Notes under the pieces: model-generated
What the model saw: the letters and a program-made list of their open reading frames with translations, nothing else
The model's database searches: none
What the model was told of the DNA's origin: nothing
Translations under genes and position numbers: made by a program
Part shown: piece by piece, positions 1 through 41,047 of the stretch
Layout of the letters: each line of letters begins with the position of its first letter
Position numbering within the stretch: the first letter of the stretch is position 1
Source of the DNA: Acidobacteriota bacterium
GTDB lineage: Bacteria; Acidobacteriota; UBA6911
Direction: 5' to 3'
DNA: 41,047 nucleotides
Assembly (NCBI GenBank): GCA_012719355.1
Contig: JAAYAM010000161.1
Location: 1-41,047, forward strand

Positions 1-22
1 GGATGAGATATCTCTCCGGCAT
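1..22 (-). CDS. Start of a minus-strand gene cut by the window edge
   Basis: On the minus strand an ATG at 20-22 is preceded, with 4 to 5 bases between, by a near-perfect Shine-Dalgarno (AAGGAGGG, complement of 27-34). The seven complete codons read MPERYLI and stay open to the window edge. Seven residues are too few to identify a family. It points away from the bacterioferritin gene, so 23-263 would be a divergent intergenic region; I see no convincing sigma-70 promoter or RNA gene in it. The call rests only on the start codon and ribosome site. Confidence 0.45.
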
Positions 23-263
23 GTTGCCCTCCTTCAGTCAATTCGTCATACCTTGAAACGACCGGCAGCGGTGCGCGGTTAACAGAGTCCTTGGCGAATT
101 TGCGTTTTGGGGATGGAACAAATGGTTAATCCATACTAAGATCAGGATGCCGCTCCCCCTTCGAGTCGGCGATGTAAGCCGTGCTGACGTACAATCTTGC
201 AGGCACGTTTTCATCTATAACTGATTACGTTGATGTTCTCACTAACATTCGGGAGGAGAAAGA

Positions 264-731
264 ATGAAAGGCGATCCTGGAGTAATTCAGACACTCAATG
301 ATCTGCTTGCAGACGAACTGACTGCCATTAACCAGTACATGGTCCAATCAGAGATGTGCGCCAACTGGGGATATGAAAAACTGCACAAAGCCATCGAAAA
401 AAGGGCCATCGACGAAATGAAGCACGCCGAGAAACTCATTGCGCGCATCATCTTTCTGGACGGGAGCCCTACAGTCAACAAACTGAACGCCATCAACATC
501 GGCCAGGATGTCGAGACCATGCACAGGAACGATCAGAGCTCCGAGACGACGGCGATCAAAGATTACAACGCCGCCATCCAGAAGTGTGTCCAGGCCGGCG
601 ACAACGGCAGCCGCGAACTGCTCAAAGCCATCCTCAAAGATGAAGAGGATCACCTAGACTGGCTCGAAGCCCAGCTGGACCAGATTCAGCAGATGGGAAT
701 CCAAAACTATCTGGTGGACCAGACGACGTAA
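264..731 (+). CDS. bfr: Bacterioferritin (haem-binding iron-storage ferritin)
   Basis: This 155-residue protein has the normal bacterioferritin length and matches E. coli Bfr along its whole length. It forms a 24-subunit cytoplasmic shell that oxidises Fe(II) and stores it as a ferric mineral. The di-iron ferroxidase ligands are all visible: Glu18, Glu51, His54, Glu94, Glu127 and His130. Met52, the axial ligand of the inter-subunit haem, is present in the DEMKHAE motif. The ATG sits behind a strong ribosome site (GGGAGGAG at about 250). No bacterioferritin-associated ferredoxin gene is next to it, and a palindromic hairpin at 803-828 probably ends the transcript, so it looks monocistronic. 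A Fur-type operator is not obvious by eye upstream. Confidence 0.96.
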   Translation: MKGDPGVIQTLNDLLADELTAINQYMVQSEMCANWGYEKLHKAIEKRAIDEMKHAEKLIARIIFLDGSPTVNKLNAINIGQDVETMHRNDQSSETTAIKDYNAAIQKCVQAGDNGSRELLKAILKDEEDHLDWLEAQLDQIQQMGIQNYLVDQTT

Positions 732-802
732 TCGACAACTTCCGCGTCACTCCCTTGGTAATCCATCTTTTAAACGGTTGAGCCGATACCGTCACCTTAC
801 CC

Positions 803-828
803 GGAGACCGGCGGGCCCGCCGGTCTCC
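803..828 (+). terminator. Perfect GC-rich palindrome, probable terminator of bfr
   Basis: Bases 803-828 form a perfect 26-base palindrome (arm GGAGACCGGCGG) that folds into a very stable hairpin 72 bases after the bfr stop. No T-run follows, so it may work as a transcript-stabilising or rho-assisted end rather than a classical intrinsic terminator. Confidence 0.5.
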
Positions 829-885
829 CCTGGCTCCATTCCATGATCGAGATTCCGCAACGCGAACTGGAAATGGGGCCGCCAT

Positions 886-906
886 GATTTATAATCCGTA
901 TAAATC
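886..906 (+). promoter_or_regulatory. Promoter -10 box embedded in a 7-bp inverted repeat
   Basis: A TATAAT box at 890-895 lies inside a perfect inverted repeat, GATTTAT (886-892) and ATAAATC (900-906) separated by 7 bases. The repeat covers the -10 and the expected transcription start of the downstream exported-protein gene, and the ribosome site AGGAG follows at once at 907-911. The arrangement resembles a repressor operator over a promoter. A poor -35 match (CTGGAA, 867-872) lies at 17-base spacing. Confidence 0.4.
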
Positions 907-918
907 AGGAGTGCTCCC

Positions 919-2049
919 ATGTCCTACTTTCGGTTCAGCAATTCGTGGTCAGCCGTTCTTATCGTCCTTGCAATCGCATCCGGGGCAGTCGCACAGGAAA
1001 GCCTTCCCGCAGCAGAGTTCTCGCACCTCGTCCAGACCCTGTCCGAGGAGGGAGGATTCTTCTTCTCGGACAACTTCACTTCGAACGAAGATTCCTATCT
1101 CACCGTCGTCGACAGGATGAAACAGCTCGGCGCGACAGGAGGGGCCTATATCGGCGTCGGACCGGAGCAGAATTTCACCTATATCGCCAGGGTCCGGCCA
1201 CGAATCGCGTTCATCGTCGACATACGGCGCCAGGCGATAATCCAGCACCTGATGTACAAGGCCGTCTTCCATCATGCGCCGACACGCGCTGAGTTCATCT
1301 CCCTGCTCCTGAGCAGACCCATGAACGGAAAAGCGCTTCGACCGGACCAGCCTATCGAAGACATCGTCGCGCACTTCGCCAGGATGCCCGTCAACAGCGC
1401 AGCCTGCACTAAGAACCTGGCCCTTATCAGCAGGACTATCGAACGGGATTTCAAATTCCCCCTTTCCAGGGAGGATAAGGAGAGCCTCGAATTCGTCTAT
1501 CGGAGCTTTTCCAACCAGGGATTCGACATCGGCTTTGATGTCAACAGCCGCTGGAGCCGCCGCTTCGGTCATTTGCCGAATCTGCGGGAACTGATTCTGC
1601 AGAAAGACCCGAACGGGAAGACAGGCAACTTCCTTGCAAACGTGGACGACTACGACTTCGTCCGCACCCTGCACCGCAGGAATCTCATCATTCCCGTGGT
1701 CGGGGATTTCGGCGGCAAGAAGGCCCTGGCAGCCATAGGAGAGTACCTGCGCAAGAAGCGATACGTCGTCACTGTCTTTTACGCCTCGAATGTGGAAATC
1801 GTCCTGTTCGGCTACGGATATAACGCCGGCAACTCGTTTGCCGCATTCGTCGACAATATCAGGAAGCTTCCGATCAACGACCGCAGCATTCTGATCCGCT
1901 CCACGTTCTACTACTACGGACATCCGGCACAGCTGCCCGGATACAAGCTCTGCACGCTGCTGCAGTACATTTCGGTCTTTCTCAAGGACTTCGATGCCGG
2001 ACGCTATCAGGACTACCGCGACCTGATCCAGACCAACTACATAAAATGA
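919..2049 (+). CDS. Exported protein of unknown function, LIC_10091-like family
   Basis: The 376-residue product begins with a signal peptide: a hydrophobic stretch around residues 10-22 and a likely cleavage site after Ala-Val-Ala near residue 25, so it is probably periplasmic or secreted. The mature part resembles the uncharacterised LIC_10091-type family, in which a block like RPRIAFIVDIRRQ followed by an Ala/Leu-rich helix recalls a Rossmann-type methyltransferase fold with an altered ligand site. That family placement is from memory and uncertain. The ATG has a good ribosome site (AGGAG, 7 bases upstream). It stands alone between bfr and glcD, each with its own promoter signal. No enzyme signature is visible and I propose no function. 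Confidence 0.75.
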   Translation: MSYFRFSNSWSAVLIVLAIASGAVAQESLPAAEFSHLVQTLSEEGGFFFSDNFTSNEDSYLTVVDRMKQLGATGGAYIGVGPEQNFTYIARVRPRIAFIVDIRRQAIIQHLMYKAVFHHAPTRAEFISLLLSRPMNGKALRPDQPIEDIVAHFARMPVNSAACTKNLALISRTIERDFKFPLSREDKESLEFVYRSFSNQGFDIGFDVNSRWSRRFGHLPNLRELILQKDPNGKTGNFLANVDDYDFVRTLHRRNLIIPVVGDFGGKKALAAIGEYLRKKRYVVTVFYASNVEIVLFGYGYNAGNSFAAFVDNIRKLPINDRSILIRSTFYYYGHPAQLPGYKLCTLLQYISVFLKDFDAGRYQDYRDLIQTNYIK

Positions 2050-2070
2050 ATTTCCCGAGGATTACCCAGA

Positions 2071-2079
2071 CTGTATAAT
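2071..2079 (+). promoter_or_regulatory. Putative glcD-glcF promoter (-10 box)
   Basis: CTGTATAAT at 2071-2079 contains a perfect -10 hexamer, 89 bases before the glcD start, in the gap after the upstream stop. The hexamer at -35 spacing (TTTCCC, 2051-2056) is a weak match. It belongs to the recurrent GTGTATAAT-like set in this window. Confidence 0.45.
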
Positions 2080-2168
2080 GGGCGGCTGATATCGAACCCG
2101 CATTCGCAGCTCCCCATGCCAGGCAGTAATCTGTCTAGACCGGAAGCATAGGAAGGAACGGTTGACCG

Positions 2169-3551
2169 ATGTTGAAAGAAGAGATTATCCGGCAGTTGGA
2201 GGAAATTGTCGGCAAAGGATCAATCCTGACCAAGAAAGAGGATCTGGCGACATATGCCTATGACGGCACCACCACCTGGGCGCATCCCCCCGACGTGGTC
2301 GTAATGCCGACAACTGCCGCGCAGGTTTCACAGATTCTGAAGCTTGCCAATGAGAACCTGATCCCGGTCACGCCCCGCGGTTCCGGAACCAACATTTCAG
2401 GAGGCTCGGTTCCTGTCAGAGGCGGAATCGTCGTCTGCACGACCAGAATGAATCGCGTGCTGGAGATCAACAAAGCCAACCTGACCGCTACAGTGGAACC
2501 GGGAGTGGTGCTGCAGGACTTCAATAATCTCCTGGCAAAGGAAAACCTGTTCTATCCTCCGGATCCCCAAAGCTTTCTGAGCTGCACCGTCGGCGGTACC
2601 GTCGCTGAAAACTCCGGAGGCCCGCTCTGCATCAAATACGGCGTCACCAAGCAGTATGTCCTCGGACTGGAAGTCGTGCTTCCGGACGGATACGTGCTCA
2701 ACATCGGGGGATCGACGGTAAAGAACCGCACCGGATACGACCTCGTTCCGCTCTTCACCGGCTCGGAAGGAACCCTCGGCATCATCACCAAAGTGACTCT
2801 CAGGCTCATACCCAAGCCTGCCGCCCGCAGAACTATCATGGCGATATTCGACGACATAACCCTCGCCAGCTCGGTCGTGTCCACAATCCTGGCCAACGGG
2901 ATCGTTCCGGCGAAAATAGAGTTTGTCGACAATTTCGTCATCAGGCGCATCGAAGAGAAGATGAAGATAGGACTTCCGGTGGATGCCAAGACAATGCTCC
3001 TGATTGACGCTGACGGCTCGGTTGCGGCCGTGGAGAGCGAAGCGGCCCACATTCTCGAGTTTCTCCAAAGCGGCGGGGCGGAGGTGGCGCGGCTTGCCAA
3101 GGACGAAGACGAAGCAAATATGTACTGGAAAGCGCGCAGCGCCGGGTTCGCCGCAGTTTATGGAGCAGCACGTACCGTGATTGCCGAAGACGTCACTGTT
3201 CCCAGGGACAAGCTTGCAGAGTTCGTAAAGAAGCTCGAAGGGATTTCCCGCAAGTTCGGCTTCCAGATCGTTCTCATCGGGCATGCCGGCGACGGAAACA
3301 TTCATCCCAGCGTTTTCACCAACAGCCGCGAGAAGGAGGAACTCGATCGCCTGCAGGATACCCTGACGGCAATTTTCGAAGCGGCGCTCGAACTCGGCGG
3401 AACTCTTTCCGGAGAACACGGGATCGGACTGGAAAAGAAGAGACTGCTGTCCAGGGCGCTTGATCCGATGGCAATCACTCTGATGCAGCGGATCAAAGCT
3501 CTGTTTGATCCCAACAACATCATGAACCCGGACAAGATTTGGGAAAGCTAA
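2169..3551 (+). CDS. glcD: FAD-linked oxidase, glycolate oxidase subunit GlcD type
   Basis: The 460-residue flavoprotein belongs to the VAO/PCMH FAD family and most resembles GlcD, which oxidises glycolate (or D-lactate) and passes electrons to an Fe-S subunit. The N-terminal FAD-binding domain carries the diphosphate loop PRGSGTNISGG (residues 69-79). The C-terminal FAD-oxidase domain carries GHAGDGNIHP and GEHGIG, typical of GlcD and D-lactate dehydrogenases. Length is close to the E. coli subunit (499) but shorter at the C-terminus. Its stop codon shares one base with the start of the next gene (TAATG), so the two are translationally coupled. No glcE gene for a second FAD subunit is present, so this is a two-component D/F enzyme; substrate could be glycolate, D-lactate or another 2-hydroxy acid. 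Confidence 0.9.
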   Translation: MLKEEIIRQLEEIVGKGSILTKKEDLATYAYDGTTTWAHPPDVVVMPTTAAQVSQILKLANENLIPVTPRGSGTNISGGSVPVRGGIVVCTTRMNRVLEINKANLTATVEPGVVLQDFNNLLAKENLFYPPDPQSFLSCTVGGTVAENSGGPLCIKYGVTKQYVLGLEVVLPDGYVLNIGGSTVKNRTGYDLVPLFTGSEGTLGIITKVTLRLIPKPAARRTIMAIFDDITLASSVVSTILANGIVPAKIEFVDNFVIRRIEEKMKIGLPVDAKTMLLIDADGSVAAVESEAAHILEFLQSGGAEVARLAKDEDEANMYWKARSAGFAAVYGAARTVIAEDVTVPRDKLAEFVKKLEGISRKFGFQIVLIGHAGDGNIHPSVFTNSREKEELDRLQDTLTAIFEAALELGGTLSGEHGIGLEKKRLLSRALDPMAITLMQRIKALFDPNNIMNPDKIWES

Positions 3552-4828
3552 TGAGCAAGGCTTTGTTGACTGAAATCAGGAAGTACGAGAGCGATACCGA
3601 GCAGTGCATGAAATGCGGTTTCTGCAGTTTCGTCTGCCCGGTATACCAGGAAGAAAAGATTGAAGCCGGCGTGGCGCGCGGCAAGAACGAACTTGTGAAG
3701 GCCGTTCTGGCGGGCGAGCTTGAACTCACGCGCGATCTCGCCGACCGGCTCTACAAGTGCACGGCGTGCATGGCCTGCACCGAGACCTGCCCCGCAAAGG
3801 CGGTTGTGCCAAGGCTGGTGGTCGCCGCCCGTGCCGACCTGGTAAGTCAGATCGGACTTCGATTCCCTTACGGACTTGTCTACCGCCATATACTGTCCAA
3901 TCGAAAAATGATGGGCAGACTTGTCTCGGCCGCCTCCCTGTTTCAGTCACTCATAATGCCCGCAACCAACGGCCGCGTGCGCCATATGCCCGACTTCCTG
4001 TCCGGCCTCACCAAAGGGAGACAGATTCCATCACTGGCGAAGAAGCCGCTGCGCAGGCTCACTCCTGAAATCATCAGGCCTTCGAGCGGGACGCCCGTCA
4101 CGAGGATCGGGTACTTCTCCGGGTGCGTGAACGAATTCGTGTCGCCCCATATCGGCCTGAAGACCATAGACTTCCTGGTGCGCAACAGAGTCGAGGTGGT
4201 GATGCCCCGCGCACAGGGCTGCTGTGGAGCCGCCGTCTTCCTGGGAGGCGGCGATTTCGTTACCGGCAGACTCGTCGCCGACTCCAACGTCGCGGCATTC
4301 AATGATGTCGATTACGTCGTGACCGACTGCGCCACATGCGCGTGCGCTCTCGAGGAGTATCCCCGCTTTCTGGCTGATACACCGGAAAGAAAAGAAGCCT
4401 ACGTCCGATTCGCGGGCAAGGTCAGACACACAACCCAGTTTCTCATCGATGTGCTCGACCTCCCCGCCTCGGCGTTCCGGACGTCGCCGCTGGTCGAGGG
4501 TAAAAGACTGACGTGGCACGATCCATGCCATCTCAACCGTCATCTGGGAGCAAAACAGCAGCCGCGGCAGATACTCAACTCACTGGAAAACACCAGGTTT
4601 ATCGAGATGCCCAATTCGGACCGGTGCTGTGGCATGGGAGGGCAGTTCAGCCTGCTGAACCCGGAACTGTCGATAAAAATCGGAGATAAGAAGGTGGAGA
4701 GCATCGCTTCCACCGAAGCCGATATCGTTGTCACCGCCTGCCCCGGATGCCAGTTCCAGCTGATCGACGGGCTGGGCCGGGCGGAAAAGCCGCAGACGGT
4801 GATGAACCTTATGGAATTGCTGGGGTGA
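3551..4828 (+). CDS. glcF: Iron-sulfur subunit of glycolate/lactate oxidase, GlcF type
   Basis: The 425-residue protein is the electron-transfer partner of the upstream FAD oxidase. Two 4Fe-4S ferredoxin motifs lie at the N-terminus (Cys19, 22, 25, 29 and Cys70, 73, 76, 80). They are followed by two cysteine-rich CCG domains with the motifs GCCGAAV, DPCH, RCCGMGG and CPGC, as in GlcF, LutA and HdrD-like proteins. An in-frame ATG exists 12 bases upstream, but the start at 3551 overlaps the glcD stop as TAATG, typical of coupled genes, so I prefer it. The complex probably sits on the inner face of the membrane and feeds the quinone pool. The next gene is convergent. Confidence 0.9.
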   Translation: MSKALLTEIRKYESDTEQCMKCGFCSFVCPVYQEEKIEAGVARGKNELVKAVLAGELELTRDLADRLYKCTACMACTETCPAKAVVPRLVVAARADLVSQIGLRFPYGLVYRHILSNRKMMGRLVSAASLFQSLIMPATNGRVRHMPDFLSGLTKGRQIPSLAKKPLRRLTPEIIRPSSGTPVTRIGYFSGCVNEFVSPHIGLKTIDFLVRNRVEVVMPRAQGCCGAAVFLGGGDFVTGRLVADSNVAAFNDVDYVVTDCATCACALEEYPRFLADTPERKEAYVRFAGKVRHTTQFLIDVLDLPASAFRTSPLVEGKRLTWHDPCHLNRHLGAKQQPRQILNSLENTRFIEMPNSDRCCGMGGQFSLLNPELSIKIGDKKVESIASTEADIVVTACPGCQFQLIDGLGRAEKPQTVMNLMELLG

Positions 4829-4849
4829 CGGCTGCCGGCGACTGTTGTT

Positions 4850-6043
4850 TCACATTTGATCGCCGGTGCGACTCTTATTCTCGTACAGGCCGCCGCGGGA
4901 TCTGATCCGGTTAAGGGCGCTATTCACTTCCGGAGAAAGTCTACCGGGCTCTCTGTCTGCAAATGCCGTCTGGGGAAGAGGCGCAAAGATGTGAGGATGA
5001 ATGCGGGCGCCCCGGCCGACCACCTCGTCCATCAGCGAGAACGTTTCCTTCAGATCCGCTTCGGTCTCATCCGGCAGGCCGAAAATGAAATCGACGATGA
5101 TCTTGTATCCGTAGCGGCGCGCTGTCACGACCGCGTTCAAAACACTCTTGACGTCATGGGAACGCCGGCAGGCGTCAAGCATGCGCCGACTTCCCGATTG
5201 CGCGCCGATCACGATTTCGTCATTGTCCGCAAATTCCTTCAACAGATCGAGCGTGTCCGGTGTGACATGTTCCGGCCTGACTTCCGACGGAAAATGCGCG
5301 AAGATGATCCGCGCCGAAGGTCCGAGGCGCGTCCGCAGTCCATGGAGGAGTTCGCGCACCGCATCCAGGTTCAACACGCGGCCGTCGGACGATCCATAGG
5401 AAAATGCATTGGGAGAAAGAAGGCGCACGACTTTGCGATTTATCGAACGGAGTGTTTCGGCCTGCCGCACGATAGTGTCGACGCTGCGGTGCCGAAGCCG
5501 TGTGCCGAAGATGTGCGAAGTCTGGCAGTAGCTGCACGCAAAGGCGCAGCCGCGTGTAATCTCGATCGGCCCGAACATCCCCCTTCCCGGAGAGAATGAA
5601 GCGAAAGCCTCGATGTCGACCGGCTCTCCCGTTATCGATCCGCGGATCCAGTCTCCTTGCATGATGCTTCCAAGCAGTTTCGGGAAGGCCAGCTCGGCCT
5701 CGCCCCGGATGACGCAATCGGCACCCATCTCGAGCAGATCTTCGGGACATGCCGTCGCATGCGCACCACCCGCAATGATCACCACGTTTGATCCAAGGTC
5801 GGAACGTAGCTCCTGAATGATGCTGCCGGTTCTTTTCAGCTGGCATGTGAGTACTGAAAACGCAACAACGGCGCGCCCATGCCGTCGCACACGTTCGGAA
5901 GCGCACGCACGCAGCCGTGCGGCATTCAGCGCGATGTCGATCTTCAATCCGGAGAGCTCCGGGGAAGCGTCGATTGCGCCCGCCAGCGCGTTGAAGCTGT
6001 AACAGTTCAGGCGGTGATAATAGAAGATTACCGGGAGAAGCAT
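4850..6043 (-). CDS. Radical SAM protein with N-terminal B12-binding-like domain (MJ_1487-like)
   Basis: The 397-residue protein has an N-terminal alpha/beta domain of about 155 residues with the cobalamin-binding-type fold pattern (IIAGGAHATA, residues 89-97, and VIRGEAE, 111-117). It is followed by a radical SAM domain whose cluster cysteines are Cys166, Cys170 and Cys173 (CAFACSYC). The architecture resembles the MJ_1487 family (TIGR04013-like, from memory), whose reaction is unknown. I see no DxHxxG motif, so cobalamin may bind base-on or not at all. It is the last gene of a tight minus-strand operon, 6 bases after a glutamate dehydrogenase, with AGAGGT as ribosome site. The partners suggest amino-acid or central nitrogen metabolism, but the substrate is unknown. 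Confidence 0.82.
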   Translation of the reverse strand: MLLPVIFYYHRLNCYSFNALAGAIDASPELSGLKIDIALNAARLRACASERVRRHGRAVVAFSVLTCQLKRTGSIIQELRSDLGSNVVIIAGGAHATACPEDLLEMGADCVIRGEAELAFPKLLGSIMQGDWIRGSITGEPVDIEAFASFSPGRGMFGPIEITRGCAFACSYCQTSHIFGTRLRHRSVDTIVRQAETLRSINRKVVRLLSPNAFSYGSSDGRVLNLDAVRELLHGLRTRLGPSARIIFAHFPSEVRPEHVTPDTLDLLKEFADNDEIVIGAQSGSRRMLDACRRSHDVKSVLNAVVTARRYGYKIIVDFIFGLPDETEADLKETFSLMDEVVGRGARIHPHIFAPLPQTAFADREPGRLSPEVNSALNRIRSRGGLYENKSRTGDQM

Positions 6044-6049
6044 TTACCT

Positions 6050-7297
6050 CTAAACCCAGCCGCGAAGCTTGCAGGCTTCCGCAACACGGGCTACCGCGAC
6101 CAGCATGGCCCCCGTCCGCATGGTCACCGAGCGCTCTCGTGATGCACCAAGGACACTGTGATAGGCCTTCGTCATCGTGGCATCGAGCATATCGTCAAAC
6201 TCTGATTCCTTCCAGTAGAAGGAGCTGCGATTCTGAACCATTTCCAGATATGAACCGGCAACGCCCCCGGCATTTGCCAGGATGTCGGGGATGACGTGCA
6301 CCCCTTTTTCGAACAGCATCCTGTCAGCTTGCGGCGTCGTCGGCCCGTTTGCCAGCTCGCATACGATGCGCGCCCGGACACGGTCCGCGTTTCCGACATT
6401 GATTGCGTTCTCGAGGGCCGCCGGATACAGTACCGCGACCTCCAGCTCCAGGATGGATTTCGGATCGATCGGCTCACTGCCGGGAAACCCTTCGACGGCT
6501 CCGGTCCTCAATTTGTGGCTCACCAGTTCTCGCGGATTTATCCCGTTCTTGTTGAAGACGGCTCCGGTGGAGTCTGACACGGCAATCAGGGTTCCGCCGC
6601 CGAGCAGATTCTGATGAAACATGGCAAGCCTCTGCCCGGTGCTGCCGAATCCCTGGATCGCATATGCGCCGGTCGGATCGACCCCGAAAGTCTTGCAGGC
6701 TTCTCTGACCACGATGACACCGCCGCGCGCTGTGGCGTCACGGCGCCCCTGGCTCCCTCCCAGCGACAGCGGCTTGTTCGACATGACGCCTGGCTGGTGC
6801 TGGTTCGTGATTGTCTCGTATTCGTCCATCATCCAAGCCATGGTCTGCGGGTTCGTGTATACGTCAGGCGCGGGCACATCCCTGTCGACTCCGATGTGCT
6901 GCCAGAGGGCACGCACATAGGCCCTGGCGGTGTTCTCGAGTTCCCTCACCGACATCTTTCTGGGATCGCATACAACTCCGCCCTTTCCTCCTCCCAGCGG
7001 CACATCCACTACGGCGGTCTTCCACGTCATCCACCCGGCATGCGCGCGCATTGTGTCGATAGTCTCATCCGGGTGAAACCGTATTCCCCCCTTGGCAGGT
7101 CCGCGCGCAAAATTGTGCTGGATGCGGTAGCCGTGAAAGACGTTTGTTGCCCCATTGTCCATTTTAACCGGGAGCGTGAACTTGAATTCCCGCTGCGGCC
7201 ACAGCAGAAGCTCAAGAGTCGCCCTGTCGAGGTTCAGCAACTCCGCGACCGATCTGAGCTGTTTCTGGGCAACTTCGAAAGAGTTGTATGATTGCAT
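6050..7297 (-). CDS. Glutamate dehydrogenase (Glu/Leu/Phe/Val dehydrogenase family)
   Basis: The 415-residue enzyme catalyses reversible oxidative deamination of glutamate to 2-oxoglutarate and ammonium. The family signature PLGGGKGGV carries the catalytic Lys, and the Asp of PAPDVYT is the catalytic acid. The Rossmann domain shows GFGSTG. Length and motifs match the RocG/archaeal-type subgroup, not the E. coli GdhA subgroup. An upstream in-frame ATG would add 31 residues through the stop of the preceding gene; the ATG at 7297 has a perfect AGGAGG 7 bases away, so I chose it. It lies 2 bases after the zinc-ribbon gene and 6 before the radical SAM gene. A paralogue of the hexameric type lies upstream, suggesting division into catabolic and assimilatory roles. 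Coenzyme choice cannot be read safely. Confidence 0.93.
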   Translation of the reverse strand: MQSYNSFEVAQKQLRSVAELLNLDRATLELLLWPQREFKFTLPVKMDNGATNVFHGYRIQHNFARGPAKGGIRFHPDETIDTMRAHAGWMTWKTAVVDVPLGGGKGGVVCDPRKMSVRELENTARAYVRALWQHIGVDRDVPAPDVYTNPQTMAWMMDEYETITNQHQPGVMSNKPLSLGGSQGRRDATARGGVIVVREACKTFGVDPTGAYAIQGFGSTGQRLAMFHQNLLGGGTLIAVSDSTGAVFNKNGINPRELVSHKLRTGAVEGFPGSEPIDPKSILELEVAVLYPAALENAINVGNADRVRARIVCELANGPTTPQADRMLFEKGVHVIPDILANAGGVAGSYLEMVQNRSSFYWKESEFDDMLDATMTKAYHSVLGASRERSVTMRTGAMLVAVARVAEACKLRGWV

Positions 7298-7299
7298 AT

Positions 7300-7512
7300 T
7301 TATTCCTCCTCTGCGGGAGGCTCCGGAGGCGTCCGCGGGCGGTCCTCCTCTTCTCGCTCCGACGAGTTGAGAATAATCCGGTACCAGCAATTCTTGCAGA
7401 CCAGCGCTCTGTCGATTGAAAGCAGCACCTGCTGCCAGGGGCTCAGCTCATGCCCGCAGTGCGGGCATGCATCATAGATCCTGCGGGGCTTGTCTGGTTT
7501 TTCTTCGCTCAT
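7300..7512 (-). CDS. Small zinc-ribbon protein
   Basis: The 70-residue protein has two CxxC pairs (Cys16, Cys19 and Cys39, Cys42), a four-cysteine zinc-ribbon module, and an acidic, proline-rich tail of about 20 residues. No family name can be assigned. It is sandwiched in an operon: 12 bases after the receiver/dikinase gene and only 2 bases before glutamate dehydrogenase, so its stop overlaps the ribosome site of the next gene. This suggests coupled translation and perhaps a physical or regulatory link to one of these enzymes, for instance as a small accessory subunit. That role is inference; the Cys pattern is directly visible. Confidence 0.75.
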   Translation of the reverse strand: MSEEKPDKPRRIYDACPHCGHELSPWQQVLLSIDRALVCKNCWYRIILNSSEREEEDRPRTPPEPPAEEE

Positions 7513-7524
7513 TCGGCCGTAGTC

Positions 7525-10506
7525 CTAGTCCGGTTTTAAGATGATGCCTTTGTTTCTGTGTCCGTCGACTTTCGCCACCACGGGCCTGTCAAGCCGTATA
7601 TGACGCACGAAACGCTTCTCTTCTTTCGCAGGCCGGGTGCGGAGCCACTCCCAGTCGACGAACCCGTCCTGAGTCATCGAATTCACCGTGAAGTAACTTA
7701 CGCGAAACGAGGTGATGTTGTGGAAGAAGTGAGAACCCTGCGAGGGATCGACTTCCATGTCTTTGAATCCCGCTTCGACGATGACTTTTGCACCGGAAAT
7801 CTGGTCCCATCTGACCGGAATTCCCAGCCAGGGATCGAGGGAGCCCCAGCGGCCCACACCAATCAGCAGATACGGGCGGCGTTCGGAGACCAGCCGCTCG
7901 TTAAACTTCATCACTTCATATGCGGCCTCATGACTCTTGGCCCGGTCGAATTTGTCCACATCGACCACTACGACATCGTAGATGTCGTCCGAGATGCCAT
8001 GTCCCAGCACCTGGGTGCTCTTGCAGATGAGCCTGCCGGCGGGGACTTCCTCCACTTCCAGCGGATCCGATTCCTTGTTCAGGCCCATGGGGCGCAGCTG
8101 GAGCAGGGCAAATTCCGCGGGTTCTCCAGGAGGGACCGACATGTTGACTGCGAACTCCATCTCCACCGGGGCGCCCATCCCCCAGCTCCCCATATCCATC
8201 AGGAGTTCGAGTATCTGAGGAAGCGGAAAAATCTTCTGCCTGAGTATCGGAGCGAACGTGACGATCCGGACACCTGAACGCGAAATCCCGTCATAGAGCG
8301 CATCGTTTTCCGCGGAGTAGGTCGATGCCACGTGTCTGAGGGTCCCATCCTCTTCCGCTTCACCCAGTCCGAAGCTTCTGACCATCATGTCGCTCGTCTC
8401 ACCGGAACCGGCCGGTGGCGCCGTCAGATCGAGGGCAAAGAACTGGTTCTGGTTGTTCTGCAGCGTTTCAGCGGTGGAGAAGAACTGCAGGAGATGGTTC
8501 GGATATTTAGGGCAGAACCGCACCGTCACTCCCCCGTCGACTATGGTTTTCCCAAGCCCCAGGGCAACCGAAACAATGCCGTCGCGAGGCTTCTGCGGCG
8601 GGATAGGGTAGAAGTTGTATGATTTCGCGACGCCCGAGAAATCGGGATAGAACCGCGTGCCATGCTGTGCTCCGCATATCCTCTGTACGATCACCGACAT
8701 CTTCTCTTCCTCGAGACGATAGTCGGTGATCCTGAAGTAGTGCTTCGCCGGCTGATAAAAGGTCGATGCGTACACCCTCTTGATCGTGGTCACGAGCTGA
8801 CCGAGCCGCACGAACGGATCGGGATGATTGTTGGGAATCATGTAAGTCTCGTAGACACCGGCGAAGGGATGATATTGCGAATCCTCCAGCATGCTCGAGG
8901 AACGGACCGCCAGCGGCTGCCTTATCAGGTGTACGAACGAAGCAAGATCGCCTAGAAACTCCTCCGGAAACAGGCCGGTTTCCAGAAATCTTCTGGTGAT
9001 TTCAACGTCGTCGTCGCATTCGAGCGCGAACTTGCGCAGGTTGTTGCGGTCGAGGAACAGGTCAAACAGGTCGGTTCCAAGTACGACTGCGGGCGGGACC
9101 GAAATCTGGACGCCTTCGAACTGACGACGGACGTCGTAGTCGTTGATCAGTGTATTGACGAAGCCGAGTCCGCGCGCCTTGCCGCCAAGCGAACCGCCGC
9201 CGATGCGCGCAAAGCTGGTCTCCGGATTGAAGGTGTCCTTGCTGAACTCCGTGATGAGGCCTTGCTGCTGCAGACGCGTGTACGCGCCCAGCGCCGCAAT
9301 CAGATCCTTCCGGAGTCCTTCGACCGATCCAAAATCCGACACCTTGCGCGGCCTGACCTTATGGGCCAGCCAGAACTCGGTTCGCGCCTTCAGCCAGTTC
9401 GAGAAGTGGTTGCGCTCCGAATGGAAGAGAATGCTTTCGTCGGGAACGTACGCCAGCTGCTCACGAAGAGTCTTCAAGTCTGAAGCCCGGGCCACTTCAT
9501 GGCCGTCGGGGGTGCGGAAGATGAAGTCGCCGAAACTGAAGTATTCGGTCATGAACTGTCGCAACTGCAGTGCGGGATTGGGCGTATCTTTCGTCATGAA
9601 CGAAACGTTCAGGGCTCGCGCCTTCTGCTCGTAGTCGGACGTCAGGGATTGCAGCAGAACCGGCATTTCCGGGTGCCTGCTCCGGACAGCCTTGGCGAAC
9701 TTGATGCCGGCACCGTGATCGGGCCTGCCATCGACCGGGAAATCAATATCGGAGATGACCCCGAGTATGTTCTCCTCGTACATCTTGAAATAATCCCATG
9801 CCTCTTCGTACGTCTGGCACAGCAGGATCTTCGGCCGGGCGACCGTCCTGAGGAGTTTATGCGAAAGATTCAGCCCCTCGGAAAGGAGCCGCTGCGACTG
9901 ATTGAGAAGCTCCGTATAAAGGACCGGCAGGAGTGAGGAATAGTAATGAATATTGTCTTCGATGAAAAGGATCGACTGGACACCCACGAGCCGCGTGTCA
10001 TGGTCGACGTTCATACGGTCTTCGAGGTGCTTGATGATGCTGACTATGAGCCTGTAATCGCCCTGCCAGACAAACACGCGGTCGAATGCCGGCGTGTAGT
10101 TGTGGGCCCTGAGATCCTTCAGTTCCCTGCTGTCGTAGGCGAGAAGGACGATCGGGATCTGCACACCCGCTTCTCTCGCCTTCTCCGCGAGCCGCGTGGC
10201 GGTCATATCTTCGACATGGAGCGTTGTCAAGATCAGGTCGAAGCGCCTTTCCTCCTTTGCGAGTACAATGGCCTCCTTGCCGCTCGAGACGCGTGTAAGG
10301 TCCGGCGAATGACTCAGGTTCAGATGCTGGTATTCGTTGCTGATCAGTTCATCGAAACGTCCATCCTCTTCGAAGAGGTAGAGATCGTACAGGCTGGAGA
10401 CAAGAAGGACATCCCGGATTCTGTGGCGCATCAGGTTCTGGAAGCCCTGAAAGCGCTTTCCATATCCGTGCTCGATCCAGAGGGGATCCAGGCGTTTTTC
10501 AGTCAT
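7525..10506 (-). CDS. Receiver-like domains fused to a PEP synthase/PPDK-type ATP-binding domain
   Basis: The 993-residue protein starts with a receiver-like fold lacking clear phospho-sites (about 30-165). A second receiver (about 176-325) has the acidic pair Glu183-Asp184, candidate acceptors Asp253/Asp255 and Lys306. From about 435 to 770 it carries a PPDK/PEP-synthase N-terminal domain, with GGGSLGGKARGL (436-447), LAVRSSSMLED (532-542), FAGVYET and the closing LLQLRP motif. The swivelling phosphohistidine and PEP/pyruvate barrel domains are absent. Instead there is a conserved-looking C-terminal region (GVGRWGSLDPWLG). It may be a signal-controlled kinase or ATP-dependent switch rather than a metabolic dikinase; this is inference. 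A GTG at 10551 would extend it by 15 residues but through a terminator hairpin, so the ATG at 10506 is preferred despite a weak ribosome site. It heads the operon with a zinc ribbon, GDH and radical SAM. Confidence 0.85.
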   Translation of the reverse strand: MTEKRLDPLWIEHGYGKRFQGFQNLMRHRIRDVLLVSSLYDLYLFEEDGRFDELISNEYQHLNLSHSPDLTRVSSGKEAIVLAKEERRFDLILTTLHVEDMTATRLAEKAREAGVQIPIVLLAYDSRELKDLRAHNYTPAFDRVFVWQGDYRLIVSIIKHLEDRMNVDHDTRLVGVQSILFIEDNIHYYSSLLPVLYTELLNQSQRLLSEGLNLSHKLLRTVARPKILLCQTYEEAWDYFKMYEENILGVISDIDFPVDGRPDHGAGIKFAKAVRSRHPEMPVLLQSLTSDYEQKARALNVSFMTKDTPNPALQLRQFMTEYFSFGDFIFRTPDGHEVARASDLKTLREQLAYVPDESILFHSERNHFSNWLKARTEFWLAHKVRPRKVSDFGSVEGLRKDLIAALGAYTRLQQQGLITEFSKDTFNPETSFARIGGGSLGGKARGLGFVNTLINDYDVRRQFEGVQISVPPAVVLGTDLFDLFLDRNNLRKFALECDDDVEITRRFLETGLFPEEFLGDLASFVHLIRQPLAVRSSSMLEDSQYHPFAGVYETYMIPNNHPDPFVRLGQLVTTIKRVYASTFYQPAKHYFRITDYRLEEEKMSVIVQRICGAQHGTRFYPDFSGVAKSYNFYPIPPQKPRDGIVSVALGLGKTIVDGGVTVRFCPKYPNHLLQFFSTAETLQNNQNQFFALDLTAPPAGSGETSDMMVRSFGLGEAEEDGTLRHVASTYSAENDALYDGISRSGVRIVTFAPILRQKIFPLPQILELLMDMGSWGMGAPVEMEFAVNMSVPPGEPAEFALLQLRPMGLNKESDPLEVEEVPAGRLICKSTQVLGHGISDDIYDVVVVDVDKFDRAKSHEAAYEVMKFNERLVSERRPYLLIGVGRWGSLDPWLGIPVRWDQISGAKVIVEAGFKDMEVDPSQGSHFFHNITSFRVSYFTVNSMTQDGFVDWEWLRTRPAKEEKRFVRHIRLDRPVVAKVDGHRNKGIILKPD

Positions 10507-10520
10507 GGCATCCAAGTATA

Positions 10521-10561
10521 AAACAAAAGCCACGAATTGCACGAGCGGCACCTTCGTGGCC
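10521..10561 (-). terminator. Intrinsic terminator after the upstream gdhA
   Basis: Read on the minus strand, an 8-bp perfect stem (GCCACGAA pairing with TTCGTGGC, plus strand 10529-10536 and 10553-10560) is followed by TTTTGTTTTA. This is a classical rho-independent terminator between gdhA and the receiver/dikinase gene. It separates the two transcription units and argues against the longer start of the downstream gene. Confidence 0.75.
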
Positions 10562-10590
10562 TTTGTCTGATCAGATCGCGGAGGTGACCC

Positions 10591-11955
<1,365 letters not shown>

Positions 11956-12207
11956 TTAACTCCTTTTGCTCACTCAGTAGATAGCTGCTCAACCGCTTAT
12001 GCGCACAGTTCTGCTGCCGCAGTTTAAAACAGCGCTATGCAAGAATCCCCGAATTTGAACGGAGTCTGCTGCGTCAAGTCGAGGCTACTGCTGCCGGTGC
12101 CGCCTGTCCATCTCGGTTCCGGCGGAAATGGAGAATAACACACGACGGCGAAAATTACTTTCAGAAAGAAGGAAAATTCTGCGTAAAACTTATGCCTTCG
12201 GAGTCAT

Positions 12208-12930
12208 CTATTGCTCAGACGTTACCGCCTGGACCGGCTGCTCGTCGCTCCACAAATCGGTGACGCGGCGCGCGCCCAGGTAGCGCACTGCGTACCAGAG
12301 CTTGTTCAGGTCGCTGACGATCACGCGCTTGGCTTTGAGGGCTGCGTGGAGAAACTTGTTGTCGCCGACGTAAATGCCTACGTGCGTGGGCTGAGTCCCT
12401 CCCGAGGAAAAGAAGACCAGATCGCCAGCTTCGAGCGCGTGACGGTCCACCTTCTCTCCATGCCGGAACTGCTCCCGAGAGGACCGCGGGACATCGATGT
12501 TGAACTTGGAAAAGAGCGTTTTCACCAGGCCGGAACAGTCGAAGCCGCTCTTGGACGAAGTACCGCTGAGCCGGTAGCGCACGCCCAGGAACTGGAATCC
12601 GGCCTCCACCAGCTGGTAGCGCATCGGATGCGTGTTGGACGCCTTGACATTCTTTTCCGGGGACGAGGCTTGCGGGAGCGCCGCCAGCGGCAGCGGAATC
12701 GACAACACCTGCCCTATGGTGATTCTGTCGCTCCCAGGACGATTGAAGGAAAGAAGGAGCTCAGGAGTCGTGTTGTAAGCACGGGCTATCCTGCTGAGAT
12801 TGTCGCCCCCCCGTTGGACGACGTACGTACTCGAGGATGAGCCGGTCGAAATCTGCGAATCACCTGAAACGCAAAAAGAAGTTATGATGAGTGCTGAGCA
12901 GAGGAGTACAGCGTAGGATTTTCCCTTCAT
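12208..12930 (-). CDS. LysM plus NlpC/P60 peptidoglycan endopeptidase
   Basis: The 240-residue protein is exported: MKGK is followed by a hydrophobic segment (residues 5-20). A LysM peptidoglycan-binding module (about 35-80, YVVQRGGDNLSRIARAYN) leads to a C-terminal NlpC/P60 cysteine peptidase. Cys132 in FDCSGL, His183 in PTHVG and His195 in FLHA form the catalytic set that cuts between D-Glu and the diamino acid of stem peptides. An in-frame ATG 48 bases upstream gives a hydrophilic extension before the signal peptide; the ATG at 12930, with AGGACC upstream, is preferred. Cys20 follows Ser-Phe, a poor lipobox, so a lipoprotein is unlikely. It is likely a cell-wall remodelling hydrolase and appears monocistronic. 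The 400 bases upstream to 13330 contain only the repeat element. Confidence 0.92.
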   Translation of the reverse strand: MKGKSYAVLLCSALIITSFCVSGDSQISTGSSSSTYVVQRGGDNLSRIARAYNTTPELLLSFNRPGSDRITIGQVLSIPLPLAALPQASSPEKNVKASNTHPMRYQLVEAGFQFLGVRYRLSGTSSKSGFDCSGLVKTLFSKFNIDVPRSSREQFRHGEKVDRHALEAGDLVFFSSGGTQPTHVGIYVGDNKFLHAALKAKRVIVSDLNKLWYAVRYLGARRVTDLWSDEQPVQAVTSEQ

Positions 12931-13066
12931 AATCGGTCCTGGTTCCTGTTTTCTGCTTGACGCGTTTGAGCTGCTCAATGCACCTGCCTGCGCTATTCAG
13001 TCATTGAGCATGGTCAGTCATGATATAGATTTTCGCCTGAAAGACAACTGAATTCTGGGGGAATGA

Positions 13067-13288
13067 CCAATCGGTTCGGTCGTCCCTATCGGGACCTGAT
13101 TCATAGGTTGATGCGTGATCCCGGCACTTCCGTGCCGGGCTATTCTCATCTCGTCCCGCCGCCGTGGTCTGCGAGACGCACCGGATATCACGGGCCCACG
13201 CGTCCCGTCATAGGCACGGAAGCGGAAGTGCCGGGATCAATAGGAACGAAGAAATAGTCAAGTCCCATCGGGACGACCGATCAATTGG
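13067..13288. repeat. Long imperfect inverted repeat, REP/REPIN- or MITE-like element
   Basis: The left arm (13067-13138) and right arm (13213-13288) are inverted copies about 72-76 bases long with small indels, bounded by CCAA and TTGG. Each arm contains the same blocks: CGGTCGTCCC...GGGAC at the outer side and GATCCCGGCACTTCC near the centre. The blocks themselves fold: GTCCC-TATC-GGGAC (13082-13095) and an 8-bp CCCGGCAC/GTGCCGGG hairpin (13120-13139). A further partial copy of the outer block, CGGTCGTCCTCCGGG, lies at 13306-13320. The element has no coding capacity and fills the gap between two convergent-to-tandem minus-strand genes. Its design resembles palindromic elements mobilised by REP-associated tyrosine transposases; no transposase is in the window. 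Confidence 0.75.
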
Positions 13289-13330
13289 ACGGGTTGGGCT
13301 TCCTCGGTCGTCCTCCGGGCACGGCACACG

Positions 13331-13780
13331 CTAAACGAGCGGGAGAGACATGAAAACCGTGGCCATCGGTTCGCCGAGCACATTAAACGAAACCTGTCCT
13401 CTTTCATGGAACCCGCACGCCCGGTAAAACCCCACGGCTCGAGGTGAGGAGTAGACAAACATATCGCGGAAAAGAATGTCCGGGACCATCGTCCGGAGAT
13501 GCTCCACAAGCGCCCTGCCTGTTCCCCTGCGCTGGTGCCGAGGCCGCACGCACAGGAGACGGATCTCGTTCAGGTCAAGACCTGCGACTCCTTCAATCTC
13601 TTCTTCCGATTCAAAAACCGTCACATAAAACAGACGCGCACGCTCGTGCATACTCTCGGGACTCTCGCTACCGCAGAGCTTTTGCCGCAGGCCGTGGGAG
13701 ATCGACGAGTCCTTCGCCACGCATTCGCGGATCAGCTCGCAACACGACGATGCGTCCTGGGACCGGAACTGTCGTATCAT
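13331..13780 (-). CDS. GNAT-family N-acetyltransferase
   Basis: The 149-residue protein has the length and layout of a single-domain GNAT acetyltransferase. The acetyl-CoA pyrophosphate loop is visible as VRPRHQRRGTGRAL (Q/R-x-x-G-x-G/A motif), preceded by the beta strand LNEIRLLCV. The C-terminal half contains YSSPRAVGFYRACGF, the usual motif B region ending in GF. The substrate cannot be deduced; relatives include amino-acid, peptide and small-molecule acetyltransferases. It lies divergently to the TlpA-like gene, and its stop is beside the inverted-repeat element. The ribosome site before the ATG at 13780 is poor. Confidence 0.85.
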   Translation of the reverse strand: MIRQFRSQDASSCCELIRECVAKDSSISHGLRQKLCGSESPESMHERARLFYVTVFESEEEIEGVAGLDLNEIRLLCVRPRHQRRGTGRALVEHLRTMVPDILFRDMFVYSSPRAVGFYRACGFHERGQVSFNVLGEPMATVFMSLPLV

Positions 13781-13833
13781 ATGACAAGTCTATCGCAGCT
13801 CTTTCGCCCCTTCGAGTCTCCATCTCTTCGGGT

Positions 13834-13839
13834 TATAAT
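13834..13839 (+). promoter_or_regulatory. -10 box of the tlpA-like gene promoter
   Basis: TATAAT at 13834-13839, in GGTTATAATCCC, lies 38 bases before the ATG at 13878 in the divergent gap with the GNAT gene. The hexamer at 17-base spacing is TTCGAG (13811-13816), a partial -35 match. Confidence 0.45.
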
Positions 13840-13877
13840 CCCGTTTCGCGGCTTGCGACCTGAGGAGGTTCCTTTTA

Positions 13878-14393
13878 ATGAAGGCACGAACAGTTCTGGC
13901 GGCATTCCTTTCCCTTACGGCGCTGCTGCTTACCAGCTGCACGCGTCCGGACCAGCGCAGGGAAATGGAAATTCTGGAAATCGGACGTCCGGCTCCATCT
14001 TTCAAGCTACCGGACTTGAACGGTAAGCAGATCTCCCTCAACGATTACAAGGGCAAGCTCGTGATGCTCGACTTCTGGGCCACATGGTGCGGGCCTTGCC
14101 GTATGACCATGCCCGTAATGGAGAACCTTCAAAAGGAATACCCAAACGACATGGTCCTCCTCGCGATCAACCTGCAGGAGAAGGATGGCGTAGTCCGCGA
14201 ATACGTGCAGCAGCAGAACATCAATTCCATGGTTCTTCTGGATAGAGATGGATCGACAGGGCAGGCTTACGGTACCAGTTCGATCCCGATGCATGTGCTG
14301 ATCGACAAATCCGGTATCGTCCGCCACGTCCAGCTCGGATACAATCCCAGAATGGCCGCGCAACTCCGTTCGGAGATCGAGAAGCTGAAGTAG
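13878..14393 (+). CDS. Thioredoxin-like lipoprotein, TlpA/ResA type
   Basis: The 171-residue protein has a lipoprotein signal (LTSC, lipid-carrying Cys21) and a redoxin/thioredoxin domain with the active site WCGPC (Cys71 and Cys74). The motif SSIPMHVLID supplies the cis-proline opposite the active site. It should be membrane-anchored on the outer face of the cytoplasmic membrane and reduce disulfides, for example during cytochrome c maturation or in repair of exported proteins; no c-type cytochrome or Ccm gene is nearby, so the client is unknown. The ribosome site is GAGGAGG with a 10-base spacer. It converges with the glycoside-hydrolase-like gene, 14 bases between stops. Confidence 0.93.
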   Translation: MKARTVLAAFLSLTALLLTSCTRPDQRREMEILEIGRPAPSFKLPDLNGKQISLNDYKGKLVMLDFWATWCGPCRMTMPVMENLQKEYPNDMVLLAINLQEKDGVVREYVQQQNINSMVLLDRDGSTGQAYGTSSIPMHVLIDKSGIVRHVQLGYNPRMAAQLRSEIEKLK

Positions 14394-14407
14394 CGGCGCC
14401 TGGGTCC

Positions 14408-15295
14408 TCAGTCACCGTAGCGTCTGATCATGGCTGCGCAGAAATCAGCGTACTGCTCGATGTTCCTTGGAGGGCTCGTGTGGTGCGGGAGGATGCCGGA
14501 CGTTTCAGGGGTAAAACAGAACGTCAGGGTGACGGTGAAATCGTCGAGGAGCCGCATCTGCCGATCGAACCAGGCCATTGCATTCGGACGCCGGCTGTCT
14601 GCCCAGCTCAGGCCGGTGCGCAGGTATTTAACACCAAGCTTCTTCAGCCACGACACAGCCTGTTCGATTCGGTGATCTTCAAAATGGAACCACTGGCAGA
14701 TTCCTAGAGCGGGAGCATACTCGGCAAAACGCCGCAGAGCGATCTTGGGCTCATTCTCTTCCCGCACGAGTCCCATATAGAAATGCCGGTAGTACGACGA
14801 TCCTTCGGCTTCCCGGTGCCTGGTTGTTGCGGGCCAGGTGCGGGGAAGATCGAAGAGGCTGTACCAGTGAATCCGTCGGGATCGACCTATGAGCAGTTCC
14901 GCGCTCCTGCGCAGTCCGAAATCCTGCACCTCTTCGGCGCCAAAGCTCGAGGCGCCGACTTCAGAGATCCACACCGGGAGCGCGGTTACTGCTTGTATTT
15001 CCTGGAGCTTGCGTGGCCACTCGTGGATCGACCAATGGTTCCAGTCGAGCGGAAAACCGTGAACGGCGACCACCTGAACGTGCTCCAGAACGCCCTTGCC
15101 GCTCATATTGGCGATGAAGTCCGGATCTATGGGAGAAATCCCTCCAAGTACGCGCACAACCCGGCTGTTTTCTGCCGCCACGGCATCCGCCGCACATTTG
15201 ACCATGCCGGCATAGATGCTCCAATCCGAATCGATCTGGAAGTCCCAGTGTGACATGTTATTAGGTTCGTTCCAGAACATCACCGCTTCGATCAT
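14408..15295 (-). CDS. Glycoside hydrolase clan-A-like protein with apparently permuted barrel
   Basis: The 295-residue protein starts with MIEAVMFWNEPNN, so the acid/base Glu of clan GH-A (NEP motif, Glu10) lies at the extreme N-terminus. The nucleophile candidate is Glu112 in WISEVGAS. In ordinary clan-A barrels NEP comes after three strand-helix units. Here the segment that looks like those units (ICQWFHFED, LGVKYLRTGLSWAD, VTLTFCFTPETSG, HHTSPP, YADFCAAMIRRYG) comes at the C-terminus instead, suggesting a circular permutation. Annotation as a beta-xylosidase-like protein is possible, but the substrate is unknown. The ATG at 15295 overlaps the methyltransferase stop (ATGA). A longer in-frame start would read 48 residues through the methyltransferase gene and is rejected. 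No signal peptide is seen, so it is probably cytoplasmic. Confidence 0.8.
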   Translation of the reverse strand: MIEAVMFWNEPNNMSHWDFQIDSDWSIYAGMVKCAADAVAAENSRVVRVLGGISPIDPDFIANMSGKGVLEHVQVVAVHGFPLDWNHWSIHEWPRKLQEIQAVTALPVWISEVGASSFGAEEVQDFGLRRSAELLIGRSRRIHWYSLFDLPRTWPATTRHREAEGSSYYRHFYMGLVREENEPKIALRRFAEYAPALGICQWFHFEDHRIEQAVSWLKKLGVKYLRTGLSWADSRRPNAMAWFDRQMRLLDDFTVTLTFCFTPETSGILPHHTSPPRNIEQYADFCAAMIRRYGD

Positions 15296-16053
15296 TCCGC
15301 GCTCCTGAAGGGATATGGCAACACTGGTTTGCTTCCGGGGGCCTTCCGGCAGACATAAATGTCCTTTTCCACGTGGGCGAGAATCTCGAATGATGCAGAG
15401 CGAAGGAGGGCTTCGACGCACGACCTGTTTGGAATCCACCAGTTTGTCGGGTCGTGCGAATAGGACTTCTCGACAAAAAACATCCGCGGGAACCCGGCAC
15501 GTTCGAAAACCGCTTCCTCAGCGAAAGGATAGTCATCGTGGAGCACCTCAATTTGGATGCTGCCGCGCTGCAGCGACTGGAATACCAGCATGTCTTTCAC
15601 GACGTGCTCACGTAGGAGGTCCAGTGCAAGCAGGGGATACCGGAGGTGATAGAACACGCCAAGAAACAGAATCAGGTCGAATTTCTCCTTCAGCCTCTGT
15701 ACTTCGTAGACTGAAAGACGGCGGAAATCGATCGAGACGCCGCACACCTCGGATGCGAAGCGTGCCTGTGCCAGGTAGGCCGGATCAGGATCGATCCCGA
15801 CCACGCGGTCGGCACCACGCCGCTTCATCTCGATCGAGTAGAATCCGGCGTTGCATCCCACGTCGAGCACCGATTTGCCGCTCAGATCCTTGGGAATGAC
15901 GTGCGAGAACGCCTTCCATTTCACAGCCGGATAGTCTCCCAGAAAATGGTCGGGGGCCGTCTCGACTCCTTCCAGGTTCATGTTGTGGAACCAGTCACCG
16001 AGTTCCCTGACCCTTGCACGAATCATCTCCTGCGTGAATCCATGGCTGGACAT
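15292..16053 (-). CDS. SAM-dependent methyltransferase, Rta_06860-like family
   Basis: The 253-residue protein is a class I methyltransferase. Motif I reads LDVGCNAG (about 63-70), followed by an acidic residue in VVGIDPD at the end of strand 2. The N-terminal GDWFHNMNLEGVETAPDHF block resembles CmoB-like enzymes and the TIGR04290 family (family number from memory), found with glycan-type genes. The ATG at 16053, with GAGG upstream, gives the family-like N-terminus; an upstream in-frame ATG adds 55 residues rich in Pro/Cys and is rejected. Its stop overlaps the next gene by four bases (ATGA), so the two products are made together. The substrate is unknown; the glycosidase-like partner suggests a sugar-containing molecule. 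Confidence 0.88.
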   Translation of the reverse strand: MSSHGFTQEMIRARVRELGDWFHNMNLEGVETAPDHFLGDYPAVKWKAFSHVIPKDLSGKSVLDVGCNAGFYSIEMKRRGADRVVGIDPDPAYLAQARFASEVCGVSIDFRRLSVYEVQRLKEKFDLILFLGVFYHLRYPLLALDLLREHVVKDMLVFQSLQRGSIQIEVLHDDYPFAEEAVFERAGFPRMFFVEKSYSHDPTNWWIPNRSCVEALLRSASFEILAHVEKDIYVCRKAPGSKPVLPYPFRSAE

Positions 16054-16226
16054 GAAAAACCTCGTTCGACTGTACTGGCGAAGACAATCTCTTGATTTCG
16101 CTTCCCACAAATTGTGGTGTTCGGACGGGGAAGCCGGGGGACAGGTAATTCGACCTGAAAAATAGCAGAATGGAGAATGACGGTCAATGAGAGGCTCCCA
16201 TGAGGTGGGGCTCCGCAAATTGGATG

Positions 16227-16235
16227 GTGTATAAT
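16227..16235 (+). promoter_or_regulatory. Putative trmL promoter (GTGTATAAT)
   Basis: GTGTATAAT with a perfect -10 hexamer (16230-16235) lies 29 bases before the TTG start of trmL, in the divergent gap with the methyltransferase gene. No -35 match is visible at 16-18 base spacing. The same 9-mer recurs at 33074 and 34728. Confidence 0.5.
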
Positions 16236-16264
16236 GCGCAATTCGAGTCTAACCGGGGAGTAAC

Positions 16265-16783
16265 TTGATTCACGTCGCACTGGTCAAACCGGAAATCCCT
16301 CCGAACACGGGAAACATCGCGCGGCTGTGCGCTGCAAACGGAATTCCACTGCACCTCGTCGGAAGGCTTGGATTCCGCATCGACGACCGTTCCGTGCGAC
16401 GGGCCGGGCTCGACTATTGGCCCTATGTCGACCTGCATCAGGAACGGGATCTCGAAGAACTGAGGGCCAGGCTCCCGAACTCCAGATTCCTCTACTTTAG
16501 TGTGCATGCTGAGCTGCTGTACACGGGCGTGGCGTACAGACCCGGCGACTGCCTGGTATTCGGCTCCGAATCCAGGGGGCTTGATCCGGATCTTCTGCAG
16601 CGCAACCGGGACCAGACGGTTAGAATCCCGATAAGTTCCGTTCATGTCCGAAGTCTCAACCTTTCGTCGGCGGCGGCAATAGCGATATATGAAGCATTGC
16701 GACAGCTGAGATATAATTGCCCTGATACTCCCCGCATCACGGATGCAGTCTTCGCCCCCGGAAGTCTGGACGACAAAAGGTAG
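16265..16783 (+). CDS. trmL: tRNA (cytidine/uridine-2'-O-)-methyltransferase TrmL, SPOUT family
   Basis: The 172-residue protein matches TrmL, the small SPOUT methyltransferase that adds a 2'-O-methyl group to the wobble base (position 34) of tRNA-Leu species. The N-terminal VKPEIPPNTGNIARLCAAN block, the FGSESRGL loop and the C-terminal VRSLNLSSAAAIAIYEALR helix, which forms part of the trefoil-knot SAM site, are diagnostic. The start is TTG at 16265 with GGGGAG 5 bases upstream; no better start exists. Seven bases separate its stop from the chosen start of the VTT membrane protein, so the two likely share a transcript. Confidence 0.92.
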   Translation: MIHVALVKPEIPPNTGNIARLCAANGIPLHLVGRLGFRIDDRSVRRAGLDYWPYVDLHQERDLEELRARLPNSRFLYFSVHAELLYTGVAYRPGDCLVFGSESRGLDPDLLQRNRDQTVRIPISSVHVRSLNLSSAAAIAIYEALRQLRYNCPDTPRITDAVFAPGSLDDKR

Positions 16784-16790
16784 TCTCGGG

Positions 16791-17402
16791 ATGCTTTACC
16801 TTCAAATCACATCTGTAAGCCTCTCATGGCTGAGGCGTTGGGGAGGAGGGGCTCTTGTCCTCCTCGGCCTGATGGACGGAACGCTCATCCCTCTCCCTGG
16901 CGGCACCGACATGTGCACTGCACTGCTGGCCGCAACGCATAAGAATCTTTGGTTTTATTACGCCCTGATGGCAACCGCTGGATCCGTTTCGGGGGGATAC
17001 TTCATCTACAGGGTGGCGCGCAAGGGAGGCAAAGAAACGCTCGAACAACGCTTCCCGAAGGAGCGGCTGGATAAGGTCTACGGACTTTTCGGAAAATGGG
17101 GCTTCGGTACTGTGCTCGTTTCCGCACTGCTGCCGCCTCCTTTCCCTACGCTTCCGTTTCTCGCCGGTGCGGGAGCACTTAATTACCCAGCCAGGAAATT
17201 CGTGATTGCTCTCGCGGCAGCCAGATTCATCCGCTTTGTCGCTGTCGCCTACCTCGCATCGGTCTATGGACGGCAGATCCGCACCCTGCTCCAGAATGTG
17301 CAGGGAGGGTTCACCGTTCTGATCACAGTTGCAGTGTTCACCCTGATCGCCGCTGCCGCGATTTATCTCTTCTATCGAAGCAAATCAAGAAACGCCGTTT
17401 AG
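16791..17402 (+). CDS. VTT-domain membrane protein (DedA/YqaA-like)
   Basis: The 203-residue membrane protein has a VTT (SNARE-associated, DedA-like) domain. The re-entrant-loop motif is seen as GTLIPLPGG near residue 29, and the second half carries LLPPPFPTLPFLAGAGAL, the usual proline-rich second loop. About five hydrophobic segments are visible, ending in a single helix (VLITVAVFTLIAAAAIYLF). Relatives act in lipid scrambling or in proton-linked membrane homeostasis; the exact role here is unknown. An alternative in-frame ATG at 16743 lies inside trmL; the ATG at 16791 is preferred because the protein then begins with a normal amphipathic segment, though its ribosome site is weak. Confidence 0.85.
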   Translation: MLYLQITSVSLSWLRRWGGGALVLLGLMDGTLIPLPGGTDMCTALLAATHKNLWFYYALMATAGSVSGGYFIYRVARKGGKETLEQRFPKERLDKVYGLFGKWGFGTVLVSALLPPPFPTLPFLAGAGALNYPARKFVIALAAARFIRFVAVAYLASVYGRQIRTLLQNVQGGFTVLITVAVFTLIAAAAIYLFYRSKSRNAV

Positions 17403-17609
17403 TCCGGGGGATTTTGGGCGACCCGGAGTGCAAATTGGTGTCTCGGAAAAATTGTCAGGGAAAATGTGCCTGCACAACTCCGGTCGAGCATGCGCGAAAA
17501 CTTCAACGGACTTTCGACTCATCGGTTTAAGCATCCTCTCCGCACATGGGCATACGAGTTGCTAACGAATACAGTAATACCCGTGACGCACGGGAGGGAG
17601 ATGGGGACA

Positions 17610-18362
17610 ATGCCTGAAAAAAAGCTTCTTTTACGAATGAGTCTGATTATATTCGCCGTGACACTGTCATCGGCTTACGCCGGTCTGCAAGACCGGGATC
17701 GGTCGCAAAGACCCACCCGCCAGCAGCCGCGCGCGGATATCCCGAAAGATGTCGAGAACCAGTATGAACGTGCCCTCGACGCCGCGGAGGTCCTACGGGA
17801 TCTGACACAGACGCCCGATGAAGGGATTCCCAGCCATCTGCTGGATCGCGCCCATGGAGTTGCGGTCTTCCCTCACGTGATTAAAGCCGCGTTCGGAATC
17901 GGCGGAAGATGGGGCAAAGGCCTTCTGTCGGTACGTCAGGGTGGTCAATGGGGGACGCCGGTTTTTGTCGATATCACCGGCGGCAGTTTCGGATTCCAGA
18001 TCGGAGGGGAAGCAACCGACCTCGTCCTGGTATTCATGAACCGCCGCGGTGTGGATTCTCTGCTCAGGTCCAAACTCAAGCTCGGCGCCGACGCCACGGT
18101 GGCCGCGGGACCTGTAGGCCGGAGTGCTGAAGCAGGAATCGACGTTGCCCTGAACGCGGAAATCTACTCCTATTCCCGTTCGAAAGGTCTCTTTGCCGGA
18201 GTAGCCCTGGACGGTGCGGTAGTCGATTTCGACAACAGCGCAAACCGTGACGTGTATGGCGTCGAAGGCAGACAGCTGCTGTCAGCCCGAAGGCAAGCCT
18301 CTCCTGTCACGGCTCCTTTCCACAGTGCTCTTGCCCGGAACACCCCGCGATCTCCGAAGTAG
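17610..18362 (+). CDS. Exported SYLF (Ysc84-type) lipid-binding protein
   Basis: The 250-residue protein has a signal peptide (hydrophobic residues 10-22, likely cleavage after AYA), a basic Gln/Arg-rich linker and a SYLF/Ysc84 domain from about residue 55 to 215. Typical signs are HGVAVFPHVIKAAFGIGGRWGKG, GGSFGFQIGGEATDLVLVFMN and the Gly/Ala-rich SKGLFAGVALDGAVV. SYLF domains bind phosphoinositides in eukaryotes; bacterial members are exported and of unknown role. In-frame ATGs at 17466 and 17601 exist, but GGGAGGGAG at 17592-17600 is correctly spaced only for the ATG at 17610. A strong hairpin (18368-18413) follows the stop. Confidence 0.9.
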   Translation: MPEKKLLLRMSLIIFAVTLSSAYAGLQDRDRSQRPTRQQPRADIPKDVENQYERALDAAEVLRDLTQTPDEGIPSHLLDRAHGVAVFPHVIKAAFGIGGRWGKGLLSVRQGGQWGTPVFVDITGGSFGFQIGGEATDLVLVFMNRRGVDSLLRSKLKLGADATVAAGPVGRSAEAGIDVALNAEIYSYSRSKGLFAGVALDGAVVDFDNSANRDVYGVEGRQLLSARRQASPVTAPFHSALARNTPRSPK

Positions 18363-18367
18363 TCACA

Positions 18368-18413
18368 GTGCAACAACCACAGACCGGCGCCGCGTCGTTC
18401 TGTGGTTGTTCAC
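18368..18413. terminator. Bidirectional terminator-like hairpin
   Basis: A 12-bp perfect stem (AACAACCACAGA, 18372-18383, with its complement at 18399-18410), extended by GTG/CAC after one mismatch, lies between two convergent genes (stops at 18362 and 18430). It can fold on both strands. T-runs are short, so it is a probable shared transcription end. Confidence 0.6.
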
Positions 18414-18429
18414 ACGTACGACCGGAGGG

Positions 18430-18693
18430 TCATGCGGCTTTGCGGCTGACCAGCTTGCTGAAACGGCTCGTTTTGCCTTCAATGTCTTCCTGGTAGAGAA
18501 ATGCGAGTCCGTTCTCTTCGAACTTCTGAAAGAATTCTTCCCAAGTGATATGCTCCAACTTGTCCCCGCCACTGTAACCGGGAAAATCGATGCGCAGGAG
18601 TCCTGTCCCTTTGACCTTGGCCGGGGAGCCTCCTCGCTCTTCCACCCATCGTCTTACGACATCATGGTCGGTCGTCTTCTTTGCTTCTGCCAT
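18430..18693 (-). CDS. Small conserved protein of unknown function
   Basis: The 87-residue soluble protein contains DHDVVRRWVEERGGSPAKVKGTG, DFPGYSGGDKLEHITWEEFF and a C-terminal SRFSKLV. I recognise this as a widespread small family, but know no demonstrated function; relatives are sometimes labelled glucan-branching enzyme, which the length and motifs do not support. The basic N-terminal half and acidic C-terminal half might suit a nucleic-acid or stress-linked role, but this is only a guess. It converges on the SYLF gene with a terminator hairpin between them. The 171 bases upstream of it (18694-18864), shared with the next plus-strand gene, hold no gene or obvious RNA. Confidence 0.8.
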   Translation of the reverse strand: MAEAKKTTDHDVVRRWVEERGGSPAKVKGTGLLRIDFPGYSGGDKLEHITWEEFFQKFEENGLAFLYQEDIEGKTSRFSKLVSRKAA

Positions 18694-18864
18694 AATTTGA
18701 CCATTCCCCCCTATGGGTTCTATCGGAATGGCGTCGCCGGCGCCAATTGATCTTTAGATCTTCCGCGGATGCTTTGGAGCAATTCACGTGCCATGGAATG
18801 GTGGCAGGTTCTCCGCTCGCCTGCCGGGGCACGAAAATTGCTCGATGTAGTCACAGGAGAAATC

Positions 18865-19317
18865 ATGGTTCGCAAAAGAGTTTTTATCAGAAAAAAGGAC
18901 AAAAAGATCATTGATGCGGGAAGAGCCGAGTCATCTCGGATTCCTCCCGATCCCGAAGTTGCGAAGGAGTTCTCCGATGCCAGCCGCCTCGCCGGCTCGG
19001 GCTCTGGCGTGCTGCAGGAAAAACTGAGGCAGCACACGTCCAGCACTCCCGACCTCGCCGCGCAGGATGTTGATGCGGATTGGGAACGGGATGATGTCGG
19101 TGACGAAATGGTGGGAGGCGACAATATGACTCCCGACCAGAGTGTCGTGCAGGACATCGGGGATGCCGTCGGTATCAGGAACGACGATGAACGGCCTCTG
19201 CGGGCTTCAGTGGAAACGAAGTCGCCCGGAACGACCGGCATTTCCGGCGCTGGTTCAATTCACCGCAACCAGAGGGAAAAACCGGAGGAGCGAGGCGCGC
19301 CCGACGATTCGGAGTAG
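18865..19317 (+). CDS. DUF6335-like conserved protein
   Basis: The 150-residue hydrophilic protein begins with a very basic segment (MVRKRVFIRKKDKK). Its core DVDADWERDDVGDEMVGGDNMTPDQ followed by VQDIGDAVGI resembles the DUF6335 family known mostly from cyanobacteria (from memory). No function is established and no catalytic motif is visible; the protein is rich in Asp, Gly and Ser and may be largely disordered outside the core. The ATG at 18865 with CAGGAGA upstream is preferred over an ATG at 18769 that adds a tail without family similarity. It converges on the SDR gene; the 66-base gap (19318-19383) holds an imperfect GC-rich stem. Confidence 0.72.
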   Translation: MVRKRVFIRKKDKKIIDAGRAESSRIPPDPEVAKEFSDASRLAGSGSGVLQEKLRQHTSSTPDLAAQDVDADWERDDVGDEMVGGDNMTPDQSVVQDIGDAVGIRNDDERPLRASVETKSPGTTGISGAGSIHRNQREKPEERGAPDDSE

Positions 19318-19383
19318 TGGCGCGAGGGGCAGGCAGCGGCTCCGGGCCCAGGGTAAAAAGGTCAAGCCCCGGACCCGCGACGA

Positions 19384-20412
19384 TCATTGGATCTGATTAT
19401 GCGCCCGTGCTGCCTTCTCGGTAAGCAAGGTCAGCCATGACGGCGAGAGGTTCGACTGGCTCTCCCTTCCGTAGGCCCGCTCTGTCCCGATTCCGCCCGG
19501 TCCGGGCAGCAGGAAATTCATCAATTCCATAAGCTCCTGCGTCAGGGCCGGGAAAACGCCATGGATTCCTGTCGCGATTTTCGCCGGCAGGCCAAGGACC
19601 AGTTCCGCATCTCCATTGATGGATGCCTCGACAATGAGACGTGCGGCTCTCCCGGCATTCATCGATATCCCGGGGATCGAATCAAATATCGAGAACCAGG
19701 CGTATTCCTGCCTGTGTTTTCCTTTGAAGAACGCATTCCTGGGACTGCCGGTGCGCATCAATCCCGGGCAAACAGTCGTGACCGCGATATTGTATTTGCG
19801 CAGTTCGGCGCGCAGCCCTCCGGACAGCCCGGTGAGGGCAAATTTGCCCGCTGAATACGGGAGCAGGTGCGGCACTGCGATCTTCCCGCCGATCGAGCTG
19901 ATATTGACAATACGGCCCGATCTTCGCTGCATCATCTCGGGAAGAACCCCGAGGATCGTGTACAGCGGCGCCCAGAAGTGAATGTCTATCGCGTCACGGT
20001 AGTCGTTGAGATCCATCACCTCGAACGGGCCGACCTGGATTATGCTGGCGTTGTTTACCAGCACGTCGATGGAACCGAGATTCGTGCGAACTTCCTGCAA
20101 CATGCGGTCGACCTCCTCTTTGCGCGTGAGATCGCACACCGATGTCACGACGCTCACCCCACGGCAACGGAGTTCTTCGGCGGCATGAAACAGCTCTTTC
20201 TCACTGCGGGCGCAGATGGCCGGAAAAGCTCCGTGGCGCGCGAACTCCTGCGCCAGCAGCAATCCCAGCCCTCGCGATCCTCCCGCGATAAGAACCGACT
20301 TCCCTCTGAGGTCATAAGCGCGGTTGAGCCGGATCGCGACACGCATCGCGTACAGCAGGCCGAGTCCCGCAGCCACTACCCAGGGGTTGATATCGGCCTT
20401 CCTCCTGATCAT
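19384..20412 (-). CDS. Membrane-anchored short-chain dehydrogenase/reductase
   Basis: The 342-residue protein has an N-terminal hydrophobic helix (about 10-28) followed by a classical SDR domain. The coenzyme loop is GGSRGLG (44-50), NNAS follows strand 4, and the catalytic Ser (NISS) and YSAGK motif are intact. A C-terminal extension of about 80 residues ends beyond the usual SDR length of 250. It probably oxidises or reduces a lipid-like or hydrophobic alcohol/ketone at the membrane; substrate unknown. An ATG 12 bases upstream lies before its own GGAGG; the ATG at 20412 has that GGAGG with 5 bases spacing and is preferred. A perfect 16-bp hairpin separates it from the hsp20 gene. Confidence 0.88.
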   Translation of the reverse strand: MIRRKADINPWVVAAGLGLLYAMRVAIRLNRAYDLRGKSVLIAGGSRGLGLLLAQEFARHGAFPAICARSEKELFHAAEELRCRGVSVVTSVCDLTRKEEVDRMLQEVRTNLGSIDVLVNNASIIQVGPFEVMDLNDYRDAIDIHFWAPLYTILGVLPEMMQRRSGRIVNISSIGGKIAVPHLLPYSAGKFALTGLSGGLRAELRKYNIAVTTVCPGLMRTGSPRNAFFKGKHRQEYAWFSIFDSIPGISMNAGRAARLIVEASINGDAELVLGLPAKIATGIHGVFPALTQELMELMNFLLPGPGGIGTERAYGRESQSNLSPSWLTLLTEKAARAHNQIQ

Positions 20413-20431
20413 ATGCACCTCCATTCAAAGT

Positions 20432-20465
20432 GAGAGGTGATGCCCGGCACCGGGCATCACCTCTC
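20432..20465 (-). terminator. Perfect 16-bp hairpin between hsp20 and the SDR gene
   Basis: Bases 20432-20447 and 20450-20465 are exact inverted copies (arm GAGAGGTGATGCCCGG) with only two bases between. It lies 5 bases after the hsp20 stop and 19 bases before the SDR start. No real T-run follows on the minus strand, so it may stabilise the hsp20 mRNA end and reduce read-through. Confidence 0.6.
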
Positions 20466-20470
20466 GATTA

Positions 20471-21010
20471 CTATTCTCCGATCGTTATCTCGCGGGCCTT
20501 TTCCTTCTGCGGCGCCTTGAGGGTTATTTCGAGCACGCCGTCACGGAACACCGCTTTTGCATCTTCTGCACGTGTCCCTTCCGGGAGTGGAACCCGTCGG
20601 AAGAATTTTCCGTAGAACCGCTCGCTGTGGAACTCGCCTTCGCGTTCCTCGGACCGTTCATGCTTCCTTTCACCCTGGATCGTGATTGCATCGTCGGTAC
20701 ATTCGACCTTGATGTCATCTTTTGACAACCCGGGCAGGTCGGCTTTCACTATAAGATTCTCCCCTTTGGTCGAGACTTCAATCGGAGGGCGCCAGATTCC
20801 GCGGCCGAATTCCCTTGGAGAGATTTCTCCCCCGGTGGAACGTGACAGCGTCCCGAAACCGAAATCTTCGAAAAGCCGGTCCATTTCCTCGGAGAATCTC
20901 CGCATAAAGGAAAAGGGACTGGCAATCCAGCTGCCGTAGTGGGTAATGGACTTCGAAGGGCTCTCCGTCCGCTGACTTTTCTGGACGTCTTGCTGTTCAG
21001 GGTTTGCCAT
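20471..21010 (-). CDS. Hsp20/alpha-crystallin small heat-shock protein
   Basis: The 179-residue protein is a small heat-shock chaperone that holds unfolding proteins in the cytoplasm for later refolding. The N-terminal arm contains SPFSFMRRFSEEMDRLFEDFG; the alpha-crystallin domain runs from about 75 to 170 (ADLPGLSKDDIKVECTDD, GEFHSERFYGKFFRRVPLP), closing with the strand DGVLEITLKAP. The C-terminal EITIGE supplies an I-x-I-like anchoring motif. The ribosome site AAGGAGAG is well placed before the ATG at 21010. Neighbours are an SDR downstream and a divergent kinase upstream. No CIRCE element is visible in the short upstream gap. Confidence 0.95.
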   Translation of the reverse strand: MANPEQQDVQKSQRTESPSKSITHYGSWIASPFSFMRRFSEEMDRLFEDFGFGTLSRSTGGEISPREFGRGIWRPPIEVSTKGENLIVKADLPGLSKDDIKVECTDDAITIQGERKHERSEEREGEFHSERFYGKFFRRVPLPEGTRAEDAKAVFRDGVLEITLKAPQKEKAREITIGE

Positions 21011-21217
21011 AGCTACTCTCCTTTTGAATGCTTTTGTGAGACTGAGAATGTGTGTCCTCAGCGGGGGGATTTAGAGGGACCTGCCGCAAAAAGTGCCGGT
21101 CCCTGTTGAAGTTTGCCATCGACAGAAACCGCAATTTCTGATCCACCGGGTGCAGCACGGCACCAACATTTGAATTCGTCCGAAACTTGCATCAGAACGT
21201 CGGCATCAGAAGACAAT

Positions 21218-22201
21218 ATGAGGAGTTCCCGCCCCGGAAGGATCGCGAAACCAAGAGTGCAAGCCATCAGAGTCCACCAGGAGGTACCTCGCCGCATCCG
21301 GCTCTCTCCGTGTTTCAGCTTCCGGATAGGAGACAGGATAGGGGAAGACTTAGTCGTAATCGGGCACCTGAGTGCGGGAAAAATTTCCGAGCTCTACCAG
21401 GTCTGGAGCGATTCAGCCATCTGCGCGCTGACGTGCAAAATCGTGCGTGCCGGCTTTTCCGCAGAGTCACTCGAGATGCGCGGCTTCCGGCAGGAATCGC
21501 ACCTGCTCCGCCGCATGAAACACCCGCGGGTGGTGCGTCTGTTCGGCGAAGGAGTGCATGAACAGAGGCCTTACCTGATTCAGGAGTACCTTCAGGGACC
21601 ATCCCTGTTTGAACTAATCGACGGCGCCCCCGGGCGCAGGCTGCCTCTGGTGGAAGCCGTAAAATCGATGATCCACGTCTGCGCCGCAGTCGATCACTTG
21701 CATTCGCTGGGATTCGTACACCGCGATATCAAACCGGCAAACATGATTCTGCATGGGGGCGCGCCGGTGCTTATCGATTTCGAGGTTGCGTACAAGCTCA
21801 GGACGGGACACAAACCTCGACGGGCAATGGGGACCGATCCGTACATGTCGCCTGAACAGTGCCTTAAGCAGGAGCTTTCGTTCGCTTCCGATGTTTACGG
21901 GCTGGGAGCCGTCCTTTACGAGATGGTAACCGGCCGCTGGCCTTTTGAAGACGAACTGGTCAACAGGACAGAGCGGCGCTTTCCGCAGGTTGGGGTGCGC
22001 CGCCCGCCAAGTCCGGGAGAATTCGCCGACATTCCGGGGAATCTCAGCAAGACCATAATGCGGTGCCTCAGTCGCGATCCTGCAGAACGGTTTGCTTCGG
22101 CGCGCGAGCTGGCTCAGCAGCTGGAGCAACATCTCGCAGGGAGCGACCGCATGTGGCCCGAATCGCTCGATGTCATGAGCTCGAGGCGCAAGGCGGTGTG
22201 A
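21218..22201 (+). CDS. Serine/threonine protein kinase with atypical DFE motif
   Basis: The 327-residue protein is a Hanks-type kinase without transmembrane or sensor domains. The ATP-binding Lys is in ALTCKIV (Lys74), the catalytic loop is HRDIKPAN (168-175), and MSPEQ and DVYGLGAVLYEM mark the C-lobe. Two features are unusual: the glycine loop is degenerate (GHLSAGK) and the metal-binding DFG reads DFE (187-189), with Glu replacing Gly. The Asp itself is kept, so activity is possible. The start is uncertain: the ATG at 21218 has no clear ribosome site, an ATG at 21113 and a GTG just inside are alternatives. It heads a plus-strand run with the SPW and DUF6496-like genes. Confidence 0.82.
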   Translation: MRSSRPGRIAKPRVQAIRVHQEVPRRIRLSPCFSFRIGDRIGEDLVVIGHLSAGKISELYQVWSDSAICALTCKIVRAGFSAESLEMRGFRQESHLLRRMKHPRVVRLFGEGVHEQRPYLIQEYLQGPSLFELIDGAPGRRLPLVEAVKSMIHVCAAVDHLHSLGFVHRDIKPANMILHGGAPVLIDFEVAYKLRTGHKPRRAMGTDPYMSPEQCLKQELSFASDVYGLGAVLYEMVTGRWPFEDELVNRTERRFPQVGVRRPPSPGEFADIPGNLSKTIMRCLSRDPAERFASARELAQQLEQHLAGSDRMWPESLDVMSSRRKAV

Positions 22202-22256
22202 TGCGGTCCGGGATGGAATGGGATTTGCAAGTTTTCAGTAGAGGAGGGTTTGAATT

Positions 22257-22658
22257 ATGAGAGCTGACATGCCTGATTTACCGGATGTCCGGTATTCGCC
22301 GGGACGAAAGGCAAGTATGATCAACTTTTTCGTCGGGCTCTGGGTCCTTTTGTCCCCCTTTGTCCTGGGCTTTGCGATGTTCGAGAGCCTCGTGTGGAAC
22401 AACGTCATCGTCGGGATCGCGATCATGGCGATAGCGGCCTCACGAGCGTGGGGGCGACGGAACCCCGGACTCGCCTGGATTAACTTTATCCTAGGGCTCT
22501 GGCTGATTATCTCGGCGTTTGTCTTTGACACTCAGATGAACGCCACAGTGGTCTGGAATCAGGTGATTTCCGGAGCCGTGGTCTCGATTGTGGCGGCGAT
22601 GAGCGCCCTGGCAAGACGGCCGTATACGAGAACCGGCGATACCGATATCCTGAGGTAA
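22257..22658 (+). CDS. SPW-repeat integral membrane protein
   Basis: The 133-residue protein has four hydrophobic helices arranged as two repeats. Each repeat starts with a similar block, INFFVGLWVLLSPFVLGF and INFILGLWLIISAFVF, followed by a W-N and a second helix. This is the SPW repeat pattern of small bacterial membrane proteins of unknown function. The first repeat has SPF in place of SPW and the second SAF, so the Trp of the name is not kept. The ATG has AGGAGGG 9 bases upstream. It lies 55 bases after the kinase gene and 3 bases before the next small gene, suggesting co-transcription. Confidence 0.85.
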   Translation: MRADMPDLPDVRYSPGRKASMINFFVGLWVLLSPFVLGFAMFESLVWNNVIVGIAIMAIAASRAWGRRNPGLAWINFILGLWLIISAFVFDTQMNATVVWNQVISGAVVSIVAAMSALARRPYTRTGDTDILR

Positions 22659-22661
22659 GGA

Positions 22662-22886
22662 ATGCCTTCAAAAAGCACCCTCCAGAAAGCAAAAAAGGCC
22701 AAACGTGAGGGTAAAGCGGCCACCACTCAGGCCGGTGAGTTTGTCAAAGAAGAGATGCACCACGTGAGAGAGGGGAAGCACGGGGCCAGGTCGTCAAAAC
22801 AGGCTGTGGCAGTCGGGCTCTCCAAGGCGCGTCGTGCAGGTGTGAAGGTGCCACCCAAAGGTGGCACCCGAAGCCGGAAAAAATAG
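22662..22886 (+). CDS. Small basic DUF6496-like protein
   Basis: The 74-residue protein is strongly basic. Its core EEMHHVREGKH, then SSKQAVAVGLSKARRAG, resembles the DUF6496 family, in which a plasmid- or chromatin-like role has been guessed but not shown. The tail is KVPPKGGTRSRKK. The ribosome site AGGTAAGG overlaps the stop of the SPW gene, and the ATG is 3 bases after that stop, so translation is probably coupled. The charge suggests nucleic-acid binding; this is inference. It converges on ntrX with 8 bases between stops. Confidence 0.75.
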   Translation: MPSKSTLQKAKKAKREGKAATTQAGEFVKEEMHHVREGKHGARSSKQAVAVGLSKARRAGVKVPPKGGTRSRKK

Positions 22887-22894
22887 CCGGCGGT

Positions 22895-24277
22895 TCAGGA
22901 TTCCGAGCAGCCGTTCTCTCGCCCGGAATAAGGAATTCCGAGCTGTCGTATTTTGCGGTAGAGATTGCTCCGCTCGATCCGGATGGCCTGGGCAGCACGA
23001 CTCACACTTCCTTTGCATTCGATCAGCTTCTGAAGTATGAAGTCCCGTTCAAAGCGGTCGCGGGCTCCCTGAAGCGATAAGTCTTCTTCCTGTTCCTGGT
23101 TCAGCAGAGTCCGCTGCAGAACAGGCTCCGGCAAATCGTAAATGTCGATTTTCGGCTGGGGCGTCATAATCACGATCCGTTCCATAATATTGCGCAATTC
23201 GCGGACATTTCCCGGCCACGGATAGGTTTCAAGTATGTCCATGGCCTTGCGGGTGATTACCGGCGATTTTCTCCCGTATCTTCTGGCAAAATCGTCAAGG
23301 AAATAGCTGGTAAGGAGCGGGATGTCTTCCTTTCGTTCCCTGAGGGGAGGAAGTTGAAAGGGGAGGACGTTGAGCCGGTAATACAGATCTTCGCGGAAAT
23401 TTCCCGCCTCGATCTCGCGTTCCAGGTTCTTGTTGGTGGAGGCGATGACCCGTACATCGACCTTTATGGAATTGCTGCCGCCGACAGGGGTGAAACGCTG
23501 CTCTTCAAGCACCCTCAGCACCTTCGCCTGCGTCTTCGGACTCATGTCACCGACTTCATCCAGAAAGAGCGTCCCGCAGTCAGCCTGGACAAACTTGCCT
23601 TCCTTGTCTTCGGAGGCTCCTGTGAATGAACCCTTGACGTGACCGAAGAGTTCGCTCTCGATCAGCTCTTCCGGAATGGCGGCGCAGTTCATCTCCACAA
23701 ACGGGCCGTCGCGGCGCTGGCTCTGCAGATGCAGGAGGTGCGCGACAAGCTCTTTCCCGGTGCCGTTTTCACCGCAGATGAGGACCCGCCCGTTGGTAGG
23801 AGCGGCAAAGGCGATCTGCTGGCGCAAGGCCTGCATGGGAACCGATTCGCCGATCATCATGTACTTCTGCTCGAGCTGCTTTCGTAAGGTCCGGTTCTCC
23901 TCCTGCAATCTGTACTGGTTGAGTGCATTCTTGACGACAAGAACGGTCTTGTCGAGCAGGAGCGGTTTTTCGAGAAAGTCGAAGGCACCAAGTTTCGTTG
24001 CCCTGACGGCCGTGTCGATGGAACCGTGTCCCGAAATCATGATCACTACACTGTCGGGTGCAACCTGACGTATTTTCGCCAGCGCCTGCAGTCCATCGAG
24101 GCCCGGCAGCCACACGTCAAGGAGCACAACTGGAAAGTCCTTTGCCAGCAATATTTCGAGGGCATCTTCGCCGGTAGAGACGGCTTCGGCGTCGAACCCG
24201 GCGTCTTCAAGAATCCCGCGAATGGAAGTCTGGACCCCTTTTTCATCATCGACTATCAGGACTGAAGGACGAGTCAT
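22895..24277 (-). CDS. ntrX: NtrC-family sigma-54 response regulator, NtrX-like
   Basis: The 460-residue protein has a receiver domain with Asp54 and Lys104, an AAA+ sigma-54 activator domain with Walker A GENGTGKE (169-176) and Walker B TLFLDE (about 236-241), and a C-terminal Fis-type helix-turn-helix (SVSRAAQAIRIERSNLYRKIRQLG). The sigma-54 contact loop reads GSFTGA (216-221) instead of the usual GAFTGA. It activates transcription from -24/-12 promoters once phosphorylated. It lies 66 bases after the NtrY-like kinase gene on the same strand, a classical NtrY/NtrX pair, which in other bacteria links nitrogen and redox or envelope signals. The symbol is by order and similarity; other NtrC-type regulators cannot be excluded. 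Confidence 0.88.
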   Translation of the reverse strand: MTRPSVLIVDDEKGVQTSIRGILEDAGFDAEAVSTGEDALEILLAKDFPVVLLDVWLPGLDGLQALAKIRQVAPDSVVIMISGHGSIDTAVRATKLGAFDFLEKPLLLDKTVLVVKNALNQYRLQEENRTLRKQLEQKYMMIGESVPMQALRQQIAFAAPTNGRVLICGENGTGKELVAHLLHLQSQRRDGPFVEMNCAAIPEELIESELFGHVKGSFTGASEDKEGKFVQADCGTLFLDEVGDMSPKTQAKVLRVLEEQRFTPVGGSNSIKVDVRVIASTNKNLEREIEAGNFREDLYYRLNVLPFQLPPLRERKEDIPLLTSYFLDDFARRYGRKSPVITRKAMDILETYPWPGNVRELRNIMERIVIMTPQPKIDIYDLPEPVLQRTLLNQEQEEDLSLQGARDRFERDFILQKLIECKGSVSRAAQAIRIERSNLYRKIRQLGIPYSGRENGCSES

Positions 24278-24343
24278 ACGAACTCCGCTTGGACGCTTGA
24301 AGTCATGACTGTATCAGCTGAGGGCGGCCGTGAGCAAGCGATG

Positions 24344-26599
24344 CTATGCAAGGGGGAGCTCTATTATGATCCGGGTGCCTGCAGGCTTGTTGGATTCGGC
24401 CCGGACGGTGCCCTGATGGTCCGAGACAATCTGCCGGACAATGGCCAGCCCAAGCCCGGTCCCTCCCTTCCGCGTCGAGAAATAAGGAAGAAAAACGCTG
24501 TCCTGGTACTCTTCAGGAAAGCCGCACCCCGTGTCGCCCACCTCTACCCGGACGGAGTTCTCCCGCTGATTGCAGCACGTGCGCAGGTGAAGAGCTCTTT
24601 CCCCCGGATTGTCCGCCATGGCTTCAAGCGCGTTGTCGAACAGGTTGATGAAAACGCGCTTAATCTGCTCAGGATCCAGGCGCAGAGGGGGTATGCTCCG
24701 GTCAAATTCCTTTCTTACCTCTATCCCGGTTATGCGCCCGTCGTAAAGGGTCAGGGTATTGTCCAGAATGCGGTTGATGTCTGCATTTTCGACTCTGATT
24801 TCAGGGAGCCGGGAGAATCGGGAGAACTCATCCACCAGACTCTTCAGAGAACCCGCCTCCTCTATGATTACCTGAACGCATTCCGCGACTACTTTGTCAA
24901 ATCTCGCAAGCTCCTCCCGCCATGATTCGGGGACATCGGACTGCAGCGGCATGATCTGTCTGTAGCGTCGCAGGATGCGCTCGGCCGAGAGCTGGATAGG
25001 GGTCAGCGGGTTCTTGATTTCGTGGGCCAGGCGCCTGGCAACCTCCTGCCATGCGGCCATTTTCTCCATCCTGAGCAGTTCGGTCATGTCATCGAGCACG
25101 ACTACCCAGCCGGCGCGGCGGCCGTTGTTGTCGACCAGAGGAGTGACGGTCGCAGCCAGCTGCAGATTCTTTCCGGGAAGCGCAAGCTCGATGTTGCGCA
25201 CTGCCGTTCCGAGCACGTTCGATTTCTGCAGGAGCGCACGAAGCGTATCGGAAGCCGGCGGCTGCATGATCTCGTCCAGGCCGACTTCTCCGTTGATTTC
25301 ACCTGCCTGCAGCATATCGATCGCAGCCCGGTTCATGGTCTGGATGCGATGCTTCTGATCGAGAGAAATGACTCCGGTACCGATTGTCTGGAGAATGGTC
25401 TCAATATAGCGGCGTCGATCGGCGTTTTCGGCGCTGGTTTTCTGCAGGCTTTTTTGAGCAGCTTCGATACGTTTCTCGTTTTCCTGCAGATCGCCGATCA
25501 TCCTGTTGAATGACACTACAAGACTCCCCAGTTCATCGAACGCCTGGCATTGGACTCTGTGGTTCAGGTTGCCGGCGGCAACGGCTGCCGCGCCGCGCGC
25601 CAGCGCTTCAATCGGAACCGTGATCCGCTTCGCGAGATAGAGCCCGAACCAGGAAAAGGCGAAGATGATCAGGAGCGTGGCGAGCACGAGCATCATGAGA
25701 GTGTTGAATCTGAAGGTCGCGGTCTCCTGCTGAAGCTGGCCGTATTTCTCGTATGCTTCCAGGACGGAATCGACTCGGAACCTGGCGCTGTACGGACGGA
25801 TGGTCTCGGTGAGAACCGCACCGATGACGGTGCTGCTCGAGTCCCGGATCGGCGACGAAGCCCAGGTTACTTCAGTCAGCGGGTCGAGTGGAGTGAGACG
25901 ATCGACGTGATACACCTCCCTGCCGGCCAGAGCCTGGTCAACAAGATCTCTCACAGCCTGCTGATGTCGGCTCGTGGAGACGGCCGAACCTGCATCCGCG
26001 ACAGAGCGCGCACGTCTGTCGAAGATGCGCACGCGGTCGAGCGCGAATTCCCGGCTGAGATCAAGCAGGCGCTGCCGAACCTCCGGCGAAGCATTCATGT
26101 CTCCCGGCGACTGGAAGTAACCGGCTATGCGGGTGGCGAAGTACTTCGAGCGTTGTTCGGCTTCCGCTTCATACTGCTCGGCGAGAATCCGGCTGTTTTC
26201 CATCAGCTGGGCATTCGGCGCCCGAAACCAATGTTCTATGGAGGTGCTTATCAACGTGTAGGCGAGAAGGAAGAGCAGCAGAGCCGGCAGAAACGACAGA
26301 ACGATGAATGTGCTGACCATTTTTGTCTTGAAGCCGCTGCCGAGCAATCCGCTCTTTCGTTCGAAATAAAGCTTTATCAGGTTCCGTCCCAGGACCGTTG
26401 CGAGGATGAGAATTGCGAGCACGACGACGAATGTGGCCGTCCAGACCAGAAAGGTCATGCCGATGAATCTCGGACTCCCCACCGAGGTTATGTTGAGAAA
26501 GATCTGGGTGGCAACCAGCGAGAGAATGAGGAAAGCCATCGAGGCGACAATGTAGCGCCTTGTTCTGGATCCGTCCTGTCGGTCGGGTAGTCGGCTCAT
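24344..26599 (-). CDS. ntrY: Membrane sensor histidine kinase, NtrY-like
   Basis: The 751-residue kinase has three N-terminal membrane helices (about 15-120), a periplasmic segment of about 180 residues, a fourth helix near 310-335, and a HAMP domain with PIEALARGAAAVAAGNLNHRV. A PAS domain, HisKA and HATPase_c follow. The phospho-accepting His is near residue 526 in RRLAHEIKNPLTP; the N box (NLFDNALEAM) and G boxes (GDTGCGFP, GGTGLGLAI) are intact. This layout is that of NtrY. The ATG at 26599 follows CAGGAGCC; an in-frame ATG 42 bases upstream is less likely. A TATAAT on the minus strand at 26609-26614 is too close to serve this start with that ribosome site, so the true promoter may be further up. 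Confidence 0.9.
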   Translation of the reverse strand: MSRLPDRQDGSRTRRYIVASMAFLILSLVATQIFLNITSVGSPRFIGMTFLVWTATFVVVLAILILATVLGRNLIKLYFERKSGLLGSGFKTKMVSTFIVLSFLPALLLFLLAYTLISTSIEHWFRAPNAQLMENSRILAEQYEAEAEQRSKYFATRIAGYFQSPGDMNASPEVRQRLLDLSREFALDRVRIFDRRARSVADAGSAVSTSRHQQAVRDLVDQALAGREVYHVDRLTPLDPLTEVTWASSPIRDSSSTVIGAVLTETIRPYSARFRVDSVLEAYEKYGQLQQETATFRFNTLMMLVLATLLIIFAFSWFGLYLAKRITVPIEALARGAAAVAAGNLNHRVQCQAFDELGSLVVSFNRMIGDLQENEKRIEAAQKSLQKTSAENADRRRYIETILQTIGTGVISLDQKHRIQTMNRAAIDMLQAGEINGEVGLDEIMQPPASDTLRALLQKSNVLGTAVRNIELALPGKNLQLAATVTPLVDNNGRRAGWVVVLDDMTELLRMEKMAAWQEVARRLAHEIKNPLTPIQLSAERILRRYRQIMPLQSDVPESWREELARFDKVVAECVQVIIEEAGSLKSLVDEFSRFSRLPEIRVENADINRILDNTLTLYDGRITGIEVRKEFDRSIPPLRLDPEQIKRVFINLFDNALEAMADNPGERALHLRTCCNQRENSVRVEVGDTGCGFPEEYQDSVFLPYFSTRKGGTGLGLAIVRQIVSDHQGTVRAESNKPAGTRIIIELPLA

Positions 26600-26763
26600 A
26601 GGCTCCTGATTATAATCCGAAATGCGGACCGTAGTCCCCAATTGTAGCCAGGGGACGCGGTGTGTCGACCGTTCTGGGCGCGCGTAATTTTCGCAGACAG
26701 GAGGAAACCGTTGACGGATGGCCGGCGAAAGACTAGATTCATGCTTCGCGTGGAGGAATCCTG

Positions 26764-27756
26764 TTGAAAATCCTGATAACCGGCGGAGCTGGCTTTATCG
26801 GATCCTATCTTGCCGAAGCCTACCTCAACCGCAACGATGAAGTTTATGTAATCGACGACCTGTCGACGGGCAGCCTGGACAATATACGTCGGTTCACCGG
26901 AAATCCGCTATTTCACTTCATGGAGGGGACGATCCTGGACCGTGAGGCAATGATGGAGCTTACCGGAATATGCGATGTTGTCGCACATCTGGCCGCCGCA
27001 GTCGGCGTCAAGCTCATCATAGATGAACCTCTCAAATCGATTCACACCAATATCGTGGGGACGGAGATCGCTCTCGAGTTTGCCGACAAGTTCCGTAAGA
27101 AGATATTTCTGGCTTCGACCTCCGAAGTGTATGGCAGGAACTCACGGGTTCCATTATCCGAGGATGACATACGGGTTTACGGGCCGACGAATATTGCGCG
27201 GTGGAGCTATGCCGCCGGAAAGGCCATGGACGAATTCATGGCACTCGCCTATTACCGGACCAGGCAGCTCCCGGTCATCATAGGCCGGTTTTTCAATACG
27301 GTCGGCCCCGGGCAAACCGGCCGGTACGGAATGGTGATACCGCGCTTTGTCGGCCAGGCGCTGAGGAATGAGCCGATCACGGTGTATGGAAGCGGAACCC
27401 AGACGAGAAATTTCACTTATGTCGAGGACGTGGTGCGTGGAATAGTAGGGCTTATAGACGAACCGAGATCCGTCGGCGAAATTTTCAACATAGGAGGGAA
27501 GGGCGAGATTTCAATGAATGATCTTGCCTTACGCATCAAGACTATCGCGGGAAGCACCTCGCCCATCCGGCACATCCCATACGACGAAGCCTACCAGGAA
27601 GGGTTCGAAGACATGGAACGTCGCGTTCCAGACATCACCAAGATTGAGAACCTGATAGGTTATCGCAACCACTATGATCTCGAACAGATTCTGACCAGGG
27701 TAATTGAGTTCGAACGCCGCAAGCTCTCGGCGGAAAATCAGGCCGTGGCCACATAA
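26764..27756 (+). CDS. NAD-dependent sugar-nucleotide epimerase/dehydratase
   Basis: The 330-residue protein belongs to the extended SDR family. It has the NAD loop GGAGFIG (7-13), AHLAAAVGV, the catalytic STSEVYG (Ser118/Thr119), and YAAGK (Tyr149, Lys153). The C-terminal part binds the nucleotide sugar (FFNTVGPGQ, YGSGTQTRNFTYVEDVV). It may act on UDP-glucose, UDP-glucuronate or dTDP/GDP sugars; the exact reaction cannot be fixed. The start is TTG at 26764 with GGAGG 8 bases upstream, and the protein begins directly at the first Rossmann strand. It is divergent from ntrY (164 bases between) and no glycosyltransferase is adjacent. Confidence 0.9.
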   Translation: MKILITGGAGFIGSYLAEAYLNRNDEVYVIDDLSTGSLDNIRRFTGNPLFHFMEGTILDREAMMELTGICDVVAHLAAAVGVKLIIDEPLKSIHTNIVGTEIALEFADKFRKKIFLASTSEVYGRNSRVPLSEDDIRVYGPTNIARWSYAAGKAMDEFMALAYYRTRQLPVIIGRFFNTVGPGQTGRYGMVIPRFVGQALRNEPITVYGSGTQTRNFTYVEDVVRGIVGLIDEPRSVGEIFNIGGKGEISMNDLALRIKTIAGSTSPIRHIPYDEAYQEGFEDMERRVPDITKIENLIGYRNHYDLEQILTRVIEFERRKLSAENQAVAT

Positions 27757-27817
27757 ATCAGTCGTCCCCTGTTGCCGGTTCGCCGGCCGCGCTCTATCAT
27801 TCGAGCGGAGGCAGAAT

Positions 27818-28093
27818 ATGGCGGGACGGCTGAAGTATGAGGATGTAGAGCAATACCTGCGCACTTTTCAGGCCGGAGAACCCCCTTTCGATTTCGGCGC
27901 CCTGCTTCAGCTGGTGCTGACGGGAGTTGAAAACCTGCGGAAAAGCGCGGCTGAGGGCGACATTCTGGAAAATGTCCATCTCATAACCGATTCCCAGGCG
28001 GCATTTCTGAAGCAGCTTCTGGACGGCCGGGCCGAAAGCATCGAGTGGTTCAAGGACCAGATCTCGCATTCAAGCCAGACGGGTTTGTTGTAG
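27818..28093 (+). CDS. Small protein of unknown function
   Basis: The 91-residue protein has no motif I recognise. It is mostly helical, acidic and soluble, with a conserved-looking start (RLKYEDVEQYLRTF) and a C-terminal SIEWFKDQI segment. The ATG at 27818 has GCGGAGG 7 bases upstream; a longer open frame from 27704 crosses the end of the epimerase gene and is less likely. It follows the epimerase by 61 bases and converges on another unknown gene with 15 bases between stops. Confidence 0.65.
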   Translation: MAGRLKYEDVEQYLRTFQAGEPPFDFGALLQLVLTGVENLRKSAAEGDILENVHLITDSQAAFLKQLLDGRAESIEWFKDQISHSSQTGLL

Positions 28094-28108
28094 AGCGGGT
28101 GCTGCCGT

Positions 28109-28468
28109 TCAATGACGGGTTTTCCCAAGAGGTAGTGAGGGATTGCGGTCGGCGATCCCTCCGAATTCGTCCATGATCCAGTCAGCCTGCATGTCTTTGA
28201 TCCGTTCCATCCATTTCCTGATTGCTTCGAGGCAGCTTTCGAGATCACTTCTCTGAAAAGTCTCGGAAGAATCCGAATGGAGGCCGGGACTTTCATTCGT
28301 AGTGAATGTGCCGCCGGCGACTGAGTTGATGACGAACCGGTGCTCAAGGGAACTCGCGGAAGTGATGGTCACCGCAGGGCCTTGTTCATCGTCATACTTC
28401 ACCGTGAAAGATCTGGAATCCAGGATTTCAGTAATCCTGCTCGCGGTCGCTTCGCTCAACCTGGTCAT
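28109..28468 (-). CDS. Protein of unknown function
   Basis: The 119-residue soluble protein has no recognised family. The N-terminal half (SRSFTVKYDDEQGPAVTIT, HRFVINSVAGGTFTTNESPG) looks like beta strands; the C-terminal half is a helix with a Trp-rich stretch (IRKWMERIKDMQADWIMDEF). The ATG at 28468 follows GGAAAGG. It is divergent from the HEAT-repeat gene. Codon use is ordinary, and the coding call rests on the ribosome site and frame length. Confidence 0.6.
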   Translation of the reverse strand: MTRLSEATASRITEILDSRSFTVKYDDEQGPAVTITSASSLEHRFVINSVAGGTFTTNESPGLHSDSSETFQRSDLESCLEAIRKWMERIKDMQADWIMDEFGGIADRNPSLPLGKTRH

Positions 28469-28604
28469 ATCCTTTCCTTACCGTTACGTCCTGTGCTGTC
28501 CGTTCTCTCTCTTGAAAGCATAGGCTGATTCTCCGCGGACTGCCAGCCCGTCTTCTCAGGAAATGGGTGTCCAGATTTCGTTCACGCCGGTCGGCGGAGA
28601 CCGC

Positions 28605-28614
28605 GTGTTATAAT
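28605..28614 (+). promoter_or_regulatory. -10 box directly before the HEAT-repeat gene (near-leaderless)
   Basis: GTGTTATAAT (TATAAT at 28609-28614) is an extended -10 type sequence with TG one base upstream of the hexamer. The ATG of the next gene begins at 28624, only 9 bases after it, so transcription would start at or within a few bases of the start codon. No Shine-Dalgarno is present. Confidence 0.5.
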
Positions 28615-28623
28615 CGGTCGGCT

Positions 28624-29604
28624 ATGGTCAGGCAATCGCTGCAGGAGAAGGTGGCGCGGTTGAAGGAACTTGCAGCCCTTCCCTGCACGGATGACGCTTT
28701 GAACGAGATACGCCAGGCGCTTTCGTCAAAAAGCAGCGCCATTGCGGCGGCGGCGGCAAATGGAGCGGCGAAACTCAGGCTTTGCCGGCTCACCCCCGAG
28801 ATTGTGGCCATGTTCAACCGTTTCCTGGAAAACCCGGTTAAAACCGATTCCGGCTGTCGCGCGAAACTGGCAGCGGTGGAGGCCCTGAATGCGATTGACT
28901 ACGCTGAAGCCGACGTATTCCTGAAGGGAATCCGTCATTTCCAGATGGAGCCTTCGTTCGGCCCGCCTGTCGACACGGCCGACCATCTGCGGGCTGCGTG
29001 CGCCGCAGGACTGTACCGTATCGGGTACTCCGAGCTGCTGTGTGAACTCGTGTCGCTTATGACCGACCGCGAGCCTGTCGCAAGGCGTGCTTCAATCATG
29101 ATCTTGACGGACGTGGGCCAGGAGTCGTGCGAACTTCTTCTGAGATTGAAGGTACTGCAGGGAGACAAGGTGCCCGAAATCATCGGCGACTGCTTCAACG
29201 GCCTCATGACGATCGCCCCTGCACGGTCCCTGACGTTTGTAGAGCAGTTTCTTTCTTCTGACGATCTGAGCACTGCAGAAGAGGCGGCACTGGCCATCGG
29301 CAACTCGCGTCACGAATCCGCGTATGCCCGGCTGCTCGAGTTCAGGAATCGGAGCATCACACCTGCGTATAAGCGCATGTTACTTCTCCCCATTGCGCTT
29401 ACGCGGTGCGATGAGGCATTCGGGTATCTTCTTCAGGTCGTGCGGGATGAGCATCAGGACTACGCCGCCGCGGCCGTGGAAGCACTGTCGATTTACTGCG
29501 ACAATCCACAAAGACGGGCGCAGATCAGCCGGACGGTTGCCGATCGCGGCGACCGGTGCGTGACCGCGGCGTACCAAAAGGTACTGCTCCAGGCAAAGTC
29601 ATGA
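28624..29604 (+). CDS. HEAT-repeat protein
   Basis: The 326-residue protein is built of repeated Ala/Leu-rich helix pairs, as in HEAT/PBS-lyase-type repeats; examples are CRAKLAAVEALNAIDYAEAD, ARRASIMILTDVGQESC, AEEAALAIGNSRHESAY and YAAAAVEALSIYCDNPQ. Such solenoids bind other proteins or act as scaffolds; no enzyme motif is visible. The ATG at 28624 is chosen because a TATAAT ends 9 bases before it, leaving no room for an ATG at 28567. No ribosome site precedes it, suggesting leaderless translation. The next gene starts 67 bases downstream on the same strand. Confidence 0.8.
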   Translation: MVRQSLQEKVARLKELAALPCTDDALNEIRQALSSKSSAIAAAAANGAAKLRLCRLTPEIVAMFNRFLENPVKTDSGCRAKLAAVEALNAIDYAEADVFLKGIRHFQMEPSFGPPVDTADHLRAACAAGLYRIGYSELLCELVSLMTDREPVARRASIMILTDVGQESCELLLRLKVLQGDKVPEIIGDCFNGLMTIAPARSLTFVEQFLSSDDLSTAEEAALAIGNSRHESAYARLLEFRNRSITPAYKRMLLLPIALTRCDEAFGYLLQVVRDEHQDYAAAAVEALSIYCDNPQRRAQISRTVADRGDRCVTAAYQKVLLQAKS

Positions 29605-29671
29605 TCAGGCACAGGTTCTGCTTGCTCACCTGACAATGGGAATGGCCTGACAGGCACGTTTCTCAGGGTAT

Positions 29672-30250
29672 ATGATCACCGATTTCAGACCGCGGAATCT
29701 TTCAGGAAGCCTCGAATACGACAGCAGCGACAGGATCGCACGGCTCAACCTGCCTGCAGACGCCCGCCTGCAGCAACTCGCACGGGGTATTGAATCTGCC
29801 ATGGCAGAGGGATCCAGGACCGCGGTTGAGCACGCCTGCAGGGATTTTTTGGCGGAAACATCCTCGTTCTTCAACGTAACCGCGCCGGCTGTCAGGGTTC
29901 TCGGCGCTCGTCCGGTGAGGATATATGAGGCGGGGATAGGAGAGCTCTTCGGAGACTATCAAATCAACAAGGCTGTGATCCGGGTGTGGATGCGAACGGC
30001 GGTTCAATTGAAAGTGACGTCCTTCGGCACCCTGCTCAACACCCTTTGCCACGAATTCTGTCATCACCTCGATATTCGGCTGTTCAATTTCCCGCACAGT
30101 TATCACACGCGAGGGTTCTACGCGCGAATCGCCGCGCTTTATCATCATTGCCGCGGTACCCCGGTTGTTCCGCTGGTCTGGCGGCGGATGCCGCAGAATC
30201 GCTGGCGAATCGACTGGGGTCGTATGCGGCGATTGCGCGGAAACGGATAG
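29672..30250 (+). CDS. Zinc-metallopeptidase-like protein with HExxH motif
   Basis: The 192-residue protein has TLCHEFCHHLD, containing His127-Glu128-x-x-His131, followed by HSYHTRGFYARI, in which His145 could be a third zinc ligand as in SprT-like or minimal gluzincin folds. No signal peptide is present, so it is likely cytoplasmic. I do not recognise a named family. The ATG at 29672 is supported by a weak AGGG. The next gene begins 56 bases downstream, so they may be co-transcribed with the HEAT-repeat gene, but the link in function is unknown. Confidence 0.72.
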   Translation: MITDFRPRNLSGSLEYDSSDRIARLNLPADARLQQLARGIESAMAEGSRTAVEHACRDFLAETSSFFNVTAPAVRVLGARPVRIYEAGIGELFGDYQINKAVIRVWMRTAVQLKVTSFGTLLNTLCHEFCHHLDIRLFNFPHSYHTRGFYARIAALYHHCRGTPVVPLVWRRMPQNRWRIDWGRMRRLRGNG

Positions 30251-30306
30251 CCGGACAGGAGAATGGATCCAAACGAATCGGCCTCAAAGACAGTGAGATA
30301 AAAGAA

Positions 30307-31386
30307 ATGAACAACGCAGGCGGAACGCGATTGCGAAAAGTGATTCTGGTAATCCTGGCATTGGGGATCAGCCTGTTATTCCTGTGGATGATCAGGCGCT
30401 TCATCATGCCGCTGCTTCTCGGCGCCATACTGGCGGGCTTGTTTAATCCGCTGTACAGCTGGTTCGTAGTACGCTTTCACGGACGCAGGGGCCTGGCCTC
30501 GGCGGCGACGCTGCTGATCATTCTTCTGCTCCTTGTGCTTCCCCTCACCGGTTTTCTGGGACTCGTTGCGGCCCAGGCCTATCAGCTGGCCGAGTCGGCG
30601 CGCCCCTGGGTGGAAACCCAGCTCGCCGGCGATACCGGTCTGAACAGGCTCCTCCAGAGCATGCCTTTCTACGAATACATCCGCCCGTATCAGGACCAGG
30701 TATTATCAAAACTGGGAACATTGGCAAGTTACATCGGCTCCTTCGCGGTAGGGGCTCTGGCGACGGTTGCATCAGGAACCGCCAGTTTTCTGCTCTCGCT
30801 GTTTGTGATGCTCTATGCCGTGTACTTCTTTTTCGTGGATGGGCGGAGTCTGCTGCGGCGCATCCTCTATCTGCTCCCGCTTCCGGCCGAAGACGAGGAT
30901 CAGTTGATAAGCCGCTTCCTGTCGGTGTCACGAGCGACCATCAAAGGCACCTTGATCATTGCGGTAGTTCAGGGTGCACTTACCGGAGTGGCCTTTTGGG
31001 CCGCGGGAATACAGGGCGCGGCTTTTTGGGCAGCCATAGCGGCAGTACTGTCGGTGATCCCCGGACTTGGTCCGGCGGTTGTGTGGATACCCGCGGTGGC
31101 CTACCTGCTCCTCGTCGGCCGGTGGGGAGCCGCGCTGGCTCTCTTTGCGTGGAGCGCTGCTGTGGTGGGTGGCATAGACAACCTGTTGCGGCCGAAACTC
31201 GTCGGGAAAGACACGAGGATGCCGGATCTCCTGATCCTGCTCTCTACCCTTGGCGGCCTTATGCTGTTCGGGGCCGCTGGATTCATCCTTGGGCCGGTTC
31301 TGGCGGCACTTTTCGTGACCGTGTGGGACCTCTACGGTGCCGCCTTCAAAGACGTACTTCCGCCCGATTCAACAGGCGGTTCGTGA
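30307..31386 (+). CDS. AI-2E-family (PerM/YdiK-type) membrane transporter
   Basis: The 359-residue membrane protein has about seven to eight helices in the pattern of the AI-2E transporter family: a hydrophobic N-terminus (VILVILALGISLLFLWMI), a long soluble region (about 95-150) and conserved C-terminal blocks including IPGLGPAVVWIPA and DNLLRPKLVG. Members include a proposed autoinducer-2 exporter, Na+/H+ antiporters and proteins of unknown substrate. The frame is open upstream to 29986 but overlaps the peptidase gene; the ATG at 30307 starts a typical short basic cytoplasmic tail. Its ribosome site is weak. Two small hairpins follow (31392-31443). Confidence 0.88.
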   Translation: MNNAGGTRLRKVILVILALGISLLFLWMIRRFIMPLLLGAILAGLFNPLYSWFVVRFHGRRGLASAATLLIILLLLVLPLTGFLGLVAAQAYQLAESARPWVETQLAGDTGLNRLLQSMPFYEYIRPYQDQVLSKLGTLASYIGSFAVGALATVASGTASFLLSLFVMLYAVYFFFVDGRSLLRRILYLLPLPAEDEDQLISRFLSVSRATIKGTLIIAVVQGALTGVAFWAAGIQGAAFWAAIAAVLSVIPGLGPAVVWIPAVAYLLLVGRWGAALALFAWSAAVVGGIDNLLRPKLVGKDTRMPDLLILLSTLGGLMLFGAAGFILGPVLAALFVTVWDLYGAAFKDVLPPDSTGGS

Positions 31387-31391
31387 CTGAC

Positions 31392-31443
31392 AAAAGGCCA
31401 TGGCTTTTACTGTTATTTCGCCATTGTTCCGCACGGGCCCGTG
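31392..31443 (+). terminator. Two short hairpins after the AI-2E gene
   Basis: AAAAGGCCATGGCTTTT (31392-31408) folds with one bulged G, and a perfect 12-base palindrome CACGGGCCCGTG follows at 31432-31443. Together they may end the transcript; neither is a strong intrinsic terminator. Confidence 0.35.
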
Positions 31444-31549
31444 ATGTATTCTGAGGCCTAGGTGGAAAGTCAGCCTTCTGCGCCCGGTATTCTTGTTCTG
31501 CATTGAGCGGCAATCCATCCCTTGTGCCACAGGCAGGAGGGGCTCACGC

Positions 31550-33100
31550 ATGCAGGTTCATCTGATTAATCCGAGTGATATTTCGTTTGGGGCCGGTGTC
31601 ATCACACCTCGCTGGTTATATGTCCTCGCCGGCGCCACACCTCGCTGCTACGGCGATCCCTGGATAACTGATGAAACCCTCCAGCCCGCGCAGCCCGAAA
31701 AGATGGCTCCGGGAGACGTGGTGGGAATTGGAATCACCACGAGCAACGCTTCCCGTGGTTACGAACTGGGTCGGCTCGTCAGAGAGCGCGGCTGCCTGCC
31801 GGTATTTGGAGGCATTCACGCCACCCTGTATCCTGAAGAATCTCACACGCACGGCGGAGCAGTGGCGGTCGTCCGTGGCGACGGAGATCTGGTGTGGTCC
31901 GAGGTGCTTTCTGATTGCGCCGCAGGCCGTCCCAGGCGGATATATGAAGGCGGTTCGATCGCGGCGGCCGATTTCGCATTTCCCCGCTGGGATCTTCTGA
32001 GTCGGGGCTCGTACATGTGGGGTTCCGTCCAGACTGTTCGCGGATGCCCGAAACGCTGTTCATTCTGCTCGGTCTGGCGGACAGATGGCCAGGTACCTCG
32101 ACAGCGACCCGTCTCTCCGGTCGTCGAAGAGGTCGTCATGCTTCGTCGTCGGGGATACAGGTTCATCGCTCTTGCCGATGACAATTTCTATCCTGTCACA
32201 CAGCGCGACCTTGCACTGGCTGCCGGCCGGAGTAATAAGAGTCAGTATGACAGGCTCCTCTCAATTCGGAGTGAGCGTTTCGAGCTCATGAAACAGCTTG
32301 CCCGGATTTCGAAAGATGTCATTTTCTTCACTCAAATCACGATGGAAGCCGCCGAAGACGAGGCATTTCTGAATGCAATGAAAGCTGCCCGGATTAAGGG
32401 GGCCCTGATAGGTGTCGAATCCGTATCGGTCACCGGATTGAAAAGCCTGTATAAAGGCTTCAACCTGAGCGGCGACGATTTGATAGCAAGCCTGCAGCGA
32501 TTCAATCAGTCTGGTATTCATGTGCTGGGATCGTTCATCTTCGGACTGCAGAGCGATACGCCGGCGACATTCACGGCCACGTCGGAGCTTGCAGACCGGG
32601 CAGGGCTGACATTTGCACAGTTCATACCGCTGACTCCGTTTCCCGGGACGATCGATTTTGAGAAATGGGCGAAAGGAAACGAGACTTCGAGCCGGTACTG
32701 GCTCCTTCCGCCCAACAAACGTCCCAGAGTCTACCTGCCGCACCCAACAATGTCCGAGGAAGAGATCAAACATCATACAAAGCAGGCATGGGCTTCTTTC
32801 TACGGCATCCGGAAAATATGGCGGAGGTCACGCTGTACTTCGAAGCTCCGCTCGAGACTGGCGTTCATTCTTATTTCCAAGCTCTATAGCCAGATGTACG
32901 CCAAGACAGGAATGACCACAGGCGGTTTCCGGCGGGCGCTGGCCGTAGGCTGGGCACGGATCATAGCCCGTCCATGCGTTGCACTTTTTTCAGGGCGGCC
33001 TTTGCCTGATCTGCAGATTCCTCTGCGCACGGCACCCAAACAGGCAGGCAGCACGGCGGGCGAGGCCGAAGTAGTGTATAATAAGGTTCCGGCCTCATGA
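31550..33100 (+). CDS. Radical SAM protein with N-terminal B12-binding-like domain
   Basis: The 516-residue protein has an N-terminal cobalamin-binding-type domain (VVGIGITTSN, VFGGIHATLYPEE, VVRGDGD) and a radical SAM domain with Cys166, Cys170 and Cys173 (CPKRCSFC). The C-terminal part is about 230 residues longer than the radical SAM core requires and contains the motif FAQFIPLTPFPGT. No DxHxxG is visible. Similar proteins methylate or rearrange lipids, hopanoids or bacteriochlorophyll precursors, but this sequence fits no named subgroup I can identify. The ATG at 31550 follows GGCAGGAGGGG. It is probably monocistronic, and a promoter-like GTGTATAAT lies inside its last codons. Confidence 0.82.
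   Translation: MQVHLINPSDISFGAGVITPRWLYVLAGATPRCYGDPWITDETLQPAQPEKMAPGDVVGIGITTSNASRGYELGRLVRERGCLPVFGGIHATLYPEESHTHGGAVAVVRGDGDLVWSEVLSDCAAGRPRRIYEGGSIAAADFAFPRWDLLSRGSYMWGSVQTVRGCPKRCSFCSVWRTDGQVPRQRPVSPVVEEVVMLRRRGYRFIALADDNFYPVTQRDLALAAGRSNKSQYDRLLSIRSERFELMKQLARISKDVIFFTQITMEAAEDEAFLNAMKAARIKGALIGVESVSVTGLKSLYKGFNLSGDDLIASLQRFNQSGIHVLGSFIFGLQSDTPATFTATSELADRAGLTFAQFIPLTPFPGTIDFEKWAKGNETSSRYWLLPPNKRPRVYLPHPTMSEEEIKHHTKQAWASFYGIRKIWRRSRCTSKLRSRLAFILISKLYSQMYAKTGMTTGGFRRALAVGWARIIARPCVALFSGRPLPDLQIPLRTAPKQAGSTAGEAEVVYNKVPAS
33074..33082 (+). promoter_or_regulatory. GTGTATAAT promoter-like motif inside the end of the radical SAM gene
   Basis: GTGTATAAT (hexamer 33077-33082) lies within the last codons of the upstream gene and 67 bases before the ATG of the next small gene. 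No -35 match is visible. Identical in all nine bases to 16227 and 34728. Confidence 0.4.
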
Positions 33101-33149
33101 ATGACGCCGCCCCTGTGAATTGACGTTCCGGAAAGGATGATGTCCCGCC

Positions 33150-33464
33150 ATGCATACGCATCTTCCCCAGCTTACCTATTTAGGGGTTATCCCTCAGCCT
33201 GATCATACGGAGTATGGTTTCAAGATCGTCAACGATGACAACAGCGTCAGGCTGCTCGTCCTGAGTATTGCAAACTCGGTTTTCCGCAATAAACAGCTGA
33301 TGCTCCAGGAAGCGCCCGATCTCTGCTTTCAGAAAGTGTTGGCCGATTTGAGAAGTGAGGTCCCCTGCCTGCTCAATGAGACTGTCCCGGTAACCGAGTC
33401 GGATATCGAAAACTACCGAGCCGCCCATCCGAACGCCGGCCTGAAGCAAAAGTACCGCAGATAA
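33150..33464 (+). CDS. Small protein of unknown function
   Basis: The 104-residue soluble protein has no recognised domain. It has an N-terminal beta-like half (YLGVIPQPDHTEYGFKIVND, VRLLVLSIAN) and a helical, acidic C-terminal half with basic end (KQKYRR). The ATG at 33150 has an AAGGATG ribosome-like site. It lies between the second radical SAM gene and the alpha/beta hydrolase gene, all on the plus strand, with 49 and 129 base gaps. No function is proposed. Confidence 0.65.
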   Translation: MHTHLPQLTYLGVIPQPDHTEYGFKIVNDDNSVRLLVLSIANSVFRNKQLMLQEAPDLCFQKVLADLRSEVPCLLNETVPVTESDIENYRAAHPNAGLKQKYRR

Positions 33465-33593
33465 GCCCGCCTGCTGTTTCCTCGACGGATCATCAGCGAT
33501 AGCATAGTTGAATCAGCACTCCCGATGACCGGTTCATGTGCAGACATCCCAATCGTGTTGTATACTGCCTCGCGGTTTTAGAGGAATGCTCCA

Positions 33594-34679
33594 ATGTGGG
33601 AAGAACAGTTCGGTGCGGGAAGAAAATCATGGTCCGGAGACGGCCGCCGGACGATCTGGTCGCGCTACAAAGATTTCATGGAGCGGAAGGAAGAGGCATT
33701 CGCCGCACGTACAACCGACCGTGTCGTCCGTGAATTCGAATGGGGACTTGAGTGGACGCGGAACTGGCCGGTTGCCGCATCCGACGGCGCTCCTGCATCC
33801 TATCTGGCCGAGCTGAGCGAAAGAGCGGCATCCGACAGCGCGGCCTTCTATGGCTACAAGACTCCTTCCGATTTCCGCTGCGAAAACAACCGGCTTCGCT
33901 TCACGTCTCCGGTTCAAACCCCCTATCCGGAAAACAACACGGTCCACGGTCTGTGGTTTCGCGCATCGCGGCCCAAGGGAAGGGCCGTCATAGTTCTGCC
34001 GCATTGGAATGCGCAGCTGCAGCAGCACATCGCCCTCTGCCGCGTCCTGCAAACACTCGGGATTTCGGCACTGCGGCTCAGTCTTCCCTATCACGACCTG
34101 CGCATGCCGTCGGAACTGACCCGAGCCGATTACGCGGTTTCGTCCAACGTCGCCAGGACCGTCGATGCAACCCGGCAGGCAATCATTGATACGCGTTCCG
34201 CCGTTGACTGGCTCCAGTCGCTCGGCTACGACCGGCTCGGTATTGTGGGAACGAGCCTTGGATCGTGCTATGCATTCCTGACCAGCGCCCACGATGCCCG
34301 TCTGCGCGTCAACGTGTTCAACCTGTTTTCGCTTCATTTCGCAGACGTAGTCTGGACGGGCCTCACGACCAGACACATACGCCAGGGATTCGAAGGGCAG
34401 ATTGAACTCGAACAGCTGCGGGCCTGCTGGAAAGCGATTACGCCCGCGTCATATATGGACCACTTCGCGGAGAATCAAAAGCAGTCGCTGTTCATCTACG
34501 GTACCTGTGACACGACCTTCCTGCCCGTATTTTCCGAAGAGATGCTCCGCGAGGCGCGCCGACGACAGATCGACCACAAAGTTGTGGTTCTCCCCTGCGG
34601 GCACTATTCACTGGGGCAGAGCCCGTTCAAATTCATCGATGCCTATCATATCTGCTCGTTTCTGCTCAGATCGCTGTGA
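33594..34679 (+). CDS. Alpha/beta hydrolase
   Basis: The 361-residue protein has an alpha/beta-hydrolase core. The nucleophile elbow is GTSLGS, the acid is the Asp of YGTCDTTFLP, and the catalytic His lies in CGHYSLG. The oxyanion region AVIVLPHWNAQ replaces the common HG motif. About 110 residues precede the core, without a signal peptide. The fold fits esterases or peptidases of uncertain substrate; no lipase pentapeptide GxSxG variant is unusual here. The ATG at 33594 follows GAGGAA. A TATACT box at 33561-33566 is a candidate -10. A short hairpin GGCAGG-A-CCTGCC (34683-34695) follows the stop. Confidence 0.85.
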   Translation: MWEEQFGAGRKSWSGDGRRTIWSRYKDFMERKEEAFAARTTDRVVREFEWGLEWTRNWPVAASDGAPASYLAELSERAASDSAAFYGYKTPSDFRCENNRLRFTSPVQTPYPENNTVHGLWFRASRPKGRAVIVLPHWNAQLQQHIALCRVLQTLGISALRLSLPYHDLRMPSELTRADYAVSSNVARTVDATRQAIIDTRSAVDWLQSLGYDRLGIVGTSLGSCYAFLTSAHDARLRVNVFNLFSLHFADVVWTGLTTRHIRQGFEGQIELEQLRACWKAITPASYMDHFAENQKQSLFIYGTCDTTFLPVFSEEMLREARRRQIDHKVVVLPCGHYSLGQSPFKFIDAYHICSFLLRSL

Positions 34680-34727
34680 GCCGGCAGGACCTGCCAGGAG
34701 CCTTTCGTCTCAGGCAATATCTGATCT

Positions 34728-34736
34728 GTGTATAAT
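34728..34736 (+). promoter_or_regulatory. Putative promoter of the relA-like gene (GTGTATAAT)
   Basis: GTGTATAAT with the perfect hexamer at 34731-34736 lies 36 bases before the ATG of the (p)ppGpp synthetase gene. The -35 region shows no recognisable match. Identical in all nine bases to the motifs at 16227 and 33074. Confidence 0.5.
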
Positions 34737-34772
34737 TAATGTTCCTGATGTTCTTGTCGGGGGCAATATCCG

Positions 34773-36983
34773 ATGGTTTACGTTCATTATTCACTGAATT
34801 CAGCTCCATCGGACAGCGCACTGATGGAAAAACTGACGGCCGGCCTCTCTGCCGACGACGGCGCGCTTGTCCGGCGTGCACTCGAATTCGTGGGACCGAT
34901 TTACGCCGACAACACCCTCGGGACCGGCGAAGAGATATCGCAGCACGTTATCGGCATGGCGCTGATTGCGGCTGCGCTGCGGCTGGACGGCGGGACGCGC
35001 ATAGCCGCGCTGCTGTTTGCCATGCATCAGATGATTCCCGATGCCGAAGATCTAATCGGGCGGGAGTTCGGTTCTGATGTTGCACGGCTGGTCGAGGGTC
35101 TGCACAGACTGAATGGGCTGAGGCTCGTCGCAGCCACACCGTCATCGGGCGTGCGCGACGTCAGGACGCAGAGGGAAGTCCTGCGCAAGATGATGCTTGC
35201 CATGGCGGCAGACATGCGGGTTGTTCTGCTACGCCTCGCAAGCCGCACCCAGACTCTGCGCTACTATGCCGAGCATCCCGGTCCCGATGGGAACGAGATG
35301 GCCCGGGAATCCCTCGACATCTACGCTCCACTCGCCAACCGGCTCGGCGTATGGGAACTCAAATGGGAAATCGAGGACTTGAGTTTCCGCTTCCTCGATC
35401 CCGACATATACCGGCAGATCGCGCGCCAGCTTGATGAGAAGCGTGCTGAACGCGAACGCTTCATTGCGGATGCCATCGAGATACTCAGGAAGAAGTGTGC
35501 GGCGGTCGGAATCAAAACGGAGATTTACGGGCGTCCAAAGCATATCTACAGCATCTGGAAAAAGATGCGGAGCAAGCAGATACCGCTTGAACAAGTCTAC
35601 GATCTGCGCGCAATCCGGGTGATTGTCGATGACGTTCGTGACTGCTACACGGTCCTCGGCATCGTGCATGAGATGTGGCCTCCCGTCACGAAAGAATTCG
35701 ACGACTACATCTCCAAACCCAAGGGAAACCGTTACCAGTCACTCCACACAGCAGTGATTGCCTGGGATCAGCGGCCGCTCGAAGTGCAGATACGCACGTG
35801 GGAAATGCATGAGCATGCGGAACTCGGCGTCGCGGCGCATTGGCGCTACAAGGAAGGGATGCGAGGCAGATCCAGGAAAGATACCTATGGCGACAAGGTC
35901 GCTCTCCTGCGCGAACTTCTCTCGTGGCGGGAGGACATCGCGGATGGATCGCACTGGGTCGAGCAATTCAAACGCGCGGCACTGGACGATACGATCTATG
36001 TTCTGACCCCGCAGGGACGTGTTGTCGATCTGCCGCGTGGCGCAACACCGGTCGATTTCGCCTACCATGTCCATACCGAACTCGGGCATCGCTGCCGCGG
36101 AGCAAAAGTAGACGGCGTTCTGACGGCTTTGAACAGGCCTCTGGAGTCGGGCCAGACGGTGGAAATCATAACTGTAAAGCAGGGAGGCCCTTCCCGGGAT
36201 TGGCTCAACCCGCAGCTCGGTTACGTCAGGACGTCGCGCGCGCGCCACAAGATCAAGCAGCACTTCACCAGACTCGATGAGAGCCAGATGATTGCGGAGG
36301 GGCGCACGATTGTCCAGCGGGAGCTGCAACGGGAGGGGGCGACCCAGGCCAATATCGATGAGCTGGCGGAGCGACTCGGCTACACCGGCGCTGACGCGCT
36401 TTTTCTCGCGGCAGCACGCAACGAATTGGGGCAGCGCGCAATTCAACAGGCCCTCCGAGGGTCGGAGGCAGCTCCGGAACCGACACCCGAATTCGTTCCG
36501 CGAAAGAGTAGAGCCGGCGGGAAGAGCGAGGGTGTCCTGGTCCTCGGTATGGACAAACTGCTGACGCAGTTCGGGCGCTGCTGCAAACCTGCTCCTCCGG
36601 ACCGGATCCAGGGATATGTCACACGCGGCAAGGGGATCTCTATCCATCGCGTCGAATGTCCGAATTTCATGGGAATGGCCAGGCTGAATCCGGAGCGGGT
36701 CATTTCCGCAAACTGGGGGGACGATGTCCTGACGCAGGCGCACGGCGGAGCGGCTTATCCGGTCGACATCACCGTTGAATGTGAGGACCGCACCGGATTG
36801 TTGCACGACATAACGGAAGTGCTCTCACGTGAGACGATCAACGTGACGTCGGTACATACGGTCTCGCGTAACGGAACGGCCCATATGCATTTTACGCTTG
36901 AAGTTACCGGTGTACCGCAGCTGCAGCATGCCCTGAAGCTTATCGGAGAGATCCCTTCTGTCCTCAGCACCCGCCGCATCTGA
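34773..36983 (+). CDS. relA: RelA-type (p)ppGpp synthetase with degenerate hydrolase domain
   Basis: The 736-residue protein is a long RelA/SpoT homologue: HD-like domain (about 30-170), synthetase (about 190-365; YGRPKHIYSIWKKM at 252-265, YQSLHT at 321-326), TGS (about 400-460), Cys-containing region (GRCCKPAPPD) and C-terminal ACT (about 660-736). It makes the alarmone (p)ppGpp on amino-acid starvation at the ribosome. The HDxxED hydrolase motif is lost: the aligned position reads LLFAMHQM (80-87), as in E. coli RelA (LLFPLADA). The synthetase loop carries EFDD (308-311), the EXDD signature of monofunctional RelA, not the RXKD of bifunctional enzymes. A hydrolase must therefore exist elsewhere. 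Ribosome site upstream of the ATG is moderate (TCGGGGG). Confidence 0.9.
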   Translation: MVYVHYSLNSAPSDSALMEKLTAGLSADDGALVRRALEFVGPIYADNTLGTGEEISQHVIGMALIAAALRLDGGTRIAALLFAMHQMIPDAEDLIGREFGSDVARLVEGLHRLNGLRLVAATPSSGVRDVRTQREVLRKMMLAMAADMRVVLLRLASRTQTLRYYAEHPGPDGNEMARESLDIYAPLANRLGVWELKWEIEDLSFRFLDPDIYRQIARQLDEKRAERERFIADAIEILRKKCAAVGIKTEIYGRPKHIYSIWKKMRSKQIPLEQVYDLRAIRVIVDDVRDCYTVLGIVHEMWPPVTKEFDDYISKPKGNRYQSLHTAVIAWDQRPLEVQIRTWEMHEHAELGVAAHWRYKEGMRGRSRKDTYGDKVALLRELLSWREDIADGSHWVEQFKRAALDDTIYVLTPQGRVVDLPRGATPVDFAYHVHTELGHRCRGAKVDGVLTALNRPLESGQTVEIITVKQGGPSRDWLNPQLGYVRTSRARHKIKQHFTRLDESQMIAEGRTIVQRELQREGATQANIDELAERLGYTGADALFLAAARNELGQRAIQQALRGSEAAPEPTPEFVPRKSRAGGKSEGVLVLGMDKLLTQFGRCCKPAPPDRIQGYVTRGKGISIHRVECPNFMGMARLNPERVISANWGDDVLTQAHGGAAYPVDITVECEDRTGLLHDITEVLSRETINVTSVHTVSRNGTAHMHFTLEVTGVPQLQHALKLIGEIPSVLSTRRI

Positions 36984-37163
36984 TAAGGTCGGGAAAACCG
37001 GCTCCCCGCCCGTGCTTGCGCGTGGTTACCGCCCGTGGTACCATTTTGGTGAAATTTGATGAGTTTTGAGCCTGTCTCATTCCTACTGTTCCGATTCACT
37101 TGAATCCTCAAATCTCGAACGCCGGCGGACAAGGACTCCGCTCGGCCAGAAACCAATAAAAAG

Positions 37164-37179
37164 CTTCGCCTTGGCGAAG
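37164..37179 (+). promoter_or_regulatory. Hairpin in the leader of the RRM gene
   Basis: CTTCGCC (37164-37170), two T bases, then GGCGAAG (37173-37179) form a perfect 7-bp stem directly before the ribosome site GGGAGA and the ATG at 37192. A stem this close to the ribosome site could set or tune translation. The rest of the 208-base gap (36984-37191) holds no gene. Confidence 0.4.
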
Positions 37180-37191
37180 TGGGAGAAATCG

Positions 37192-37503
37192 ATGAAAAAC
37201 ATTTTTATAGGAAACTTGAGTTTTCAGGTATCCGAATCCGAGCTGAGGTCTGCCTTCGAACAGTATGGACAGGTTCTGAGCGTCAACATGGTTACTGATC
37301 GTGAAACGGGCCGCGCACGCGGATTCGCGTTTCTTGAAATGGCTAATGCAGACGAAGCCGACCGCGCTATCGCGGAAATGAACGGTAAGCTGCTTGAAGG
37401 CCGAAAGCTGACTGTCAACGAAGCCCGACCCAAGAAAGACCGTGGCGGTTTCGGCCGCGATGGCGGGCACTCGTTCCGGCCACGGCGGGAGTCTCGCTGG
37501 TAA
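37192..37503 (+). CDS. RRM-domain RNA-binding protein
   Basis: The 103-residue protein consists of one RNA-recognition motif plus a Gly/Arg-rich tail. RNP2 is IFIGNLS and RNP1 is RGFAFLEM, both with the aromatic residues needed for stacking on RNA. Such proteins resemble cyanobacterial Rbp-type proteins, some of which respond to cold. The ATG at 37192 follows GGGAGA and starts directly at RNP2; a longer frame from 37066 has no support. A leader hairpin precedes it and a clear terminator (37529-37567) follows, so it is probably transcribed alone. Confidence 0.93.
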   Translation: MKNIFIGNLSFQVSESELRSAFEQYGQVLSVNMVTDRETGRARGFAFLEMANADEADRAIAEMNGKLLEGRKLTVNEARPKKDRGGFGRDGGHSFRPRRESRW

Positions 37504-37528
37504 TAAGTCCAGCATCCTGACAACTTTT

Positions 37529-37567
37529 GCCACGGATTTGCCCGAACTCATGCGGCAAGTCCGTGGC
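37529..37567 (+). terminator. Intrinsic terminator of the RRM gene
   Basis: An 8-bp perfect stem (GCCACGGA, 37529-37536, with TCCGTGGC, 37560-37567) continues inward through a T-G wobble and TTGCC/GGCAA, giving about 14 paired positions. A T-rich stretch (TTGCGTTCTTT) follows 26 bases after the RRM stop. Confidence 0.7.
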
Positions 37568-37688
37568 TTGCGTTCTTTCCCCTCCTCGGCATACCCTGCC
37601 CGACTACCTCATTCGTAAAAATCCAGGCCAAGATTTCGAACTTTTTGCAGTCGTAGTCCGTTTCATAGGTCAAAAGGAGGACACGGAT

Positions 37689-38672
37689 ATGAGATTACTG
37701 CGCTTCGGCCGCTTTACTGCCGCAACCCTGTTGGGGCTCTCAGGATGCGTTTCGGTCTATCCTGCCGCTGAGGGAAGTTTCCAACGCACGCTCGAGGTAA
37801 CCGCTCCCATTTCGCTGGAAGTTACAACCGGCTCGGGAAAAATCGAGGTAAGAGCAGGAAGTCCCGGTGTCGTCAAAGTGTATGCGATTGTGAAGGCACG
37901 GGATGACCACCGGGCTGCCGGGGAAGAGAAGTTGCGCCGCATCCAGGCTAATCCACCGATTGAACAGACGGGCAACACGATCAGGATCGGCCGCACCACG
38001 GAAGAGATTTACCGGAACGTCTCGATCAGCTACGAAATCCAGGTGCCGGAGGAAACCAGGCTGGTGACAAGATCAGGATCAGGAAGCCAGCGAATTGAAC
38101 GGCTGCGTGACTCGGTAAACGCCGGAACGGGCTCAGGATCCATAGCCATATTCAACATTGGAGGCGACGTCAGCGCCCATACCGGTTCCGGAAGCATCCA
38201 ACTCGACTCCGTGCAGGGGAGCATCGATGTGAGGACGGGGAGCGGGTCGGTCAAAGCCGCCAACATCGCCGGTTCCGCCAAAGCAGTCACGGGAAGCGGA
38301 AATATCAGCATAGCCCATGCGGCAAAGTCGACTGAGTTCGTTGATACCGAAGCGCACACCGGCTCGGGCCGTATAGATTTCTCCGGAGTGACGGGGTCTC
38401 TGCGTGCAAGCACGGGAAGCGGGAGTATTGAGGCGGCTGGACGTCCGGGATCCGACTGGAAAATCCACACCTCTTCGGGAAGTGTAACCCTCGTGATTCC
38501 GCATGATGTTCCGTTCGATCTGAACGCAAGGACCGGTTCCGGAGGTATCGACGTGGATCACCCCGTCACACTAAAGGGAGCTCTCAGCCGCAATCAACTG
38601 ACGGGAAAGGTACGTGGAGGCGGCATGCTGGTCGCTGTTCAGACCGGCTCCGGCAGCATTTCGATACGATAG
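37689..38672 (+). CDS. DUF4097-like lipoprotein with TGSGSI repeats
   Basis: The 327-residue protein has a lipoprotein signal with lipobox LSGC (Cys20), so it should be anchored in the envelope. The mature part is a chain of short beta-strand units marked by the recurring TGSGS[IV] motif, about ten copies spaced 17-25 residues, as in DUF4097/putative-adhesin-type beta-solenoids. No catalytic motif is seen. A surface or periplasmic scaffold role is likely, but unproven. The ATG at 37689 follows AAAGGAGG; a longer in-frame start at 37527 would read through the RRM terminator and is rejected. It converges on the S1-domain gene. Confidence 0.87.
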   Translation: MRLLRFGRFTAATLLGLSGCVSVYPAAEGSFQRTLEVTAPISLEVTTGSGKIEVRAGSPGVVKVYAIVKARDDHRAAGEEKLRRIQANPPIEQTGNTIRIGRTTEEIYRNVSISYEIQVPEETRLVTRSGSGSQRIERLRDSVNAGTGSGSIAIFNIGGDVSAHTGSGSIQLDSVQGSIDVRTGSGSVKAANIAGSAKAVTGSGNISIAHAAKSTEFVDTEAHTGSGRIDFSGVTGSLRASTGSGSIEAAGRPGSDWKIHTSSGSVTLVIPHDVPFDLNARTGSGGIDVDHPVTLKGALSRNQLTGKVRGGGMLVAVQTGSGSISIR

Positions 38673-38695
38673 ACGGCGCGCCCGGCAACAAGGCT

Positions 38696-40123
38696 TCACT
38701 CTTTCGGCGATTTCAGCGCCGCGCGGAGCTTGTCGGCAAGGGTTCCGAAACCTCCGCCGGCGCCGGGCTGGTTTTCAGCCCATTCACGCACTTCTTCGGC
38801 CTCGCTGGCTTCCATAACCGCCCTGGCGCTCAGGCGGATGCGCCGGCCCGATGAATCAACATCGAGGACGACGACTTCTACGTCGGCTCCAACCGGAAAG
38901 GCTTTCTGGACGTCACTTTGTTTAGCAATTCCGGTTTCACTGAACGGGATGAGCCCTGTTCGGCCTGGAGCGAGGAAGACGAAAACTCCGAATTTTTCGT
39001 GCCGCTCCACCTTTCCCGTCAGACGTGCTCCCGGAACGATACCGGGGCGACTGGCCGGAGTTCTCTCCGCGGAAGCGGAACCTTCCGCAACCATCGCCAC
39101 CCCGATACGTTTTTGCTCAGGATCGATGGACAGGATCTCGAAAGTTCCCGTCATGCCGGGAGCGACCTGACTCGACCAGCCTTCCGACGCCGGGGCGAAT
39201 GTCGAAGCATGAGCCAGGGCTTCAATTCCCGGCTCGAGCTCCACGAATGCACCGAACTCCGCGACACGCGTGATTCTGCCTGTCCGCTGCTGGCCGAGCT
39301 GGTAGGCGTCGATCTTCGACCACGGATCTGCAGCGAGCTGCTTCAAACCAAGCGAGATCTGCTGCTTTTCCTCGTCCACCCGGAGGACCTTGACCGTGAT
39401 CTCATCGCCCGGTTTCACTATTTCGGAAGGGCTCGATACCCGCGACCAGGACATCTCAGAAATGTGGAGCAGGCCCTGGATCCCCGCACCCAGATCGACG
39501 AAGGCCCCGTAGTCGCGTACGGAAGTGACCCGTCCGTTCAACACGGCTTCAGGAACGATCTTCTCGCGGACGGCGGCGGCGTTTGCGCGCTGCTCCTCTT
39601 CGAGGAGCGCCCGGCGGGAAACAACCATGTTTGATCCGCCATTTTTGTATTCGATGATGCGAAACTGATAGATGTTTCCCTCGTGCCCGGATGCTTCCGC
39701 GCCGCGGACGTCTATCTGGGAAATCGGGCAGAAAGCGCGATGGCGTCCGAGCCGCACCTCATAGCCTCCCTTGATTGCACGTTCAACCTTCCCTTCCACG
39801 GGAAGGCCGCTATGAAAGGCGTCTTCGAACTGCCGGTCGCTCGCGGCCGCCGCCACCAGTTTTCGGGACAGCGTCACTCCACGCACCGTTGACACCACCA
39901 TCGCCTGAATCCGGTCGCCAACCGCAACTTCAATCTCGCCGTCGGCATTCCTCAGTTCGTCGACGTTGATAACAGCCTCACCTTTGCCTCCAACATCGAC
40001 GAGGGCTGCTTCCGGCCCGATCGAGACGACCGTGCCGTCAACCAGTTCACCCTTTTCAAGCTGCCTGGTCTGAAGCGACGCTTCAAAGAGAGCAGCAAAA
40101 TCTTCTTCTTCCGGCTCGCCCAC
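38696..40123 (-). CDS. S1-domain RNA-binding protein, ribosomal protein S1-like
   Basis: The 475-residue protein has about five S1 (OB-fold) domains in tandem, starting near residues 25, 105, 192, 278 and 368; examples are GRVTSVRDYGAFVDLGAGIQGLLHISEMSW and GKVERHEKFGVFVFLAPGRTGLIPFSE. It is S1-like but shorter than the six-domain E. coli S1 (557), so it may be a paralogue or the main S1 of this organism. The GTG at 40123 has GGAGGAGG 5 bases upstream and is preferred; an ATG 15 bases further up (40138) lies directly before that site and has none of its own. It acts on mRNA binding to the 30S subunit or as a general RNA-binding protein. Confidence 0.85.
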   Translation of the reverse strand: MGEPEEEDFAALFEASLQTRQLEKGELVDGTVVSIGPEAALVDVGGKGEAVINVDELRNADGEIEVAVGDRIQAMVVSTVRGVTLSRKLVAAAASDRQFEDAFHSGLPVEGKVERAIKGGYEVRLGRHRAFCPISQIDVRGAEASGHEGNIYQFRIIEYKNGGSNMVVSRRALLEEEQRANAAAVREKIVPEAVLNGRVTSVRDYGAFVDLGAGIQGLLHISEMSWSRVSSPSEIVKPGDEITVKVLRVDEEKQQISLGLKQLAADPWSKIDAYQLGQQRTGRITRVAEFGAFVELEPGIEALAHASTFAPASEGWSSQVAPGMTGTFEILSIDPEQKRIGVAMVAEGSASAERTPASRPGIVPGARLTGKVERHEKFGVFVFLAPGRTGLIPFSETGIAKQSDVQKAFPVGADVEVVVLDVDSSGRRIRLSARAVMEASEAEEVREWAENQPGAGGGFGTLADKLRAALKSPKE

Positions 40124-40300
40124 AATATCCTCCTCCATTAGTTGAATTCGCTCGCAGGGAGATCCTCTCGGGCGCGGCGCGAACGAACATCCAACGCGAT
40201 TGTACCAACGCCGCCGGATCGCAGAAAGGACGAACTATTTCTTCAGGGAAATGGACAGCGACCTACACGATCATGTGGCCTTGCTGCCTGATGCGCAGAG

Positions 40301-40579
40301 TTACCGGGCCGCCTGGACGATGCCCACGCTGTTGAGCAGCTCGACCAGTCGGCGTGCTTTGTTCAACGTAAGCCCGTGTATTTTCACTTCGCCGGCTACG
40401 GCAATCCCGAAATCGAGGCCGTCGGGCACCACATAGTACATTGCCGGACCAGCCGGGCGACTGGTGGACCTCGCAATCATCATCTGATGCAAGTCTCGTC
40501 CACAGTGGATACAGCAGGAGCTTGCCAGCGGCACTTCTTGCGCGCAATAGGGACAGAGTCGCTTGACGGCATTTTGCAT
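40301..40579 (-). CDS. Small zinc-ribbon protein of unknown function
   Basis: The 92-residue protein begins with a zinc ribbon, CPYC at residues 9-12 and CCIHCG near 22-27. The remainder (about 35-92) has a short beta region (YYVVPDGLDFGIAVAGEVKIHGLTL) and a C-terminal helix (ARRLVELLNSVGI). I recognise no family. The ATG at 40579 follows CGGAGGT. It lies upstream of the S1-like gene on the same strand, with 177 bases between (40124-40300), where I see no gene. Confidence 0.75.
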   Translation of the reverse strand: MQNAVKRLCPYCAQEVPLASSCCIHCGRDLHQMMIARSTSRPAGPAMYYVVPDGLDFGIAVAGEVKIHGLTLNKARRLVELLNSVGIVQAAR

Positions 40580-40791
40580 AACGACCTCCGATGCACAAAA
40601 AGCCGATCATTACCGAAACGCAATTTGAAGGTGAGCAGGGGTATTATCGTTCATGAATTGCAGGCACGCAATCGAATTCTGCCGGTCAGAGCGGATTCCA
40701 GGGTCCATCCATAGGCCGTCAATTGCGTAAAACTACCTCCGGAGATATGGGTAATTCAGCGGATTTCTTATTCTCAACCAGGAGTGATTGA

Positions 40792-40866
40792 ATGAGCGGA
40801 GAAGCGACGAACTCACGAGGGCTGTCTTTGCTTTGCCCTGGCCCTCATCCTTTTCCGCTTAACTGA
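40792..40866 (+). CDS. Possible 24-residue leader peptide
   Basis: A 24-codon frame starts with ATG at 40792, preceded by AGGAG with 7 bases spacing, and ends 13 bases before the next ATG. The peptide (Ser/Gly/Leu/Pro-rich, MSGEATNSRGLSLLCPGPH) has no family. AGCGGA near its start can pair with TCCGCT near its end (40855-40860). It might be a regulatory leader of the phasin-like gene or chance. The other bases of the 300-base gap 40580-40879 show nothing convincing. Confidence 0.3.
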   Translation: MSGEATNSRGLSLLCPGPHPFPLN

Positions 40867-40879
40867 AACTGGAGGACAT

Positions 40880-41047
40880 ATGACGCAGGATCAGAAGTTG
40901 TTGCCAGAAACACGGTCCGCTCTGAAGGGACATGAAGTCTCGTTCTTCTACCCAGACATCATCCAGAAGAGCTTTGAAAAGCTCGTCGAATTGCAGAGAT
41001 CAGCCTTTGACGTTTATGAGCAGCAGGCAAGAGCAGCCATCCAAACC
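40880..41047 (+). CDS. Phasin-like protein, cut by the window end
   Basis: The first 56 codons are present: MTQDQKLLPETR, then SFFYPDIIQKSFEKLVELQR and an Ala/Gln-rich helix (YEQQARAAIQT). The ATG at 40880 follows GGAGG 5 bases upstream. The amphipathic helix with Phe/Leu/Gln spacing recalls phasins or similar granule- and membrane-associated proteins, but the fragment is too short for a firm family call. No stop is reached at the window edge. Confidence 0.6.
   Translation, partial: MTQDQKLLPETRSALKGHEVSFFYPDIIQKSFEKLVELQRSAFDVYEQQARAAIQT

Follow-up and report, generated by a model that had tools for sequence, protein, structure and literature searches.

The short intergenic region at 13077–13319 of the window (the whole stretch analysed here, 41,047 nucleotides of an Acidobacteriota contig) raises the question of what kind of repeat it holds and which enzyme may have spread it. 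A preliminary description had seen two simple inverted arms of 72–76 bases with hairpin blocks and had proposed a RAYT transposase as the mover. Comparing copies from the same genome, we found a unit of 80–105 bp made of three hairpins, a module in which a first hairpin (HP1) is followed by a spacer of ~20 nt, a second hairpin (HP2), another ~12–13 nt, a third hairpin (HP3) and a tail. HP1 is TCGGTCGTCCC, a loop of 3–4 nt and GGGACTTGATT, continued in the genus of the window species by a T-rich spacer; HP2 is CCCGGCAC, a 4 nt loop and GTGCCGGG, giving an 8-bp stem with CTAT immediately after; and HP3 is GTCCC, a loop and GGGAC. The CTA after HP2 corresponds, on the opposite strand, to NTAG at the 5′ foot of the hairpin, in the window's genus mostly ATAG. 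The features of the locus are the following.

12208–12978, minus strand: flanking gene for an NlpC/P60 + LysM protein, its start about 100 bp from the element
13077–13158, plus strand: module A, with the HP1 stem at 13082–13086/13091–13095
13120–13127/13132–13139, plus strand: HP2 stem of module A, with CTAT next at 13140
13153–13157, plus strand: 5′ arm of HP3 of module A, the 3′ arm gone
13159–13187, no strand: region separating the tail of A from that of B; it includes GCCGTGGTCTGCGAGACG..., which resembles the tail found after HP3 in other copies
13188–13279, minus strand: module B, inverted relative to A and more decayed than A
13274–13262, minus strand: HP1 of module B, intact
13235–13213, minus strand: HP2 of module B, loop enlarged and most of the 3′ arm lost
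about 13206–13202, minus strand: HP3 of module B, 3′ arm only, the 5′ arm gone
13304–13319, plus strand: remnant C, HP1-like, 24 bp past HP1 of module B and head-on to it
13331–13780, minus strand: flanking gene for a GNAT acetyltransferase, its end about 10 bp from remnant C and about 50 bp from module B

The inverted arrangement was thus correctly perceived, with 13077–13279 being two inverted copies of one unit, but the arms are modules A and B rather than simple repeats, and their imperfection is decay, with no clean palindrome. An exact search of the whole window placed CCCGGCACTTCC at 13120 (plus strand) and 13224–13235 (minus strand) and nowhere else, and CGGTCGTCCC at 13077 (plus strand) and 13270–13279 (minus strand), with a one-mismatch copy at 13305. 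A repeat search returned two nested inverted pairs within the element (17 nt at 100% and 17 nt at 88%), and the DNA fold of the element beat 200 of 200 shuffles (z −3.59). The third partial block, previously placed at 13306–13320, corresponds to the 16-base remnant C, whose HP1 match scores 14, a value also reached by the maxima in 2 of 20 shuffles; taken alone it lies near chance, and its position beside the A/B pair is what tentatively argues for it. We did not retain it as an independent unit, being insecure alone at a score that shuffles equalled. No ORF of at least 100 aa overlaps 13067–13320, in agreement with the lack of coding capacity noted before, and no Rfam family reached its gathering score anywhere in the window. 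The suggestion that the element might end transcription of the flanking genes found no support, since a terminator scan returned no intrinsic terminator in 12900–13500.

Within the window's genome (4.57 Mb in 377 contigs) a 254-base query gave 83 alignments at E ≤ 1, and 38 fetched stretches yielded 50 curated units. The family is not single copy, and the proposal of a non-autonomous, many-copy, REP/REPIN-like element built of inverted units held. Thirty of these units, when aligned, had a median pairwise identity of 72.8% and a maximum of 90.6%, and at such low identity the family must be old in this genome. Where two units lay within 400 bp of each other, HP1 pointed outward in eight of nine pairs (chance about 1e-4 under random orientation). 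Several copies of about 110 bp have a symmetrical HP1-HP2-HP1 layout, and many are long inverted repeats. Judged against crude ORF calls, 23 of 50 units lay between ORFs, 9 at contig or stretch edges and 18 overlapped an ORF call, many of these ORFs being small and likely spurious. Most copy loci had a G+C content of 0.53–0.58, like the window locus, with one at 0.51, and on this basis contamination (4.21% for the assembly) was set aside as their source. No target duplication was seen by eye in the printed flanks.

Copies were also seen at the starts of five contigs (C152, C157, C44, C174 and C192) or no more than about 500 bp from them. This suggests that the assembly is interrupted by the module repeats, where a missing tnpA could lie hidden. 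In the assembly as it stands, neither a RAYT gene nor an IS200/IS605-type gene, both of which the preliminary description had proposed looking for, was found: no Y1 gene appeared at E ≤ 0.01 with PF01797, which covers all Y1 transposases, no RAYT at E ≤ 1e-8, no match to the transposase of a sister species described below at E ≤ 10, and none to a 78-row profile of its subclass. That description had also held that a single copy together with no related transposase would speak against a mobile element; the transposase is indeed absent, but the repeat is present in many copies, as the 83 alignments show.

Among the nine sister species listed for the genus, two, here called G001 and G008, had modules recognisable by sequence, with no matches in the other seven genomes and up to 57 in one. 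In G001 (contig C76) modules at 789–875 (minus strand) and 1352–1436 (plus strand) have a 150-aa Y1 ORF, at 880–1332 on the minus strand, exactly between them, with HP1 of both modules pointing towards the gene; in G008 (contig C73) a truncated ORF of 61 aa holds the same position between two modules. The intact G001 protein scored 72.4 bits with the IS200 model NF033573 (cut-off 55) and 27.8 bits with the RAYT model (cut-off 80), and has the motifs DHAH, WQ and YIAHQDAHH. Compared by motifs and length with the published description, it appears to fit subclass 1.2 of the TnpA_Y1 transposases as set out in Table 1 of PMC6006769.

G008 also carries, at eight places, module pairs 114–121 bp apart, in which the intervening ~100 bp consist of the tnpA start (VANSYTSIFIHII) joined to the tnpA end (QEEHLSFLN...KCVWG*), with 13 codons kept at the start and about 20 at the end. 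This tnpA-deletion derivative, with both modules kept, is present in at least eight dispersed copies that are mostly 88–95% identical, and such internal deletions are evidence that the gene and its two modules once moved or were amplified together. At the G008 loci L232–L247, GGAG...CTCC is bordered on each side, at a distance of a few nt, by an extra hairpin of the GTCGCGGCTTCAGCCGCGAC type; its stem varies among copies, and it may belong either to the target or to the element itself. Target duplication is not obvious by eye in the G008 flanks, where these outer hairpins blur the element ends. G001, in turn, has 17 pairs with their HP1s face to face, 19–62 bp apart. Its near-identical copies (loci L212–L219) belong to an element of 302 bp whose inverted ends, CAGGACTCCTGATCC, span 15 bp, and all seven complete copies have direct duplications of 5 bp; judged by these features, the element appears to be a DDE-type MITE that captured a module doublet and spread it in near-identical form. 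As such duplications are the mark of DDE enzymes, TnpA would not be the sole mover of modules. The divergent G001 doublets align over the module pair only, without the MITE ends. Pair orientation also differs, with HP1 inward around tnpA and in G001 and G008 versus outward in the window's genome.

A scan for relatives of the transposase matched at least 586 stretches, with 585 confirmed. From these we retained 80 loci, 76 of them with full flanks, and the record titles named Planctomycetota, Verrucomicrobia, Acidobacteria, Bacteroidetes, Calditrichaceae, Chloroflexi, Zixiibacteriota, Deltaproteobacteria and others. Inverted similarity between the two flanks exceeded the 99% level of the null in 43 of these 76 listed loci, with direct flank similarity also over threshold in 18. 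Because the inverted-flank statistic is inflated by hairpin-rich flanks, we placed the weight of evidence on counts of hairpins and modules and on the CTA foot. Of the 76 listed loci, 43 had HP2 followed by CTA in one flank or both (28 in both), which makes 71 of 152 flanks, compared with 16 of 152 in reverse orientation and 1.5% in shuffles; 20 of the 71 feet were CTAC, corresponding to GTAG. Among 69 flanks with HP2, HP1 was found in 60 and HP3 in 66, as against 8% and 7% after shuffling. Strict modules, having all three hairpins, numbered 93 in the 565 kb of listed loci, 59 of them gene-adjacent with HP1 towards the gene, 6 in the opposite orientation and 28 elsewhere, with none in shuffled loci. 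They occurred on at least one side of 34 of the 76 listed genes, on both sides of 21 and on neither side at 42 of the loci, and beside none of the genes in ten control loci of other Y1 transposases, one of which (L061) had a dispersed module copy about 340 bp away. At L155, a locus of the cultured Verrucomicrobia bacterium LW23, both sides of the gene have HP1-HP2-CTA-HP3. It was also clear that 84 perfect hairpins (8-bp stem, 3–4-nt loop), picked regardless of their neighbours, had CTA next to them in 57 cases while comprising 37 distinct stems. As judged from these comparisons, the modules that flank this transposase across phyla keep their anatomy and differ in sequence. The transposase itself had Y---Q--HH in 76 of 77 intact relatives.

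We also considered viral or plasmid carriage and set it aside, with the HP1 pattern of the genus found in no viral contig and relatives of the sister transposase in none of 50,697 phage records and in 3 of 72,556 plasmid records.

For Acidobacteriota we used a structure model, R1, built from 17 of the 69 flanks with HP2, with near-duplicates removed and rows limited to an HP2 of exactly 20 nt, 3-nt loops in HP1 and HP3 and a fixed HP3 distance. Covariation in its alignment is not independent evidence, as the rows were chosen for perfect stems; its use on Acidobacteriota is an independent test, since no row comes from that phylum. The model matched module A at 13082–13161 (plus strand; 35.8 bits, E 1.6e-6), gave 15.2 bits for module B (E 0.099) and matched most other copies of the window's genome with E below 1e-3. 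It found modules in 51 of 199 Acidobacteriota genomes, where the E-values are rough and the per-genome counts are lower bounds, at most 23 candidates per genome having been scored under stricter filters. A transposase profile, which itself includes Acidobacteriota rows, matched 44 of the 199 at E ≤ 1e-20. Modules were found in 40 of the 44 genomes with the gene compared with 11 of the 155 without it, leaving 4 with the gene only and 144 with neither; the Fisher p of 3e-27 is too small given the kinship of the genomes, although the contrast is plain nonetheless, and the co-occurrence spans 16 families. The 11 module-only genomes include that of the window as well as a single-contig genome (G026, estimated completeness 85%), and they indicate either that orphan families exist or that genes were missed. 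Two further observations concern single genomes: in G149 (C1:226150-227120) six modules in the same orientation follow each other with a period of about 170–200 bp, as a tandem array resembling a BIME cluster, and G016 has 12 matches to the subclass-1.2 profile, unusually many for a subclass that is reported to occur in few copies.

A conventional REP/REPIN family with a RAYT as its mover would share the inverted hairpin pairs, the many copies and the NTAG foot, which is GTAG in part (20 of 71 feet being CTAC). We nevertheless regard this as improbable. The window's genome has neither a RAYT nor any other detected Y1 gene, the transposase found between modules falls well under the RAYT cut-off, and among its 78 listed relatives all match transpos_IS200 whereas 54 match REP_Tyr_transpos (best E 1.3e-10). 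Moreover, in the 127 genomes with a RAYT, modules occur in 38 of 42 that also have subclass 1.2 and in only 8 of 85 that do not; where RAYT is absent, the corresponding figures are 2 of 2 and 3 of 70. RAYT does not account for the presence of modules once subclass 1.2 is considered, and the mover named in the preliminary description is therefore not the one to which the data point.

The reading of modules as passengers in the inverted-repeat elements of a DDE transposase, a MITE family with target duplications, is slightly less improbable, given the seven duplicated G001 copies with their CAGGACTCCTGATCC ends and the many long inverted repeats in the window's genome. It leaves the linkage to tnpA in other phyla and the co-occurrence unexplained, however, and it does not agree with the divergent G001 doublets lacking those ends, nor with flanks in the window's genome in which no target duplication was seen, if only by eye. 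Least likely, and in our view hardly to be expected, are RNA elements such as terminators or mRNA stabilisers, selected for the host rather than being mobile DNA. The T-rich spacer after HP1 in the genus would suit them, as would the 11 of 23 units with both neighbours scored that lie between convergent ORFs, the ORFs being crude calls, but the window element has no terminator-like site, the modules are patchy among sister species and they are linked to a transposase.

We therefore consider 13077–13319 to be, probably and with some reservation, a decayed non-autonomous mobile repeat of a three-hairpin family that flanks a subclass-1.2 IS200-like Y1 (HUH) transposase. The element is real, many-copy and REP-like, and very probably belongs to a system in which subclass-1.2 TnpA is paired with three-hairpin modules, as module anatomy, gene linkage, deletion derivatives and co-occurrence, all seen in genomic sequence, would indicate. 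With no transposase in the assembly and a median identity of 73% among the diverged copies, the window copy is best read as a fossil, or as an orphan that has lost its enzyme or whose enzyme gene escaped assembly. Movement by TnpA is what we infer: the folded modules would be recognised on single-stranded DNA, with NTAG at the 5′ foot of HP2 possibly serving as a guide, as GTAG does for TnpA_REP, and the enzyme would cut and rejoin them and so spread modules in trans, while copies without the gene would be non-autonomous and would decay once the enzyme was lost. Against this reading stand the lack of a Y1 gene in the window's genome, the outward pairs there, the DDE-type spread in G001 and the 42 of 76 loci without a strict module, in addition to the four Acidobacteriota genomes with the gene and no matched module.

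Compared with known systems, the arrangement shares with REP/REPIN and RAYT (TnpA_REP) the many-copy hairpin units, often in inverted pairs, the flanking of a single Y1 HUH gene and a tetranucleotide at the hairpin 5′ foot, NTAG here and GTAG there, the latter being important to cutting by TnpA_REP according to the portions of PMC8266576 consulted. It differs in having a three-hairpin module instead of one palindrome of 20–40 bp with 5′ GT[AG]G, a foot that is mostly ATAG, and an IS200-like gene below the RAYT cut-off. With IS200/IS605 it shares the G001 protein's score above the NF033573 cut-off, folded ends and deletion derivatives retaining both ends. The two ends are inverted copies of one module here, whereas those of IS200/IS605 have one hairpin each, unlike one another (PMC6006769, in the parts consulted). 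Subclass 1.2 itself, in those parts, is described as about 148–150 aa with DHxH, WQ and Y---Q--HH, as found here, but as mostly from Cyanobacteria and Bacteroidetes, lacking REPs and IS properties and in general also typical terminal structures, in contrast to the flanking modules in several other phyla reported here. Class 3 of the same source resembles the present system in its atypical flanking structures, high copy number and occurrence in Acidobacteria and Planctomycetes, and is distinguished by NHVH, YV..EQ and a CnGA foot, where the genes here have DHxH, YIxxQxxHH and an NTAG foot. The CGTC-tagged REPs, for which the excerpts seen of PMC3733652 describe no dedicated transposase, share CGTC before or overlapping the HP1 or HP3 stem in many module families; theirs have an 8–9 bp stem, unpaired CGTC and a CCA tail, the module stems here being 5–6 bp with GTC inside the stem. 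In the open-access literature searched, we recognised no report linking a subclass-1.2 transposase to such repeats, the nearest being PMC6006769 and PMC3733652 as far as their consulted parts go.

The interest of these results lies in the system behind the window copy rather than in a single fossil. Since the modules flank the subclass-1.2 gene in its relatives, they suggest what the enzyme acts on, giving a candidate DNA substrate to a subclass so far described as an orphan with neither IS nor REP partners, and they would account for an intergenic repeat that is common in Acidobacteriota and other phyla. We lean, with less assurance than for the element itself, towards a wider view in which subclass-1.2 TnpA serves a REP-like system of its own in many phyla and would spread its three-hairpin substrate in trans, with geometry and NTAG foot kept and sequence free, and with module populations outliving the enzyme as fossils. 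Natural sets in which structure is held while sequence is free should be useful for studying co-evolution of HUH enzymes and their hairpins, and a clean test is now possible, using one small protein against a three-hairpin oligonucleotide.
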